64,000 bases of DNA from NCBI GenBank assembly GCA_964019135.1, contig OZ025255.1, positions 27,591,188 through 27,655,187 on the forward strand, in the 5' to 3' direction. Of the stretch, positions 1-64,000 are shown one piece after another. The notes under the pieces are model-generated. The model ran no database searches and was not told the DNA's origin. It saw only the letters and a program-made list of their open reading frames with translations. This DNA is from Arenicola marina (lineage: Eukaryota; Annelida; Polychaeta; Arenicolidae). Position numbers and translations under genes: made by a program. Position 1 is the first letter of the stretch; the number at the start of each line of letters is the position of its first letter.

Positions 1-2348
1 GGGTAGGTGATCATGATTTGGTATTTCTGAAACTTACAACAGCAACAGTAAAGATAAAGGAACTTTAGCTGTAACCATAACCAAAAAAATTTGAGCTTGC
101 TTTTTTAAAACTTTAGTAACAAAAAACTAGCAGCAGTTTCTGTTTATCGATGGACGTAGGCAACAGCTTCCATGCTCTGTAGATGTACAAGGTTTGGAAT
201 GTGACTACTGGTATCTTCAATGTACTGCCTTTCTGTGAAGTTCGAGGAATGTACACAGATTTGTTAAATTACATGTCTGGACCTTGTTACTTTCGATCTA
301 TGCTGCGAAGGCAGAAATGTATCAATTAAGTGTTCCCAAGAAAAATATTGAAGTCAACCTTAAATTATGAGCATGATGATTTGGAACAGCTTTGGAAATG
401 CACGCTAATACAAGAAACAATGGAAATTGTTTGTAAAGTGTTGAAGTCTATGGTAGATTATCAAAGCTCAGGTGTTAGACAATACTTGATAAGGAACAAC
501 AATTTATATATTTATAAATCATCAAAAAGTTTTTAATTAACATTTTATTTAACTTCTTGCCAAGACTCTCTTCTATATCCACCCAGAGAAGTCTTTAATC
601 ACGTTACTTCTGTATAATCTCCCTTTGATAATTTTGGAATTTAGACATGTTATTGCTGTATTGTAGCAAAAAACCAAATCATGTTCACCTTCTTTCTTTA
701 ATTTCTGAAATACCGCTACCTAATCAATCTTAAGTTGATCAGTTTAGGCACCATGTTCAGTATCCCCGTTTTAACCCTAAGCACGAAATGAAAAAAAAAC
801 GTCATTACAATTTAAGCATTGGTCTTGAACCCTCTTTGTTACGGTGAGTTGGGATTCTTATCATCACATGGAGTCTAGACTGATCAGTGAATATACCGGT
901 AATGTGGGCCAATATATACATGTCGAAGTGTTAGTAGATCAATACTTCAGCTACCGGTCGCAAGTTTAATCTTAAATGACCGTGAGAATATTTTAGCAGA
1001 ATAAGAACTTCAGTATAGGGGTGTGAGTTATTGAGTCTAGTGATTATATATAGCCAACACATCCTGGTTTCAAAATAAGATGACCTTTAAAAATTTATGA
1101 ATACAGTGAGTGTAAAATCACTGATTCTTACTAACATTGATATGCATATAATGAGGCCTTGCTCTTAGACATCACTCTCTGAAACAACTTGTTTCCAATG
1201 TATTGTCATCTGTGCATATGACAATTTCTACTCGTTCCAATGTGAGTGTCAATAAGTGGGCAGTGCCATCATCTCCCATACTGATGGATGATATTAGGCA
1301 TGTGTGCCTATCTGTAACATTATACAAACAGTATGATCGGAGATTTAATCACAGCCAGTGACGACCACTAGCCTTGTTTTTATAAATTCCAGTGTAAACA
1401 AGACTACACCAAAGAAATGTCACAATTAGGTTAAGATTAGTTCCTGTTGGCACTTATTTTGCCAGATACTTATGTTTATGTTCGAGTTGGTTTATTCTAA
1501 TTGATTTGTGATGGGGATGGATTTGAGGATGCTGCTCAACTCCTCTGCAGGATAAATTTTGTCTTCATATTGATTGCGGGATATCATAATATCATGAATT
1601 TTCTGTTAAGTTTAATATATACCTGCGTCAATGCATCTAACATTAACACATGAGAAGATTGGTGATCTTCATATACTTGGCGTGCAATGTGACTAGCATG
1701 GCATCCTGGACTTTAAACTACCTGGTACTGGTAGTTATGAATAGCACACAGCCTCTTGAACCGAAGTACGTGGAAATACCGTTATACGTACACCGTCATT
1801 TCGCCTCAAGGATAATCTAAACATATCCTGGACTTGCCAGATATGACGGCACCTTGACCTGACAATCGCTCTGGCATCCATAGGATGAGTAGGATCACTC
1901 TGCTTTACACATACCGAAATTATTTTGACCGAAGATCTGCCTGAGATAGATTCCTCAACACCTCGTCACAACTGTCACAGTCACAGCAGCCAAGGCTTAC
2001 CTCGAGCACTTTATAACAGATTATTTCTCGGTTGTGAGATGCTCGCAGAAGAGCTCTGTGTGTGTCCGTCTTGTATGCCATGGGGTTGTGACGGCTTGCT
2101 GATATCGTTAGATCTCGTTTTAGTGATGCTGTCGACATGGCAATTTGTTTTTTTTACAAAACTTGGGCCGTGTGGAAAAGTAGCTGTTTTTTCGTTCTAG
2201 TTCTCGAGATGTGGTGTTGGGTTTGACCACATGTGTGCTTTCCTGTAACGTGTCGGATGAGATGTAGTGGCCGACCGCCCGCCCGCCCGGGGCTGGGGCG
2301 TGACGTGGGAGGGCAGCCCTGTTGACGGCCATCTTGTTCTCCTTGCAG
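1..2348. other. No gene recognised; probable intron of the upstream zinc-finger gene
   Basis: AT-rich sequence without a recognisable exon. Nothing here resembles the shared 5' exon seen at 49535, so the 5' end of the upstream gene is not in this stretch. The last 100 bases turn GC-rich (CCCGCCCGCCCGG around 2277-2290) and lead into the polypyrimidine tract of the first zinc-finger exon. The stretch is probably intronic, by position only. Confidence 0.4.
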
Positions 2349-2672
2349 GGGGACTGCTCTGGCGCCGAGCAGCCGGTCTCGCGGGGCCAGACCGTGCGGG
2401 CCAAGCAGCCCAAGCAACATATATGCCAATATTGTCAGAAGTCATTCGCGTCGAGTAGTAGTCTGAGGCAGCATGTCAACCTACACCTGGGGATCTACCG
2501 CTATAAGTGTCCGCACTGCGGCCAGGGTTTCTCCTCCACCGACGGCCTTAAGGGCCACCTGAGCAAGCACACTGGGGTAAAGGCCTTCGTCTGCCAAGTC
2601 TGCCAAAGGGAATTCTTCTACAAACACAACCTCGTGGAGCACATGAGAGTCGCGCACGCGCCGCGATCGTGA
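2349..2672 (+). CDS. U1: alternative 3'-terminal exon, three C2H2 zinc fingers
   Basis: The exon starts after the acceptor TCTCCTTGCAG (AG at 2347-2348), is read in phase 0 and ends at TGA 2670-2672, giving 107 residues. Fingers are at residues 26-46, 54-74 and 82-103, with linkers LGIYRYK and TGVKAFV; the third finger has His-x4-His spacing. Zinc ligands are all present, so it should bind DNA. Likely helix contacts (-1,2,3,6) are S,S,S,Q for finger 1 and Y,H,N,E for finger 3. It has no donor after the fingers and no start codon of its own, so it must be spliced to an upstream shared exon that lies outside the window. U2 follows after only 288 bases. Confidence 0.9.
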   Translation, partial: GDCSGAEQPVSRGQTVRAKQPKQHICQYCQKSFASSSSLRQHVNLHLGIYRYKCPHCGQGFSSTDGLKGHLSKHTGVKAFVCQVCQREFFYKHNLVEHMRVAHAPRS

Positions 2673-2960
2673 GGCCCGGCCACGTTTGGAAGCAACCTTT
2701 AAGGCATTGTCACAGTACTTTGGTGGATACCCATGTCGAGATTTTCGCACGTGGGATGAAAGACTTTATTCTGTCGATTCTGGCTGTCTTCTTATGAATG
2801 TCTGCTTCACCACAACTTCACAACACACGGCACCAGGGCGCAACGTATGCGACGTGACTTAAGGAAAACTACCCATGCACCCGAACGCGCTCTCTGTTCA
2901 CAGTGTATTATGGGAGTATTATATTCCAAGTTTTGACAGTGGTCTTTTGGTTGCTTCCAG

Positions 2961-3464
2961 GCCCTGCCCAACATTTTGGAGTGCCGCCATTGCCAGAAAA
3001 CATTCAAAAATAGATACAACTGGAAAAGGCACATGGACATGCATCGCGGCATCTACCAATATTATTGCTCCTTTTGTAAGAAGGGATTTTCCTCCAGTGC
3101 GTCGCTGCAGGGTCACGTGAGCAAACACACCGGGATCAAGCTCTTCCAGTGCGAGTTCTGCACGAAATCCTTCTCCTACAAGCACCATCTTGTGGAGCAT
3201 ACCAAGAGTTATCATGTCGGCACGCCGGCCTGGCTGCAAACACAGCCTGCAGGGTCGCCGCAGTCTCTGTCTGCAGTGCCGCTGACATCTGTGTCTGCAG
3301 TGCCGCTGACATCTGTGTCGTCAGGGCCGCTGACATCTGTGTCGTCAGGGCCGCTGACACCGGGGCCGCTGACATCTGTGTCGTCAGGACCGATGACACC
3401 AGTGCCACCAGGGCCGCTAACATCTGTGATGCCAGGGCCGATGACACCAGGGCCGCCAACATAA
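2961..3464 (+). CDS. U2: alternative terminal exon, three zinc fingers plus repetitive tail
   Basis: Acceptor TTGCTTCCAG ends at 2960; phase 0; 167 residues. Fingers at residues 8-28, 36-56 and 64-85 with linkers RGIYQYY and TGIKLFQ. Trp replaces the usual core Leu of the finger 1 helix. Residues 86-167 form a Ser/Pro/Thr-rich tail built from repeats of the type PLTSVSSG, encoded by a 24-27 bp minisatellite that continues in decayed form past the stop. The very short lead before finger 1 (7 residues) is unusual for the set. A poly(A) signal AATAAA lies at 3900-3905. The repeat tail may be a disordered spacer; its length is likely to vary between individuals. Confidence 0.9.
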   Translation, partial: ALPNILECRHCQKTFKNRYNWKRHMDMHRGIYQYYCSFCKKGFSSSASLQGHVSKHTGIKLFQCEFCTKSFSYKHHLVEHTKSYHVGTPAWLQTQPAGSPQSLSAVPLTSVSAVPLTSVSSGPLTSVSSGPLTPGPLTSVSSGPMTPVPPGPLTSVMPGPMTPGPPT

Positions 3465-3540
3465 CTATAACTATACTGTCATCGGGGCCGTTGTTGTGTC
3501 ATCCAGGCCAGCGCTGTCTGTGTCATCGAGACCGCTGCCA
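3268..3540 (+). repeat. 24-27 bp minisatellite coding the U2 tail and crossing its stop
   Basis: Units around GCCGCTGACATCTGTGTC repeat through the last 65 codons of U2 and continue as decayed copies beyond the stop codon at 3462-3464 (GTCATCGGGGCCG, then GTCATCGAGACCGC). Unit lengths are mostly multiples of three inside the coding part. Confidence 0.75.
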
Positions 3541-4234
3541 TGTTGACATGTAGTTCGTTTTGCGCGCGCCCCAGTCTTATCACCCCTTTGTGCATCTTGT
3601 ATAATACCTGACCGTCGCCATAATAGTTTGTAGGCCACCAGGGATCGAGCTAAGCCCCCCAAGATGTAGGCCCGAGTTGGAGGCTGGCATGGTCCCCGCT
3701 AACCCAAGTTGGATGTCGCAAGTTGTGCCATATTGATACGCTTGCCAAACACACCTATGATTTTATTTACAAAGCCACATTGCCGTTGCGTCACGTATGC
3801 GCGCTACCCTTGTCTTATGGAAGCTACAGTACCTAAGATTATCTCTACAACGCCTGTATAAACCGGCTAAACAGAATCATAAAGTTGATATGTTATGTTA
3901 ATAAAAGAATAGACGATCGACCTCGCTTTTATGAGTTACCTTTTCAGCTCTGTTACACATCTAAGAAGGATTTATTGACAAGATGATATACGCCAATTTC
4001 ATTGAAACCCTTAGGACAATTAGTTTTGTTAAGTTGTTAAAATCTTCTGCCAAAGTGAGTTTTGCGTAAATTGTTCTTAACGCATGGTTTAACATAAAGA
4101 TGATCCATCTGTCAACGCGTAGTTGTTTTCCTTTAAACTACATATCATGGACGTAATAGCGCAAAATCTTTGAGATTTTACTGGGCGGTTTGGGTATTGT
4201 TTCACACTTCATACAGTCATCTCGTTGGTCCTAG
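3541..4234. other. 3' flank of U2 with poly(A) signal, then plain intron
   Basis: Contains AATAAA at 3900-3905, the likely 3' end of the U2 message. I see no further exon before the satellite that begins near 4235. Confidence 0.5.
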
Positions 4235-7200
4235 TGATAGACTTTTCATCGCTACGTCACGGTGTTTGCTCTGTCTTTGGGCATCACGATGATAGACATG
4301 TCATCGCTACGTCACGGTGTTTGCTCTGTCTTTGGGCATCACGATGCTAGATATGTCATCGCTACGTCTCGGTTGTTGGTCTGTCTTTGGGCATCACGAT
4401 GATAGACATGTCATCGCTCCGTCACGGTGTTTGGTCTGTCTTTGGGCATCACGATGATAGACATGTCATCGCTACGTCTCGATGTTTGCTCTGTCTTTGG
4501 GCATCACGATGATAGACATGTCATCGCTCCGTCACGGTGTTTGCTCTGTCTTTGGGCATCACGATGATAGACATGTCATCGCTACGTCTCGGTGTTTGCT
4601 CTGTCTTTGGGCAGCACGATGATAGGCATGTCATCGCTCCGTCACGGTGTTTGCTCTGTCTTTGGGCAGCACGATGATAGGCATGTCATCGCTACGTCTC
4701 GGTGTTTGCTCTGTCTTTGGGCAGCACGATGATAGGCATGTCATCGCTACGTCTCGGTGTTTGCTCTGTCTTTGGGCATCACGATGATAGACATGTCATC
4801 GCTACGTCTCGGTGTTTGCTCTGTCTTTGGGCATCACGATGATACCCCTGTCATCGCTACGTCTCGGTGTTTGCTCTGTCTTTGGGCAGCACGATGATAG
4901 GCATGTCATCGCTACGTCTCGGTGTTTGCTCTGTCTTTGGGTATCACGATGATAGACATGTCATCGCTACGTCTCGGTGTTTGGTCTGTCTTTGGGCATC
5001 ACGATGATAGACATGTCATCGCTACGTCTCGGTGTTTGGTCTCTCTTTGGGCAGCACGATGATAGGCATGCCATCGCTACGTCTCGGTGTTTGGTCTGTC
5101 TTTGGGCATCACGATGATACCCCTGTCATCGCTACGTCTCGGTGTTTGCTCTGTCTTTGGGCAGCACGATGATAGGCATGTCATCGCTACGTCTCGGTGT
5201 TTGCTCTGTCTTTGGGTATCACGATGATAGACATGTCATCGCTACGTCTCGGTGTTTGGTCTGTCTTTGGGCATCACGATGATAGACATGTCATCGCTAC
5301 GTCTCGGTGTTTGGTCTCTCTTTGGGCAGCACGATGATAGGCATGCCATCGCTACGTCTCGGTGTTTGGTCTGTCTTTGGGTATCACGATGATAGACATG
5401 TCATCGCTACGTCTCGGTGTTTGGTCTGTCTTTGGGCATCACGATGATAGACATGTCATCGCTACGTCTCGGTGTTTGGTCTCTCTTTGGGCAGCACGAT
5501 GATAGGCATGTCATCGCTACGTCTCGGTGTTTGCTCTGTCTTTGGGCATCACGATGATAGGCATGTCATCGCTACGTCTCGGTGTTTGCTCTGTCTTTGG
5601 GCAGCACGATGATAGGCATGTCATCGCTACGTCTCGGTGTTTGCTCTGTCTTTGGGCATCACGATGATAGGCATGTCATCGCTACGTCTCGGTGTTTGGT
5701 CTGTCTTTGGGCAGCACGTTGATAGACATGTCATCGCTACGTCTCGGTGTTTGGTCTGTCTTTGGGCAGCACGATGATAGATATGTCATCGCTTCGTCAC
5801 GGTGTTTGCTCTGTCTTTGGGCAGCACGATGATAGACATGTCATCGCTACGTCTCGGTGTTTGGTCTCTCTTTGGGCAGCACGATGATAGGCATGTCATC
5901 GCTACGTCTCGGTGTTTGGTCTGTCTTTGGGCATCACGATGATAGGCATGTCATCGCTACGTCTCGGTGTTTGGTCTGTCTTTGGGCAGCACGATGATAG
6001 GCATGTCATCGCTACGTCTCGGTGTTTGGTCTGTCTTTGGGCAGCACGATGATAGGCATGTCATCGCTACGTCACGGTGTTTGGTCTGTCTTTGGGCAGC
6101 ACGATGATAGGCATGTCATCGCTACGTCTTGGTGTTTGCTCTGTCTTTGGGCATCACGATGATAGGCATGTCATCGCTACGTCTCGGTGTTTGGTCTGTC
6201 TTTGGGCATCACGATGATAGGCATGTCATCGCTACGTCTCGGTGTTTGCTCTGTCTTTGGGCAGCACGATGATAGGCATGTCATCGCTACGTCTCGGTGT
6301 TTGGTCTGTCTTTGGGCAGCTCAATGATAGACATGTCATCGCTACGTCACGGTGTTTGCTCTGTCTTTGGGCAGCACGATGATAGGCATGTCATCGCTAC
6401 GTCTCGGTGTTTGGTCTGTCTTTGGGCAGCTCAATGATAGACATGTCATCGCTACGTCACGGTGTTTGGTCTGTCTTTGGGCATCACGATGATAGGCATG
6501 TCATCGCTACGTCTCGGTGTTTGGTCTGTCTTTGGGCATCACGATGATAGGCATGTCATCGCTACGTCTCGGTGTTTGGTCTGTCTTTGGGCAGCTCAAT
6601 GATAGACATGTCATCGCTACGTCACGGTGTTTGGTCTGTCTTTGGGCATCACGATGATAGGCATGTCATCGCTACGTCTCGGTGTTTGGTCTGTCTTTGG
6701 GCATCACGATGATAGGCATGTCATCGCTACGTCTCGGTGTTTGCTCTGTCTTTGGGCATCACGATGATAGGCATGTCATCGCTACGTCACGGTGTTTGCT
6801 CTGTCTTTGGGCATCACGATGATAGGCATGTCATCGCTACGTCTCGGTGTTTGCTCTGTCTTTGGGCAGCACGATGATAGGCATGTCATCGCTTCGTCTC
6901 GGTGTTTGCTCTGTCTTTGGGCAGCACGATGATAGATATGTCATCGCTACGTCTCGGTGTTTGGTCTGTCTTTGGGCAGCACGATGATAGATATGTCATC
7001 GCTTCGTCACGGTGTTTGCTCTGTCTTTGGGCAGCACGATGATAGGCATGTCATCGCTACGTCACGGTGTTTGGTCTGTCTTTGGGCATCACGATGATAG
7101 ACATGTCATCGCTACGTCTCGGTGTTTGCTCTGTCTTTGGGCATCACGATGATAGACATGTCATCACTACGTCACGGTGTTTGCTCTGTCTTTGGGCATC

Positions 7201-8612
7201 ACGATGATAGACATGTCATCGCTACGTCTCGGTGTTTGCTCTGTCTTTGGGCAGCACGATGATAGGCATGTCATCGCTACGTCTCGGTGTTTGGTCTGTC
7301 TTTGGGCATCACGATGATAGACATGTCATCGCTACGTCTCGGTGTTTGGTCTGTCTTTGGGCAGCACGATGATAGGCATGTCATCGCTTCGTCACGGTGT
7401 TTGGTCTGTCTTTGGGCATCACGATGATAGGCATGTCATCGCTACGTCTCGGTGTTTGGTCTGTCTTTGGGCAGCTCAATGATAGACATGTCATCGCTAC
7501 GTCTCGGTGTTTGGTCTGTCTTTGGGCAGCTCAATGATAGACATGTCATCGCTACGTCTCGGTGTTTGGTCTGTCTTTGGGCATCACGATGATAGGCATG
7601 TCATCGCTACGTCTCGGTGTTTGGTCTGTCTTTGGGCAGCACGATGATAGACATGTCATCGCTGCGTCTTGGTGTTTGGTCTGTCTTTGGGCAGCACGAT
7701 GATAGGCATGTCATCGCTACGTCTCGGTGTTTGCTCTGTCTTTGGGCATCACGATGATAGACATGTCATCGCTACGTCTCGGTGTTTGCTCTGTCTTTGG
7801 GCATCACGATGATAGACATGTCATCGCTACGTCTCGGTGTTTGGTCTGTCTTTGGGCATCACGATGATAGACATGTCATCGCTACGTCTCGGTGTTTGGT
7901 CTGTCTTTGGGCATCACGATGATAGGCATGTCATCGTTACGTCTCGGTGTTTGGTCTGTCTTTGGGCAGCTCAATGATAGACATGTCATCGCTACGTCTC
8001 GGTGTTTGGTCTGTCTTTGGGCATCACGATGATAGGCATGTCATCGCTACGTCTCGGTGTTTGGTCTGTCTTTGGGCAGCACGATGATAGACATGTCATC
8101 GCTACGTCTTGGTGTTTGGTCTGTCTTTGGGCAGCACGATGATAGGCATGTCATCGCTACGTCTCGGTGTTTGCTCTGTCTTTGGGCATCACGATGATAG
8201 ACATGTCATCGCTACGTCTCGGTGTTTGCTCTTTCTTTGGGCATCACGATGATAGACATGTCATCGCTACGTCTCGGTGTTTGGTCTGTCTTTGGGCATC
8301 ACGATGATAGGCATGTCATCGCTACGTCTCGGTGTTTGGTCTGTCTTTGGGCAGCACGATGATAGATATGTCATCGCTTCGTCACGGTGTTTGGTCTGTC
8401 TTTGGGCATCACGATGATAGACATGTCATCGCTACGTCTCGGTGTTTGCTCTGTCTTTGGGCAGCACGATGATAGGCATGTCATCGCTACGTCTCGGTAT
8501 TTGCTCTGTCTTTGGGCATCACGATGATAGATATGTCATCGCTACGTCACGGTGTTTGGTCTGTCTTTGGGCAGCTCAATGATAGACATGTCATCGCTCC
8601 GTCACGGTGATT
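4235..8612. repeat. 55-bp satellite array, about 80 copies
   Basis: Unit: GATAGACATG TCATCGCTAC GTCTCGGTGT TTGGTCTGTC TTTGGGCATC ACGAT. Copies differ at a few fixed positions (GACATG/GGCATG, TTGCTC/TTGGTC, GCATCACG/GCAGCACG/GCAGCTCA, GTCTC/GTCAC). Blocks of several units recur, for example the rare variant GATACCCCTG returns after exactly five units (4841 and 5116), which indicates recent unequal exchange or gene conversion. The unit contains the palindrome GACATGTC. It lies in the intron between U2 and U3 and codes for nothing evident. Confidence 0.95.
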
Positions 8613-8863
8613 GGCGTTTCGTTCCGAGTGTGAATGTGTCTTCGTTTGTCACCGTTTGTCATGGGTGTGGTAAAATGTCCACAAGCTGACGACTGTTGAA
8701 ATTTCAAGTCCAGACTTGCCTGCTAAAAGAAATATCGGTCTTCGCTCACTCTCACAGTCAGATGAAATGTAGATGTTTTGGGCCACTTTCGTGGACATGA
8801 ATGCTAAAGTGGTACAAGAAACCTCGGGACAGTGAAATGGGGTGGGACGAAATATGCCCTTCA
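8613..8863. other. Unique intronic sequence
   Basis: Short unique stretch between the 55-bp satellite and the first SINE. No exon or motif recognised. Confidence 0.4.
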
Positions 8864-8876
8864 TGAAGTTGCCAGG

Positions 8877-9135
8877 GGCCGGCGCGACAGTTCAGTGGGC
8901 TAGAGCGCTCGCATTGAGTGCTCTGGTCACATGAGAGCCTAACGGCACGTGGGTCGCTAGTTCGAGCCCTGCTGTGGCCATGTCTGTGTGGTCGCAGGAT
9001 AAAGATCTCATGTCTTTCTTCGTAAAGAGTAGGGGGTTACCCCCGGGGACATGGCTCCACTCTCCCTTCCTTCTCCCATTGACGCGATATGACCAAAAGT
9101 GGTTAAGGCGTCCTGAATAACCAACCAACCAATCG
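8877..9135 (+). mobile_element. SINE-A copy 1 (tRNA-derived SINE)
   Basis: Starts GGCCGGC and carries a tRNA-like head with pol III A box (GTTCAGTGGGCTAGAG) and B box (AGTTCGAGCCC), a unique body (GGGGGTTACCCCCGGGGACA) and an (AACC)n-type tail. A 13-14 base target-site duplication TGAAGTTGCCAGGG flanks it (8864-8876 and 9136-9149). It is therefore a complete insertion mobilised by a LINE partner not seen here. Confidence 0.9.
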
Positions 9136-9215
9136 TGAAGTTGCCAGGGTGCGAATCCCCGACCTGTTCATCTGCGGCTCAGCCAACTGAGTTAAGGAGA
9201 CTCACCCTGTCTGCA
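9136..9215 (-). mobile_element. Fragment of a second tRNA-derived SINE (SINE-B-like)
   Basis: On the minus strand it reads CTTAACTCAGTTGGCTGAGC, then GCAGATGAACAGGTC and GGGGATTCGCACCC, i.e. A-box- and B-box-like segments. The same core occurs near 59040-59085 and, with a proper B box, in the complete SINE-B at 62062. Too truncated to be a functional tRNA. Confidence 0.5.
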
Positions 9216-9474
9216 AGTTGTAGCAGAATGTGTACACATATAAACTACACCTCCCTCATATTTATTGGTGAAATATAGTCACCACAGATGGTATAAAGCA
9301 CAATGTTGCACTAAGTAGCCGCCTCGTTTTGGAATCTTCATGACCTTATAATTACAACAAAATGGGTGCAAAAATGACTGACGCATGGACGGCGGATGTG
9401 GGGTGTGTGGATATTGCTGGCGTTGATCCCAGTGACTTTAAACTGTCATTGAGGACTGGTTTGGTTTCTTACAG
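9216..9474. other. Intron end before U3
   Basis: Unique sequence. The last 27 bases before the acceptor at 9474 are identical to those before U4, so intron and exon were duplicated together. Confidence 0.5.
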
Positions 9475-9744
9475 AGCGGAGGCGCCAATCACTATCCCGG
9501 GATGCCTTCGCTGCCGGCGACTCCCGTTCTGCAATGCCACCTCTGTCAGAAGGTTTTTAAACGGGTCTATCACCTGAAAAGACATCTTAACATTCACCGT
9601 GGGATATATGAGTATTACTGCCCAGTCTGCAGCAAGGGATTCTCATCGACGTCCACGCTGAGAGAGCATGTCAACTTCCGCCACGCCGAACACATCCTCG
9701 ACCAGGGCTCAGGACTGGGCTCCGAGCGGGGGTTCCTCAGCTGA
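9475..9744 (+). CDS. U3: alternative terminal exon with only two zinc fingers
   Basis: Acceptor TGGTTTCTTACAG ends at 9474; phase 0; 89 residues. Finger 1 at residues 21-41 (helix contacts R,Y,H,R) and, after RGIYEYY, a second finger at 49-70 whose His pair is spaced by four residues, as in the third finger of the other exons. The usual middle-finger ending RGHMxKH and the TGVKEF linker are absent, so this exon looks like a fusion of the front of finger 2 with the back of finger 3, removing about one finger. The tail is acidic/Gly/Ser-rich. Closely similar to U4 in coding and flanking sequence, so a recent duplicate. Confidence 0.88.
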   Translation, partial: SGGANHYPGMPSLPATPVLQCHLCQKVFKRVYHLKRHLNIHRGIYEYYCPVCSKGFSSTSTLREHVNFRHAEHILDQGSGLGSERGFLS

Positions 9745-10849
9745 ACAATGCCATGGACCATCCACAAGCAACCGGCTACTGTATTTCTCAGACACCGCGT
9801 CTCCTAAGGCCAACTTCAGTGTGCAGAACTTTATAAGAGCAAAAACACGCGCCATTGTATTCCACCTAAAGTTTCATGACTTCATTGGGACGCACTGATG
9901 ACTCTTAAAAAATATCTTGTTTTGTGATACATGTTAGTGTGGGTTTATCTTGGTTTGCTCTTCTCACCGTAGATAAAGACCATCTACTACATTATACAGG
10001 CTCAGATTGCTTGCCACTAGCGCGATGTGGCTGCACATGGTGTAGGCAGATGATGTAGGAGATCCAATCTTATCTTTGCCATGTACGATTCGCTTATAAA
10101 AAAACTTTATCTACTATTGTTGAAATGTGTTAATTGATATAATTATGACCAAGTGCGGCCAGTACGCATATTATTCGGACTGTTACTGACATACAGAGGG
10201 GCATTTACCGCAGTATACAAGCGATTATGGCTTGATGATTGACCCATCAAAACGTTTCACTGCGACCCGTCAACACCGAAATTAGCGATTGAGGAATTTA
10301 TATTAATAGACCGGATGACACCAGAATATGCTTTCAGCATTCAGTTGGCTGGCCTGATAAGGTAAACATCAGTAGATGCATGTACGGAGCCCGTACCCAC
10401 CGCTAAACGCAACCCACATATTCCATACCATCGCGCGGACTGGGGAACTGTTTGTTCTAGTACGCTACAATGTTGGCGCAATAGCCTTACCGTCGCTTGT
10501 ATTTGTCGTCTGTGCAGAAAGGTGGCATTAAACACCCATTTATCAATCCATGTGCGCCCGGTGTCCGGAAACGGTGGCGTAACCAATAAGAAGTGAAAGT
10601 ATTCGTTCTTGTAATAGTATGTGTGTGATTTTTGTCGCGTGAGCTCCTAAGGCCGGCCTCGATATTCTTCCCGAACCGGAATGTTTGAAGCACGTGTTCG
10701 ATGAACAGCATGTCGGTTTTATTCATTGTGCATAGTGGATCTTGGCGAGAATGGCCCAGGGTGCAGGCAGGTTGGGGCGGCGTGTACATATATGTGGCAT
10801 CACTTGATCCTTGGAACTGTACATTGAGGACTGGTTTGGTTTCTTACAG
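9745..10849. other. 3' flank of U3 and intron before U4
   Basis: No additional finger exon seen. Sequence identity to the U3 intron resumes near 10822 (ATTGAGGACTGGTTTGGTTT). Confidence 0.45.
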
Positions 10850-11107
10850 AGCAGAATCGCCAAGGACTATCCCGGGATGCCTTCGCTGCCGGCGACTCCC
10901 TTCCTGCAATGCCACCTCTGTCAGAAGGTTTTTAAGCGGGGATATCACCTGAAAAGACATCTTAACATTCACCGTGGGATATATGAGTATTACTGCCCAG
11001 TCTGCAGCAAGGGATTTGGTTCGATGTCCGCTATGAAGGAGCACTTGAAAAATCACCACCCCGAACACAGCCTCGACCCGGGCTCTGGGCAGGGGAGTAA
11101 AGACTGA
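10850..11107 (+). CDS. U4: alternative terminal exon with two zinc fingers, sister of U3
   Basis: Acceptor TGGTTTCTTACAG ends at 10849; phase 0; 85 residues. Fingers at residues 21-41 and 49-70 with linker RGIYEYY. Finger 1 differs from U3 by one residue (Val to Gly), while finger 2 has changed several helix residues (GSMSAMKEH against SSTSTLREH). The lead PGMPSLPATP is shared. The duplication kept finger 1 and varied finger 2. The stop codon TGA at 11105-11107 is the first base triplet of a 17-bp tandem repeat. Confidence 0.88.
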   Translation, partial: SRIAKDYPGMPSLPATPFLQCHLCQKVFKRGYHLKRHLNIHRGIYEYYCPVCSKGFGSMSAMKEHLKNHHPEHSLDPGSGQGSKD

Positions 11108-11160
11108 AAGCTACCGCTGGCTGAAAGCTACCGCTGGCTGAAAGCTACCACTGGCTGAGC
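11105..11160 (+). repeat. 17-bp tandem repeat starting at the U4 stop codon, three copies
   Basis: Unit TGAAAGCTACCGCTGGC. Each copy begins with TGA, the first being the U4 stop codon. Copy three has one change (CACTGGC). Confidence 0.85.
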
Positions 11161-11551
11161 GTGGGAGACTGACTGCGGTGTATGCGACTTCGTGTGTCTT
11201 CAACTAATGCCGGTGGCTTCATGCGTCGCTTCAGAACTTCACAGACAGAAAATTATTAGCACCTTAACGGCAGTAATTGTAACAAGCCATTGAGAATCTG
11301 ACTGGGTGGATGCCTTGGGCCAATGCACGGACCAAAACTATGTACCCTATCGTGTTAGAGACATAAGCTTCTCGTCCAGCGGTTATCACTTCCTGCCTCA
11401 CACTTCGCTAATTCCTCCTCACAGTGGCTTCATCATTCAAACGCTAGTAATTAAGGCTGGGGACATTGCCCGGCATAGGACATCGTGATGCCAGAAACTT
11501 GCCTTCTCGGTCTTGTATTGAGAGACATTTGACGGTGTGTTTCTCTTGCAG
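11161..11551. other. Intron before U5
   Basis: No exon seen. Its last 32 bases (11520-11551) are identical to those preceding U8 (16664-16695). Confidence 0.5.
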
Positions 11552-11848
11552 GATGGTGCCGCGGGGTCACTTCAGTGGCCAGGTGACTACCAGTGCCCCT
11601 CGTGCCAGAAGAGATTCTCCACCAACTCCAATCTGAAGGCCCACCGTAAACTGCACCTGGGCATCTTTAAATACCACTGCCATCACTGCCAGAAGGGCTT
11701 CGCCTCGTCGGCCTCGCTACGGGGACACATGGCCAAACACACGGGCGTCAAGGAGTTTGTCTGCCTCGTGTGCCACCGATCTTACGCGTACAAGAAACAT
11801 TTGACGGAGCATATGAAATTGTCCCATTCACATAACTTGACCATTTAG
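11552..11848 (+). CDS. U5: alternative terminal exon, three C2H2 zinc fingers
   Basis: Acceptor GTGTTTCTCTTGCAG ends at 11551; phase 0; 98 residues. Fingers at residues 15-35, 43-63 and 71-92, linkers LGIFKYH and TGVKEFV. Helix contacts are T,S,N,A for finger 1 and Y,K,H,E for finger 3; the middle finger is the family form (GFASSASLRGHMAKH). Belongs to a subgroup with U6, U8 and U9 (NSNLK helix, KKHLTEHMK third finger). Poly(A) signal AATAAA at 12057-12062. Confidence 0.92.
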   Translation, partial: DGAAGSLQWPGDYQCPSCQKRFSTNSNLKAHRKLHLGIFKYHCHHCQKGFASSASLRGHMAKHTGVKEFVCLVCHRSYAYKKHLTEHMKLSHSHNLTI

Positions 11849-13172
11849 TGAGAAACTATTATTAGTACGTCTGTTATTACGGCCAGAGGAGTGTGGAGGG
11901 ATTTTGGCAAGTTCCTTCATCCCTCGTTTCAAGCGAAATGCGGCTGAACACTGAACAGGCTTTTAAGAACTTGAAATACTGCACCAATTATTGTAGTGAC
12001 GTCATTATTGTTTCTGTTAATATTACTCGTGCGAAGAGAAATTAGATTTTATGCGGAATAAACGCCTTGTCTGTACAATTAAAACATGCCGTTGGGTGTT
12101 TCCTGCACAGTCAGGGTATCTATCGTTGGAAGAGTGGTTGCACTTCAGAGAACTCGAGATCTTTTTTCTGCTTCTTGTATTGTTTAGAAGACAATGTGAT
12201 GGTAATACTTTTAATACTTTCGTACTTTACCATGCGTAAAGATATAACCCGGGTGTGCCACTTTCGACGTCAGTTTTTGATTGCTGTTACTTGTACCAGT
12301 AGACGTGATGCCCAATGGAAGTGTGCCGGACTCCGTCTATTGTCGACAGGCATGCCGGACTCCGTCTATTGTCGACAAGCATGTTGGACTCCGTCTATTG
12401 TCGACAGGCATGCCGGACTCCGTCTATTGTCGACAGGCAGGCCGGGTGTGTGAGTGTCCAGACTCGCTGCATGCTCTGTAATACCTACAGAATTCCCCTG
12501 GCTGGATGGTTGATTATGGCACACAGGGTGAACTAAGTCGAGTGCAGAGTTAGTGGGTGCCTTTCTTTGGTAGCCTGGGTATAGAGCCGAGGTAACCCGC
12601 ATACGCACATTACGTATCGGTGTACCCCCCGACACTAATTTCGCCCGAGTGTAGCCCGGCCCAAACAGTGCGGGACATTCGGGAAAAGATGGCGCCTGTT
12701 TGAAAAGCGACACTGACTTCTGTGCGCATTTCATTGTCATACGGCGTAGCTCTATCGGTACAACCCGGACAACAAACATTGTCACGTGTCTGGTGTACCG
12801 GGCGGGAGGTCTGTCCTGGCCCAAAGAAATCGGTTACTGTGGCAGAGGGCTGTCGATAAGGAAACAGTGACACAAGCGTTGGACGCAAGAGCGCCGTTAA
12901 TTTACACCAGTTCGGGGAGACGAGGTGTGGGATTCCGTGCCTGTGATCTGTGGATGGGGACACCACTTGCAGCCGTGGCTTCTGTCGGTCACAGATGGTC
13001 GTCGATATCTTGTCATAATCACCAAATTGCCACCCCCATGACTGACGGATTGTTGCATTCAACCATTTCGCATAGTAAATTATTTGGCCCTTTGGAGGAG
13101 CCTTTCCCTCTGATCGCAGAGCCGCTGGCTTGAAGTGAGAGAGGTCTGTCTGATGGTGTGTTTTCCTTGCAG
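11849..13172. other. 3' flank of U5 and intron before U6
   Basis: Holds AATAAA at 12057, a 29-bp minisatellite (12326-12441), and a stretch at about 12580-12850 that is paralogous to 15840-16090 upstream of U8. No extra exon recognised. Confidence 0.5.
12326..12441. repeat. 29-bp minisatellite, four copies
   Basis: Unit CCGGACTCCGTCTATTGTCG followed by ACAGGCATG. Intronic; contains the palindrome GTCGAC. Confidence 0.9.
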
Positions 13173-13544
13173 GGCCGAGTTTTGGAGACCGCCATTGAGA
13201 AGACCCATAAGACACCCAGATGTTACCAGTGCCCCAAGTGCCACAAGGGGTTCACCACCAACTCGAGTCTGAAATCGCACCTGGAGCTTCACATGGGGAT
13301 CTACAAGTACCACTGTTCGCAGTGCCAGAAGGGCTTCTCCTCCTCGTCCTCCTTGCGGGGACACATGGCCAAGCACACCGGGGTGAAGGAGTTCGCATGC
13401 CACATCTGCCACCGATCGTACGCGCACAAGAAACATTTGACGGAGCATATGAAGTTTACACACTACTCGTCACTGCCGACTCAGCCAGGAGTGTTGCCAC
13501 AGACGAGTCACCAAAGCGGACCCATCATGGACGAGACAAGTTAA
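13173..13544 (+). CDS. U6: alternative terminal exon, three C2H2 zinc fingers
   Basis: Acceptor GTGTTTTCCTTGCAG ends at 13172; phase 0; 123 residues. Fingers at residues 20-40, 48-68 and 76-97, linkers MGIYKYH and TGVKEFA. Finger 1 has the NSSLKSH helix, finger 3 KKHLTEHMK, nearly as in U5. A 26-residue polar tail follows. The lead contains the KTHKTPRCYQ-type stretch also found in U9 (YKTHGCYQ) and U7 (YKTADGYQ), marking these as one duplicated series. Confidence 0.92.
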   Translation, partial: GRVLETAIEKTHKTPRCYQCPKCHKGFTTNSSLKSHLELHMGIYKYHCSQCQKGFSSSSSLRGHMAKHTGVKEFACHICHRSYAHKKHLTEHMKFTHYSSLPTQPGVLPQTSHQSGPIMDETS

Positions 13545-14098
13545 TAGTTCATGCATTGTCGTAAAGAAGAATTTCGCAAACTGAGTATGCTGGCTAAGGC
13601 AAAAAACGCAGTTAAGCTGCAACAAGGAAGTTGTCACACAGCCTTGGAGCCAGGGAAATGAACATTCTGTTACCTGCATGTGGCATATTCCGCTTCAGTG
13701 CTAAGGGAGGGAAACAACGGACATCGCTTGACCCAGCGCCAGGATGATTGATAGTGTGTAGAGATTAATGTTGGTTACCATGTTTGCCGGAAAGAAGGGC
13801 ACCGTTTTGAACACACACAAACTGTTTGCTTCCCCGCATAATATATGTTCCCAAGTACTAGACGGTGTCTACCGATAGGTATTTCGCAGGTGGCTCAACA
13901 CGGAGCTTCCACGCTTTATCGACGTGAGGCTGGCACAACTGAATATGATTCCGCAATCACTCGCCAGATGTCGCTCCATCACCTGTTGGAATTTATACCC
14001 CTCACTACGATCACTGCCCGCGTGGACAGTCATCGGCCGCAGACGGAGGGGGGGGGCTTGTAAGAAGAGAGGTTTGATGCTGGCCGTTGTCGTTGCAG
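13545..14098. other. 3' flank of U6 and intron before U7
   Basis: No gene seen. A G-run near 14047-14056 precedes the acceptor region. Confidence 0.4.
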
Positions 14099-14404
14099 GA
14101 TGGCGGCCTCTCTGAGATGAAGTCCTATAAGACCGCCGATGGTTACCAATGCCCCACGTGCCACAAGGTCGTGGTGTCCGGCTCCAGCCTGAAGGCCCAC
14201 CTCAGGCGCCACGCGGGTATCTACAGCTACCACTGCACACACTGCAACAAGGGCTTCGCGTCGTCCTCCATGCTGCGGGGACACATGGCCAAGCACACCG
14301 GGGTGAAGGAGTTCGTCTGCAGCATCTGTCAGCGACCCTACATGTACAAGAAACATTTAACGGGGCATTTGAAGCTAGCACACGGATTGGGCCCGCCGAT
14401 GTGA
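14099..14404 (+). CDS. U7: alternative terminal exon, three zinc fingers with altered finger 1
   Basis: Acceptor GTTGTCGTTGCAG ends at 14098; phase 0; 101 residues. Fingers at residues 18-38, 46-66 and 74-95, linkers AGIYSYH and TGVKEFV. In finger 1 the core aromatic residue is replaced (CHKVVVSGSSL, Val where Phe/Tyr is normal), which may weaken folding or change the fit of that finger. Fingers 2 and 3 are standard. A 25-bp repeat tract follows in the 3' flank. Confidence 0.9.
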   Translation, partial: DGGLSEMKSYKTADGYQCPTCHKVVVSGSSLKAHLRRHAGIYSYHCTHCNKGFASSSMLRGHMAKHTGVKEFVCSICQRPYMYKKHLTGHLKLAHGLGPPM

Positions 14405-14544
14405 TCTATAAGGTCGCGGGGTCTCAAATCTGACGGAATAGGCGCACCAGATGTTGTGCTGATGTAACATTGATATTGTTTGTGTGGCATTGAGTTGAGG
14501 TACGGTCACATAAACTGTGTTGGAATTTAACTCATCAGTCTTCA

Positions 14545-14960
14545 TTGGAGGTCACCTCGCCATTGTGTATTGAAGGTCACCTTGCCATTGTGTATTAAAG
14601 GTCACCTCGGCAATTTGTATTGGAGGTCACCTCGGCAATTTGTATTGAAGGTCACCTCGCCAATATGTAGTAAAGGTCACCTCGCCATTGTGTATTGAAG
14701 GTCACCTCGCAATTGTGTATTAAAGGTCACCTCGGCAATGTATATTCAAGGTAACCTCGCCAATATGTGTTAAAGGTCACCTCGCCAATGTGTATTGAAG
14801 GTCACCTTGTCAATCTCTATTGGAGTGCACCTCGCCAATGCGTTAGAGGTACCTTCAATCTGTATTTAAGATCACCTCTTATCGATATATCGGAGTTCAT
14901 CTCGTCACTCTGTAATGAAAGTCACACGACCACTCTGTTGGAGGTCGCCTCACTAACCAA
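14545..14960. repeat. 25-bp degenerate minisatellite, about 16 copies
   Basis: Unit around AAGGTCACCTCGCCATTGTG plus TATTG, decaying toward the right end. Lies in the 3' flank of U7. The half-site-like motif AGGTCA recurs in nearly every copy, a nuclear-receptor half-site by sequence, but this may be chance. Confidence 0.85.
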
Positions 14961-16695
14961 CGTGTTATGATAGTGCGATTTCATTTGTGTACGATTTATA
15001 ACAATGATTCATGAAGTTCGTTAACCCACGTCAATAATGGTCCTTTCTGTCACATACAGAATCGTGTATACTTTTGTTTGGTTAACTATTGTAATTGATG
15101 TTGAAATGTTTCGCTTACGAATTGCGTCATTAAAGATGGACACAAAATACCCAATGAAAATACTCGCCTTGCTGTGTTTGTCCGTATTTGCGATACTTCC
15201 CATCTAGCATCCAAATAAACGATTTCCGGTGCTCGCTCATGTATACGAGATATGTTATGTGCTGACCAAGGTCCTACATCCGCCGGAAATAAACATCTGA
15301 CAGAATCAGATTTCGCACCTAACTCGCCCCCCCCCGCCCCCCCTAACAAAACCACAATTACTTTCCATCCATTATTCAAGCTATCCGATAGGCATATTCC
15401 AGGACCCGCTCCTATCAGTGACGTGACCACGTGGTCACGTGGATTTTGCCGGTATACGGAGGCTATCGATATAGGTCAAATGCCCCCCTCCCTCCTTCCC
15501 TCCCGTCAGAGGAAAGCATGCTGAGTATTGTGCACTACGTCCTCCCCCGCGTTGTCCGCTCCCCGGGGACGCACAACCCCCACACACGGGTGTCAAGGAC
15601 GTGGTCTACTATATCAAAGTACGACTAAGAGACGTGCACGCTACGCCGTCAACTACGGCTGTGGCAGCGACTCAACACCGACCCAACAACGATAGTTTTT
15701 TGATTGGAACCCAAGACTGGGAAAGAAGTTAACGGCCCGACCCAAAGGTGTCGTTTGTGTTCTTACGGCTGTGCAATTTATGGGTGACGGCGACTGTTGA
15801 GTGGGCGCATTTCTTTGGTAAACTTATGATGTCCCGAAGGTGGATTGAAGATGCACATTACGCATCGCCCCCCCCCCCCCCCCCCGACATTTGTTTTACC
15901 TTGCTAGGGTGCGCGCGCATCCATTCGGTATGTCGGTGTGCCCCGTTCAAAACAACCCGGGACATTCGGGAGAAGATGACGGCTGATTGAAATGTGACTG
16001 TCTAGGCTAGTTCCATTGCCCCTAAATGAACAGAGCTCGAGTATACCGGGCGGGCTTACCGGTTTTGGTCCAAGAAGGTTGCTGTTACTCTGCTGTAGCA
16101 TAGGCTTTGTACCAAATTAATATTCTCTTAAAATAATAATATTCTCTTAGTCATAGTACCATACTGACCTCCACAACAATATCTCAGGAGCCGCCCTGGT
16201 CAACATGTAACGTGTTGCAATGGAGACTTTGCCGGTTCAGCGCCCACCGTTGTGCAGCCGTGTGAGCCAGTCATCCGTGTATCATGGGGTCTTTGCGCAC
16301 AGGTGGACAAAGAATAAATTCTAGCATCCTTGTGACACAAAACATCAAAATCTCTACTGATAAAATGAAGCTGTGTCTGTCTGTCCCACATATGCATCCG
16401 CTGCATGGACTAGCAGCCGCCTTGGATGTGTGACCAATGTCGCTGGGTGGTTATCGCTTATCCGGCATGGCCACCATGTCTGCGATGGTCCATGGCGAAG
16501 CGGAGCGAATGGGGCGGCTAGTAACATTAAATATGACCCCCTCTCCCTTGTCCTATATGGAATCTAATAACTATACCAACGTCAACATTTCTATATATGC
16601 CTGCATTAAAAAAGAAGCGAGGTTTTTCTTCATGAATGGTGTCCCACAAATTTGACTACCCAAGAGAGACATTTGACGGTGTGTTTCTCTTGCAG
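14961..16695. other. Intron before U8
   Basis: No gene recognised. Contains C-runs (15327-15342 and 15870-15886) and, at about 15840-16090, sequence related to the U6 intron (shared GGGACATTCGGGA and ACCGGGCGGG). Ends in the 32-base block shared with U5. Confidence 0.5.
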
Positions 16696-16992
16696 TCCGG
16701 TGGCCCGGAGAGGTCCGGCCCCGGCGGAGGTAACCGATGTCCACACTGCCAGAAGAAGTTCTCCAGTAACTCCAATCTGACGGCCCACGTGAAGCTGCAC
16801 CTGGGTATCTACAAGTACCACTGCGTGCACTGCCAGAAGGGCTTCCCCACGCCGTCCGTCCTCCGCGGACACATGTTCAAGCACACGGGGGTCAAGGAGT
16901 TTGCCTGCCCTGTCTGCCAGCGTGCGTACGCCTACAAGAAAGACCTGTTGAAACACTTGAAATTCGTGCACGACTGTGCCACTCCACCGTGA
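16696..16992 (+). CDS. U8: alternative terminal exon, three C2H2 zinc fingers
   Basis: Acceptor GTGTTTCTCTTGCAG ends at 16695; phase 0; 98 residues. A Gly/Ser-rich lead precedes fingers at residues 15-35, 43-63 and 71-92 with linkers LGIYKYH and TGVKEFA. The middle finger departs slightly from the family (GFPTPSVLRGHMFKH). Finger 3 helix is KKDLLKH. Poly(A) signal AATAAA at 17546-17551. The acceptor block is identical over 32 bases to that of U5. Confidence 0.92.
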   Translation, partial: SGGPERSGPGGGNRCPHCQKKFSSNSNLTAHVKLHLGIYKYHCVHCQKGFPTPSVLRGHMFKHTGVKEFACPVCQRAYAYKKDLLKHLKFVHDCATPP

Positions 16993-17787
16993 CGTCACTG
17001 CGTCATCATTTCGTGACGTTACGTCATCACGTCATCTACCATTGAGAGAGGCGGAGACGAGAAAGAGCACAGACAACTATTGCTCCAACCTGTTAAGACG
17101 TTAGCACAAAGAGATGAATAGATTAATAGGCCAACCTGTTACGTTGGCACGAAGTGATGAATAGACCGATAGGCCATATGTTTTGAGGAGAAACAACGGA
17201 AGCAGTTCGCGCTTTGTTCAGCTATCCTTGTGGTTACTGATGTATTACGTCTTTGGCCAGCAGGGATGTTAGATAGCTCAGTACCCCAATGTTGCTTATT
17301 GCATTGTGGCCTCTGCTTACCGCCCATTTTACCAAAACCTAGGAGAGCAACTGCCTTGTACGAGGGACACCATGGGACTCTAGGACTCTGCATACTGGCG
17401 GCCGCACGACTGTGTCGTTAGTATTTATTCTCCGACTAGAGAATTGCATAGCGTTAGTGTGGCTGCGCGTATTGGTGTTGTACAACCTGTGAGTTTCTCG
17501 ACACGGCTATGTGTTTGATGAGTTTCTCCTGAGATACAGTCGTGTAATAAAGAATGCTTCCCTGGCGTTTAGAGAGTTGCATACTAATCTAGAAATACAC
17601 GTTGTGGTTTCGAACGAAAATTTCATTTAGGGAGCCACCCGCCTCCCCTCCCCACCCCCCAACACAGACACACATTCACAGACGCACCTCCCCCCCCCCC
17701 CTCCAACCCTCTCCCCGATCGTTGCAAGAATAACAATTTCAGCTTGCCATGAGAGACATGAGAGACTGATGGTATGTTTCTCTTCAG
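16993..17787. other. 3' flank of U8 and intron before U9
   Basis: AATAAA at 17546-17551; a C-rich run at 17690-17701. The acceptor region repeats the GAGAGAC...TTTCTCT theme of U5 and U8. Confidence 0.5.
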
Positions 17788-18102
17788 GACGGTGTTTTGG
17801 AGAATGAGGCGCAGAGTTCCTATAAGACCCACGGATGTTACCAGTGTCCCAAGTGCCAGAAGAAATTCGCCACCAACTCGAATCTGAAAACGCACCTGAA
17901 ACTGCACCTGGGCATTTACAAGTACCGCTGTAGGCACTGCCAGAAGGGCTTCTCCTCGTCCTCCATGCTGCGGGGACACATGGCCAAGCACACCGGGGTG
18001 AAGGAGTTCGTCTGCCAGATCTGCCACCGCGCCTACATGTACAAGAAAGATTTGGTGAACCACATACAGAACACTCATGAGATTCCCGGCCCAGTGAAGT
18101 GA
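17788..18102 (+). CDS. U9: alternative terminal exon, three C2H2 zinc fingers
   Basis: Acceptor ATGTTTCTCTTCAG ends at 17787; phase 0; 104 residues. Fingers at residues 20-40, 48-68 and 76-97, linkers LGIYKYR and TGVKEFV. Helices: NSNLKTH in finger 1, SSMLRGH in finger 2 and KKDLVNH in finger 3. The exon comes close to the consensus of the U group. No other feature is joined to it. Confidence 0.92.
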   Translation, partial: DGVLENEAQSSYKTHGCYQCPKCQKKFATNSNLKTHLKLHLGIYKYRCRHCQKGFSSSSMLRGHMAKHTGVKEFVCQICHRAYMYKKDLVNHIQNTHEIPGPVK

Positions 18103-18610
18103 TCTGTGAGGAGCCTGTGACAAGTCTTAAGGAGCGATGTGGGATGGGGTAAGGAGACACGGGGGGCGTGACGCAGTGAGTGACGACCACGTGGTGAATG
18201 GAGTGACAGTGGTTCTCAGGGATTCACGGCTTCAGGCCTCAATTTCTGGTGTGACACGGGAGGAGCGTCAGTTTCTCCAATCAACGGCCTTCAAATCTCA
18301 ATCATGATATCCAGACCTGATATGGTGTAGAGTGGGTAGACTTATAATAGCGTTCATGGTGATCTGTTATCTGTGGCTTTTTGAGATTCGTTCTAGTTCT
18401 AATGTTTTTTATTCTTTTTTGCGAAGCATCGACTTGGTTTGATTCCATGAACTGTGGACCATCAATCATTGTGTAAGTTATGGTTTCCGAAGCTCTATGG
18501 ATCACCTTTCAAGGTGACAAGATGACAATAGACCTTTTTCTGTTGAAAGTGGTGTGCACTGTGCAACGCTTCCGACTGATCAAGCAGCTCGGGTCACATA
18601 CGTCTATCGG
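18103..18610. other. 3' flank of U9
   Basis: Unique sequence with no further exon recognised before the 54-bp minisatellite. Confidence 0.4.
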
Positions 18611-19520
18611 TCGGCGCCGCACCCCCTGAAGTTAATGTTATGCCGTAAAGGCCTCGGCGTCGCACCTCCTGCAGTTAATGCTACGCCGTAAGGGCCTCGG
18701 TTTATAGTCGGCGCGGCACCTCCGGCAGTTAATGCTACGCCGTAAGGGCCTCGGTTTATAGTCGGCGCGGCACCTCCGGCAGTTAATGCTACGCCGTAAG
18801 GGCCTCGGTTTAGAGTCGGCGCGGCACCTCCGGCAGTTAATGCTACGCCGTAAGGGCCTCGGTTTATAGTCGGCGCGGCACCTCCTGCAGTTAATGCTAC
18901 GCCGTAAGGGCCTCGGTTTAGAGTCGGCGCCGCACCTCCTGCAGTTAATGCTACGCCGTAAGGGCCTCGGTTTATAGTCAGCGCCGCACCTCCTGCAGTT
19001 AATGCTACGCCGTAAAGGCTTCGGTTTGGAGTCGGCGCCGCACCTCTTGCAGTTAATGCTACGCCTTAAAGGCCTCGGTTTAGAGTCGGCGCCGCACCTC
19101 CTGCCGTTAATGCTACGCCGTAAAAGCCTCGGTTTAGAGTCGGCGCCGCACCTCTTGCAGTTAATGCTACGCCGTAAAGGCCTCGGTTTATAGTCGGCGC
19201 GGCACCTCCTGCAGTTAATGCTACGCCGTAAGGGCCTCGATTTAGAGTCGGCCCCGCACCTCTTGCAGTTAATGCTACGCCTTAAAGGCCTCGGTTTAGA
19301 GTCGGCGCCGCACCTCCTGCAGTTAATGCTACGCCGTAAGGGCCTCGGTTTAGAGTCGGCGCCGCACCTCCTGCAGTTAATGCTACGCCGTAAAGGCTTC
19401 GGTTTGGAGTCGGCGCCGCACCTCTTGCAGTTAATGCTACGCCGTAAAGGCCTCGGTTTATAGTCGGCGCCGCACCTCCTGCAGTTAATGCTACGCCGTA
19501 AAGGTCTCGGTTTTAGATTC
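18611..19520. repeat. 54-bp minisatellite, about 17 copies
   Basis: Unit GGCGCCGCACCTCCTGCAGT followed by TAATGCTACGCCGTAAGGGC and CTCGGTTTATAGTC. Contains PstI-like CTGCAG and GGCGCC palindromes. Intronic between U9 and U10. Repeat-driven open frames here are not considered genes. Confidence 0.95.
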
Positions 19521-20033
19521 GAGCTTCACCTGTTGCGGATCCAGCTCCGCTACGCTACCATACCTTCTGCAAAAGGGCGACATTAACCGCCGACAAAAAC
19601 CCGATACCATGTACCACTTGATCTGAGATAGAATTCAATGAACTCTGGACTGAATGTAACGTATGGCAATCCTCTATATCCACCCGTCACATTGATGCCG
19701 GCGAGGAACAGGCGAAGCACGTCTTAAATTAAACTGTTCAGGAATGTTCTCGTTGTCAAATTTATTGCCTAATGTTTATGTGACTGTTAGTTTAAACATA
19801 TTTTATTGGCAATTGGAAAACAGGCACACTGCCTATGTGAATTCCTCTTGCTATGTGACTATGTTGCCTTTCAGGCTCTTGCTTTCAGGCTCCCCCAAGG
19901 CACTTATTATTATACAACAATGGAAATCAAAGTAGCTCTTGTCTATCTTGAAGTGTTATTATGTTTCCGATCGTGTTCAGTTATTTCATTTCGTTCTGGA
20001 AAATGTTTTGTTGACGTTCGAGACTAGGTGTGA
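19521..20033. other. Unique intronic sequence
   Basis: No exon, RNA gene or repeat recognised. Confidence 0.4.
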
Positions 20034-20250
20034 GCGCGGGGTGTGAGCGCAGGGGTGTGAGCGCAGGGGTGTGAGCGCAGGGGTGTGAGCGCAGGGGTGT
20101 GAGCGCAGGGGTGTGAGCGCAGGGGTGTGAGCGCAGGGTGTGAGCGCAGGGGTATGAGCGCAGGGGTGTGAACGCAGGGTGTGAGCGCAGGGTGTGAGCG
20201 CAGGGGTGTGAGCGCAGGGGTGTGAACGCAGGGGTGTGAGCGCAGGGGTG
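20034..20250. repeat. 14-15 bp G-rich minisatellite, about 15 copies
   Basis: Unit GTGTGAGCGCAGGGG, with some copies one G short. Strong strand asymmetry: the + strand has almost no C outside GCGC. Confidence 0.92.
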
Positions 20251-20907
20251 TTAGCGAATGAACTCTTACATTAAATATGTAAGAGTCTGGAGTGGTTGCC
20301 TTAACAGAGTCGCTATGTAGTGACACCGTTAACAAGTTGGGTGGCTTTGCATGCAAGGCGACATAATGGAATATCATTAGAAATTGCGACCAATGTAACG
20401 TACTAACTAAATAAGGATCCACTGATAGCGTGGCGGCAATGTTCGATATGTTTAATGTATTAGCGATAGCAAGTTCACATGGGGCGTCCCGTCTCGTCTG
20501 TTATCGCTTTGAACTGTGGACCAGTGGACCGGCAGTAGCAGATATTTTTGTGGCTTAATAAATCAAAAATACTTCGTGGAGTGTTTGATTCAGTTATTTG
20601 TATGCCACTTGCCTGTAAAGAACCGGCTTGCAAGAACCATGCATAGAGAACATGATAAGAGCCCATTGGCGGAATTCTTATAAACAGCTTCTTGCTTCAT
20701 CAAGTTTATCGTAAAATGGGTTAACGTATAATTGTGGGAGAGCATATCAGTACATGCTTTAACTAGGGTTTGCGTACCTGACGCCGACTGGCCGCGCTGT
20801 TTCTGTCAATCCTAGAGGCTCTATGAAGATGCAATGAATCGCCGTCCTCGAACGCACCGCTGACACGTATTTAGCACGGAGTGAGACCCGGTATATTTCT
20901 CTTACAG
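20251..20907. other. Intron before U10
   Basis: Nothing recognised apart from the acceptor ATATTTCTCTTACAG at its end. Confidence 0.4.
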
Positions 20908-21267
20908 GGCCGGCTTTCTGTGGCTCCCCCATCGGCGCGAGGCGGCAGCGGTCCGCCAGGCAGTGGCCTAGTCTGCCCCAGGTGCTCCAAGACTTTCACG
21001 GCTCGCTCCAGCCTCACTGACCACATCAAACTGCACATGGGCATCTACAAGTACCACTGCGAGCACTGCGGCAAGGGGTTCTCCTCCTCCTCCACGATGC
21101 GGGGCCACATGGCCAAGCATACGGGCGTTAGGCCCTTCCACTGCGAGATTTGCAACAAGACGTACGCTTACAAGCGCCAACTTGTGGACCATTTGCAATT
21201 AGTCCACAAACAGTCGAGCAAACGACAACATGTCCAGCCACAGAGGACGTCCAATGAACAAACCTAA
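20908..21267 (+). CDS. U10: alternative terminal exon, three C2H2 zinc fingers
   Basis: Acceptor ATATTTCTCTTACAG ends at 20907; phase 0; 119 residues. Lead is Pro/Gly/Ser-rich (APPSARGGSGPPGSG). Fingers at residues 23-43, 51-71 and 79-100, linkers MGIYKYH and TGVRPFH; the second is closest of all to the classical TGEKPF linker. Helix contacts A,S,S,D in finger 1 and Y,R,Q,D in finger 3. A 19-residue basic/polar tail ends the protein. Confidence 0.92.
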   Translation, partial: GRLSVAPPSARGGSGPPGSGLVCPRCSKTFTARSSLTDHIKLHMGIYKYHCEHCGKGFSSSSTMRGHMAKHTGVRPFHCEICNKTYAYKRQLVDHLQLVHKQSSKRQHVQPQRTSNEQT

Positions 21268-21537
21268 TAATCTGGCGTAAAGTCCCAACTGCATGGGTCC
21301 TAGCCTAGCCTCTCGTGGCTTGTGTGCTCATATATTCTCGATATACGGCCTTCCTTAGGCCAAGTTTAGCCTTCATATGCACAGTTGGCCTAAACACTTC
21401 ATTTCGTTGTCATTGCCCTGACAGCTTCATCATTGCAATTAAAAAAAAAATTGGAAACATTTCAGCCTGTGTACTGTGAGGAAACAGGTCGAGAATACTC
21501 GAGAAGAGAATGCCTACTAAAGACATGTTTACGAAGT

Positions 21538-21725
21538 AATCACGTGAAGAGTACCCACGTGCAGATTACCACGTGATGAATCTCCCCACGGAAGGGGTAC
21601 CCATGTTGCAGAATGCCACTTGTTGATTGGCACCACGAGCAGAATGCCCTGACTTGTAGTATAACCACTTGCAAATTGCCCATGTGTAGAATACCTTCGC
21701 GGAGTGCCCACGTGGAGAATGCTGA
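21538..21725. repeat. Decayed ~16-bp repeat built on (C)ACGTG...GAATnCC
   Basis: About twelve diverged copies of a phrase like ACGTGCAGATTACC follow one another; several keep CACGTG, an E-box-type palindrome. Divergence is far higher than in the neighbouring minisatellites, so it is older or constrained only at the palindrome. Confidence 0.6.
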
Positions 21726-22034
21726 AGAAGTGAAGGCCACCGTGGTGATGAGATAACGGCGATCACGTCGTTCACCAATGTCTCGATCACTAATACCTGC
21801 AGCCACATCTATGTAGAAAGATGTTGCTAGATTTGTTTCCCGCATAGATGTGACTACCGTTCATCGCAGTCAGTCGTGTACATGGTAGAGTAAGTTCGGA
21901 ACATTTAGATTACTCTGAGCGAGATCGTCTATCGGCGAGGGATGCAGCAATGTGAGACTGATGTGTCTAATTACCGGTGTAACGTCCTTACCTGCACATC
22001 CTGTTGACTTACGGTGTAAGTTACGGACTTCCCT

Positions 22035-22165
22035 AGTGTAGGGTTAGCGCGCTAGGCCGCAAATCAATCCTGGCTTTCATCCTTCATCGTCCCGGTAGGT
22101 TTTCTTAGCCCAGTTTAACGCGTGGGGCACAAATGCAACTAAAATACTAATCCATTTCACTTCGT
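22035..22165 (+). mobile_element. Degenerate SINE-B copy
   Basis: GCGCTAGGCCGCAAATCAAT and TTCATCCTTCATCGTCCCGG match the head and body of the complete SINE-B at 62062, with gaps in the B-box region. No target-site duplication seen. Confidence 0.55.
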
Positions 22166-22817
22166 AAGGGGCAGATGTGGAGTCCCCCATACCCGTGGGA
22201 TAGTGGGGCTGATGGACTGGCTTGGACAAGGTTCTATACTGAGAGGACATGTGGCTATGCGTCTATCGTGGGGTAGTTTGTTTCATTTTGATGATCTTAA
22301 GAGTCACCCACTTTGGTGTGTATGATGATTTGTTTGCCCACATAAACGCTGGCCGATGATGCCTCCAATTGTTTTCTTCTACTATATTTGTTTCTGCTGA
22401 TGCTGATGTAAATATGTTCGTATTGTGTAACCGGCTGTGAAATAAATCTGAAATTATATGTTTTTTTGTTCTTAAGGATTCTCCCATAGTTCGAGTTGGG
22501 GCATTGTCTTTCCAGTTAACTGAAAAATTACACAACCGATTTTCATTTATCTGCATAAATAATGACACCACCGCTTTCCATTTGATTGAATAATGACACA
22601 ATGCTGCCTTCTTTTTGAGCGTGACACTGACCAACGAAGTGCCGCTACACACTGCACATTAGTCCCGTCAACAATTATCTCCTCACACCACTTGATAACG
22701 AGAAGACAGTGTTTCCTGTAGGTTTTGTTTTTGGCTGAAAAAGAAGCTTTCCAAACGTTTGTTGTGCGGGAGACGTTAAAATCATTCCGCATTTTGAACG
22801 TTTAAGGTTTCTTAATA

Positions 22818-25365
22818 TGTGAGCCCATCAGTGTTTCTCGGGCGTCGGGGTCACATCCATCAGTGTTTCTCGGGCGTCGGGGTCACATCCATCAGTGTTT
22901 CTCGGGCGTCGGGGTCACATCCATTAGTGTTTCTCGGGCGTCGGGGTCACATCCATCCGTGTTTCTCTGACGTCGGGGTCACATCCATCAGGGTTTCTCG
23001 GGCGTCGGGGTCACATCCATTAGTGTTTCTCGGGCGTCGGGGTCACATCCATCAGTGTTTCTCGGGCCTCGGGGTCACATCCATCAGTGTTTCTCTGACG
23101 TCGGGGTCACATCAATCAGTGTTTCTCGGGCGTCGGGGTCACATCAATCAGTGTTTCTCGGGTGTCGGGGTCACATCCATCAGTGTTTCTCGGGCGTCGG
23201 GGTCACATCCATCAGTGTTTCTCGGGCGTCGGGGTCACATCCATTAGTGTTTCTCGGGCGTCGGGGTCACATCCATCAGTGTTTCTCTGACGTCGGGGTC
23301 ACATCAATCAGTGTTTCTCGGGTGTCGGGGTCACATCCATTAGTGTTTCTCGGGCGTCGGGGTCACATCCATCAGTGTTTCTCTGACGTCGGGGTCACAT
23401 CCATCAGTGTTTCTCGGGTGTCGGGGTCACATCCATTAGTGTTTCTCGGGCGTCGAGGTCACATCCATCAGTGTTTCACGGGTGTCGGGGTCACATCCAT
23501 TAGTGTTTCTCGGGCGTCGAGGTCACATCCATCAGTGTTTCACGGGTGTCGGGGTCACATCCATTACTGTTTCTCTGGCGTCGGGGTCACATCCATCAGG
23601 GTTTCTCGGGCGTCGGGGTCACATCCATTAATGTTTCTCGGGCGTCGGGGTCACATCCATCAGTGTTTCTCTGACGTCGGGGTCACATCAATCAGTGTTT
23701 CTCGGGTGTCGGGGTCACATCCATTAGTGTTTCTCGGGCGTCGAGGTCACATCCATCAGTGTTTCACGGGTGTCGGGGTCACATCAATCAGTGTTTCTCT
23801 GACGTCGGGGTCACATCAATCAGTGTTTCTCGGGTGTCGGGGTCACATCCATTAGTGTTTCTCGGGCGTCGGGGTCACATCCATCAGGGTTTCACAGGCG
23901 TCGGGGTCACATCCATTAGTGTTTCTCGGGCGTCGGGGTCACAACCATTACTGTTTCTCTGGCGTCGGGGTCACATCCATCAGTGTTTCTCGGGTGTCGG
24001 GGTCACATCCATCAATGTTTCTCGGGTGTCGGGGTCACATCTATCAGTGTTTCTCGGGCGTCGAGGTCACATCCATCAGTGTTTCACGGGTGTCGGGGTC
24101 ACATCAATCAGTGTTTCTCGGGTGTCGGGGTCACATCCATCAATGTTTCTCGGGCGCCGGGTAACATCTATCAGTGCTTCTCGGGCGTCGGGGTCACATC
24201 CATCAGTGTTTCTCAGACGTCGGGGTCACATTTATCAGTGCTTCTCGGGCGTCGGGGTCACATCCATCAGTGTTTCTCAGACGTCGGGGTCACATCTATC
24301 AGTGTTTCTCGGGCGTCGGAGTCACATCCATTAGTGTTTCTCGGGCGTCGGGGTCACAACCATTAGTGTTTCTCGGGCTTCGGGGTCACATCCATCAGTG
24401 TTTTCCGGGCGTCGGGGTCACAACCATCAGTGTTTCTCTGACGTCGGGGTCACATCAATCAGTGTTTCTCGGGTGTCGGGGTCACATCCATTAGTGTTTC
24501 TCGGGCGTCGGGGTCACATCCATCAGGGTTTCTCGGGCGTCGGGGTCACATCCATTAGTGTTTCTCGGGCGTCGGGGTCACATCCATCAGTGTTTCTCTG
24601 ACGTCGGGGTCACATCAATCAGTGTTTCTCGGGTGTCGGGGTCACATCCATTAGTGTTTCTCGGGCGTCGGGGTCACATCCATCAGGGTTTCTCGGGCGT
24701 CGGGGTCACATCCATTAGTGTTTCTCGGGCGTCGGGGTCACAACCATTACTGTTTCTCTGGCGTCGGGGTCACATCCATCAGTGTTTCTCGGGTGTCGGG
24801 GTCACATCCATCAATGTTTCTCGGGTGTCGGGGTCACATCTATCAGTGTTTCTCGGGCGTCGAGGTCACATCCATCAGTGTTTCACGGGTGTCGGGGTCA
24901 CATCAATCAGTGTTTCTCGGGTGTCGGGGTCACATCCATCAATGTTTCTCGGGCGCCGGGTAACATCGATCAGTGCTTCTCGGGCGTCGGGGTCACATCC
25001 ATCAGTGTTTCTCAGACGTCGGGGTCACATTTATCAGTGCTTCTCGGGCGTCGGGGTCACATCCATCAGTGTTTCTCAGACGTCGGGGTCACATCTATCA
25101 GTGTTTCTCGGGCGTCGGAGTCACATCCATTAGTGTTTCTCGGGCGTCGGGGTCACAACCATTAGTGTTTCTCGGGCTTCGGGGTCACATCCATCAGTGT
25201 TTTCCGGGCGTCGGGGTCACAACCATCAGTGTTTCTCGGGCGTCGGGGTCACAACCATTAGTGTTTCTCGGGCGTCGGGGTCCCATCCATCAGTGTTTCT
25301 CGGGCGTCGGGGTCACACCCATTAGTGTTTCTCTGGCGTCGGGGTCACAACCATCAGTGTTTCTC
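22818..25365. repeat. 32-bp satellite array, about 80 copies, with an internal 799-bp duplication
   Basis: Unit CAGTGTTTCTCGGGCGTCGG plus GGTCACATCCAT. Variant units occur in a fixed order, and the block at about 23919-24432 recurs at 24718-25231 with only one mismatch noticed (CTATC/CGATC near 24170/24969), so it was copied recently. Units are not a multiple of three and give long open frames in several registers on the + strand; these are by-products of a stop-poor repeat, not evidence for a protein. Confidence 0.95.
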
Positions 25366-25919
25366 ATTCTGGTTTATCAAGTAACCGCTCATATATTACA
25401 TAAACCTACTCTGATGGTTATAGTTCTGATATGCGCATTAAATTCAGTGGTTAGATGTGCATCCAAGGATGGCTTTAGCAGATTTTGTGTGTGAAGCGAG
25501 TGTGAAGGCAAACAGCAAAAGGTAAGCAGCGCGTACAAGCCGTTGATGCTAGGCACTGACGTAGGGCATGGGTATCCCTGTCTCGTGAGGTCTCGATCAG
25601 ATCCCGTAGTGACTGTACAGCCCTATATAGACATGTACTTGGGCAAGCCTAGCAGGGCGCATTATACCGGCACATAGCCGGAGACGCCTCTATGATGAGT
25701 TATATCGACATACGGCGAACTTGACCTCACATTCCAAACCAACAACCCCAATACATGTTTGGTCGAAAATGCTGCTTCAGGGACACTAAAATATTACTTG
25801 CAACATTTTATTCCGAGAGTTTTTTTTAAACGGAGATATTGAGACATTCAAATATTTGTTTGTAAGACTGACAATTCATGTATCCTGCGGAACGACGCCC
25901 GGGGGTTGGTTCTTGAAAA
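25366..25919. other. Unique intronic sequence between two arrays
   Basis: No exon or repeat recognised. Confidence 0.4.
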
Positions 25920-26724
25920 GCACTGCTCTGTCGCTCCAGCACACTCCGCTCACTGCTCTGTTGTCCCAGCACAGTCCGCTCACTGCTCTGTTGTCCCAGC
26001 ACAGTCCGCTCACTGCTCTGTTGTCCCAGCACAGTCCGCTCACTGCCCTGTTGTCTCAGCACAGTCCGCTCACTGCTCTGTTGTCCCAGCACAGCCCGCT
26101 CACTGCTCTGTTGTCCCAGCACAGTCCGCTCAATGCTCTGTTGTCCCAGCACAGTCCGCTCACTGTTCTGTTGTCCCCGCACAGTCCGCTCACTGCTCTG
26201 TTGTCCCAGCACAGTCCGCTCACTGCTCTGTTGTCCCAGCACAGTCCGCTCACTGCTCTGTCGCTTCAGCACAGTCCGCTCACTGCTTTGTTGCCCCAGC
26301 ACAGTCCGCTCACTGCTTTGTTGTCCCAGCACAGTCCGCTCACTGCTTTTTTGTCCCAACACAGTCCGCTCACTGCTCTGTTGTCCCAGCGCAGTCCGCT
26401 CACTGCTCTGTTGTCCCAGCACAGTTCGCTCACTGCTCTGTTGTCCCAGCACCGTCCGCTCACTGCTCTGTTGTCCAAGCACAGTCCGCTCACTGCTCTG
26501 TTGTTTAAGCACAATCCGCTCACTGCTCTGGTGTCCCAGCACAGTCCGCTCACTGCTTTGTTGTCCCAGCACTGTCCGCTCACTGCTCTGTTGCCCCAGC
26601 ACAGTCCGCTCACTACTCTGTTGCCCCAGGACAGTCCGCTCACTGCTCTGTTGCCCCAGCACAGTCCGATCACTGCTCTGTTGCCCCAGCACAGTCCGCG
26701 CACTGCTCTGTTGTCCTAGCATAG
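25920..26724 (+). repeat. 30-bp acceptor-like minisatellite before U11, 27 copies
   Basis: Unit CACTGCTCTGTTGTCCCAGC plus ACAGTCCGCT, almost perfectly in register for 27 units. Each unit holds a pyrimidine tract followed by CCAG and CACAG, i.e. a passable 3' splice site. The period is a multiple of three, so frames stay open on both strands. The array ends 31 bases before the real U11 acceptor at 26755. Confidence 0.95.
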
Positions 26725-26755
26725 TCAAAACCAACCATGCCTTTTTTCCTTGCAG

Positions 26756-27076
26756 ACTGGCCCTGGAACGTTGGCGGGCAGGGACAAACCAGAGGGGTTC
26801 CAAGGCCGCTTCTGCAAAATTTGCCAGAAATCGTTCTCGTCTAGCACCAATTACAAGTACCACATGAACCTACACCTCGGGATATACCGGTATATCTGTA
26901 ACTACTGCAATAAAGGATTCTCCTCCACATCCACCTTGAAGGGACACATGAGCAAGCACACGGGCGTCAAACAGTTCCCTTGCCACATCTGCCCAAATGA
27001 GTTCTCTTACAAGTATTGCCTCGCCGAACACTTGAGGAGGATTCACGGATTGGGTGCGGACGGCAAACCCATATGA
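26756..27076 (+). CDS. U11: alternative terminal exon, three C2H2 zinc fingers
   Basis: Acceptor CTTTTTTCCTTGCAG ends at 26755; phase 0; 106 residues. Fingers at residues 20-40, 48-68 and 76-97 with linkers LGIYRYI and TGVKQFP. In finger 1 Tyr stands where the core Leu is expected (SSTNYKYH). Finger 3 helix is YKYCLAEH. The last codons (GADGKPI) and the stop lie inside a 78-bp tandem repeat. Together with U12 it forms a subgroup with KQF in the second linker. Confidence 0.92.
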   Translation, partial: TGPGTLAGRDKPEGFQGRFCKICQKSFSSSTNYKYHMNLHLGIYRYICNYCNKGFSSTSTLKGHMSKHTGVKQFPCHICPNEFSYKYCLAEHLRRIHGLGADGKPI

Positions 27077-27283
27077 CGACCTGTTACTCCTGTTTAGTCC
27101 CGCGATGTTCATGGGTGGAAGGTCGATCTGGGTGCGGACGGCAAACCCATATGACGACCTGTTACTCCTGTTTAGTCCCGCGATGTTCATGTGTGGGAGG
27201 TCGATCTGGGTGCGGACGGCAAACCCATATGACGACCTGTTACTCCTGTTTAGTCCCGCGATGTTCATGTGTGGGAGGTCGAT
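27051..27283 (+). repeat. 78-bp tandem repeat spanning the U11 stop codon, three copies
   Basis: Unit starts TGGGTGCGGACGGCAAACCC at 27051, 27129 and 27207. Copy one contains the last seven codons of U11 and its TGA; copies two and three repeat the same coding-plus-stop segment in the 3' UTR. The copies are nearly identical. Confidence 0.93.
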
Positions 27284-29463
27284 CCCGCCATGTAAACAGG
27301 GTTTGGGCTGTCTCTGCAAAACCCTTTTCCATGAAGGGTCTCTTTAAGTTTGTTTTAAGATTTTATATCCGATCAGTCCGCCCGCAGCGTACAGTGGACT
27401 TCTGGACATACCGCTTGTTAAAACGAGCTGGTCGTTGCGGTCAGACAGACAGTGCACAACAACGAAGCCGTTTGATCGCCCAATGGTCAACTTGATCTGG
27501 TCGAACACGTTATAGGAAATCGTGTCACTGTGAAATGAAGTCAGTTTGTGTTAGTTGTAACATCGCTATTGCAATAGTGAATTATCCGCGACACCTGCTT
27601 AACATGGGGCAGACTATCCGTGAGATATATATTACTCTCCTGTGACAAGGGATAAGATATCCACATCCCCTCCGTATAGGGCAGAAATATGTTACACCGG
27701 GGAGTAATAGGGCTATACAGTCTCGTTCGCCTAGCCTTCCGGTTTAATTATTTTGGGGACAAACAAACGAAGCACGTTCGGAACGAGTTTAGTATCTCTG
27801 CTCACACCGGTACCCTGGCTATCTGTGACGTAGGTGTGACGTATATGTTACGCAAAGACAGATACTGGGAACCAGACTACCTGCGCAAGAGCCAGGCGCC
27901 GAGGGGTGGGTCCATTGCGGAAGACCTAGCGATATGATTTAAAATATTTAAGAAATATATCTGCACAAAACGGTTAGACGACATATTTTTCATTCATTTG
28001 CGCCATCACAATGACGAATATTTATTACGCCGGGACAACACGGCTGAGAAACGTTTTTTGGCATTTCCTACGAAAACGAGGCATTATGACGTCACACGGA
28101 TTCCTCCCAGTGACAACGTTGGCGCAATGCTTCAAACAGAAAACTTACAAAGAATTAAGAAACTTTGTCTTTTCGTGATCCAAAAGTGATACGAAAACAT
28201 CCAACTGGTCTTATTTTACTTATACCATGTGGTTTAATGACGCATCCGTGTGTTGTTACTCCACGCACTGCACATTTTGACAGCGGAATGGTTAAGTCGA
28301 TCACTTGCTCTCGCCATGTTTGTTACCGCGGAGGCACGTGAAACTCTGCGACGTCACTCGCTGTTTATGGAACTCGCGAAAGCGCGGGTGCCGGGCTAAA
28401 TATAAAACGCTATTCTTAGTGATTTAAGACGGATTTTTTCTTGTATATTCCCAAAGTTCTGCGCTTGATCGCCTACAAATATGTTAACGTTTACCTTCCA
28501 CAGCCATGTTTAGTGAAATGGTACTCATAGGCTTTAGAATAAACCTAAAAGAAATTGGCTTATAGCCTATACTTTTAACATGGAGCACGTGTGTTTGTTT
28601 GTCCCCAAAACTGAAGTCTCGGGGCCCGATCGCGAGAACTGTATAGCCCTATAGGTGAAATAGTGGCGGATCGGTTGCATGGGAAGAACAAAAAATATAC
28701 TGGCCTCAAGGATAATAACCTGCCACTGCTGTCATAATACCTTCGCTCATCTTGACCACATGATGAATATTCACCGACTGAATGATGTGAATGGAACACA
28801 TCTATCAGGTTCAAACACCTTATTGGCTGCGCTGTCGCTGTTGATGTTAACTCATGCGACGTCTCTCTTGATATAGGCTGCAATCCTGCCACCCCAATGT
28901 CCTAATCCCCTGCTGTGTCCTGACATGGTGCTCCTTGACTGTGACCAGGGTGTGGGGCATCATTGGGTCTTTTTGTGGTTTGTTGCCGTGGGTGTTGACT
29001 GATGTCGGTGGGCGTACATCCAGTACAAAGACAAAGACTAGAGCACTTATGTATTGTGTGAACCTCGCGGTTCTGTAGTCACAATCTTCGGCAACTGTGG
29101 GCTTCTGAATGTAGAGAGGACTTCGCCAGTAGCCGTCCAAGTGGAACTAATGTAATAGGTACTTTTAGCAATTACGTTTGCTTTCTGGTGCATGTGACCC
29201 ACGAAACCTGTACTGCAGCATATGGGATATTTTCTGCGTTGACGTTGTAAAACCATATATACAGACAATAAACGTTTGGTCAAATCACTACAAACACAAC
29301 TGATTGCGATCTTATCATTTATTCCGATTACGAAGTGAACTTAGTCTCCGTAGGCGCCAAGCGTGTGTGGACTATTCTTCGCTGTAGTATTAGTGTAGTG
29401 GGCGTGGTATATGACGAGGTGACCGTCAAGTAGTTACAGTGACCGGGGGTGACACCAGGCAAT
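27284..29463. other. 3' flank of U11 and intron before U12
   Basis: No intact exon. A possible decayed zinc-finger exon lies at 28681-28876, with AATAAA at 29267-29272 after it. The rest is unique. Confidence 0.45.
28681..28876 (+). pseudogene. Possible relic of a zinc-finger terminal exon
   Basis: One frame reads TCHCCHNTFAHLDHMMNIH, which resembles finger 1 of the family with about four residues lost between the Cys pair and the His pair. It is preceded by CGGTTGCAT, close to the CGGTTGCAG acceptors of the D group but with the AG destroyed, and followed by a poly(A) signal at 29267. No intact finger 2 or 3 remains. It could equally be chance similarity. Confidence 0.3.
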
Positions 29464-29630
29464 TGACGCTTCTGGTTTCGTCGCAGACTGGTTCCCTGGT
29501 TGACAGCCACGTGGCACCTGACGCTTTTAGCTTTTTCGTTACAGACTGGTTGCCTGGTTGACAGCCACGTGGCACATGACCCTTCTGGTTTCATTACAGA
29601 CTGGTTCCCTGGTTGACAGCCACATGGGGC
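29464..29630 (+). repeat. Triplicated 3' splice site of U12 (55-58 bp units)
   Basis: Units begin at 29464, 29519 and 29577, each with a pyrimidine-rich stretch, CAG and then ACTGGTTCCCTGGTTGACAG. Candidate acceptors end at 29486, 29544 and 29599. Only the third is in frame with the zinc fingers; from the first two, translation stops at a TGA within the next unit. Confidence 0.9.
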
Positions 29631-29953
29631 GGGAACTTGACAACAGAGGCCAGCTGTGGGAGTGTCACCATTGCAAGAGGACCTTCACCGCCAACTACAG
29701 CCTGAAGCAACATTTAAACTTGCACCTGGGCATCTACAAGTACCGCTGCCGCCTCTGTAACAAGGGCTTCTCTTCCACGTCGGCGCTGCGGGGACACATG
29801 AGCAAGCACACTGGGGTCAAGCAGTTTACATGTGAAGTCTGTCACAAAGCGTTCTCCTACAAGCACCACTATGTGGAACATATCCGGACCGCCCATGTCC
29901 CCACGACCGTCCCGCTTGCGCCAGAGGACGGCTCACAGCAGAGTGGCACATAG
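29600..29953 (+). CDS. U12: alternative terminal exon, three C2H2 zinc fingers
   Basis: The start is set by the third of three tandem acceptors (GGTTTCATTACAG ending at 29599), the only one giving phase 0 into the fingers; 117 residues. Fingers at residues 22-42, 50-70 and 78-99, linkers LGIYKYR and TGVKQFT. Finger 3 carries Tyr in place of the core helix Leu (KHHYVEH). An 18-residue Pro/Thr/Ser-rich tail follows. The upstream acceptors, if used, would give a truncated product lacking fingers, a possible off state. Confidence 0.9.
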   Translation, partial: TGSLVDSHMGRELDNRGQLWECHHCKRTFTANYSLKQHLNLHLGIYKYRCRLCNKGFSSTSALRGHMSKHTGVKQFTCEVCHKAFSYKHHYVEHIRTAHVPTTVPLAPEDGSQQSGT

Positions 29954-30074
29954 GCGTTCACTGTGCCCAGGTGACTTTAATGCATTAGGTATGAATAGCA
30001 TCCCCGGGGATTGCGCTCGACGTCTTTGCGGTGTTAACTTGCCGTCATAGTTGTGACTGTATAGATAAATTGAA

Positions 30075-33000
30075 ACGCCTTGTAGACGGTCTGTTATCAT
30101 TGCCCCTACGGTCCCGGTCATGGCCCCTACAGAACGCCGTGCAGACGATCCCTTTCATTGCCGTACAGAACGCTTTTTCGACTGTCCGTGTCATTGCCGC
30201 TGCAGAACGCCTTGCAAAGGGTTCGTTTAATTGCCGCTGCAGAACGCCTTGCAAAGGGTTCGTTTAATTGCCGCTGCAGAACGCCTTGCAAAGGGTTCGT
30301 TTAATTGCCGCTGCAGAACGCCTTGCTAAGGGTTCGTTTAATTGCCCCTACAGAACGTCGTGTAAACAATCAGCGTAATTGCCCCTACAGAACGCCTTGT
30401 AGACGGTCCCTGTCATGGCACCTACAGAACGCCTCGTAGACGATCCCTGTCATGGCTCCTACAGAACGCCTCGTAGACGATCCCTGTCATGGCTCCTACA
30501 GAACGCCTTGTCAACGGTCCGTTTCGTTGTCCTTACAGAACGCCTTGTCAACGGTCCGTTTCATTGTCCTTACAGAACGCCTTGTCAACGGTCCGTTTCA
30601 TTGTCCTTACAGAACGCCTTGTCAATGGTCCGTTTCATTGTTCCTACAGAACGCCTTGTCAATGGTCCGTTTCATTGTCCTTACAGAACGCCTTGTCAAC
30701 GGTCCGTTTCGTTGTTCTTACAGAACGCCTTGTCAACGGTCCGTTTCATTGTTCTTACAGAACGCTTTGTCAATGGTCCGTTTCGTTGTTCTTACAGAAC
30801 GCCTTGTCAACGGTTCGTTTCATTGTCCTTACAGAACGCCTTGTCAACGGTCCGTTTCATTGTCCTTACAGAACGCCTTGTCAATGGTCCGTTTCATTGT
30901 TCTTACAGAACGCCTTGTCAATGGTCCGTTTCGTTGTTCTTACAGAACGCCTTGTCAGCGGTCCGTTTCATTGTTCTTACAGAACGCCTTGTCAACGGTC
31001 CGTTTCGTTGTTCTTACAGAACGCCTTGTCAACGGTCCGTTTCGTTGTTCTTACAGAACGCCTTGTCAACGGTCCGTTTCATTGTTCTTACAGAACGCCT
31101 TGTCAGCGGTCCGTTTCGTTGTCCTTACAGAACGCCTTGTCAGCGGTCCGTTTCAGTGTTCTTACAGAACGCCTTGTCAGCGGTCCGTTTCATTGTTCTT
31201 ACAGAACGCCTTGTCAGCGGTCCGTTTCGTTGTCCTTACAGAACGCCTTGTCAGCGGTCCGTTTCATTGTCCTTACAGAACGCCTTGTCCACGGTCCGTT
31301 TCATTGTCCTTACAGAACGCCTTGTCAATGGTCCGTTTCGTTGTCCTTACAGAACGCCTTGTCAGCGGTCCGTTTCATTGTCCTTACAGAACGCCTTGTC
31401 CACGGTCCGTTTCATTGTCCTTACAGAACGCCTTGTCAATGGTCCGTTTCGTTGTCCTTACAGAACGCCTTGTCAGCGGTCCGTTTCATTGTCCTTACAG
31501 AACGCCTTGTCCACGGTCCGTTTCATTGTCCTTACAGAACGCCTTGTCAACGGTCCGTTTCATTGTTCTTACAGAACGCCTTGTCAACGGTCCGTTTCAT
31601 TGTTCTTACAGAACGCCTTGTCAATGGTCCGTTTCATTGTTCTTACAGAACGCCTTGTCAATGGTCCGTTTCGTTGTTCTTACAGAACGCCTTGTCAATG
31701 GTCCGTTTCATTGTCCTTACAGAACGCCTTGTCAATGGTCCGTTTCATTGTTCTTACAGAACGCCTTGTCAATGGTCCGTTTCATTGTTCTTACAGAACG
31801 CCTTGTCAATGGTCCGTTTCGTTGTTCTTACAGAACGCCTTGTCAGCGGTCCGTTTCATTGTGCTTACAGAACGCCTTGTCAGCGGTCCGTTTCATTGTC
31901 CTTACAGAACGCCTTGTCAGCGGTCCGTTTCATTGTCCTTACAGAACGCCTTGTCAACGGTCCGTTTCATTGTCCTTACAGAACGCCTTGTCAGCGGTCC
32001 GTTTCATTGTCCTTACAGAACGCCTTGTCAGCGGTCCGTTTCATTGTCCTTACAGAACGCCTTGTCAACGGTCCGTTTCATTGTCCTTACAGAACGCCTT
32101 GTCAACGGTCCGTTTCATTGTTCTTACAGAACGCCTTGTCAGCGGTCCGTTTCATTGTCCTTACAGAACGCCTTGTCAACGGTCCGTTTCATTGTCCTTA
32201 CAGAACGCCTTGTCAACGGTCCGTTTCGTTGTTCTTACAGAACGCCTTGTCAGCGGTCCGTTTCGTTGTCCTTACAGAACGCCTTGTCAGCGGTCCGTTT
32301 CATTGTCCTTACAGAACGCCTTGTCAACGGTCCGTTTCATTGTCCTTACAGAACGCCTTGTCAACGGTCCGTTTCGTTGTTCTTACAGAACGCCTTGTCA
32401 GCGGTCCGTTTCGTTGTCCTTACAGAACGCCTTGTCAACGGTCCGTTTCATTGTCCTTACAGAACGCCTTGTCAACGGTCCGTTTCATTGTCCTTACAGA
32501 ACGCCTTGTCAACGGTCCGTTTCATTGTTCTTACAGAACGCCTTGTCAACGGTCCGTTTCATTGTCCTTACAGAACGCCTTGTCAACGGTCCGTTTCATT
32601 GTCCTTACAGAACGCCTTGTCAACGGTCCGTTTCATTGTTCTTACAGAACGCTTTGTCAGCGGTCCGTTTCATTGTCCTTACAGAACGCCTTGTCAATGG
32701 TCCGTTTCGTTGTTCTTACAGAACGCCTTGTCAGCGGTCCGTTTCATTGTCCTTACAGAACGCCTTGTCAATGGTCCGTTTCGTTGTTCTTACAGAACGC
32801 CTTGTCAGCGGTCCGTTTCATTGTCCTTACAGAACGCCTTGTCAACGGTCCGTTTCATTGTCCTTACAGAACGCCTTGTCAACGGTCCGTTTCGTTGTTC
32901 TTACAGAACGCCTTGTCAGCGGTCCGTTTCATTGTCCTTACAGAACGCCTTGTCAACGGTCCGTTTCATTGTCCTTACAGAACGCCTTGTCAGCGGTCCG

Positions 33001-34026
33001 TTTCATTGTCCTTACAGAACGCCTTGTCAACGGTCCGTTTCGTTGTTCTTACAGAACGCCTTGTCAGCGGTCCGTTTCATTGTCCTTACAGAACGCCTTG
33101 TCAGCGGTCCGTTTCATTGTCCTTACAGAACGCCTTGTCAACGGTCCGTTTCATTGTCCTTACAGAACGCCTTGTCAACGGTCCGTTTCGTTGTTCTTAC
33201 AGAACGCCTTGTCAGCGGTCCCTTTCATTGTCCTTACAGAACGCTTTGTCAGCAGTCCGTTTCATTGTTCTTACAGAACGCCTTGTCAATGGTCCGTTTC
33301 GTTGTTCTTACAGAACGCCTTGTCAACGGTCCGTTTCATTGTCCTTACAGAACGCCTTGTCAACGGTCCGTTTCATTGTTTTTACAGAACGCCTTGTCAA
33401 CGGTCCGTTTCATTGTCCTTACAGAACGCCTTGTCAACGGTCCGTTTCATTGTCCTTACAGAACGCCTTGTCAACGGTCCGTTTCGTTGTTCTTACAGAA
33501 CGCCTTGTCAATGGTCCGTTTCATTGTTCTTACAGAACGCCTTGTCAACGGTCCGTTTCATTGTTCTTACAGAACGCCTTGTCAACGGTCCGTTTCATTG
33601 TTCTTACAGAACGCCTTGTCAACGGTCCGTTTCATTGTCCTTACAGAACGCCTTGTCAACGGTCCGTTTCATTGTTCTTACAGAACGCCTTGTCAACGGT
33701 CCGTTTCATTGTTCTTACAGAACGCCTTGTCAACGGTCCGTTTCATTGTTCTTACAGAACGCCTTGTCAACGGTCCGTTTCGTTGTTCTTACAGAACGCC
33801 TTGTCAACGGTCCGTTTCATTGTTCTTACAGAACGCCTTGTCAACGGTCCGTTTCATTGTTCTTACAGAACGCCTTGTCAACGGTCCGTTTCATTGTTCT
33901 TACAGAACGCCTTGTCAACGGTCCGTTTCATTGTCCTTACAGAACGCCTTGTCCACGGTCCGTTTCATTGTTCTTACAGAACGCCTTGTCAACGGTCCGT
34001 TTCATTGTTCTTACAGAACGCCTTGA
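30075..34026 (+). repeat. 37-bp minisatellite of amplified U13 splice acceptors, over 100 copies
   Basis: Unit CTTACAGAACGCCTTGTCAA followed by CGGTCCGTTTCATTGTT. Read across units, each contains TTTCATTGTTCTTACAG/AACGCC, a good polypyrimidine tract and AG. The last copy (AG at 34015-34016) is the acceptor of U13. The left 10 units (30075-30450) are diverged, the rest differ at a few positions (CAT/CGT, AAC/AGC/AAT, CTT/TCT). The unit contains no TAA, TAG or TGA in any frame, so all three + frames are open for about 3.6 kb. Three units make 111 bp, so every third acceptor is in frame with the U13 fingers. Confidence 0.95.
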
Positions 34027-34394
34027 GCCGCGGACGAGGACCGCTGGACGCCCAGGGGTCTGAGTGGGCAGAGTCACCTGCCCAGGCCGGCAATCAGCCG
34101 GGAGCGCAGGCGCAGGCGCAGGCGCAGTCGCACGTTTGTCCGTACTGTCAGCGGACGTTCACATGCGGCCACAGCCTGAAGCAGCACGTGAACCTACACC
34201 GCGGCATCTACAAGTACAAGTGTCCCTACTGCGGCAAGGGGTGTTCCTCAACGGCCGGGCTGGAAGGTCACGTGGCCAAACACACCGGCGTCAAGGCCTT
34301 TACTTGCCACGTGTGCGGCAGAGGTTTTGCCTATAAACAGACGCTGGTCGACCACATGAGGATGACTCATGGCACTGCTGCCCCTGCCAAATAG
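34017..34394 (+). CDS. U13: alternative terminal exon, three zinc fingers, behind an acceptor array
   Basis: The shortest form starts at the last acceptor (TTGTTCTTACAG ending at 34016), phase 0, 125 residues. The same frame stays open upstream to 30489, so use of any third-unit acceptor would add multiples of 37 residues. The 40-residue lead has a short QA repeat. Fingers at residues 41-61, 69-89 and 97-118, linkers RGIYKYK and TGVKAFT. In the middle finger the core Phe is replaced by Cys (GKGCSST), rare in this set. The C-terminal codons and stop lie in a 99-bp repeat. Poly(A) signal AATAAA at 35125-35130. Confidence 0.9.
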   Translation, partial: NALSRGRGPLDAQGSEWAESPAQAGNQPGAQAQAQAQSHVCPYCQRTFTCGHSLKQHVNLHRGIYKYKCPYCGKGCSSTAGLEGHVAKHTGVKAFTCHVCGRGFAYKQTLVDHMRMTHGTAAPAK

Positions 34395-34770
34395 ACATCC
34401 TCTATTCGATAGACCTAGCAAAGTGGACTTGTTTGTGGTGCATGTATTCACCACATGAGAATGACCCATGGCACTGCTGCCCCTGTCAAATAGACATCCT
34501 CTATTCGATAGACCTAGCGAAATGGACTTGTTTGTGGTGCATGTATTCACCACATGAGAATGACCCATGGCACTGCTGCCCCTGTCAAATAGACATCCTC
34601 TATTCGATAGACCTAGCGAAGTGGACTTGTTTGTGGTGCATGTATTCACCACATGAGAATGACCCATGGCACTGCTGCCCTTGCCAAATAGACATCCTCT
34701 ATTCGATAGACCTAGCAAAGTGGACATATTTGTGGTGCATGTATTCACCACATGAGGATGATGACACATG
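34355..34770 (+). repeat. 99-bp tandem repeat spanning the U13 stop codon, about four copies
   Basis: The segment from the last His pair of finger 3 through the stop (GGCACTGCTGCCCCTGCCAA, then ATAGACATCC) recurs every 99 bases (GACATCC at 34394, 34493, 34592 and 34691) in the 3' UTR. The copies remain over 95% alike by eye. Confidence 0.92.
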
Positions 34771-35282
34771 AGGGTCTGCATAATTTCGTATTGACGAGAT
34801 TAACATACAAGTAAAGAGATACTTTAGGCACACCGTATCAACCATCTTCTCGCCATCATCATCGTTTTTAAAGAGAAAGCTGAAAAAGCTGATCATCACC
34901 TTTAACGAAGTCATACGCGCCACGAACGAGGTGCTGCTGTCAAACCCCGTATTGTTTCCGTCGCAAAGACAGTAGATATCTCAACAACTGATTTTGTGGC
35001 ATTGCAATTTGTATCAGAATGAGACTTTCTGACTGTCTGGCTTTTACAGTTTTTCTCGTCCAGTTTTTGGTTAGTACCGATCGTCTTGCGCTGCATGTTC
35101 TTACCTGGACTGTGTGTATGTGTAAATAAATGGCTTGAATCATATGTCGTCACTGCCTGTTTCATTTTGTTGGCAACCGGGCAATAGACATCGTATTTTG
35201 GCGTGTGTTCGAGCTTCGTCTTTTGCATTGTATCCGTCTTCTATGGTCTGTGGTACTTTTCATGCACAAATATCAGGTCATA
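34771..35282. other. 3' flank of U13
   Basis: Contains AATAAA at 35125-35130. No gene seen. Confidence 0.5.
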
Positions 35283-36018
35283 AAATAAAACCAGGCTATG
35301 GCCGAACCATGCCTGCCATCAAGGCTATGGCTAAACCATGCATGCCATCAATGCTATGGCTGAAACATGACAGCCATCAGGGCTATGGCTGAAACATGAC
35401 AGCCATCAAGGCTATGGCTGAACCATGCCTGTCATCAATGCTATGGCTGAAACATGACAGCCATCAAGGATATGGCTGAAACATGACAGCCATCAAGGCT
35501 ATGGCTGAACCATGTTTGCCATCAAGGCTATGGCTGAACCATGCCAGCCATCAGGGCTATGGCTGAACCATGCCAGCCATCAAGGCTATGGCTGAACCAT
35601 GCCAGCCATCAAGGCTATGGCTGAACCATACCTGCCATCAAGGCTATGGCTGAACCATGCATGCCATCAAGGCTATGGCCGAACCATGCCAGCCATCAGG
35701 GCTATGGCTGAACCATGCCAGCCATCAAGGCTATGGCTGAACCATACCTGCCATCAAGGCTATGGCTGAACCATACCTGGTATCAGGGCTATGGCTGAAC
35801 CATACCTGCCATCAAGGCTATGGCTGAACCATGCATGCCATCAAGGCTATGGCTGAACCATATCTGGTATCAGGGCTATGGCTGAACCATGCCTGCCATC
35901 AAGGCTATGGCTGAACCTGGCTTGCCATCAATGCTATAGACGAACCATACATACCATCAAGGCTATGGCTGAACCATGCATGCCATCAAGGCTATGGCTG
36001 AACCCTGCCTGCCATGAA
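35283..36018. repeat. 29-bp minisatellite, about 25 copies
   Basis: Unit AAGGCTATGGCTGAACCATG plus CCAGCCATC. Copies vary at CCATGCC/CCATACC/ACATGAC. Intronic between U13 and U14. Confidence 0.93.
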
Positions 36019-36845
36019 ATCCTTGAACAACAGTTGAAGATGAGGTTGGTTGATCCCAGATGGGAGGGCAATCGTAAACAACGATGAAGGCAAACAGTAA
36101 TTACAGTCGGTTTTTTGTATATCGGTGAATTTTTTCGTTTTCATGTCGTCACTTAGCCTTTAAATGATATGATTTCAAGCCCGAGACTCTCTTGTCGCTA
36201 TCTAAAAATGTTATTCAATCTCATTCATAAGTGGTAAAACCTGCGTGTTAATTCCTGGTACAACGGACACTAATAAATATTTTTTTCTCCTGTGACTACA
36301 CAGTGTAGTTTATACAGAGTAGGGGGGAAATCCTATTGTCTCTTGAATCAAGAGTATAAGAGAATCAAGTATATATGCTCTGTACGGGAAAGTCACAATT
36401 CCCCTTTTGGAAACACCTCTCTTATACCCCTCTCGGGCATACTCTTTTACGGAACAAAAAGGTTGGACATTGATAATATGTATTTTTGTGAAGGGTTGTG
36501 CGGCATAAATTGTGACATGTGCAGTTTAAAAGTACGTGTATATGTGTCTTGTTTGTTTTCGGCCATATTGTATAAATGCGGGCGACAATATGTGGTTAAT
36601 ATACGCCCGTTTTTCCCTGTCGTATCGAAGCTACTGGTTATTCTCTTCCAACTCGGAAGAACGCGATCGATTCATCACTAGCCACAAATCACTCTTACAC
36701 ACCTGCGCCATAAGAATTTCTTTTAGGGTATGTCTATTTCATAAAAGGATTGCTACTGGCGATATACTTTATATTTTGGATGGATTCTCCTACACCCCCT
36801 GGGGCTGTCGATAATATAGTTGACCTGTTGTCCTTCTGCTTGCAG
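36019..36845. other. Intron before U14
   Basis: AT-rich unique sequence ending in GTCCTTCTGCTTGCAG. No other feature recognised. Confidence 0.4.
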
Positions 36846-37157
36846 GGCAATATGGCGACCACTATGAGACGCCAGGGAGGAGCCATGGGGTCAACCAGGT
36901 TTCCGTGTCCCAGGTGTCCCCGAATGCTAGCTAACGCTGGAACGCTGAAATGGCACTTGAAGTTACACGACGGGATATACCGCTACCACTGCCAGGAATG
37001 TGGCAAAGGGTTCTCCTCCACGGATGGATTGAGGGGGCATATGTTTAAGCACGCCGCTGGACGCCATTTCTGCGCTATTTGTAACAAGGCGTTCGCCTAT
37101 AAGGCGTTGGTAGACGCCCATTTGAGAGCAGTCCATGGAGCAGACATTCCACCATAA
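36846..37157 (+). CDS. U14: alternative terminal exon, three zinc fingers, divergent
   Basis: Acceptor TCCTTCTGCTTGCAG ends at 36845; phase 0; 103 residues. Fingers at residues 21-41, 49-69 and 76-97. Finger 1 has Leu instead of the core Phe (CPRMLANAGTLKWH). The linker between fingers 2 and 3 is AAGRHF, one residue shorter than the TGVKEFx of the others and without its conserved Thr-Gly. Zinc ligands are complete. The most diverged of the U exons after U3/U4. Poly(A) signal AATAAA at 37744-37749. Confidence 0.9.
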   Translation, partial: GNMATTMRRQGGAMGSTRFPCPRCPRMLANAGTLKWHLKLHDGIYRYHCQECGKGFSSTDGLRGHMFKHAAGRHFCAICNKAFAYKALVDAHLRAVHGADIPP

Positions 37158-38058
37158 TGGCAACTCTGGTCCTTCTTTGCCTTTGGCTGGGGCGTAGGGA
37201 TCGGCCTAACCGTCTATTATCTATTCGTCGAAGAGGGCAACCTGTTATATAACTGTGTCTGGAATGGCGGCTGGATATTGGAAATTGTTCTGAAGAGCTT
37301 CGCTGGGAGCTTCTGCCATCGGCGTAGTGAAGGACGTGCATCTGGGTAGACTTTGATGTTTGCCGGTGTCACTATATTCAGTGGACATAATCGTGTCATG
37401 ATCGTAGGTGGTATATCTAGAAAACATTACCAGTTGACCGCGTTCATCCTGGTGTGCCTCTTCACCAGCAGGCGGCGCGGGTGGTGGTGTGCCTCTTCAC
37501 CAGCAGGCGGCGCTGATTGTGGTGTGCCTCTTCCCCAGCAGGCGGCGCTGATCGCGGTGTACCTGGCGTGTCTGGCAGTCGCTGAAATTTGTTGCGTCTT
37601 GCCTCACAAAAACAACATTCATGGCCATAACGAACGTATTGTATATATAGTTTATGTTTTGCGTTTCGCTGGACCATTCATTCTTGGGTACAATATTTAA
37701 TACTCCTATTTGTAACACCTATCTGCACAGAACATTAGCGGAGAATAAAGGTGTTTTAAGTACAAACCATTGACTTCTGTCTCACTGACTTACATATGAC
37801 GAGCATTGGTGGTGAGGGAACATTGGTATGGAAAGCTTGTAGCTCGCGAAGGTAGTGTCCTCGACCGCAGACCTACGGGTTGCGGCTTCACGTCTGAAGC
37901 TCTTTCAGCCTTACATTTCATTAGCCTTCCTCTCCATTAACTCCAGGACTGTATATATTCGACACATATATGCCACACTTGTCGAGTCGATATTTGTGTA
38001 TGCAACTTGTAAGTATACCGATATACACCAAAGGATTGTGACTTCTAGATGTGATATA
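37158..38058. other. 3' flank of U14
   Basis: Holds a three-copy 36-bp repeat (37448-37560) and AATAAA at 37744-37749. No additional exon. Confidence 0.5.
37448..37560. repeat. 36-bp tandem repeat, three copies
   Basis: Unit GGTGTGCCTCTTCACCAGCA followed by GGCGGCGCTGATTGT. Each copy includes CTCTTCACCAG, again acceptor-like, but no finger exon follows within reach. Confidence 0.85.
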
Positions 38059-38350
38059 TGGTTTATCTCAAGGAGGTCATATACAGTTTATCTCAAGGAG
38101 GTCATACATAGTTTATCTCAAGGAGGTCATACATAGTTTATCTCAAGGAGGTCATACATAGTTTATCTCAAGGAGGTCATACATAGTTTATCTCAAGGGG
38201 GTCATACATAGTTTATCTCAAGGAGGTCATACATAGTTTATCTCAAGGAGGTCATACATAGTTTATCTCAAGGAGGTCATACATAGTTTATCTCAAGGAG
38301 GTCATAAATAGTTTATCTCAAGGAGGTCATACATAGTTTATCTCAAGATC
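38059..38350. repeat. 25-bp minisatellite, about 12 copies
   Basis: Unit TTTATCTCAAGGAGGTCATA plus CATAG, nearly invariant. Confidence 0.93.
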
Positions 38351-38504
38351 ATAAATAGTTTCTCTCAATGCAGGGATCGTTTTGGTATCAATGTAGTGAG
38401 ACCGAGTTTGTCTCAATGTAGTCAGTCGTGCGATTCCATCTAGTTTGTATCAACATCTAATGTGTCCGGAGGATATCTGACATGAAGCCAGGGACTCTTT
38501 CGAC

Positions 38505-38764
38505 AGGGGCCGGCCCGGTAGCACGATGGGTTAGAGCGCTCCCCTTGAATGCTCTGGCCACCTGAGAACCTAACGACACGTAGATCGATGGTTCGAGCCC
38601 CGCTGTGGCCATGTCTGTGTGGTTGCAGTATAAAGATCCCATGTCTTTCTTCGTAAACAGTAGGGGGTTACCCCCGGGGACATGGCTCCACTCTCCCTTT
38701 CTTCTCCTATTGACGTGATATGACCAAAAATGGTTAAAGCGTCCTGAATATACAACCAACCAAC
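38505..38764 (+). mobile_element. SINE-A copy 2
   Basis: Full-length copy of the same tRNA-derived element as at 8877 (B box GGTTCGAGCCC, body GGGGGTTACCCCCGGGGACA, AACC tail), flanked by the direct repeat CTCTTTCGAC (38495-38504 and 38765-38774). Confidence 0.92.
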
Positions 38765-38795
38765 CTCTTTCGACCGCATCAACGAATACGCGTTG

Positions 38796-39310
38796 TCTGC
38801 CAGCGGTCGGCATGGCTACTCGCAATGACTGCCGGCGGTCGGCATGGCTACCCGCAATGTCTGCCGGCGGTCGGCATGGCTACCCGCAATGTCTGGCGGC
38901 GGTCGGTATGGCTACTCGCAATGACTGCCGGCGGTCGGCATGGCTACCCGCAATGTCTGGCGGCGGTCGGCATGGCTACCCGCAATGTCTGGCGGCGGTC
39001 GGCATGGCTACTCGCAATGACTGCCGGCGGTCGGCATGGCTACTCGCAATGTCTGACGGCGGCCGGCATGGCTGCCCGCAATGTCTGGCGGCGGTCGGCA
39101 TGACTACTCGCAATGTCTGGCGGCGGTCGGCATGGCTACTCGCAATGACTGCCGGCGGTCAGGATGGCTACCCGCAATGACTGCCGGCGGTCGGCATGAC
39201 TACTCGCAATGCTGCCTGCGGTCGGCATGGCTACCCGCAATGTCTGGTGCGGTCGGCATGGCTACTCGCAATTACTGCCGGCGGTCGGCATGGCTACCCG
39301 CAATGACTCT
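38796..39310. repeat. 32-bp minisatellite abutting U15, about 16 copies
   Basis: Unit CGGCGGTCGGCATGGCTACT plus CGCAATGACTGC. Ends within about 20 bases of the U15 polypyrimidine tract. Unlike the arrays before U11 and U13 its unit does not look like a splice acceptor. Confidence 0.93.
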
Positions 39311-39331
39311 CCCTGTTTCGTCGTGTTGCAG

Positions 39332-39691
39332 ATGGCGGCTGCGAACTTCAGCCGACCAGGGCATGGCAATGTCAAGGACGTCGCTGGGGCGCCGGGGGTC
39401 ACGCCATCAGAACCCACGTGGTCTGAGCTGCTGCACTGCTCCATGTGCTCACGGGCCTTCAAGACGCGGTTTAACTTGCGGAGACACGAGGACCTGCACA
39501 AAGGCATCTATCGCCACAGATGTGCGCACTGTCACAAGGGATTCTCCAACTACAGCGGCTTGCGAGGGCATATGTCCCAACACACAGGGGTGGTGGACTT
39601 TGAGTGTGCCGTGTGCGGCAAGAAATACATCCACAAGGGCAGCTTAGATATGCACATGAAAACTCATCACCAGACTAACGTAACCCAGTAG
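39332..39691 (+). CDS. U15: alternative terminal exon, three C2H2 zinc fingers
   Basis: Acceptor TTTCGTCGTGTTGCAG ends at 39331; phase 0; 119 residues. The exon begins with ATG, but so does U16, and the shared phase suggests splicing rather than initiation here. A 35-residue lead precedes fingers at 36-56, 64-84 and 92-113, linkers KGIYRHR and TGVVDFE. Helix contacts T,F,N,R in finger 1 and H,G,S,M in finger 3. With U16 it forms a pair (HEDLHKGIYR / HENLHKGIYR, CGKKY in finger 3). Confidence 0.9.
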   Translation: MAAANFSRPGHGNVKDVAGAPGVTPSEPTWSELLHCSMCSRAFKTRFNLRRHEDLHKGIYRHRCAHCHKGFSNYSGLRGHMSQHTGVVDFECAVCGKKYIHKGSLDMHMKTHHQTNVTQ

Positions 39692-39886
39692 CAGATTTTA
39701 TCATTGCCAAGGCTAGGCAAAGATCTTTCGTTGGATTCTTAGACCTATAAATCTTAGACATTATATATCATAAGCCTATGCCATGTATGTGTCAATTGTA
39801 GGCTTACATTAAAATATATTGCAATGCACCTTTCCTTGTTAATGTTATTATCGCTTTAGATGCGTTAGACTTGGTTCATAAAAGAT

Positions 39887-40176
39887 GGGGGGATACCCCC
39901 TCTGAATCGCGAATCCCCACAAATTATGGAGAGCAATATCGAATATCCAAGTTTGGGACACTTTAAAGCTGGGCTTAAAAAATCGCCTTAATGGTGATAT
40001 CGCGAATATCCAATTCGCAGACTGCTATAACGGATCGCGGTAAATAGGGAAATAGGGTCTTCGCTTTGAACCAGGAATTGTACGGATAACGATCCCCAAA
40101 AATTGCCACAGCTTATCGCGAATCTCCAAGAGGCCCTGGATGCCAATCGCGGAGATCGGAAAAGGTATCCACCCCT
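39887..40176. mobile_element. Possible short non-autonomous DNA element with inner repeats (E1)
   Basis: The ends form a short imperfect inverted repeat (GGGGGGATACC at the left, GGTATCCACCCC at the right). The inside repeats a phrase like TATCGCGAATATCCAA about six times at irregular spacing. No coding capacity. Target-site duplication not evident. Confidence 0.4.
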
Positions 40177-41493
40177 CAAAGGAGAATGATCGGTTTGTTT
40201 GAGGTGGAAGATTTGCGTTGTAAACATGTAATTAACTTGCTATATGCTCGAATTATACGGGTGGAAGTGCTGCGTCAGCGCTGCATGATCCAGTGTCGGT
40301 CGTTGACTTGTAATTTTTGTGCCCTTAAGATAATTAAACTGGTAGATCAGGGGGAACTTTGATAATAATACCAGGACAATTCTGCATATATATGGCTATG
40401 CAATTGTTCTCATTCATCTAGATATAGCATAAAATAGGAGGGGCTATGCTTTTGCACCCCTACCTAGTACCGTTCAGTCAGAAAAAGAAGTCGCTTAAAC
40501 CATATGTATTGTTCAGGTCTATCTTTTATGTTAGAGCCCGCAACATAATTTGGTATACATTATACCATCATAGCCTGCATGGTGACTTGTCGTATTTCAT
40601 ATAGATATGCCTGCGTTTTCAATCGCAATCTTCCTTACATTGATCACAGCCTTGTTGGGGTTTGGTAATGAAGTCCTCAACCGATGCCATTCATCCTTAT
40701 ACCTGATGGGATCCATCATTCGCACTAACACTTTAGATCTTTTAATATTAATCCATCTTTGAACCAAAAACTATGCATATGATAAGGATGAAGAAAACTT
40801 AACCAAACGATAATGCTTCACGAAGTTTACTTGTGGCAGCAGATGGTACATGTTTCACACTCTTGCGGAATCCGTCGCTTCCATTGCGTTGGTATATGGC
40901 GTAACCGAGGTGTAACCGACGGGTCTCACCGAGAGAACAAAAATGGGGGTACAAGCTACGGATAAAACGGACCTTTACGCTCAAAAGCGGTGAGGGGGAG
41001 GGGGTAGATGGGTTACCCCGGGAGCATGGTCTCCCTTGGTCCTTGGTCATGCCCTAATGAAGCGACATCACATGACAGTTTGAAGTGTCATTCGTAGACT
41101 CACTTGCGTCCTGATCAATGTGAAAATGCCACATTTTCCCATGGCAAAAACGGTCTTTGCCAGACGCGACTTGTTGATTACAATCAAAAGAAGGAAATTA
41201 ACCACGAGTACCATGACGCAAAGGTTACGAACTACAAATGAATTTAGCCATCGACAAATGGAAGACTAGCATCGACGAAGGAAACAAGCAACGAAGTGAC
41301 GCTCGGCATGCCATACAGCATGCATTGTTATCTGCTGCACACTACATCTGTATATGTGTCGTCATGAAATAAAGACCTAAAATACAATATTTCCATGTAG
41401 AAGATTTAAATGTTTCTCGATCAGGCGGAAAATAGCTCTATGAGAAGCTTTTTCACGTTTTTGACCCGAATCAATCTAGTGTGTACATTAACA

Positions 41494-41690
41494 GGTGGTG
41501 GGGTCCAGTGTCCAGTGTCGATTTTTCACGACCTTCCGTACCGCTTTTTGGCTAAGTTCAGTGTCGTTTTTTTTCTCAAAAATTTGTGTCGATGTCAATT
41601 TTTCAGATCCTCAGTGTCGGAATGTGGGGTTCAATGTCGAATGTCGATTTTTTAAATATGTCTGAGTCGCGTGTCGTCATTTACCCCTAC
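41494..41690. mobile_element. Possible short element with inner repeats (E2)
   Basis: Left end GGTGGTGGGGTCC, right end TTACCCCTAC; inside, the phrase CAGTGTCGATTTTTCA recurs about five times in diverged form. Resembles E1 in plan but not in phrase. Confidence 0.35.
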
Positions 41691-41760
41691 GGACGCCTAT
41701 TAACGTTTGTCTTCCCCAAAACCATGCTGACAACTGACGACTGTTCCTTTTGTCTCGCAG

Positions 41761-42141
41761 ATGACAACAGCGGCTTCCATGGCAGCGCGACACCTGCACA
41801 TCACCCCCAGTTACCGGAGACATCACCCAGCCGTCCCTTCATATCTCAAGCCACTGGAACAGCTGCGGTGCACCACATGTAGCCGCGTGTTTCAGTCCCG
41901 CAGTAGTTTACAAAACCATGAAAATTTGCACAAGGGCATCTATCGCTACCATTGCCCACACTGTGGCAAGGGTTTCTCATCCACATCCATGATGAGGGGT
42001 CACGTGGCTGCCAAACACACCGGGGTCATGGAGTTCGCCTGCACGATCTGCGGCAAGAAATACAACTACAAGAACAGTTTGGATTACCATATGAAATCTC
42101 AACATATGTCTTCTGGCAGTTCGACTGGGATGCAAAACTGA
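41761..42141 (+). CDS. U16: last upstream alternative terminal exon, three zinc fingers
   Basis: Acceptor CCTTTTGTCTCGCAG ends at 41760; phase 0; 126 residues. A basic, His-rich 36-residue lead precedes fingers at 37-57, 65-86 and 94-115 with linkers KGIYRYH and TGVMEFA. One residue is inserted in the middle-finger His spacing (GHVAAKH, His-x4-His), the only such case in the set. Poly(A) signal AATAAA at 42344-42349, probably the 3' end of the upstream gene, since no finger exon follows before the next gene's shared exon. Confidence 0.9.
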   Translation: MTTAASMAARHLHITPSYRRHHPAVPSYLKPLEQLRCTTCSRVFQSRSSLQNHENLHKGIYRYHCPHCGKGFSSTSMMRGHVAAKHTGVMEFACTICGKKYNYKNSLDYHMKSQHMSSGSSTGMQN

Positions 42142-43514
42142 TATATATATATGTGTGTAACATATTGTAGAAAGAGGCCTTTGGGTTACCATATACAGGA
42201 ATATACATATCGGAGCATGTGGCCCATTCGCTACGTTGTGTTTTTATCACTCACTTGAAATGCAGTATTTTAGTGAAACAATAGGCTAATAATTTTGCAC
42301 TTTGCAGGCTATGGTCTGTATGCACTCCATATTGATAGCGACCAATAAAATGTTTTAACCGCACAGATATATGTCGACATACATGTGGCGTTCTTTTATC
42401 TTTCCTTTTTTGTTCTTAACAAATGAAAGATTCAAGTCTAAGTACAATGACTATTCCCGCTTAATCAATCCTCCATATATTTTCTACTATTTCTTTGTAC
42501 ACTGACTGCTTACAGATATCTTATAGGATCTACTTAGCTTCCAATACTTGCTCGATTAGACAAACAATTCTACCACTTTGTTAAAGGGGAAGCCAATTCC
42601 GGCCGTAAGGGCAGTGCCAAGGAGAGAATAGTCTAAAGATACGTTTCCCAAAAGAAAAGAACTTTAGAAGAAGTTTCTAGTTTCATGATGAATTCACCTG
42701 TGGAACGTGCATATGTGGTTTTTTAAACAAACTATGGAAAAAAGAAAACGGGACGTCCCTGATCAAATGATGTATTTTGCAGCCGTAAACTAGCTGTTTA
42801 ACATGTTTAATGCCTTCGTTGTAATGCACTATCTCTATGACTGGGGCAATAGTTAGCGTTCAATTGATGATTACTCCGTTATCAAATTCATTAACAAATA
42901 TGTCCCTCTGGGGATGCATTCCTTTGATTTTACAGTGAAAAATCATTCATCGGTGGTCTTGGCTTTCCCTTAACTGGTTCCTCTGATTATCAACTCCAAT
43001 CATACCTCTAAATCCCTACATACCCACTAGACAGCGCGATATTTGCAAATAAGACGTTCCATGGACTCATCGAAATTTGGACTGTAGCTATAAAGGTGTC
43101 TGCCTACCAGGTTACGGATGTGAAACACTTTCCTACATACACTGCCTATATCTGCCAATTATTGCAGATAGAGGGCTGCGTTAGTTGGCATCTAATTTTC
43201 TTATCGAAGGTAACATTTCTGCATGATTCTACTGTATCTAAAACTACTTCTTACTCATCGGCCCACTTTATCTTGTCCCCGCCTTCTGAACAACGTCGCA
43301 AATCGTCTTTTTATTCTTTCTTCCAGAATTTCGTCCGGCATCACATGGACCTTCCTCAAAACAGAAACCTACATTTTTTCTCAATATGCCCATCTGAGAT
43401 CTAAAAATTTCTCTCTATCTTCAAAGAAAGAAAATGCCCCATCTTTCCCTCCCATAATGATATTCCCGTGATCTTTGGCTTTTCAATCAGATCTCAATCA
43501 GTTGGCCCATTCCC
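42142..43514. other. Intergenic sequence, nothing recognised beyond a poly(A) signal
   Basis: AATAAA at 42344-42349. The rest is unique, AT-rich and without convincing coding sequence. Confidence 0.45.
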
Positions 43515-43850
43515 CTATGGGGGGGGCGGGGCTAGGGGGGGTCGGGTTCCCAGATCACGAACAATAAATTTCTTTATTCCCGTGTCACGATGAATTAAAA
43601 GCAGAAGTCTCCGCATGCAATGGACGGGCGGATACACGATAAATTTACGATTTCCCGATTCACGGTTATTTGATATTAAATTTCCCGGTTCCCGAATAAT
43701 GAAAATCCTTGATCACGGCGGTCGGCTAATACCCCATTCCCAGTTCACGAAAAATTATTTTCCTCATTACCAGTTCACGGTGAAATGAAAAGCCCAATCC
43801 CGAGGAACGCAAATACCTTTTGCCCCCCCCCCCCCTCTACCCCCCTATAT
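43515..43850. mobile_element. Possible short element with inner repeats (E3)
   Basis: Bounded by G-rich CCTATGGGGGGGG at the left and C-rich CTACCCCCCTATA at the right, with the phrase CCCGATTCACGG / CCCAGTTCACG repeated inside. Same plan as E1 and E2. Confidence 0.4.
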
Positions 43851-43994
43851 ACGTTGCATAATTAACAGTCAGTGTCTATAATTTGGTAAGTTACGTTGTA
43901 ATTTTTTCATCAAAAAATTCTCTCGATTATCACAAAATCGCGTACTTTTCTCTTACTGTCCACATGCTCTGTATGGCATGGTCGGCATACCTCC

Positions 43995-44868
43995 ACCACT
44001 GCCACAGGCACAGTAAATCAGTGGAGGGGGGAGGCCGGGGGGGGGGGGGGGGATAGGGGGCCCCACAACGCATACTAAAGACACAAGGTGTCCAACTCCC
44101 GCTCGAACTGAGCGACAGGCACCCGCTTCAAATCCCAATATCGCACCTTTACCGCGCTTGACGGGCCCCATAACTGCCTAAGTCCGATATCTAAGTAATT
44201 TATTTATTTTATCAGTAAGTAAACGAGACCTGTACTGCCGTATAGTCGCGACAAATAAAGAATTATGCAACGACAACAACCAACTCCGGAACAGATTGAG
44301 CAAAAATGGCTGACATCAGTCAGTGAGATGAATCTGATTGGTTGGCAGTCGAAAAATGTGTCACGTGACACAGGGGATGCAACTTCAAAATTTGTTGAAT
44401 CGGGACGAACATTTGCATAGCATCTCCCTATGATGTGATTAATCAAAATGATAGATTTTAGGAGTACCTCCCCACATGAGCGTCATGTGAAAGCTGACCA
44501 ATCGTCATATCGCGCACTGTGCCTGAGATCTCGCAGGCGAATTTTCGCGATGTCAGCCATTTTTGCTCAATCCGTTCCGGAGTTCGTTGTTGTCGTTGCA
44601 TAATTCTTTATTTGTCGCGGCTAGACGGCAGTACAGGTCTCATTTACTTTTTAATGAAATAAATAAATTACTTAGAAATCGGACTTAGGCATTTACGGGG
44701 CCCGTCAAGCGCGGTAAAGGTGCGATATTGGGGGTTGAAGAGGGTGCCTGTCGCTCAGTTCCAGCGGGAGTTGGACACCTTCTGTGTTTAGTATGCGTTG
44801 TGGGGCCCCCTACCCCCCCCCCCCCCCCGGCCTCCCCCCTCCACTGATTTACTGTGCCTGTGACCACT
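43995..44868. mobile_element. Fold-back (long inverted repeat) DNA element
   Basis: Left arm 43995-44317 and right arm 44549-44868 are reverse complements over about 320 bases with few differences: for example AAATAAAGAATTATGCAACG at 44251 pairs with CGTTGCATAATTCTTTATTT at 44594. The outer part includes a G-run (about 44036-44052) matched by a C-run (44814-44828). The 231-bp loop is unrelated sequence without coding potential. This is the form of a MITE or fold-back transposon. The high arm identity suggests a recent origin or conversion between arms. Confidence 0.85.
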
Positions 44869-46318
44869 GCAGTCCCCGGGGGACCAGTATCACTTTGGAA
44901 TACTGAGCCAGTACGCGTCGTTAGAACCTTGCCTAAGCCCAAGTAAAGTTCCGACTCCCGAAATCTGTTGGCTTTTGCTAAAATCAACGTCATGATGAAG
45001 ATAAATGTGATGTGGATTGTACGCCACACGTACGGCTGCCCGGTACCTCATGGTGCAAGTGGGTGGCACTCTGAAAATGTACCATCGGACAAAAAACTGA
45101 CCTCGTGCATCAGTCCGTCGTTTAAACCCCGGATACATTTGTAAAGTCTTCTTTGGAAAAACTAGCGTTATTTAAATCGTTGGAGTCATGCAAAGAAGAA
45201 AGGTGCGATGTGAGAAATGTTAATTTCAAACTGAACAGGAATCTCACCGCAAATACAAGAGAAACATCATCTTCTCAGACTCTAAGCTGTCCTGTAGGTT
45301 CGTTGGTGACTAACGAAAATGTTTTTTGCAGTTGGATGGTGTGTGAATACGGCTAATTTGTGATAAGAATCTAACTCGTCCGGGGCCGACTTCGTCTTCG
45401 TCTCAACTCAACTCACACTGCTCAAAGACGTGCCGGCGGCCGCTTGATCACTGTTCAAAGCCATAGCATTCATTGTAAACCTCGGCCATGTTCTGCATTG
45501 AATTTACCTTATTTCAGAAATGAAACAAATTTGGCGTGCTATTTTGCCATGTTTCAAACTTTATAAAAAATTCTTTGTGCCTTTTCAAGGCTTTTGTGAT
45601 ATCACATTTCTGCCGAAAATCTGGACAACATGGACAACACACCTATAGTCGCAACGGAAACTCTCCGGACAATGAAATTTCTTGTTTACAAGAAAATATT
45701 CCCTGTTTCGAAGAAAAAAATCCTTTCTGTGTCAACTTCAAATGGGGGCCTAATAAGTGTATATCAACTCACGTTTCCTGAGACACTTGCAAATAAACTA
45801 TAAGCAAATGTTGCTTTGCTGCACGTCGAAGCAGCCGATCGGCTTGATGGCGCCATTCACTGTTTACTGTGACGTCACGATACCATTTACATCTTTGTAA
45901 GGGGTCATAGGTTTGAATTTCTTTGTAGTATTTTATCATTAACTCTGTTTTGAAGCATTGACGCATATCTAAAGTGACCCAGAGGGAACTTGAAATCAGT
46001 TTAGTATCAATTGAAGCTACACTTAGATTCATTGCACCTCCTGCAAAAGTGGGTACAGCAGATCATCCATTACCCCCTGACCATTGCATTCAACCTCGGT
46101 ACCCTCGTCAAATGATGCGATGGACTTGGCCAACCTGACCTAGATTTTGAACCAATCAGGTGGCAGTTGGATGACCTTTACATTTACGCGACTGACAAGT
46201 AAACGATAAAAACAACATCGTCTGCTCAATTAAATAGCATGGCAGGTCATGTGTTGTGAGGATAGGAATCGAACTGCAGATCGGATAAACAATTGTTCAG
46301 AGAGGCCCCAGTTCATAG
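44869..46318. other. Intergenic region and possible promoter / 5' UTR exon of the second gene
   Basis: A CCAAT motif occurs at 46152-46158 (ACCAATCAGG), and the sequence ends in a good donor-like site CATAG/GTAAGG at 46318/46319. The true transcription start is not determined. Confidence 0.35.
46040..46318 (+). promoter_or_regulatory. Candidate promoter and non-coding first exon of the second gene
   Basis: Exon C has an acceptor just before its ATG, so a non-coding first exon must exist upstream. The best donor I see in the right place is CATAG/GTAAGGTTT at 46319, with a CCAAT box about 165 bases before it. No clear TATA box. Placement is inference. Confidence 0.3.
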
Positions 46319-49300
46319 GTAAGGTTTATGCATAAAATTCGTCCTCAACTCATAGAGTGAACAAATAATTTGCAAATTTCGATGTCTGGAGAGTTTCCGT
46401 TTTGACTGAATAATCTACCGATCTCCGGGCTGAGAGATATTGACAGAGAGAGGAATTTATGATTTAGAGCTAGTCCAGCCTAGGGTTTTGGGCTAATTTT
46501 GACCTCTGTAGCTTTGGCGAGAAAGAGCTTGAATTTAAATCATCAGAATTGTCCTTTACACCAATGTTAAACATTTACTGTGCTATTACTGGTAGCATAC
46601 CTGATGACTTAATTCAATTAATTAGAAGCAGGGCTCAGTACTAATGCTTGTTCATTTGTCTGAGACAAGTGATTTCGCCTGTCGGATAAAAAAAAAATTC
46701 TGTGTACAGGTGCCTGCCAGATAAATGTAAAGTATTCTAAACTTTTCTATAACCTTCTTATTGTTGGCTTTTGCTATTTCTTTTTCAACTGCCTTGTTAT
46801 TTTAATAATTTACATAATATTATTTTTTGGGGGCAGGGACAAGAAAATATTGGAAGAGATAAGTAAATATCAGGTGAGGCAAGTAAAAATTTTAAGTAAA
46901 TGTCAATTAGTGTAGAGCTATGAAAAAACATATTACTTCTGGATTATATTTTCAAGTTTAGATTGAGGTCAAAGGCATGAAGCAGAATTTTTTGTTTTCA
47001 CCTCCTAGGACTTGTTTTATTAATAAATGTAATTAACATGGCACCAGCTGATCAGGTTGTTGCATTTTGAGCTGGCAAATTTACAATTCAATAAACAACA
47101 GCAGTTCTTGTTGTGAAGAACAGAATAATAGATATTGTGACCAAAATGCCTTCATTTGGGTGGGTAAACAGCAGCTGAATGCCAGCCTGCCTGGAAAACT
47201 GCCCACCTTTCTGCATCAAAAATAAAAAATTCAACCTATTTGCGACCTCAGCACCATTGAGACCAACCGTGAGGTTAGCAGTTACGTGGGGCAGGGGTGA
47301 TGTAAGGAACAAGCTCCCTAAGTGGGTATAGTGCCAATTTACCTGTTTGGGGTCAGTAATAGCTAGTAACCAGACCAATTGTAGGTCACCTTATTTGATA
47401 TAAAAATGGTGAAAGGCTTGCTTGCTGCAAATTTTTCTACAAAACACTTATTTGATATAAAAATGGTGAAAGGCTTGCTTGCTGCAGATTTTTCTACAAA
47501 ACACTCTACTCTCTTATTTATACATGTTATGGTCCACACAGAAAATAAATATCAGGGGGGGTGGGTGGAGGAATTATCAGGTGGTACAAGGAATTCCCTT
47601 GGAAGGTCTAAAATCACTTGGCAGTTTGAGCTAATGCGTTAGCAGAATTTTGTTTACTCAGTGACTGTTTCTCTTTGGCGTTAGTGTCCCGAGGCAATCA
47701 ACTGTAGCTTTTATCATAATGTATATATATATAAGTACAGTCCTAGTTCTTACATATTCTTTATGTTGTGTACACTATTTAATCACACTTTGGTTAATTG
47801 CAAGATCAGCTCAAGCATAACAAATATTAAAACTAAATACCATAAGGGGCCTTTGCACACATTGCTCATTCAGATAACGCTTACGACTTCATAGCATTGT
47901 TGAGATTGATGGATTTACAATGCATCAACAAACACTAGCTATATGTTTCTGTTCTTTTATTTTCTTTGCATGAATAGCTGAATAAGACAAGTGATGTGAT
48001 TGTGCCTTTTATTTGCACTAGAGCAATTGGCTTCTTTATGCCACTGGGTTTATGATAGGCTGGCAGGAGGGGGATTGTGCCGAAACATAGTTCATATATA
48101 AGTTGCACCAGTGTATAAGGTGTGACTTATACACCAGAAATTACAGTAATTCCTTTTGTTCTGTAGTTGTTTGTTCCTCACTGTAATTATATTAACAAAG
48201 CCAATGTGTCATAAAATCTGAGGGGTTGTGGAGGACATAGCTATTAAACATCAACAGACTGTCACTGTCTGCTCCTTATATGGACTATAATTGACTATAT
48301 TCACAATATGTTTATATTTACAGTGCATTCTGCTTAACCAGAAGGTCTGTTTGTGAGGAACATTCTTCTGAATAACGATTTATTAACCTAGTGACATTAC
48401 ATAAGCTTTAGTATGCAATTATTTCCTGCATCCACAAGAAAGAAATATATATGTACATTACCAAGCAGCCTTTAACAAGATAGTCATTTTTAGTCCTGTG
48501 CCTGATTGCACTCATAATCACTCATGCCAATTTCATTAGAATTTGCCAATAACAATGCTCAATTCCAATCACATCATAGGACAACAAACCTGTGATAATG
48601 TGTTGGTCACAGCTGTTATTCATGCCTCTGACATGTTCACTGAATTTTGAAATTGCAAATTGCATTAGGAGATGATAACAGTTCAGTCACTGATACATTT
48701 GGTAAAGTCATAAGGTGTCAGCCAGTGTAATAAAGAAAAGAAAAAGAAATATTGTTGATTTAGGTTGTACTTCGTGCCCATGAAAGCTATGTTTTTTCAG
48801 AAAAGCCTCCCTGAATAAACTGGTAGAGAAACTAAACTGTGAGATACAGAACCCTATTGAGGAAGGAGACCTAACAATTGGTCTTATTGTCCTCACAGAT
48901 GGAATTTTACCCCCCCCCCCCACGAAAAGCCAATTCAGTTGAATAAAGATACAATTGTGGGGCTTGCACATATTTTGTCTCAATGGAAACTTGTGGGTTA
49001 CTTTGTTAGTTAGTTTCATCCTTACATCTTTTTCTCCTGTGGGTTTTTTAGCCAGATTTAGCACAAAGGTACACAAAAAGTACTGGGGTAATTCATGTTT
49101 GCCCACAATATAGGTGAATGGTCCGTTTAGTCTTAAATACTTTCACACAGCCACCTGTGTGATATTTCAATTGCGTATACATGGATGGACGATGATCATC
49201 TTAACAGTGCATTAGGATCTGAATTGCAAATTGTTACTGATATGTAGAGTTAGTAGCAAAGGATGTCTTTCCCCCATTGAATCTATTCACTTTTAATTAT

Positions 49301-49526
49301 TTGTTGCCCCATGTTAGGAAATTGTATTGATCGGCTGAAACATTTTTATTTTAAGTTTATTGTTAAGCTACATACAACAGGTAAAATAAAATTACACCAG
49401 CGCTCTTATGATCATAAATGTATGCAGTGTGGAACAGTATATCAAGCAAAGATTACATTAACACCCTACGTTGGATACTTAACTTGCTTTTACTGCTTTG
49501 CACTAAAACAAGTGTTTTATTTACAG
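46319..49526. other. Probable first intron of the second gene
   Basis: AT-rich, distinctly poorer in GC than the exon-bearing regions; includes a 57-bp tandem duplication at 47391-47504 and a C-run at 48910-48921. It ends in the acceptor GTTTTATTTACAG at 49526. Confidence 0.45.
47391..47504. repeat. 57-bp tandem duplication
   Basis: TTATTTGATATAAAAATGGT and the following 37 bases occur twice with a single difference (GCAAATTT/GCAGATTT). Confidence 0.9.
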
Positions 49527-49534
49527 AAATCACC

Positions 49535-50425
49535 ATGGTTATCAAAGGTGACCAACTGCGCATCCAAACACTGATCAAGGACACGCTGACCTTGCTGTGT
49601 AAGAATGGCCTCAACTTCGAGTCCCAGTTTTGTATGGAGGCTCTGATCGTGTTCACCTTGGACAACGAGGATGTCTTCCACGTGTCCATCAACGAGACCG
49701 TCAAGAACGCGCTGGCGGCCGCGCAGACAGACAAAAGTGCCGAGGCGCCCCCTGACGACGAGGACGAGTACGAGGACAACCTGGCGGATTGCCGGAACAC
49801 GGGGCCATCCGAGCGGAGGACTCCCGGGGGTTATCAGAGGCGGGGCAGCCCTGGTGGGGGTGGGAGCAAGCGGCGGCGGTCGTCGAATGTCCTGCCCAAG
49901 GCGGAGCCGGGGCTAGATGACGACCGGGCAGAACAGAGTCAGTATCTCGATGACCCCGACCCCAATCTGAATCAAGGTCAGGGACAAATTCACGCCGCCC
50001 CGGGTGAAGACTCTAACTCGTACTCTGTGACCTCGACGGACGAGCCCCCGAACAAGCGTCACCAAGGCGCCGCGCTGTCCGACTCCATGGCCTCCCACTC
50101 CGTGGCGGACGACGAGGACGACTTGAAGGACATCATCGTGATCAAAGAGGAGTTTGAGGACGGTAGTTGGGAGTCGCCCGGCGGCGAGGGGGACAGTTCG
50201 GGCCTGCCCCCCGAGGCCTCATACGGCGGTGGCCACTCCGGGGGGCTCCAGCCACCCTACGGAGACGTGGACTTAGCGCGGGCCCTGGGCTCCCCGACGA
50301 TGGGGCCCGGCCCCTCTCAAGGCCCGCCCGGCAATATGTGGACCCCTAACCAGTCTCAGCTGCAGGCGCAGGCTCTGTCCAGATCAGCCACAGTCACGGC
50401 AGCCTCAGACGGGGTCACGAACCAG
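49535..50425 (+). CDS. C: shared 5' coding exon, novel N-terminal domain and NLS
   Basis: Acceptor TTTTATTTACAG ends at 49526; the ATG at 49535 sits in an excellent context (CACCATGG). The reading frame runs 297 codons to the donor AACCAG/GTGAGT at 50425/50426, exactly phase 0, matching all nine downstream finger exons. Residues 1-65 (starting MVIKGDQLRIQTLIKDTL) look like a compact alpha/beta domain (a helix, then strands around LDNEDVFHVSI). I do not recognise it as BTB/POZ, KRAB, SCAN or ZAD. Residues about 70-85 are acidic, KRRR at 112-115 is a likely nuclear localisation signal, IKEE at 203-206 fits a SUMO consensus; the rest is low-complexity Gly/Pro/Ser/Gln. Probable role: dimerisation or cofactor binding for a family of DNA-binding isoforms. 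If the donor is not used, the frame runs on to a stop at 50683, giving a finger-less protein. Confidence 0.85.
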
Positions 50426-50434
50426 GTGAGTGGG
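50426..50434 (+). promoter_or_regulatory. Phase-0 5' splice donor of exon C
   Basis: CAG/GTGAGTGGG: near-consensus donor. It must be joined in turn to each of D1-D9, so it is the single choice point of the gene. Confidence 0.85.
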
Positions 50435-51859
50435 TCAGCGTGTCTCGACTCAAAGCCATACCCATCCGCCATCAGAAACCACGACCTGGTCCCAACATTA
50501 GCCATCAAAATTTCTTCTCAAAGACTGAATGGTACGATGTGTCTACAACATGGGTCGGAAGCCGAGATGGAACGGTTAAGGCCTAACTGGGATGGTCCCA
50601 TAGGGCGAATATCATTAACTTTCGGGATTTGTGGGAGGGGTGGGGTTGGGGGATCTACGTCAATCGAACCTTCAGCTGTGTAATCGTGCACAGTTGTGTG
50701 TAAGCACCGTCTGATTGTAACACGTGTAACACATATTGGCCGCACCAGTCGGCTTGCGGGCTGTCGGTTGTGATATGTAAAGACTGGAAGGGGGGCACAT
50801 TGCAGGTGTTTGGACACCTTCAGCTTCGTCCACTGTTATTCACATGAAAAACCAGCTGCAACCAGGGACATTTGGACTTTAGGTTTTGGAAATATAGTCT
50901 TTGTGTCCACAACTCTTCAGATGCAAAAATAATTTGTTTAGAAGCTGAAATGTCAGGTCTTTGGCTTGTTTAGGTCAATTCAAAAGGCCTCAAATTTCTG
51001 TTGTTGCTTTTAGTCGGGGACAGGGTGGGGGTCGTTTCAATCATATGGTCTCTAATGGCGGATTGATGTGGTTCTTAACACAGTAGTACAGTGAAACAAA
51101 TAGAATCATTATTTATTATTTATCTCAAAAGTGGTCTTCAGTTTCAAGCAAAAATTTGTTCGATAATATTGTTCATATTAGTGTTAATGCTTTTGTGACC
51201 TAATGGACCAAGGAGAACACCTGTGTTTCACTGTACTACAACTTAGTGTAGTGAATGTTATAAATGCTTGTAACAATGTTAAGATACCATTTTGTTAATT
51301 AATGTTGTTGATATGGCATAACTACCAGGATGATCTCACCGCCGGCTTAGCATGTCGGTGTTCCTGCTTTTGGCAGACAGGCCATACTAGAAATCTTAAG
51401 AACACGTATGAATCTGGAAAGGAAAAACAGCTCTAATGCCTGAACAAAAAAGAGAGAAGCTTTTAATGATTTCAGCATAGGACTAGATCCATATCTAGAC
51501 CTATTGATGTGTCCGTTGTTTAAATAATGATCAGGTTTGTATTATCTGATTGCCTTCGAGACATGCCATATCCCCCTCTGTGGGGGAACAGTATCCCCCA
51601 TTGAGACATGAGAATTGAGAATTCTTGATTTGACTTGTCTTCCGTGTTGGATAGCTTTCATCTTCCTTCAATTTCTCCTCGAGATACTCGTCAGATAGTT
51701 TAGATATTGCGAAGGGCTTGTTTCCGCATGGCTGGTGCACCCCTCCAATGCGTCGATAATATGCATGTATGTGTGTGGCCGCCGCCGCTGCTGCTTCTGC
51801 TGCTATGTCTGGACGTCCTCGGCTCATGCCGACCTGGCCTGGTCTTTGTGTGGTTGCAG
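50435..51859. other. Intron between exon C and D1
   Basis: No further exon recognised. Ends in TGTGTGGTTGCAG. Confidence 0.5.
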
Positions 51860-52312
51860 GCGAGCGCCGCTGGTGACCTGGCGGGGGACCCGAGCCGTGG
51901 CGCCCCCGTAGGCGCCGGACTCCCCTGCGCCAGCCCGTTCGCCCGCAGTCGCGTGGTACGCGAGAAGCGCGGGGTGCTACACGCATGCGCGCGCTGCGAC
52001 GAGGCCTTCGCCAACCTGACACTGCTGAGGCGACACGAGGCGGGTTCCCATGGCATGGCGCGCGGCAGCTACAGCTACGAGTGTCCCCACTGCGGCAAGC
52101 ACCTCTCCTCCACCTCCATGCTGCGGGGACACATGGCAAAGCACACCGGCGTCCGGGAATTCGCTTGTCAGCTGTGCGATAGGCAGTTTGCCTACAAGCA
52201 CAGGCTCACCGAGCACACGAAGCGACATCACCCGGAAGTTGTTAACGGTGAACAGTATGGCAGCTGGGTGCCTCAGGAACTATCTGGCCCAGAGCAGGGC
52301 TTCGTCATCTGA
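51860..52312 (+). CDS. D1: alternative terminal exon, three zinc fingers, atypical linker
   Basis: Acceptor TTTGTGTGGTTGCAG ends at 51859; phase 0; 150 residues, the longest in the D group. A 42-residue lead precedes fingers at 43-64, 75-95 and 103-124. The first linker is ten residues (GMARGSYSYE) and lacks the GIY signature; the middle finger has Leu for the core Phe (CGKHLSSTS). Spliced to exon C it gives a 447-residue protein. The final residues (ELSGPEQGFVI) and stop lie in a tandem repeat. Poly(A) signal AATAAA at 53245-53250. It resembles the U group (LRGHMAKH) more than its neighbours. Confidence 0.9.
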   Translation, partial: ASAAGDLAGDPSRGAPVGAGLPCASPFARSRVVREKRGVLHACARCDEAFANLTLLRRHEAGSHGMARGSYSYECPHCGKHLSSTSMLRGHMAKHTGVREFACQLCDRQFAYKHRLTEHTKRHHPEVVNGEQYGSWVPQELSGPEQGFVI

Positions 52313-52456
52313 AGACATAGGTGACACACACCACCCAGAACTGTCTGGCCCAGAGCGGGGCTTCATCATCTGAAGCCATAGGTGACACCACCCAGAACTG
52401 TCTGCATGATGCCTCAGGAATTTTCTGGCCCAGAACAGGGCTTAATCTTCTGAAGT
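52262..52456 (+). repeat. 57-61 bp tandem repeat spanning the D1 stop codon
   Basis: The segment CTGGCCCAGAGCAGGGCTTC to ATCTGAAG (the last codons plus TGA) recurs three times downstream in imperfect form. Confidence 0.85.
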
Positions 52457-53483
52457 ATGATGTTATGAAATGATAGAAAGATGAAACTACAAGATAATCT
52501 TCACTTGACTTTGAATCAGCTCAACTCTGCATGACTATAAACCAAGAACCTGGCCTTTTCCAGCTGTCTTTACTTCCAGTACGTTGGAAGTGTTTACACA
52601 ATGGCGGCTTTTTTCGAGGTCACAGGAGGGTTTCGGGAACACCTGGACACCAAGGAACTTGACGTCTCTCAAAACTTTAGCAACGCCTGACCAAGACTCA
52701 CCACAGAGAGAATACTCACCTTCGATGACTGACGTTTATAATGCTCAATTTATTCATACCAGTGTTTGGCCCTCGCTTTGCGGCCGGCTTGTGATCCATT
52801 TAGTGTTACATTGAGGGCAAGCTTACCACACAGGTCTCTGCTCGGGGGCGCGCTCAACATTGCCATTCCGCGTCGCTTGCGTCACTATTGTCCTTGTGCG
52901 AAATGACAGTCTGGAATTACTTTCTTTTTATCTGGACACTGATTTCCTTTTGCGGAATGACCCTCTGGGAATGCATTTCTACAATAAGGGAATGTGAATT
53001 TGTCCCTGGTTATGTATTGGCGTGGACCTGGTTCTTGCTGGTAACGCGGATCTTGCGTGTGGATGTCGGCGATCCATTTATAAATCAACACAACACACTT
53101 GTTGAGGCAGATCTGTGCGTTGTTCACAAATATCAAGGTGACATAGGCATCATGGTGATTTTTTACACCCTTTTGTGGCTAATGCTTACTACGAGTTCGA
53201 AGGTCCTGTATGCATTAGGCGTTTGGGTTTCATGATCCGAGAACAATAAAGTGTATCAACATACACCGGTTTTGAATGCATACTTACATTGCATGAACGA
53301 ACGTGGAATATCGAAATTCTAGTGAAAGAATTGCAAACGTTTTCACCCCGGAACGAAATTCAATACATAAGCCGTGAGAAGAGGGCCCGAAGAGACACCG
53401 TTTGTTGTATAGTTCTGGGATTTGTGAAGTCTTGGCGTATTCACTGGCCATATGAGTGACAAGGTGTATATTTGTGATTGCAG
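52457..53483. other. 3' flank of D1 and intron before D2
   Basis: AATAAA at 53245-53250. Nothing else recognised. Confidence 0.45.
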
Positions 53484-53801
53484 GCCGGCTGGGACGGGAG
53501 ACAAGCTACCAGGGCCGGCCCGCTCCTGCCCAATAGCCTGGAGTGTCCGTTTTGTCATCGACATTTCTCTAACAATCAAAATCTTAAGGAACACATGAAA
53601 CTGCACCAAGGGATATACCGCTATCACTGTCCGCACTGTAGCAAAGGCTTCTCCTCGACGTGGGCTTTACGCGGCCACATAGCCTCTCATACCGGGGTGA
53701 AGGAGTTCGTCTGCGCCATCTGTTCTAAAGAGTATCGATACAAACAAAACTTCAGGCTACATATGAAGATGAGACACCCCACAGAGAGTGGAAATAACTA
53801 G
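53484..53801 (+). CDS. D2: alternative terminal exon, three C2H2 zinc fingers
   Basis: Acceptor ATATTTGTGATTGCAG ends at 53483; phase 0; 105 residues (402 with exon C). Fingers at residues 21-41, 49-69 and 77-98, linkers QGIYRYH and TGVKEFV. Helix contacts N,Q,N,E in finger 1, with GFSSTWALRGHIASH in the middle and YRYKQNFRLH in finger 3. A recent duplicate of D5: the middle regions are nearly identical even at synonymous sites. AATAAA at 54079-54084 could be its poly(A) signal, just 38 bases before D3. Confidence 0.92.
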   Translation, partial: AGWDGRQATRAGPLLPNSLECPFCHRHFSNNQNLKEHMKLHQGIYRYHCPHCSKGFSSTWALRGHIASHTGVKEFVCAICSKEYRYKQNFRLHMKMRHPTESGNN

Positions 53802-53939
53802 GAATACGGACTCACAGTATTAGTTAGAATCACGCCAATAGCGGATCTTGTTTGAAAGCGGGAAGCCATCACACTGTACCGCACTGGCTCTCACGTGTCG
53901 TGTATCAGTTCCCGTTTCTGTAGATTTTATTTAGTCCGA

Positions 53940-54010
53940 GAGGGGGATCGTCCTCCGTAACTCACCTAGTAAGCAGACTGGCTACGAACCCTGTCACCTG
54001 TATCTGAGGC
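53940..54010 (+). mobile_element. Short SINE-B-like fragment
   Basis: CTGGCTACGAACCCTGTCAC and CTGTATCTG match a stretch near 59058-59090. tRNA-like but incomplete. Confidence 0.35.
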
Positions 54011-54116
54011 GTTTGTCACCCAACCTCAGTTCATTGTTCCGGGCGGTTTCGTGGCACCATTTAGCCTTTCAGGTGCACAATAAAACGGTCTTAAAAATGC
54101 CAACATTTTATTTCAG

Positions 54117-54446
54117 TCCGACAGGTTGGCCCTGGCTGGACCTGACGAAGGACAAGTGCCCCTCCCACGTGGTGGTTGGCCCTTTCATTGTGAACTTTGC
54201 ACCAAGACGTTCAGAACGCTGGCGGGAATACAGAATCACAGAAACCTGCACTTTGGCATCTACAAGTACCGCTGCACGCAGTGTGACATGGGTTTTTCCT
54301 CTACGGGGACTTTGCGGGGCCACATGTCCAAACATACGGGTGTCAAGGAATTCGTCTGCAGTGTGTGTGGTCGCGAGTACCGCTACCCGCAAGACCTGAA
54401 AATTCACATGAAAAGTTGTCATTTGACAGCGTTAGCTCAATGCTAA
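54117..54446 (+). CDS. D3: alternative terminal exon, three C2H2 zinc fingers
   Basis: Acceptor CATTTTATTTCAG ends at 54116; phase 0; 109 residues. Fingers at residues 25-45, 53-73 and 81-102, linkers FGIYKYR and TGVKEFV. Finger 1 has the D-group GIQNHRNLH helix, the middle finger the MGFSSTGTLRGHMSKH form, and finger 3 CGREYRYPQDLKIH, with a Pro in the helix start. AATAAA at 54611-54616. This is the founder type for D4 and D6-D9, which share the CGREYRY motif (CGRQYRF in D9). Confidence 0.92.
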   Translation, partial: SDRLALAGPDEGQVPLPRGGWPFHCELCTKTFRTLAGIQNHRNLHFGIYKYRCTQCDMGFSSTGTLRGHMSKHTGVKEFVCSVCGREYRYPQDLKIHMKSCHLTALAQC

Positions 54447-54730
54447 CGTTATTAAAGGTATGGCTTGACTGCGAAAATTGGCCAAAGACAAAGGGTTTTG
54501 ACACGCATCTGCAGATAGATCAATTGAATCACCTTTGTCGCGATTTATAACGATGTTTAAGAGTGTTCTCCTATGTATATGTTAAATATCGGAACTATTT
54601 TGTGTCATTGAATAAACACATTGAAGGGTATCCAGACGTTACTTCTGTCATTTAAGAGGCTTCGACACATATTTCTTGCAAAATCGTGATGTATGATACT
54701 AGCTTTCAGTTCGGCCACACTGTGGTTTGC

Positions 54731-54910
54731 CTGCAATGGGCAGGAACTGGCCTGTCGCCGAAGCTCGTCTCGCGTCCCAGCCGGCCTGCAATCACAAACA
54801 TACACCTTGTGACTTCAGTGACAATCTGGGGGCCAAGTATGCATATTAGTTTAACGGTAAACCAGGACACCACATTTACACCTTGTGATGTCAATGGTCA
54901 CTATCACAGC
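54731..54910 (-). pseudogene. Inverted fragment of a D2/D5-type exon start with its intron end
   Basis: On the minus strand, TTTGTGATTGCAG/GCCGGCTGGGACG and about 45 further bases match the acceptor and first codons of D5 (57554), and the preceding intron also matches (TTGGCCCCCAGATTGTCACT against CTGGGCCCGCCCATTGCCAT). The match ends before the first Cys of finger 1. It is closer to D5 than to D2 (AGCTTCGGCGAC shared). It cannot give a finger protein, but in antisense it is complementary to the D2 and D5 acceptors. Confidence 0.8.
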
Positions 54911-55124
54911 CAAGATGCACATTGTGACTTAAGTGGCATAGCTGGTTGCTGTGTAGCTGTCCGCTACCTGCCCAAAGTACTCCTTTGCAGACCATTGGTG
55001 TCCAAGTGGCTTCCTTTCCCTCTCCTGGCGACACCACTACTCCTGTCATTGAAGTCTACAAAATAAAGCATGACGTCACACCATCGCTGAAAACGAAGTG
55101 CGGGAGCGTGTCCTAACGATTTGG

Positions 55125-55455
55125 GTGGCAAGCCATTTGGCAATGTATGTGGGTGGAAGGGACATGGCCAGTTATTTGGCAATGTATGTGGGTGGAAGGG
55201 ACATGACCAGCCATTTGGCAAGGTCTGTGGGTGGAAGTGACATGGCCAGCCATTTGGCAAGGTCTGTGGGTGGAAGGGACATGGCAGGCCATTTGGCAAT
55301 GTATGTGGGTGGAAGGGACATGGCCAGCCATTTGGCAAGGTCTGTGGATGGAAGGGACATAGCCAGCCATTTGGCAATGTATGTGGGTGGAAGGGACATG
55401 ACCAGCCATTTGGCAAGGTCTGTGGGTGGAAGGGACATGGCCAGCGATGTGGCGA
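55125..55455. repeat. 39-bp minisatellite, about 8 copies
   Basis: Unit CCAGCCATTTGGCAAGGTCT plus GTGGGTGGAAGGGACATGG. AATAAA at 55062 lies just before it. Open frames on both strands are due to the period of 13 codons. Confidence 0.92.
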
Positions 55456-55596
55456 TTGACGCATGGATAACAGAAGTGAAATTGCATTGGGCATCAATGC
55501 ACCTATTTAGGTCTATGTCAGGGATGGAACATTCTCGTCTGAAGTTTTCACTGTGAAAAGGTTCCGTTGAGCAATAATGCTCCTGTATATATGTGG

Positions 55597-55745
55597 GGTC
55601 ACCCTGTGGCCTAGTATGTAGCGCGTTCGGCTATTGTCTAGAGAGAGTGCTCTTCTTGGCCAGCCAAAGCAACCGCTGTGTGCTTCGAACCCCACCTGTG
55701 AAAATGTCTATTTGTGCGGGACCATTTTACTGTAGGTAATTTGTA
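55597..55745 (+). mobile_element. Possible tRNA-like SINE fragment
   Basis: TGTGGCCTAGTATGTAGCGC resembles an A box, and GCTTCGAACCCC further on a B box; the segment between is longer than in a tRNA. Not matched elsewhere in the window. Confidence 0.35.
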
Positions 55746-55911
55746 GTGACGCGCTTCCGCTAACATAGGAAATGGTCAGCACACCACACGGTTGTGGGAC
55801 GGATGCGCGCCATGTTGGATGTAGTGAAGTTCGGTTTGTCGTCAACGAAGGAGACATGCGCACAAGAATTTTTCATGACTATGCTATATATAGTCATCCC
55901 CTGAAATCGCG

Positions 55912-56171
55912 GGGCCGGCCCGGTAGCTCAGTGGGTGAGAACGCTCGCCTTGAGTGCTCTGGCCACCCGAGAGCCTAACGGCCTCGTCGATCGATGGTTC
56001 GAGCCCCGCTGTGGCCATGTCCAGTGTTATGGTCGCAAGATCCCATGTCCTTCTTCGCAAAGAATAGGGGGACACCCCCGGGGACATGGCTCCACTCTTC
56101 CTTTATTCTCCCATTGACGCGATATGACCAAACGTGGTTAAACCCTCCTGCATATACAACCAACCATCCAA
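55912..56171 (+). mobile_element. SINE-A copy 3
   Basis: Full-length with A box TAGCTCAGTGGG and B box GGTTCGAGCCC, flanked by the direct repeat CCTGAAATCGCG (55900-55911 and 56172-56183). Confidence 0.93.
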
Positions 56172-56280
56172 CCTGAAATCGCGCATAGGCCCACCAGTTT
56201 ATTTTACCGAATGATTTCCCCCAAACTGCGTCGTTGGCCGTTAATGTCTTATGTGAGTCTTGTCTTTCTGTCGGTTGCAG

Positions 56281-56550
56281 CGGGCGAGGTTCGACGTGGC
56301 TCGGCCCCATCGTTGTGATCAATGCAACAAGACATTTACGACTTTAAGGGGAATGCAGGAGCACACGAACCTCCACCTGGGCATCTACAAGTATCGCTGC
56401 GGGCACTGTAACATGGGATTCTCCTCCACGTGGACGCTGAGAGGTCACATGTCCAAACATACGGGTGTCAAGGAGTTTGTCTGCCCCGTCTGTGGCCGTG
56501 AATACCGCTATCAGCAAGGGTTGCGGATTCACATGAAGGCACATCATTGA
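56281..56550 (+). CDS. D4: alternative terminal exon, three C2H2 zinc fingers, shortest D exon
   Basis: Acceptor TTTCTGTCGGTTGCAG ends at 56280; phase 0; 89 residues. An 11-residue lead, then fingers at residues 12-32, 40-60 and 68-89; the stop follows directly after the last His. Linkers LGIYKYR and TGVKEFV. Helix contacts T,R,G,E in finger 1 and Y,Q,G,I in finger 3. Very similar to D6 from finger 2 onward. Confidence 0.92.
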   Translation, partial: RARFDVARPHRCDQCNKTFTTLRGMQEHTNLHLGIYKYRCGHCNMGFSSTWTLRGHMSKHTGVKEFVCPVCGREYRYQQGLRIHMKAHH

Positions 56551-57553
56551 GGATTCGAAGAAAGCGCATCATCGGACAAAACCGAGGGATCATTTATCGC
56601 ATAAGCCCGCATGGGACACCAGGCCTTATATGAAAGCATGATTGATAAGTGACTATGATGGATGTTTTGATGGCCAAGTTCCTTATAAAATCTTCTGGTG
56701 AAGTATGATGGGAAGGCTATCATGGACATTGTTCCGTGTGGAGGCTTGAGAACGTGAAGAAAAACTAAGATGCCATTTGGAGTAAAATAATACCTATAAA
56801 ATCTTCTGGTGAAGTATGATGGGAAGGCTATCATGGACATTGTTCCGTGTGGAGGTTTGAGAACGTGAAGAAAAACTAAGATGCCATTTGGAGTAAAATA
56901 ATACCTATAAAATCTTCTGGTGAAGTATGATGGGAAGGCTATCATGGACATTGTTCCGTGTGAAGGCTTGAGAACGTGAAGAAAAACTAACATGCCATTT
57001 AGAGTAAAATAATACCTTCAGTCAACTATTTTGTTTTGTTTTCTCGTTGATTCGCCTATATCGAGGGGAGGCATGCATGATGTTCTTGACCAAAGTGGAG
57101 TCGTTAACGACAACGCCGCGTGCAAACCGACAGAACAATAGATATAGTGGTCAAAGAAACTTCACGGCACCGTGGAAATGGGGTTCGATCAAACATACCC
57201 CATGTCCTAGCTAGGGACCCCTGTGGAGATCTGGCAAGGACGCGGTGCCGAACCATTTTTTCAAAATGGTACAAGATGTATGTTGCTGAGTTAAATACGC
57301 AGAGTTCATTAGTTTTATGTTTGCTTCTTGAAAATTGAAATTACAGTTGATTTTACCGTTTTTCAAGAATCTTGAAATTTGCCCCCCGCCGACAGCAGCG
57401 GTAAATGCGGAGCATGCGTAGCGCCACCGTGCGGGGAGCTTGCATTGGCATCACAATGTGTAGACCTGGTGTGCTGGTGTACCTTTGAAGTAATGTGTAT
57501 TCTGGGCCCGCCCATTGCCATTGAAGTCACAAGTTGTATATTTGTGATTGCAG
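56551..57553. other. 3' flank of D4 and intron before D5
   Basis: Holds the 111-bp repeat below. The 150 bases before D5 match the inverted fragment at 54731-54910. Confidence 0.5.
56684..57017. repeat. 111-bp tandem repeat, three copies
   Basis: Unit starts ATAAAATCTTCTGGTGAAGT; copies at about 56685, 56796 and 56907, nearly identical. Located in the 3' flank of D4. Confidence 0.95.
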
Positions 57554-57868
57554 GCCGGCTGGGACGTGAGACAAGCTTCGGCGACCGGCCAGCTCCTGCC
57601 CACTGGCCTAGAGTGTCTGTTCTGTCTCAGAATTTTCGCCAACAGTCAAAATCTTAAGGAACACATGAAACTGCACCAAGGGATATACCGCTATCACTGT
57701 CCGCACTGTAACAAAGGCTTCTCCTCGACGTGGGCTTTACGCGGCCACATAGCCTCACATACCGGGGTGAAGGAGTTCGTCTGTCCCGTCTGTTCTAAAG
57801 AGTATCGATACAAACAGGACATGAGACACCATATGAAGGTCAGACACCCGACACCTGCCGACGGCTAG
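57554..57868 (+). CDS. D5: alternative terminal exon, three C2H2 zinc fingers, sister of D2
   Basis: Acceptor ATATTTGTGATTGCAG ends at 57553; phase 0; 104 residues. Fingers at residues 21-41, 49-69 and 77-98, linkers QGIYRYH and TGVKEFV. Compared with D2, finger 1 differs at several scaffold sites (CLFCLRIFANSQ) but keeps the NLKEHMKLH helix, while finger 3 changes at contact positions (KQDMRHH against KQNFRLH). This is the pattern expected if duplicates diversify in finger 3. Confidence 0.92.
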   Translation, partial: AGWDVRQASATGQLLPTGLECLFCLRIFANSQNLKEHMKLHQGIYRYHCPHCNKGFSSTWALRGHIASHTGVKEFVCPVCSKEYRYKQDMRHHMKVRHPTPADG

Positions 57869-58169
57869 CGGAAGTGTTTATGAAGACTGATGTCGTCGGT
57901 ACGTAAGGAATGAGCCATGGCCGTGGAAGGGGTGGGGGCTGTGTCCAAATGAATGAGCGGTTACTCTTGAGGAAAAATCCACGGATTGGCAGCCGTAGAT
58001 CAGTAGAACCGGAAAGATCGTTAAAAGGGTTATCTAACAATGATTGTTCTTGAGGTGACATAGGCCGTTGTCCTGCTTTTGTAGCGTATTATTGTTGAGA
58101 CAGTCGTTCTGTTCACCAGACTAGATGCCAGTCCGTCTAATACCACTGTTCCCTTTGTGTTGGTTGCAG
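57869..58169. other. 3' flank of D5 and short intron before D6
   Basis: Nothing recognised except the acceptor TGTGTTGGTTGCAG. Confidence 0.45.
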
Positions 58170-58481
58170 TCCCATCGGCTGTTGACATCGGGTCCCCGAG
58201 AAGGGCCCGTCCGACCCAATGAGAGCACCCTCTATCGGTGTGACCTATGCACCAAGACATTCACTACGTCGGCTGGCATGCAGAGCCACCGTAACCTCCA
58301 CCTGGGCATCTACAAGTACCGCTGTACGCACTGCAACATGGGATTCTCCTCAACGTGGACGCTGAGAGGTCACATGTCTAAACATACGGGTGTCAAGGAG
58401 TTTGTCTGCCCGGCCTGCGGGCGTGAATACCGCTACCAGCAGGACTTGAGAATTCACATGAAAACCTGCCACTTAAATTAG
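58170..58481 (+). CDS. D6: alternative terminal exon, three C2H2 zinc fingers
   Basis: Acceptor TTTGTGTTGGTTGCAG ends at 58169; phase 0; 103 residues. Fingers at residues 24-44, 52-72 and 80-101, linkers LGIYKYR and TGVKEFV. Helix contacts T,A,G,S in finger 1; finger 3 is CGREYRYQQDLRIHMKTCH. Sister of D4. AATAAA at 58839-58844. Confidence 0.92.
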   Translation, partial: SHRLLTSGPREGPVRPNESTLYRCDLCTKTFTTSAGMQSHRNLHLGIYKYRCTHCNMGFSSTWTLRGHMSKHTGVKEFVCPACGREYRYQQDLRIHMKTCHLN

Positions 58482-59290
58482 CGACAGATCGGCGATATAG
58501 GACGTGATATTAGCTGTGGCAAATGTTCAACATATTTCAATATTCAACAAACCATGATGGAAATGTCGATATACTCCGAGGAATAAGTTTGCATCGTTGC
58601 TGGTCCAAGGATGTTGTTTTAAGAGATACTTTTGAGGGTTCGCCTGTGAAAATGTGTCACAATTGCCTACACCACGCTTTTGTTGGAATGCGTTGATCCA
58701 CGACCCAGTAGGACATATCATTGTTGAAAGCGTTGACAATTCGGAAGAAGAAAATATCATTGGTAACGGAGACGACTTATTTCACTGTAGCGGACTGGGA
58801 TGAAGGGAAGTATAAACAGCGATTGCAAGCGTGTGCCAATAAAAATGTCCATGCAAGAGATTCCACGATTGTTTGCGATTTGTTTGTCCATAAAGTCCTG
58901 TGTAACAAGGCCTAACCAGCTGCCGGTGGGTCTTGCTAAGCCAGGAGAGAAGACCTCTAAGCGAACAACGGAGGCACGTGGTGCGCAGCCTCACCAACAG
59001 GAGTCGGCGGGCCTCCCTACCTCCTTTAGGAAGCGGCTTGAGCTGCAGATGAACAGGTCCTGGGTATGCGCCCTGTTACCTGTATCTGTGGAATTGTTAA
59101 GAGATTGTCGCATAGAACTTGCATGTTAATCACTGACTTCGCGTGGTATCTGTACAGTAGGCATCACGCTGCTGATGCTTTCATGGGTCACTCGGTACCA
59201 GTTTGTAACAAAGTAAGCTTCAGGCGAATACACCCGGCTTCAACAGCCCCGATTGTGTTCCTTAGTGAGAAGGATCTCATTAACACAGGA
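58482..59290. other. 3' flank of D6
   Basis: AATAAA at 58839-58844; a SINE-B-like piece at about 59030-59095. No exon. Confidence 0.45.
59030..59095 (+). mobile_element. SINE-B-like fragment
   Basis: GAGCTGCAGATGAACAGGTC followed by CTGGGTATGCGCCCTG matches the middle of SINE-B at 62062 (CCGCAGATCAATAGGTCCTG) and the minus-strand piece at 9136. Confidence 0.45.
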
Positions 59291-59546
59291 GTGGCTGGCT
59301 CGATCGCTCAGTGGGTTAGAGCGCTCGCCTTGAGTACTCTGGCCACATGAGAGCCAAACGGCACGTATATCGGTGGTCCGCGCCCCGCTGTGGCCATGCC
59401 TGTGTGGTCGCGGGATAAAGATCCCATATCCTTCGCAAATAGTAGGGGGTTACCCCCTGGGGCATGGCTCCGCTCTCCTGTCCTGTCTCCCATTGACGCG
59501 ATATGAGCAAAAGTGGTTAAAGCGTCCTGAATATACAACCAACCAA
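59291..59546 (+). mobile_element. SINE-A copy 4
   Basis: Full-length copy with diverged B box (GGTGGTCCGCGCCCC), flanked by the direct repeat TCATTAACACAGGA (59277-59290 and 59547-59560). Confidence 0.92.
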
Positions 59547-59560
59547 TCATTAACACAGGA

Positions 59561-60519
59561 CGTCCCTTGGCCCGGTTTAGAACATGGGTAGTGAAGCTCT
59601 GGTCAGGAACCTATATAGTCCTTCCTTAATTTAAAAGATGCCACTCGGATTTCTTGCTTTAACCGGTATTTGCGGTAACTACAGTCGCCTAGCTTGTTTC
59701 TTCCGGTTGCACAAGCGACCTAGAGTACATGCCAGGGTTGCTCGTTCCCGATGAACAGCTAGTTTGGTGTCTGCGGCTAGAACATGTTGGCACCTTGACC
59801 ATGACCATAGCAGTCTTCCTCGATAGTGACCACAGTATGTGTTAGGCGTAGGCTATATTGGAACACAAAGCTTGCTTCCAGCATGGTGGATGGGCCGTCG
59901 GGGGTGTGGACTGTCCCGTGGTGGATTCTGTCACCTTTTCAACATTATGATGTCTAGCCGGTGTGGCATGTTGTTGCTCTTACGACTGTTGGGCATTGCT
60001 ACCAGTATGACTACTGGCTTGCCACAGATATCTGATATGGTGTTGAATTCGGCGATAAGGCGGTGGGACTAATGTTATTAGTGTTGGCACGCAGCCAGGT
60101 AGTAGCAGTCGACAGTTTGGTGACTGCGGGATAAGCGATAAGCACCCAGCGGCATTGTTGACACATCCACGGCGGCTGGTGCTGTATGTAGCCGGTGCAT
60201 CGGGTGCATAGTTGGGACAGACAGGCGGACAGCTTCATTTTATTAGTATAGATTATACATACTTACCTTGGTGACATTATCCCTTGTGACTGAAGAAACC
60301 GATTTGAGCCTAATACAGTCATCCCATCGTTAGGTCTGGACTATTGCTGAGTCTCACGGCCCCATGGCCGTATAGCACTTGTGAAGTGCAGTAATGATGG
60401 GGCCAAAGATACCGAACAGACAGCTGCATCTGCCCGTGGTGTGATGTGAAGCCGCCGCGACCATGCCGTATCAATGCTTCCAGATTTCTAATGTCACTTC
60501 CCGTTTCTGTCGGTTGCAG
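59561..60519. other. Intron before D7
   Basis: Unique sequence, no exon recognised. Confidence 0.4.
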
Positions 60520-60843
60520 TCTATGAGGTTTGCTTCGGCTGGATCCGGCGGAGGACCAGTGGCTCCCTCTAGCGGCGGTGTGTCGCGCTTATATTGTGAA
60601 CTCTGCGACAAGACCTTCAAAACGGCAGGCGGCATGCAGAATCACCGAAACCTGCACCTGGGCATCTTCCAGTACCGCTGCTCGCAATGCCACATGGGGT
60701 TTTCGTCTTCAACCACGCTGAGGGGTCACATGTCCAAGCACACCGGGGTCAAGGAGTTCGTCTGTCAGCTGTGCGGACGTGAATACCGCTACGAGAAAAC
60801 TCTGAAGTCGCATATGAAGATGGCTCATCCCTTCGGCCGCTGA
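60520..60843 (+). CDS. D7: alternative terminal exon, three C2H2 zinc fingers
   Basis: Acceptor TTTCTGTCGGTTGCAG ends at 60519, the same last 11 bases as D4; phase 0; 107 residues. A Gly/Ser/Pro-rich lead, fingers at residues 26-46, 54-74 and 82-103, linkers LGIFQYR and TGVKEFV. Helix contacts T,G,G,N in finger 1 and Y,K,T,S in finger 3 (CGREYRYEKTLKSH). AATAAA at 61166-61171. Confidence 0.92.
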   Translation, partial: SMRFASAGSGGGPVAPSSGGVSRLYCELCDKTFKTAGGMQNHRNLHLGIFQYRCSQCHMGFSSSTTLRGHMSKHTGVKEFVCQLCGREYRYEKTLKSHMKMAHPFGR

Positions 60844-61309
60844 TGAGGGATGTTGGCTTTGTGAACAGTGGCGCGCCGCGAGTAACACAGGAGGAGGAGG
60901 AAGCATTCGTCACATATCAGTGCACAGGGAGCGTAAAACATAGGACGCAGTTATGATCTATGCATCGTATATGGAATCCATGCCGTACAGACATAGTGTG
61001 TGGATGCTCGTCACATCACGTCACATCACGTCACATCACTATCTCAGGAGGAGGCGCAACTAAGCATATCCTTCCCCTACCCTCCACATTACACCCCCCC
61101 CCCCCACCCCACACCGGTATTGGCCATTTGTGTCTGAGACCAGACAAATAATAATCCTTAATAATAATAAAATTTTAAAGCAACCTCGGCGACTGGTTTT
61201 TTGTTCCTGATTTGTCCAATTCCATTACTTTATCCCGGAAGGTCCGATCTATGTGTTCATGTAAGCATTCATGTGCACACGAAAATAGCCTAAAAACACC
61301 CAATATATT
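60844..61309. other. 3' flank of D7
   Basis: Contains a short (ATCACGTCAC)n stretch near 61010-61040, a C-run at 61097-61106 and AATAAA at 61166. Confidence 0.45.
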
Positions 61310-61570
61310 AGATGGGCCGGCCAGATAGCTCAGTGGGCTAGAGCGCTGGCATTCAGCGCTCTGGTCACTTGATAGCCTAACGGCACGTGGATCGGTGGTT
61401 CGAACCCCGCTGTGGCCATGTCTGTGTGGTCGCAGGATAAAGATCCCATGTCTTTTTTCGCAAAGAGTAGGGGGTTACCCCCGGGGACATGGCTCCACTC
61501 TCCCTTCTCCCATGACGCGATATGACCAAAAGTGGTTAAAGCGTCCTGAATATACAACCCAACCAACCAA
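61310..61570 (+). mobile_element. SINE-A copy 5
   Basis: Full-length; A box TAGCTCAGTGGGC, B box GGTTCGAACCCC. The flanking repeat is imperfect (CCCAATATATT / CCCAACATATT), consistent with an older insertion. It ends 70 bases before the D8 acceptor. Confidence 0.85.
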
Positions 61571-61639
61571 CCCAACATATTCGGTGTTTCTTTGTTATTA
61601 TGAGTCTGTAATAATGACAACCGTTTGTGTTGGTTACAG

Positions 61640-61981
61640 CCGGCAGTGCTGGGCGTGGCCGCTGGGGGGCGCCGTGTCGGCCACACCGGTGCTGGTGGTG
61701 GTGGTGGTGGTGGTACCGCTCCCTGCGATGTCTGCGGCAAGACGTTCACGTCCGTGGCCGGCATGCAGCGGCACAGAAACTTACACTTTGGCATCTACAA
61801 GTACCACTGCGCCCAGTGCAATATGGGCTTCTCCTCCACGGCCACCCTGAGGGGCCACATGTTTAAGCACACGGGCGTGAAGGAGTTCGCCTGCGCCTTC
61901 TGCGGTCGGGAATACCGCTACAAGGGCGACATGCGGATGCACATGAAGAGCTGCCTCACGAAGGTCGAACAGCCTCCATAG
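61640..61981 (+). CDS. D8: alternative terminal exon, two C2H2 fingers plus a C2HC third finger
   Basis: Acceptor TTTGTGTTGGTTACAG ends at 61639; phase 0; 113 residues. The lead holds a seven-Gly run from a GGT microsatellite (61693-61715). Fingers at residues 29-49, 57-77 and 85-105. Finger 3 lacks the last His: it ends HMKSC before LTK, so Cys 105 would be the fourth ligand (C2HC). Linkers FGIYKYH and TGVKEFA. Shares the KGDMR helix with D9. Confidence 0.9.
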   Translation, partial: PAVLGVAAGGRRVGHTGAGGGGGGGTAPCDVCGKTFTSVAGMQRHRNLHFGIYKYHCAQCNMGFSSTATLRGHMFKHTGVKEFACAFCGREYRYKGDMRMHMKSCLTKVEQPP

Positions 61982-62061
61982 CCCTGCTGGAGCGGCGGGA
62001 GTGAATGTGGTGAGACGTTGACGTACCGCTGTCATAGACGCAGCGATTCTCACTTGTTCGG

Positions 62062-62249
62062 GGGGGCCTCCCTGGTGTAGTGGTAAGCGCACTAGACCGC
62101 AGATCAATAGGTCCTGGGTTCGAATCCGGGCTCGGGCACCTAATCTGGGGCATGTTTCATTCCTTCATCCTTCATCGTCTCGGGAGGTTCCTTGGCCCAA
62201 TTTAGCCTGTATGTGCACAAAAGTGGCCTAAAACACCAACATTCCATTC
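62062..62249 (+). mobile_element. SINE-B, complete copy with tRNA-like head
   Basis: Head CCTGGTGTAGTGGTAAGCGC ... GGTTCGAATCC (A and B boxes), body TTCATTCCTTCATCCTTCAT and GGCCCAATTTAGCC, flanked by the 13-base direct repeat CTCACTTGTTCGG (62049-62061 and 62250-62262). A different family from SINE-A; the source of the scraps near 21345, 22035 and 59030. Confidence 0.88.
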
Positions 62250-62262
62250 CTCACTTGTTCGG

Positions 62263-63300
62263 TGAAACTATGGCTTCCCAATCTGGAGATTGATTATTTC
62301 ACATGTCATTCATAGTGCCGAAATTGGCTGAGGCCGGTTTAACCCATGTTTAGCGCACGAAATCGGCTTAAAAGATGTTCACTCCCATGAAAACACGGTG
62401 GATTGGGTTGCATCGTCCGTCCATAGGCGGGGTGCGGGCGGGGTGCCGGTGCCGTTGGGGTGCCGTCGGCGTGCCGGCGTGGTCAAGGAGCGGCCAAAAC
62501 GACTGCCGTCAACAGGTTGAGGGTTAAAAGTGCACCTGTCTGTGGTAGTCTCATCCTTAGTTTCATCTCACCGTCTTCGCCCAACGCATGCCATATTGTG
62601 CAGAGTTTAAAACACCAGCCATCCATCCGTCCTGTGAATAGACGTCTAGTTTTTTTGTAATAAGTAGTTTGGCAACCGTGGTGGAACGACACGACATCTT
62701 CGTTTAGGACCTGGGGGTAGTGCCGAAATCAACCCAGAACAAACCCCACATGATACAGATATAGTAGGATACTGATAGGCCTGGTGTCTCCCGTAGCATA
62801 CCATCACCATGGTGCCCACGCGGGGACGGCCGATGGGGGTGTTGGGGGGCAAGAGGGGAGTGGGGGGGGGGTGCATTCACCATCGACCGATGATGCCTTA
62901 TTCTCGGAGTGTTCTGGGTGACGTTGCCTTGTTGATAAGCCACATAATTCCCTGGGCGCCAGCACTCCATATCTCTCGATAGACCTAGAAAACTACGTCC
63001 GTCCGATGGATTCCACCTGGAAGATACCTTGTCGTGGTTGACAGTCGCCTTTTGACAAAAAGAATTAAACAGATTAAAAGTATTTGTCTGTTCTTGTTTT
63101 GAAAATCCTGACGTCATTGATGTCACATCTAAGCGCCAAGTACTGAGCCAATGGAACCCTTATTTGTTCAATGTTCTTGTGGAATGACAACCGGCAGCAT
63201 CTGTGAACATCTCTCCACCTTTTTCTTTGATATATAGCTGCTCTCGGAACGCTTTCTATACGAGTTTGATAACCTCTGTCTCCGTTTGTGTTGGTTACAG
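62263..63300. other. 3' flank of D8 and intron before D9
   Basis: A GC-rich patch at 62428-62485 with repeated GGGGTGCCG. No exon recognised. Confidence 0.45.
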
Positions 63301-63618
63301 CCTGCGGGGCTGGCCGTCGCGGAGTCGAGTGGGGCGCACAGCGGTCACGACGAGGGCTCTCTCATATGTTGCGACCTGTGCGAGAAGACGTTCAGAACGA
63401 TGGCGGGCATGCAGATCCACAGAAACCTGCACTTCGGTATCTACAAATACCACTGCGAGCAGTGCAGCATGGGGTTCTCGTCCACTACGGCACTGAGGGG
63501 CCACATGTCCAAGCATACGGGCATCAAGGAGTTCACATGTCCGATGTGCGGTCGCCAATACCGCTTTAAAGGCGACATGAGGACACACATGAAGGCCTGT
63601 TCGCTCCGGAATACCTGA
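63301..63618 (+). CDS. D9: alternative terminal exon, two C2H2 fingers plus a C2HC third finger
   Basis: Acceptor TTTGTGTTGGTTACAG ends at 63300; phase 0; 105 residues. Fingers at residues 24-44, 52-72 and 80-100. Finger 3 ends HMKAC then SLRNT, so again a Cys replaces the last His. Linkers FGIYKYH and TGIKEFT. Sister of D8 (same acceptor, same PAxL start, KGDMRxH helix). Further D exons may follow beyond the window. Confidence 0.9.
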   Translation, partial: PAGLAVAESSGAHSGHDEGSLICCDLCEKTFRTMAGMQIHRNLHFGIYKYHCEQCSMGFSSTTALRGHMSKHTGIKEFTCPMCGRQYRFKGDMRTHMKACSLRNT

Positions 63619-64000
63619 GTCTGCACCCTGTGCATGATGGGTATCTACCATAGGTAGCCCAGGCGGCGGGGCGGGGCTTACTCACCGATGAATCTGGATT
63701 CCGTACGAAAGTTTCGTACAAGACGAATACGCTTTTATTTATTGAGTCTACCATGTTCGGGCAAACATTATTTTTTTCAACGTAGCTCACGTATGACTCA
63801 CGCCGGGCATATACTACAACTGTCCTTTTCATGGGGAGATGGACCATTTATTGTCCATCTCCTACGTACGTCCAGTACGCAAGTTAACTGGTTCCGGTGA
63901 ACGCGTGGATGCACAAGCTCCCGGAGAACCACTTCGGACCCGACTGAACGGGGAAAGTCACGTGTACGTCATACACTGGTGGCCACGTGCCCGGACATCC
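63619..64000. other. 3' flank of D9 to the end of the window
   Basis: No poly(A) signal or further exon recognised within the window. Confidence 0.4.

Follow-up and report, generated by a model that had tools for sequence, protein, structure and literature searches.

A minisatellite of acceptor-grade splice sites in front of a C2H2 terminal exon of Arenicola marina

What becomes of a gene when one of its splice acceptors has been copied about a hundred times? The question is raised by a 37-bp tandem repeat that lies directly before a predicted terminal exon, U13, in the window analysed here (a stretch of 64,000 nucleotides of Arenicola marina, whose coordinates are used throughout, negative numbers lying before its first letter). 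An earlier note on this DNA had claimed that an acceptor was amplified about a hundred times and that the last copy of the array was the acceptor of U13, and had named tuning of U13 use, a splicing sponge and length-variable proteins as possible consequences. A count of the motif CAG/AACG bears out the amplification: it occurs in 106 copies, with exon starts running from 30133 to 34017 and no unit skipped, and the last of these copies is indeed where U13 begins.

The sequence examined comprises 274 kb (the 64-kb window and 21 adjoining 10-kb stretches) and holds 200 N. Three neighbouring genes, A, B and C, one on the minus strand and two on the plus strand, are located at window coordinates -45162 to 77064. 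Each consists of one common 5' coding exon followed on its own strand by alternative terminal exons encoding C2H2 fingers. The common exons start with MV(V/I)KGDQ, contain LLCKNGL and end in phase 0 (Table 1). Terminal exons were counted when they held at least two C2H2 motifs, and their phase-0 acceptors were picked by score; a total of 50 was found (20 in gene A, 16 in gene B and 14 in gene C), all 50 in phase 0 by selection. The stop codon of U13 occupies 34392-34394, and the later terminal exons of gene B, U14-U16, begin at 36846, 39332 and 41761. The second finger of U13 reads KGCSS, compared by eye with KGFSS in most sibling exons, and its zinc ligands are intact.

The gene model and the type of acceptor are supported by P0001, the protein of a public contig of 1330 bases, which says nothing about the use of U13. 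In P0001 the gene A common exon is joined without a break to the terminal exon at -23117, with 319 of 340 aligned positions identical and the junction acceptor TTACAG/ACTGG. Because these two exons stand about 10 kb apart in this genome, we infer that P0001 reflects splicing in a close relative of gene A. A Pfam scan of the common-exon reading frame of gene C, the only gene scanned, returned no family at E 0.1 and no BTB domain. Over 151 consecutive bases the common exons of B (-975 to -825) and C (49572-49722) match without a single difference, the remainder having diverged, suggesting a recent gene conversion. The gene C terminal exons at 71070 and 72953 have their first two fingers in common and differ in the third, as they might after partial duplication or conversion.

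Table 1. Features of the U13 locus and of the three common exons, in window coordinates.
Feature	Coordinates	Strand	Remarks
Common 5' exon, gene A	-12454 to -13230	-	
Common 5' exon, gene B	-1012 to -248	+	upstream of window; donor TTG/GTAAGT, phase 0
Short array at U12	29464..29627	+	acceptors 29487, 29545, 29600 (scores 15.5, 15.8, 17.6)
Decayed 5' edge of array	30074..30129	+	unit-like, without CAG at junction positions; sequence read by eye
Diverged 5' units	30130..30501	+	acceptors 1-10 (30133-30465) and intron end of acceptor 11 (30502)
Second open frame through array	30415..34026	+	repeat-only end
Third open frame through array	30452..34063	+	ends 46 bases past first base of U13
Open reading frame through array in frame with fingers	30489..34394	+	1301 aa from first ATG
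Homogeneous part of array	30502..34016	+	units 12-106, each with CAG/AACG at its end
Terminal exon U13	34017..34394	+	13th of 16 in gene B; 125 residues, three C2H2 fingers
99-bp x 4.2 array	34351..34761	+	over last codons and stop of U13 and 3' flank
First AATAAA past U13	35125..35130	+	likely polyadenylation signal
Common 5' exon, gene C	49535..50425	+	donor CAG/GTGAGT, phase 0

The array is a minisatellite in the usual sense of head-to-tail units of about 10-100 bp with high identity; TRF places it at 30128-34025, with a period of 37, 105.4 copies and 94% matches. Neighbouring copies are spaced 37 bases apart in 104 of 105 cases and 36 bases in the remaining one. The earlier note had begun the array at 30075, a start that has to be moved, since the sequence from about 30074 to 30129 carries CAG at neither junction position and the first acceptor is at 30133. 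Of the 37 bases in the unit, 28 come from the intron end and 9 from the start of U13; these nine, AACGCCTTG, are thus common to the exon and the repeat unit. The unit ending TTGTTCTTACAG, which had been described as the unit of the array, is U13's own type and occurs in 42 copies, but the type ending TTGTCCTTACAG is commoner, with 49. A 22-base word of the repeat, TTACAGAACGCCTTGTCAACGG, occurs in exact form at 47 places in the assembly (867 Mb, 762 contigs), every one inside the array. The full-length U13 exon occurs once in the single assembly examined, and the array with U13 was accordingly rejected as a haplotype copy.

The units are not equally alike. Mean divergence from the consensus is 3.6% in units 12-106 and 24.6% in units 3-11, and the units identical to unit 106 are concentrated beside the exon (8 of the 12 nearest before it vs 7 of 82 further upstream; Fisher P = 2e-5), which is what recent local turnover would give. 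CAG and AACG are without a mismatch across 104 aligned units, including the diverged units 3-11 (hypergeometric P = 0.0003, a value to be read with the shared ancestry of the copies, with the choice of the seven columns in knowledge of the junction and with the use of the motif to set the array edges).

How good are these copies as acceptors? The acceptors of 49 sibling terminal exons served to build a position model, each sibling being scored leave-one-out, with one site changed by hand from 63238 to 63301. On this scale, which leans to tract-rich sites and has phase 0 partly built in because the siblings were picked in phase 0 by a polypyrimidine score, the array median is 13.8, the same as the score of 34017 itself, and the sibling median is 16.4. 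The siblings' 10th percentile, 7.9, is reached by 100 of the 106 array copies, as against 153 of 21,256 background AGs (0.7%), and the siblings' median by 24 of the 106. An intron-only model built from 46 siblings, three doubtful ones being dropped, gives much the same result: the 10th percentile is reached by 101 of 106 copies and by 95 of 95 in units 12-106, and dropping the three doubtful siblings alters the outcome little. Nearly every array copy is thus shown to carry an acceptor of sibling-exon grade, in agreement with what had been claimed of it.

The intron ends in TTACAG in 94 of the 106 copies, as in U13, and in 9 of the 49 siblings. Hexamers of this kind are argued, in PMC12480690, to explain many splice-site choices; if so, the array copies that share TTACAG would be about equal. 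The putative branch point of the array units appears weak. At -25, TCAAC or TCAAT is found in 65 of 106 copies and TCAGC in 26, and the best YTNAY match, at -41, lies inside the preceding acceptor in 93 of 106. The siblings are a poor yardstick for branch points, because only 26 of 49 have YTNAY between -15 and -45.

Within 30040-34060 the best donor-like score is -0.4, compared with 5.2, 8.3 and 1.3 for the donors of the gene B, gene C and gene A common exons, so that no good donor is present; donor sites or mini-introns inside the unit were ruled out on the same grounds, -0.4 lying below the 1.3 of gene A's real donor. Recursive splicing through zero-length exons was likewise ruled out, since all 106 copies read CAG/AACG and no AG/GT donor is regenerated. 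Neither AATAAA nor ATTAAA is found in 30000-35124. Without a good donor or either of these signals in the array, a copy that is used would form the 5'-extended start of a single terminal exon. A 300-nt piece of the array folds with a z of -4.5 against plain shuffles. When shuffled units are tiled alike, z is -1.9 for the T-type (10 of 300 as low), 0.1 for the C-type and 0.5 for the G-type, and the array AGs, with a median of 0.41 unpaired vs 0.29 in the siblings, are no more hidden. A special RNA structure of the array was rejected, as little of the signal is left in the tiled-shuffle controls and predicted folding does not hide the acceptors.

Phase-0 translation from the 106 acceptors puts 32 in frame with the fingers and leads 32 to an end at 34026 and 32 to an end at 34063; the other 10, numbers 1-10, stop inside the array and give 3-44 residues. 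The predicted in-frame products have 125 + 37n residues, with a maximum of 1272. The frame rotation proposed earlier, with one third of acceptors in frame, steps of 37 residues and the other ends at 34026 or 34063, is exact for acceptors 11-106. Openness in three frames, claimed for the whole array, holds from 30477 onward, where the first acceptor within is number 11 at 30502, and fails for acceptors 1-10. As a sign of function this openness does not stand, being seen in 37% of dinucleotide-shuffled units, in 18% of mononucleotide-shuffled units and, on one strand or both, in 13 of the 34 other local arrays that have at least 4 copies and a unit length not divisible by three. It is ordinary and not above chance.

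Tests for coding selection on the array, by lag preference and by stop avoidance, were negative. Units 12-106 hold 13 distinct variants, none of which makes a stop; about 1.2 stop-making variants would be expected from the 2/37 transitions and 14/74 transversions that make stops, and the difference is not significant. Exact matches between units have a frequency of 0.114 at lags divisible by three and 0.120 at others. Taken singly, lag 3 stands highest (0.27), followed by lag 4 (0.21), and the two longest exact blocks, of 5 and 4 units, belong to lags 3 and 4 respectively. A frame-preserving expansion was rejected, as three-unit multiples are not commoner overall. The protein collection yielded 9 matches at E 1e-8, none from gene B, and among 151 candidates at E 1e-5 no relative of U13 or of the repeat; these searches thus turned up no transcript of gene B. 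In Pfam the repeat frame matched DUF4940, zf-POGZ and YwqJ-deaminase, which were taken as repetition artefacts, since no stretch passes alone.

The surroundings of the array are themselves rich in repeats. Of 274,000 bases, 82,170 (30%) belong to tandem arrays, in 113 merged loci, and arrays cover 17.9% of the span of the terminal exons. Only 2 of the 50 acceptors lie inside arrays, where 5000 circular shifts give a mean of 9.0 (P = 0.003). Acceptors are thus kept free of arrays in this locus, with U12 and U13 as the two exceptions. Among the 84 arrays with a length of at least 60 bases and a period of at least 14, three carry an acceptor-grade site in the consensus, two of them being those of U12 and U13. 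U12 shows the same border-repeating process at three copies: its border is repeated three times, with a unit unrelated to the 37-bp unit, and neither of the two upstream acceptors is in frame, translation from them reaching a stop after 24 and 23 residues.

Other arrays approach the terminal exons without entering their acceptors. A 30 bp x 27 array ends at 26726, 30 bases before the U11 acceptor at 26756, and a 32 bp x 16 array ends at 39305, 27 bases before the acceptor of U15, as if growth halts at the branch-point region. The array at 27051-27284 covers the 3' end of U11 including the stop codon, as the 99-bp array does for U13. Outside the window, a segmental duplication (90688-121103 and 128453-160775) holds a series of arrays twice in the same order, with periods of 62, 37, 108, 14, 14, 45, 19, 92, 43 and 61 and differing copy numbers. 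Related finger loci at C8:26.48 and 29.12 Mb (3 kb each) both contain tandem repeats.

These observations are probably best explained by a minisatellite, driven by mutation, that took in an intron/exon border and left redundant acceptors, two thirds of them unproductive, which are tolerated. A 37-bp stretch over the U13 border, the span of which is observed, would have been tandemly duplicated, and the duplicated border would then have expanded by the ordinary minisatellite turnover of a locus whose load of arrays is itself observed. The common exon of gene B, with its phase-0 donor, would have about 95 near-equivalent copies open to it for splicing. Several of these may be used, each acting, as far as its sequence indicates, only as an alternative start of one terminal exon. 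By translation, one third of the joins would keep the fingers, adding 37 residues per three units as a repeat stretch between the common part and the fingers, and the other two thirds would give repeat-only ends. What results is most likely redundancy, with productive U13 output reduced, and not a control device that evolved; such a loss could be tolerated because fifteen other terminal exons exist. The distribution of arrays over the locus fits mutation-driven growth limited by junction selection better than recruitment for regulation. Against the captured-border explanation, the absence of core mismatches looks as if selection kept the acceptors, the array median is below that of the siblings, and the putative branch point seems weak.

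It may also be that the array is an inert passenger, in which splicing uses just 34017, or a few copies at the edge, and the remainder is plain intron, the branch point, flanking enhancers or exon definition favouring the copy beside real exon sequence. The weak and variable branch-point motif within the unit agrees with this, as does the fact that U13's own exon sequence follows the last copy only. However, the last six intron bases of most copies match those of 34017, units 12-106 do not differ in grade, no measured local feature marks 34017 out, and the other copies are transcribed before it. We regard the inert array as rather unlikely, while giving it appreciable weight. An acceptor trap, in which copy number sets whether gene B transcripts end in U13 or in U14-U16 and the array serves as a length-polymorphic regulator, would make sense of about a hundred acceptor-grade sites in an array that lacks a good donor and is followed by an AATAAA at 35125, and of a CAG/AACG core that is never lost. 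Two thirds of the entries would be unproductive, however, and arrays here generally avoid acceptors, which suggests that such insertions are harmful; the trap is improbable. It is just as doubtful that the trap works as a dial, copy number setting the share of U13 and frame rotation fixing the output of fingers at about one third of the captured transcripts. If the dial were true, a mutable minisatellite would control the choice of a transcription-factor isoform.

Length-variable proteins, made by splicing to in-frame copies and with a function for the 37-residue repeats they contain, are the least credible of these possibilities and in our view very improbable. All three frames are open from 30477 and 32 acceptors are in frame, but such openness is ordinary both for the composition of the unit and for nearby arrays, three-unit steps are not preferred overall, stop avoidance is not significant, and none of the 151 candidate proteins is related at E 1e-5. 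Along the array, moreover, each base falls at every codon position in turn, which leaves no single peptide selectable.

The locus offers a natural experiment on acceptor choice, with about 95 near-identical acceptors after one donor that differ almost only in position, and the reading frame of the join would label the class of copy used. It also shows how a splice junction can be engulfed by a growing minisatellite, U12 presenting a stage with three copies. No minisatellite of acceptors was found among the literature matches listed, which cover few subscription papers and are weak evidence of absence.

In lola of Drosophila, a shared 5' part is spliced to any one of a large set of alternative 3' exons. 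We know of no acceptor array in mod(mdg4) or lola. The same organization is described for mod(mdg4) of Drosophila in PMC12692577. A common exon with many terminal exons is likewise predicted for gene B, and one such join is seen in the relative of gene A. Unlike in mod(mdg4) and lola, no BTB domain was found in the common exon of gene C, the only one scanned, so the locus is not assigned to that type, and trans-splicing is unneeded, because the terminal exons follow the common exon on its own strand. According to PMC2812944, variable tandem repeats placed where exons meet introns in duplicated human genes alter splicing and protein length; their units average 30 bp, an array averages 4 units and 160 bp, and they have transcript support. 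The present array resembles those repeats in being a minisatellite at an exon/intron border with a unit of similar size (37 vs 30 bp), and differs from them in having about 106 units instead of 4 and in being known from genome sequence alone. The formation of a new intron needs both splice sites, and the 37-bp unit is without a good donor. The closest known kind is a minisatellite that supplies several splice sites: in the human 6-16 minisatellite, which is reportedly short, many units are said to do so, the sites being donors. Here as in 6-16, minisatellite units carry a splice-site consensus of real-site grade (100 of 106 copies); unlike the 6-16 donors, those of Arenicola marina are about a hundred putative acceptors, placed before a terminal exon in a unit not divisible by three.
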